A stretch of 5,036 nt of DNA, taken from the NCBI GenBank assembly GCA_946482355.1, contig CAMLRE010000195.1, forward strand, positions 1 through 5,036. The letters are read 5' to 3'. Below are positions 1 through 5,036 of this stretch, piece after piece. The position numbers and the translations under genes were made by a program. The stretch is from an uncultured Bdellovibrio sp. Its GTDB lineage: Bacteria; Bdellovibrionota; Bdellovibrionia; Bdellovibrionales; Bdellovibrionaceae. Each line of letters opens with the position of its first letter. The stretch's first letter is position 1. Under the pieces are notes generated by a model. The model saw nothing but the letters and a program-made list of their open reading frames with translations. It made no database searches and was not told where the DNA came from.

Positions 1-190
1 AGCTACCTTAGCATCGGTTAAAAAGCAGTAAAAATTTAATCAATCGTTTGATTTTTTCGTAAGTACTTGATTTTTATAATGAATTATCGTCTCAACACAC
101 TAACTCATAGTATGTTTACTCTAGTTTTAAGCTGAATTTCAGGCTGCTCTTAAGGGATATTTGGAACGACTTTGTGTGATAATGGGAAAT
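1..190. other. gene-free left edge
   Basis: No convincing coding region is seen on either strand. Two plus-strand frames entering from the left end quickly (stops at 19-21 and 29-31), so the tail of an upstream gene could end here; the second would finish in ATLASVKKQ, which is too short to identify. A weak AT stem-loop, AATCAA (38-43) and TTGATT (48-53) followed by a T-run to 57, sits just after those stops and could be a weak terminator for such a gene. A perfect TATAAT lies at 75-80, but the nearest -35-like TTGATT (48-53) is 21 bases away and no plus-strand gene follows before 575, so I do not call a promoter. Confidence 0.4.
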
Positions 191-223
191 AAAAAACCCT
201 AAAGACTCTTCATCTCTAGGGTT
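191..223 (-). terminator. Rho-independent terminator of the small lipoprotein gene
   Basis: Read on the minus strand, an 11-position stem with one mismatch is formed by 213-223 and 195-205, around a 7-base loop (206-212). The outer arm is AACCCTA pairing with TAGGGTT. It is followed directly by a run of T's (complement of the A's at 191-196). It lies 31 bases beyond the stop codon of the minus-strand lipoprotein gene, the right place and orientation to end that transcript. On the plus strand there is no T-run after the stem, so it looks one-directional. Confidence 0.85.
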
Positions 224-253
224 CGTTTAAAGTAGCTTAATAAACTAAGGTAA

Positions 254-448
254 TTACTTACCGGCGCACTCAGTGCATTTTTCAGTAGAAGCTTTTGCTT
301 CTGTACCACAAGCGCATTTAGCACCCGCTTTATCACACGCACAAGCAGCGCCTGAGCTATGATCGTGTTTGTGGCCCGACATATGACCGCAGCCAGATGC
401 AGTGACAAAAAGTGTAAATAGAATTGACGTTGCTAGGATTTTTTTCAT
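254..448 (-). CDS. small Cys/His-rich lipoprotein, probable metal binder
   Basis: A 64-residue protein with a lipoprotein signal peptide: Lys2-Lys3, a hydrophobic stretch at about 4-16, then TASGC with Cys20 as the likely lipidated residue (Ala at -3 is acceptable but not the usual Leu). The mature part is only about 45 residues. It starts with a His cluster (H22, H26, H28, H30) and continues with two CxC motifs (C36/C38, C45/C47) and one CxxC (C58/C61). This spacing resembles metallothionein-like or metal-chelating small proteins, so binding of Cu, Zn or a similar soft metal on the periplasmic face of a membrane is inferred; no enzyme domain is present. The ATG at 446-448 is preceded by GGAG (complement of 454-457) five bases upstream, which fixes the start. 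It stands alone, divergent from the nuclease gene, and has its own terminator at 191-223. I do not recognise a named family. Confidence 0.85.
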   Translation of the reverse strand: MKKILATSILFTLFVTASGCGHMSGHKHDHSSGAACACDKAGAKCACGTEAKASTEKCTECAGK

Positions 449-478
449 GAATTCTCCGCGGTTGTGTTTAGTTACAAA

Positions 479-508
479 AGAAAATTGCTGATAAATTAGA
501 AATTTTCT
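479..508. repeat. 8-bp inverted repeat in the divergent intergenic region
   Basis: AGAAAATT (479-486) is the exact reverse complement of AATTTTCT (501-508), with 14 bases between. It lies between two divergent genes, upstream of the lipoprotein gene, where an operator would sit. In AT-rich intergenic DNA such arms can arise by chance, so a regulator site is only a possibility. Confidence 0.3.
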
Positions 509-515
509 CTCACCT

Positions 516-545
516 TTGATATTTTTGCTCAGTTTTCAGTTCAAT
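516..545 (+). promoter_or_regulatory. possible sigma70-type promoter for the nuclease gene
   Basis: TTGATA (516-521; five of six matches to TTGACA) is followed after 18 bases by TTCAAT (540-545; four of six matches to TATAAT), 29 bases before the ATG at 575. The ribosome site of the gene is the G-run GGGGGGA at 564-570, four bases before the ATG. The -10 match is weak, so this is a candidate only. Confidence 0.3.
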
Positions 546-574
546 GCAACTGGAGCAAAGGCTGGGGGGACTCT

Positions 575-1507
575 ATGAAAAAGCCTATGATTATCAATTC
601 TATTTTGGCCGTGGTGCTTACGAGCAATTTAGCTTACGCCCAACTGCAAGAAGGTTCTGGATTAACAGGATCTACTGATGTTGTGATTGGTGCTGCGCCT
701 ACAACGTTACCGGAAGAAGCGTTTGAACCATACACACCTAGAAACAAAGTTTATTATATTAAAATTCACAAACTGGCCGACAAAGTGATTTCAATTGTTT
801 CAAGTCTTAATATGTTTTTAATGGATAACTTGATCGCTAAAAATAACGAAGCCATGTCGTTATTAGATTTTGAATACCGCGAAAATCCAGAAGTGACTGT
901 CGAAGCTTATGACCGCATTAAACATTTCGGTGGCTGGGTTAAAAATAAAAAAAGTGGCGATTGTTTTAATACGCGTAATAAAGTTTTAGTGCGCGATAAT
1001 GTCGGAACTATCGTTTTAAAAGAAGATAACAAGTGCTCTGTGGCTCACGGTGAATGGGTTGACCCTTATTCGGGAGTTACAATGACCGATGCGCAAGCCG
1101 AAATTCAAATCGACCATATGGTTCCACTTCGTGAGGCTTATGTTTCCGGAGCTTATAAATGGACGTTTAAAGAACGTTGTTTATATGGAAACTATCTTGG
1201 TTATAAAAACCATTTAATCTCAGCAAGTGGCGACGAGAATAACGAAAAAAGTGCCAAAACACCTGAAGATTACATGCCGCCAAAACAAGAGTACAAATGT
1301 GAATACTTAAAAGACTGGTTAAAAATCAAATCATTCTGGGGCTTAAGCTTAGTGCCTGAAGAAATGAAAGCGATCAAAGAATTAGTGGCTGAAAATCACT
1401 GCGACACTTCAGTATTTTCTGTGACGAAGAAAGAGCTTGAAGAGCAAGAAAACTTCTTTAAAGCGAACGCTGATCTTTGCCGTATCTACGAACAGAATCA
1501 AAAATAA
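575..1507 (+). CDS. secreted HNH endonuclease (DUF1524/GmrSD C-terminal type)
   Basis: A 310-residue protein with a Sec signal peptide (Lys2-Lys3, hydrophobic core at about 7-20, likely cut after AYA at residue 22). The C-terminal half carries the signature of the DUF1524 branch of the HNH (beta-beta-alpha-metal) nucleases: GEWVDPYSG at 159-167, the catalytic core IDHMVPL at 179-185 (D180, H181), then a segment with N212 and GDENNEKS at 219-226, and PEDYMPP at 230-236, which matches the family's usual N..K..P..W.PP pattern. H181 is the expected general base, and D180 and the Asn residues are expected to help bind the metal. Residues 23-110 are unrecognised. Six Cys (130, 154, 202, 242, 276, 302) suit disulphides in an exported protein. 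The likely role is extracellular or periplasmic DNA/RNA degradation for nutrients, or attack on other cells; the substrate cannot be read from sequence. The gene appears to be a single unit, closed by a terminator. Confidence 0.88.
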   Translation: MKKPMIINSILAVVLTSNLAYAQLQEGSGLTGSTDVVIGAAPTTLPEEAFEPYTPRNKVYYIKIHKLADKVISIVSSLNMFLMDNLIAKNNEAMSLLDFEYRENPEVTVEAYDRIKHFGGWVKNKKSGDCFNTRNKVLVRDNVGTIVLKEDNKCSVAHGEWVDPYSGVTMTDAQAEIQIDHMVPLREAYVSGAYKWTFKERCLYGNYLGYKNHLISASGDENNEKSAKTPEDYMPPKQEYKCEYLKDWLKIKSFWGLSLVPEEMKAIKELVAENHCDTSVFSVTKKELEEQENFFKANADLCRIYEQNQK

Positions 1508-1526
1508 TTGATATAAAACATGAGCG

Positions 1527-1568
1527 AGATATCGACTGTATAACTAGTGGACATCGTCGATATCTTTT
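1527..1568 (+). terminator. stem-loop terminator after the nuclease gene
   Basis: A perfect 10-base stem, AGATATCGAC (1527-1536) with GTCGATATCT (1556-1565), encloses a 19-base loop and runs into TTTT (1565-1568). It starts 19 bases after the nuclease stop codon. The long loop and short T-run make it weaker than a textbook terminator, but the exact stem and its position support the call. It separates the nuclease from the cassette that follows. Confidence 0.6.
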
Positions 1569-1610
1569 ACTCTGATTTATAATTAAAAAAGCCCGTAGAG
1601 CTTATGAAAG
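1565..1610 (+). promoter_or_regulatory. duplicated leader, copy 1 (promoter/5' UTR candidate)
   Basis: This stretch matches 3722-3767 upstream of the second cassette. The first part aligns at 24 of 29 positions with one gap: TTTTAC, CTG, TTT, TAA and TAAAAAAGC are shared. AGCTTA and AAAG are shared beyond that. Weaker similarity, including a shared CGGCT, reaches about 1628. A perfect TATAAT lies at 1578-1583 inside the conserved part, so it may be the -10 of the cassette promoter; no good -35 is seen 16-18 bases upstream (the region is the terminator stem). AAGC (1589-1592) and GCTT (1600-1603) could form a small hairpin, and the same arms recur in copy 2. Confidence 0.5.
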
Positions 1611-1626
1611 CCGGGATCCCCGGCTT
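1608..1626 (+). promoter_or_regulatory. GC-rich hairpin just upstream of the first small gene
   Basis: AAGCCGGG (1608-1615) and CCCGGCTT (1619-1626) form an 8-base perfect stem with a 3-base loop, far more GC-rich than its surroundings. It ends 22 bases before the ATG at 1649. There is no T-run after it on the plus strand, so it is not a standard terminator in the direction of the genes. No clear Shine-Dalgarno lies between it and the ATG, so it may affect mRNA stability or translation start. The equivalent position in copy 2 lacks the stem. Confidence 0.45.
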
Positions 1627-1648
1627 AATCCTTGCTAAGTAAAAATAT

Positions 1649-2182
1649 ATGAAATTTCTAAGTTTTCTTTTTTTGGCTTTATTTTTAACTTTGCAGGCTC
1701 AGGCTCAAAATCTCTTCACGCTTAAATACGTTGTTGAAGTTAAAATAGCCAAAAATCTTCTGCAAGATGAAATGGTACAAAACCTTTTAGTTAAGCCTGC
1801 TGCAGCCGTCGCAACAATTGCAAGTTCTAATGAAGCCATTATCAGAATCGTCGAACCTACTACTGAAACTATCGATTATATTAATGCTTTAGAAGCCGCT
1901 AATTTATTAACTAAAGTCAGTGAAAACTATGAGTTTCTTGAAGACACTTGCTTAGGGGCACAATGTGCCGGCAAGAAAAAACCTAAATTTGGAATTCCAG
2001 GAAGCAGCGGCGGTCCTAAAATAGGCCCGATCGACGAAGGTGGCGGCGGTGGAATGGATATTCTTCCTAGCACTTGTAAAAAATATGATTTGGACTGTAC
2101 TCCACACCAAAATGGCGAGGATAAACCACCTGCGAAATTTCCGAAGTGTTTTAAAACCGCCCATGGCGTGGTTTGCTTTTAA
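1649..2182 (+). CDS. small secreted protein, Gly-rich with six-Cys tail (cassette copy 1, gene a)
   Basis: I do not recognise the family. The protein has 177 residues. A Sec signal peptide is clear (residues 1-19, MKF start, long Leu/Phe core, likely cut after AQA). Residues about 25-95 form a domain with alternating strand-like and helix-like stretches (VVEVKI; KNLLQDEMVQNLLVKP; AIIRIVEP; TTETIDYINAL) that aligns without gaps to the protein at 3836-4285. Then comes a low-complexity Gly/Pro/Lys segment (about 108-135, including GGGGG at 131-135) and a tail with Cys at 143, 150, 167 and 176, in addition to C101 and C106. Six Cys in the mature part suggest three disulphides after export. The ATG at 1649 has no good Shine-Dalgarno, but the signal peptide and the alignment with copy 2 support it. 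The stop is 2 bases before the next ATG, so the two genes are probably translationally coupled. Function unknown; a ligand or partner of the downstream binding protein is inferred. Confidence 0.8.
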   Translation: MKFLSFLFLALFLTLQAQAQNLFTLKYVVEVKIAKNLLQDEMVQNLLVKPAAAVATIASSNEAIIRIVEPTTETIDYINALEAANLLTKVSENYEFLEDTCLGAQCAGKKKPKFGIPGSSGGPKIGPIDEGGGGGMDILPSTCKKYDLDCTPHQNGEDKPPAKFPKCFKTAHGVVCF

Positions 2183-2184
2183 CT

Positions 2185-3696
2185 ATGAGAAAAATACGCC
2201 TTGCAGCGGCCTTTATAGCCGCTGTAACCATTTACCTTTTTTCGGCGAAGTACTTTCACGATAAAACGATTAATCAAGTCAGAGTGGGCGTAGGCCTTCA
2301 TGAATCTGTTGTAGCCAAAGTTGACCCCGCGCAGGTTCAATCAGCCAATCAGGCCCTGCTTGTGACTAACCTATTTAGCAAACTTGTTGAATACGATAAG
2401 TTTGGCCAACTTCAAGCCGGTATTTCGACAAAGTTTTACTGGCAAGACCATTCTTTAATTTTTGAATTTGGCCAAAAAGTTAAAACCTTTTCAGGACATG
2501 CTATTGATGCTAACGATGCGGCCGTTTCAATTAGAAGATTAATAAAATTAGATTCAAGTATTCACGTCAATCTTAAACTTTTACTGTGCGATATCAAAAA
2601 TGTTAAAGAGGTTTTTTCTGATTGCGATGCAGTCAAAGTTCAAGATAAAAAACTGGTTATCGCACCGAAAGATCCGAAGTTTAAACATTTCTTACTTAAA
2701 GCTCTTACCGCTTCGGATTTTGGAATTGTTCCAGCACAACAGATCGACAAGACGACCTTAGATATTGTAAGTCTTAAAGAAACAAGTGGGGCTTACTACT
2801 TAGATTCGAGAGACGACAAACAATGGGTTTTAAAAGCCAATGCTCATTACCGTATTAACGAAACAACACCTAAAGAAGTTATTCTAGTTAACTTAGCACC
2901 GAATGATATCTGGAATGCCTTTGTTGAAAATAAAATTGATGTTGTAACTACAATATCGCCTGTTGATGCCGACGTTCTGAAGCAAATTAAATCTGTGCCT
3001 GATGTTTCAATGGCTACAACAATGGATTTAAAACTTTACTTTATTAAATTTTCACCAAAGGCTTTACGTGACTTTACAGCTGAACAACGCCTGTACCTAG
3101 GTGAACGTTTTAGAGAAGTTATGAAAGAAAAATACACACTTCCGATTTCATCTAAAGAAACGAATCAGATTTTTTCTGATGTGGGCTACGGGCACTTATC
3201 TCAAGAACAAGAAGCTCAAATTAATTCTTTAAGAGCTCGCGCCAAAGCCGGAGTTTTCAAAAGAAAACCCCAGTTTTATTTTTACCGCTCTGTCGCTAAC
3301 AAATATGCGCCATTCAAAGATATTTCAGAAATTGATCCCGTTTTAACTGACCAACGGCCCTACATGCAAAAACCCGAAGATCGATTGGATTTATTTTTCG
3401 GGGCCACTGACTCGGCTTACGAAGAAAGTCTGGCTTTGATTGGAAGTAACTTTACTCAAGGTAGTTTTGGCACAACCGATTCTGAAGCCGCAGAGTGGAT
3501 GAAAAAATATATTGATACTGATGATGAATCTAAGCGTTTATCAATGCTTCAGGAGCTGCACTTTAAAGCTTTAGAAAATGGCGTGACTGTGCCGTTATTC
3601 AAAGCCCCTTACACAGCTGTTGCACGCAATCATTTTAAGGTGAATCAATCTAAACTTTTTGCAAGTACAGCTTTTTGGAATATTATGAAGGAATGA
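2185..3696 (+). CDS. family-5 extracellular substrate-binding protein (cassette copy 1, gene b)
   Basis: A 503-residue protein of the SBP_bac_5 (OppA/DppA/NikA-like) type, close to the family's usual 500-550. Family marks: VDPAQV at 46-51, NLFSKLVEYDKFGQL at 62-76, the strand LIFEFG and SGHAIDANDAAVSIRR at 103-118 (the 'G.pl.A.DV..S..R' region), and the closing pattern of an SBP with SKRLSMLQELHFKALENG at 449-466 followed by VTVPLFKAPYTAVAR. The N-terminus has Arg/Lys then a hydrophobic segment (about 6-20) without a lipobox Cys, so it is either secreted by Sec or anchored by that segment. Only two Cys exist (C135, C147), conserved in copy 2 and likely to form a disulphide. The family binds peptides, nickel chelates or sugars; the ligand here is unknown. 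The ATG at 2185 is preferred over TTG at 2173 because it aligns with copy 2's start; there is no clear Shine-Dalgarno and the upstream stop is 2 bases away, so coupling is likely. No permease or ATPase gene follows. Confidence 0.88.
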   Translation: MRKIRLAAAFIAAVTIYLFSAKYFHDKTINQVRVGVGLHESVVAKVDPAQVQSANQALLVTNLFSKLVEYDKFGQLQAGISTKFYWQDHSLIFEFGQKVKTFSGHAIDANDAAVSIRRLIKLDSSIHVNLKLLLCDIKNVKEVFSDCDAVKVQDKKLVIAPKDPKFKHFLLKALTASDFGIVPAQQIDKTTLDIVSLKETSGAYYLDSRDDKQWVLKANAHYRINETTPKEVILVNLAPNDIWNAFVENKIDVVTTISPVDADVLKQIKSVPDVSMATTMDLKLYFIKFSPKALRDFTAEQRLYLGERFREVMKEKYTLPISSKETNQIFSDVGYGHLSQEQEAQINSLRARAKAGVFKRKPQFYFYRSVANKYAPFKDISEIDPVLTDQRPYMQKPEDRLDLFFGATDSAYEESLALIGSNFTQGSFGTTDSEAAEWMKKYIDTDDESKRLSMLQELHFKALENGVTVPLFKAPYTAVARNHFKVNQSKLFASTAFWNIMKE

Positions 3697-3835
3697 AAAT
3701 ATAATATACGCTGTACATAGATTTTACACTGGCTTTGTAAATAAAAAAGCATATAGCTTAGCTAAAGACATAAAACCTACGGCTCAAGAGTTGCAACATT
3801 CAAAAACTTTAACAATTGATCTATCGAGGAACACA
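3697..3835 (+). promoter_or_regulatory. intergenic region between the two cassettes
   Basis: No gene is seen. It holds a perfect TATAAT at 3700-3705 (TTGGAA at 3675-3680 is a possible -35, but with a long 19-base spacer and inside the end of the preceding gene), then the duplicated leader (3722-3767), then about 70 bases without recognisable structure, ending with the strong ribosome site GAGGA (3826-3830) for the next gene. I see no clear Rho-independent terminator for copy 1, so read-through into copy 2 is possible. Confidence 0.45.
3722..3767 (+). repeat. duplicated leader, copy 2, with inverted repeat
   Basis: Counterpart of 1565-1610, with the shared blocks TTTTAC, CTG, TTT, TAA, TAAAAAAGC, AGCTTA and AAAG. 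TTTACA (3723-3728) and TGTAAA (3736-3741) form an exact 6-base inverted repeat with a 7-base spacer; this could be an operator or a short hairpin, and copy 1 keeps it only in part. AAGC (3747-3750) and GCTT (3756-3759) repeat the small hairpin of copy 1, here with a 5-base loop. Conservation while the coding regions diverged suggests shared regulation, or just recent common origin. Confidence 0.5.
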
Positions 3836-4285
3836 ATGAAATTTACTGGTATTTTAGCGTTAAGTCTTTTCACAGCTCTTCAAACACAGGCCCAAGCTGA
3901 AACGATTACCGTAGTTATCAAAAAAGGTCTGTTTATGGAACCAATAATCCAAAAACATCTGGTTCAACCCTCTCAAGAAATTACGATTAACAGTGAAAAA
4001 GATGAAGTGACTATTCAACTTATTACTCCGTCTACTTCTACACTTGAGTTAATTGAAAATTTAAAGAGTAATAACATGCTCTTAGAAGCCGCTAACAGTA
4101 ATGACTCTACAGCAAATAGTATCCAACTAAAAAATCCTTCCAAAAACCAACAGCATTATAAACTTAAAGGTTCTGGTCTGATGATTGACAAAGGCGGAGA
4201 AAATGGCAGTGGTGGCGGTGGTGGCGGCGGATGGTCAGGTGAAGGTGGTGGCAAAAACAATTTAACAGGACAAAGCCATGATTAA
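3836..4285 (+). CDS. small secreted Gly-rich protein (cassette copy 2, gene a)
   Basis: 149 residues and related to the product of 1649-2182, but unrecognised as a family. The signal peptide runs from residue 1 to about 21 (MKF start, hydrophobic core 5-15, likely cut after AQA). Residues about 23-85 align without gaps to copy 1 (shared positions around the LVQP/LVKP motif, the I.I.. strand and the P.T.T turn). The tail is different: residues 118-139 are very Gly-rich, with a run of seven Gly at 126-132, and the protein ends without any Cys, whereas copy 1 has six. The ATG at 3836 is chosen because GAGGA lies five bases upstream and because it aligns with the start of copy 1; an upstream TTG at 3791 would add 15 residues before the signal peptide and is unlikely. 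Its last 8 bases overlap the next gene. Function unknown. Confidence 0.78.
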   Translation: MKFTGILALSLFTALQTQAQAETITVVIKKGLFMEPIIQKHLVQPSQEITINSEKDEVTIQLITPSTSTLELIENLKSNNMLLEAANSNDSTANSIQLKNPSKNQQHYKLKGSGLMIDKGGENGSGGGGGGGWSGEGGGKNNLTGQSHD

Positions 4286-5036
4286 ATTGGTGGCAACAAC
4301 TCTAGTTGCCACCCTTGCCTACTTATTAATCTCAAATAACTTTTCGGAAAAATCTATCGATAAAATTCGAGTTGGAGTCGCACTTGGGGATAACTCAGTT
4401 CCAAGGGTTGATCCAGCACAAGTCATATCTGCTGAACAAGCTTTGCTGAGTAATAACCTCTTTAGTGGCTTAATTGAACACGACAAAGTCGGACAAATTC
4501 AAGCAAGTGTAGCGACAAAATTCTACTGGCAAGACCGTTCTTTAATTTTCGAGTTTGGAAAGAAAGCGAGAACAACATCAGGACATTTTATCGATGCTTA
4601 TGATGCAGCAGTCTCAATTAGACGCCTTATAAAACTAGATTCAAATATTCATATAAATTTAAAACAGTTATTATGCGAAATAAACTCTGTTGAAGACGTT
4701 TTTAGAGACTGTGATGCTGTAAAAGTTCAGAATGATAAATTGGTCATCACTCCCAAACCTAAATTTAAGGCATTCCTCGTAAAAGCACTTACTACGTCAG
4801 ATTTTGGAATTATCCCAGCTCAGCAGATCGACAAAACAACACTTGCAATTTCCAGTTTAAAGGAAACAAGTGGCGCATATTATGTAGATACAAGTGATAA
4901 AGAAAAATGGATTTTAAAAGCCAATCTTCACTACCGCATAACTAAAAACACTCCTAAAGAAGTTATCTTAGTTAATTTAAAACCTAACGAAGTTTGGAAT
5001 GCTTTTATCGATAATCAAATCGATATTGTTCCAAGC
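4278..5036 (+). CDS. family-5 substrate-binding protein, N-terminal part (cassette copy 2, gene b; cut by window edge)
   Basis: An open frame from ATG 4278 to the last base of the window, 253 codons with no stop. The translation is an obvious paralogue of 2185-3696: shared VDPAQV (44-49), TKFYWQD (80-86), LIFEFG, the exact DAAVSIRRLIKLDS stretch (109-122), DCDAVKVQ, SDFGI.PAQQIDKTTL and LKETSGAYY, with about two thirds of positions identical by eye and a single one-residue gap. The Cys pair (C133, C145) is at the equivalent place. A hydrophobic N-terminal segment (about 4-19), with no lipobox Cys, matches the first copy. AGGA (4267-4270) lies seven bases before the ATG, and the start overlaps the end of the upstream gene by 8 bases, so translation is probably coupled. 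The C-terminal half lies outside the window, so intactness cannot be judged. Ligand unknown. Confidence 0.9.
   Translation, partial: MIKLVATTLVATLAYLLISNNFSEKSIDKIRVGVALGDNSVPRVDPAQVISAEQALLSNNLFSGLIEHDKVGQIQASVATKFYWQDRSLIFEFGKKARTTSGHFIDAYDAAVSIRRLIKLDSNIHINLKQLLCEINSVEDVFRDCDAVKVQNDKLVITPKPKFKAFLVKALTTSDFGIIPAQQIDKTTLAISSLKETSGAYYVDTSDKEKWILKANLHYRITKNTPKEVILVNLKPNEVWNAFIDNQIDIVPS

Follow-up and report, generated by a model that had tools for sequence, protein, structure and literature searches.

Why should a member of the Bdellovibrionaceae encode, twice in succession, a small exported-looking protein directly ahead of a substrate-binding protein (SBP)? The question is raised by a stretch of 5,036 nucleotides from an uncultured Bdellovibrio sp. 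(contig CAMLRE010000195.1, hereafter the window). An earlier note on this DNA had described a tandemly duplicated cassette and had offered the small protein, or a fragment of it, as ligand or helper of its neighbour. If the pair is the unit, it would represent a solute-binding protein with a dedicated protein partner, possibly working outside a transporter, in a bacterial group with predatory members, for whose growth signalling there is only a partial explanation. Two paralogous pairs are moreover a small testable system for direct comparison of cross-binding. Among the matches listed from the open-licence literature, no title or abstract opening names such a gene pair. The reading that we tentatively favour, with a probability of roughly 0.38, is that the two products of each unit form a complex in the periplasm, in which the small protein is docked on a tethered SBP and either modulates it or relays its state.

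Two gene pairs in tandem

The two units lie head-to-tail on the forward strand, and in each the open reading frame (ORF) of a small exported-looking protein precedes that of an SBP-like protein. Unit 1 consists of small1 (1649..2182, 177 aa) and SBP1 (2185..3696, 503 aa), which starts 2 bases after small1. In unit 2, small2 (3836..4285, 149 aa, with ATG at 3836) shares an 8-base overlap with SBP2 (4278..5036), a paralogue of SBP1 that is cut by the window end after 253 aa. The ORF list also holds a TTG start for small2 further upstream at 3791. The constant order and tight coupling proposed earlier are confirmed by these ORFs; the gene pair is real and has the look of a single unit. Inspection by eye revealed a GAGGAA-type site ahead of small2 and AGGA ahead of SBP2, but no evident translation site in the sequence ahead of small1 and SBP1, so that the translation signals of the two units are unlike each other. 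For SBP1, this would fit reinitiation following small1.

Is it the whole unit that was duplicated, or only the SBP gene? SBP1 and SBP2 are identical at 168 of 251 residues (67%), and at the DNA level aligned blocks of 300 and 272 bases show 71 and 73% identity. With dN of 0.24 and dS of 3.27 (NG86), silent change is saturated, which indicates an old duplication and constraint on the SBP sequences. Between the small proteins the divergence is far greater: BLASTP aligned small1 and small2 with 29 of 87 identical residues, a value to which the included signal peptide contributes part. After removal of the signal peptide, the ungapped alignment of the mature domains (65 positions) still scored 93, compared to 28.8 ± 5.7 for shuffled sequences, none of which reached 93 (0 of 2000). 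A profile of the unit 1 small-protein domains gave small2 36.0 bits versus 19.6 bits for the best of 999 shuffles, the latter value indicating that E-values are optimistic at the composition of these small proteins. Upstream of both units we found similar blocks, at 1565..1604 and 3722..3760 of the forward strand, each a possible promoter or regulatory element. Their local alignment score of 34 was reached by none of 5000 Markov shuffles (16.9 ± 2.35), and comparisons with two other intergenic stretches scored 14–21. SBP identity, the diverged N-terminal domain common to both small proteins and the shared upstream block together indicate duplication of the whole unit, which, judged from these alignments, was most likely copied along with its upstream element; the tandem cassette of the earlier note is borne out by the same three lines of evidence. 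SBP duplication by itself is nothing unusual, as a massive expansion of SBP genes is reported for another bacterium (extract of PMC5994714).

The small proteins and their SBP neighbours

The small1 protein is composed of a signal peptide (approximately residues 1–20, by eye), an N-terminal domain, a Gly-rich linker and a C-terminal Cys tail (C143, C150, C167 and C176); further cysteines are C101 and C106. An AF2 model built on an alignment of five sequences places a ferredoxin-like domain at residues 23–98 in the order beta-alpha-beta-beta-alpha-beta (E23-34, H35-39, H41-48, E53-57, E62-68, H72-83, E87-98). The pLDDT amounts to 71–91 in 10-residue blocks over residues 21–90 and to 68 at 91–100; the Gly-rich/Cys tail and the rest outside the domain were mostly modelled with low confidence (mean of the protein, 62.7). 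On the strength of this model, we assign the N-terminal domain a predicted ferredoxin-like fold; structure searches with the small1 model yielded no strong relative. Three of 128 candidates from a search with small1 were relatives (P0001, 98%; P0002; P0003), and a profile including small2 added only P0015, which is identical to small2, a window-encoded protein. The small2 protein possesses an N-terminal domain related to that of small1 and a Gly-rich tail. Six cysteines each are present in small1, P0001 and P0002, four in P0003 and none in small2; the Cys tail is kept in P0001–P0003 and absent from small2. The small proteins gave no significant domain match in Pfam or NCBIfam, and a PADLOC search produced no match at E ≤ 0.1. 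Since they also look exported, as judged by eye and hydropathy only, the description of an unrecognised small exported protein is supported.

The model of SBP1 displays the SBP fold of family 5 (cluster C), with OppA, NikA and MppA among its structural matches, and we accordingly class SBP1 as a predicted OppA/NikA/MppA-type protein; it contains the conserved cysteines C135 and C147. At the sequence level the relationship is remote. SBP1 matched no Pfam family at E ≤ 1, and the PF00496 profile matched three of the 12 aligned SBPs at this threshold (best 9.5e-07), with P0006 additionally carrying a precomputed PF00496 annotation. The NCBIfam OppA model matched eight of the 12 at E ≤ 1 (best 0.00028); SBP2 obtained 3.1e-04 and 19.6 bits, far below the cut-off of 947. 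The N-terminal stretch of SBP1 was modelled as one helix (residues 2–23), which is probably a membrane anchor. A hydrophobic N-terminal stretch is visible by eye in 11 of the 12 aligned SBPs (P0013 begins after it), and inspection of the same sequences revealed neither a common cleavage site nor a lipobox. The cysteines found in this stretch in P0005, P0007, P0008 and P0014 are preceded by a bulky residue, and P0006 and P0014 have possible signal-peptide cleavage sites by eye.

In another reading, which the six cysteines of small1 would fit, the small protein captures a substrate, e.g. a metal or a murein peptide, and passes it to the SBP. A periplasmic donor of this kind has a precedent in AztD, which hands zinc to the SBP AztC (extract of PMC6689063), and NikA and MppA do occur among the structural matches of SBP1. 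Nevertheless we consider such a helper function unlikely: the six cysteines of small1 have no counterpart in small2, which lacks any cysteine and the Cys tail, so that the candidate binding residues, including cysteines as AztD-type metal-binding residues, are not common to both copies. AztD is furthermore a beta-propeller, unlike the small1 model.

Relatives of the pair and their rates of change

A search with SBP1 in a catalogue of 5.8 billion proteins, of which the best 7998 candidates were scored, yielded 11 relatives. Few relatives are listed, and their names, where given, point to Bdellovibrionales: P0006 (88%), an SBP1 orthologue, is a protein of Pseudobdellovibrio sp. HCB154, and P0013 stems from a metagenome-assembled Bdellovibrio sp. 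Going by these names, the source of the window is most likely a member of the Bdellovibrionales close to Pseudobdellovibrio. In a midpoint-rooted tree of 13 SBPs, in which SBP2 is represented at half length, SBP2 was sister to SBP1 and P0004–P0006 (support 99/97 and 98/97), while P0009–P0011 and then P0007–P0008 branched outside the SBP1/SBP2 group. The duplication hence probably predates the divergence of SBP1 from the protein of HCB154. None of the 11 listed relatives groups with SBP2; these relatives have either lost unit 2, or their copies are absent from the catalogue.

Additional searches covered other types of sequence. Scans of genome contigs with SBP1 alone and with a 12-sequence SBP alignment returned 16 and 39 pattern stretches, none a confirmed relative, and scans of viral contigs with the SBP and the small-protein alignment returned 23 and 79 stretches, again with none confirmed. 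Among plasmids, SBP1 found remote SBPs only (five records, all Neorhizobium, 22–25% identity, <80% query coverage). P0014 as query found seven (23–33%, <80% query coverage; four in Neorhizobium and one each in Paracoccus, Phyllobacterium and Terrarubrum) and no match in phages. The small protein P0002 had no match among plasmids.

Does the small protein accompany the SBP in other genomes? P0003 and P0005 agree in catalogue source, contig count and length of the longest contig (lgn; 2; 27,616), as expected of neighbouring genes, which indirectly suggests that one relative retains the pair. In HCB154, P0006 is located on a 3.39-Mb contig and the genome is probably near complete, but none of the small-protein matches has an NCBI source, whereas P0004, P0006 and P0013 among the SBPs do. 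The small gene of HCB154 is either missing or uncalled, and the SBP may therefore work without it. We could tie no small protein to any of P0006–P0014, although a divergence as in small2 would escape the search: the small1 query missed even the window's own small2 protein, and diverged partners of distant SBPs would be overlooked likewise. A constant partnership of small protein and SBP is thus seen in both window units and suggested by catalogue data for one relative.

These observations bear on a more conventional explanation, which we regard as doubtful in its own right and yet nearly as likely as docking: SBP1 and SBP2 might be diverged oligopeptide-type SBPs that serve an ABC importer whose genes lie to the right or in another place, with the small genes as lineage-specific passengers or minor accessories. 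The fold, the remote sequence match to MppA/OppA/NikA, the aligned members matching PF00496 and the OppA model, and the lack of any NCBI-source small protein all fit such an uptake function. The six ORFs scanned of the nine listed hold no permease or ATPase gene, which speaks against it, but the window ends inside SBP2. Retention of coupling and upstream block in both copies likewise counts against uptake, as does the N-terminus, which is probably an anchor rather than a cleaved signal peptide or lipobox.

Kimura distances of the small-protein domain and of SBP residues 29–252 provide a further view on the pair. For unit 1 versus P0003/P0005 they amounted to 0.535 and 0.121 (ratio 4.4), for unit 1 versus unit 2 to 2.125 and 0.364 (ratio 5.8), and for P0003/P0005 versus unit 2 to 1.654 and 0.335 (ratio 4.9). 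The small protein hence evolves four to six times faster than the SBP, in three comparisons that are non-independent and whose largest distances are near saturation. A similar factor in every comparison is expected if both genes have one history. Units in tandem whose first gene changes fast and whose second changes more slowly could also bring to mind an exported effector with the tethered SBP-like protein as immunity or retention partner. We consider this very unlikely, given the lack of a PADLOC match at E ≤ 0.1 and of a significant Pfam or NCBIfam domain in the small proteins, and given that the modelled fold of the SBP is that of an ordinary binding protein.

Proposed docking on a probably tethered SBP, and known systems

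What, then, could the small protein do? According to the docking model, the SBP-like protein would be anchored in the inner membrane by its uncleaved N-terminal helix, and the small exported protein would bind its own SBP through the ferredoxin-like N-terminal domain. Once docked, it may modulate ligand capture or relay the ligand-bound state, with translational coupling keeping the amounts of both matched. When the unit and its upstream element were duplicated, two complexes would have arisen in parallel, and their small subunits would subsequently have changed quickly. The complex would not, or not only, belong to an ABC importer. Docking is favoured by gene order, coupling and upstream block, which both copies retain, and by paired distances that rise together; the HCB154 SBP listed without an NCBI-source small protein, the possible cleavage sites of P0006 and P0014 and a transporter that may lie just right of the window count against it.

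A further alternative is peptide sensing, in which the ligand of each SBP would be its own small protein, whole or as a cleaved peptide. The fast evolution of the small protein, the export signal seen by eye and the adjoining gene of an oligopeptide-type SBP are in line with that idea. However, the Cys tail as the natural peptide source is not common to small1 and small2, and the part which they do share is a domain, modelled as folded in small1, that would not fit into an ordinary SBP cleft. Moreover, 13–21 residues are kept per 25-residue window of SBP1 and SBP2 (26 to 250), and the compared N-terminal half contains no hypervariable patch; outside the anchor, the differences are spread fairly evenly. 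The released peptide ligand and the self/non-self recognition suggested in the earlier note are weakened by these results, and we now hold a ligand pair to be distinctly improbable. Docking is preferred over peptide release because what the small proteins have in common is a domain folded in the model that stayed with the SBP throughout the duplication. In a bolder form of the docking model, which we judge to be improbable, the tethered oligopeptide-binding fold would, in this lineage of predatory-type bacteria, have become the receptor of a folded, rapidly evolving protein encoded beside it rather than of a small solute, and the duplicated pair would make two parallel channels with separate partners.

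How does the pair compare with known systems? With SBP family 5 (PF00496; OppA/MppA/NikA/DppA), predicted to bind almost only peptides (extract of PMC9602780), SBP1 shares the modelled fold; it differs by the lack of a Pfam match at E ≤ 1, by its probable N-terminal anchor and by adjoining a small exported protein, and the ORFs scanned include no gene for a transporter. In B. bacteriovorus HD100, family 3 accounts for 69% of the SBPs (extract of PMC9602780), and the main text of a comparative study (PMC11656739) never uses the terms substrate-binding, solute-binding, oligopeptide or ABC transporter. The AztD/AztC system resembles the helper reading in that a periplasmic protein passes a ligand to an SBP, but AztD binds zinc, has a beta-propeller fold and works for a zinc ABC importer. 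Some SBPs are known to stimulate transmembrane receptors (extract of PMC9602780) and resemble the proposed complex in that the SBP is a signal carrier and not a part of transport only. They differ since no receptor gene was recognised in the window and the SBP itself appears tethered here. Finally, the hit locus of Bdellovibrio encodes Bd0108, which by description is intrinsically disordered, unlike the small1 domain, and Bd0109, which is described with a YD-repeat motif and an N-terminus that is putatively pilin-like, unlike SBP1. It is nevertheless alike in that, within the same bacterial group, a small exported protein is encoded beside an exported partner, and Bd0108 indeed binds its neighbour Bd0109 (extracts of PMC4267844 and PMC3818213).

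Putative nuclease and Cys-rich small protein

The gene at 575-1507 (+) encodes a 310-aa protein, in which the family search placed, at residues 135-263, a nuclease domain of the GmrSD_C/HNH type (PF07510) with an E-value of 8.4e-09. A search of solved structures returned no relative at a telling E-value, the best being 0.4. Export of this protein was judged by eye, and it is possibly a secreted nuclease. At 254-448 (-), a Cys-rich small protein of 64 aa carries, by eye, a signal sequence followed by a lipobox-like SGC; family searches assigned it no significant family.

Inverted repeat upstream of the first small-protein gene

Inspection by eye revealed a perfect inverted repeat at 1608-1626, whose two 8-base arms (AAGCCGGG/CCCGGCTT) flank a loop of 3 bases. 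It lies 22 bases upstream of the small exported-looking protein gene of unit 1, and no T run follows it.

Cysteines and naming of the SBP-like proteins

A cysteine pair spaced 12 residues apart is invariant in all 12 aligned SBPs, SBP1 of unit 1 (2185-3696) among them, and both cysteines are kept in the unit 2 paralogue (4278-5036). One remote relative (P0014, 46% in the alignment) is named in its source after the SgrR regulator. Yet the alignment of P0014 with SBP1 runs from one end to the other, and P0014 begins with a hydrophobic stretch; this SgrR-derived name is probably misleading.
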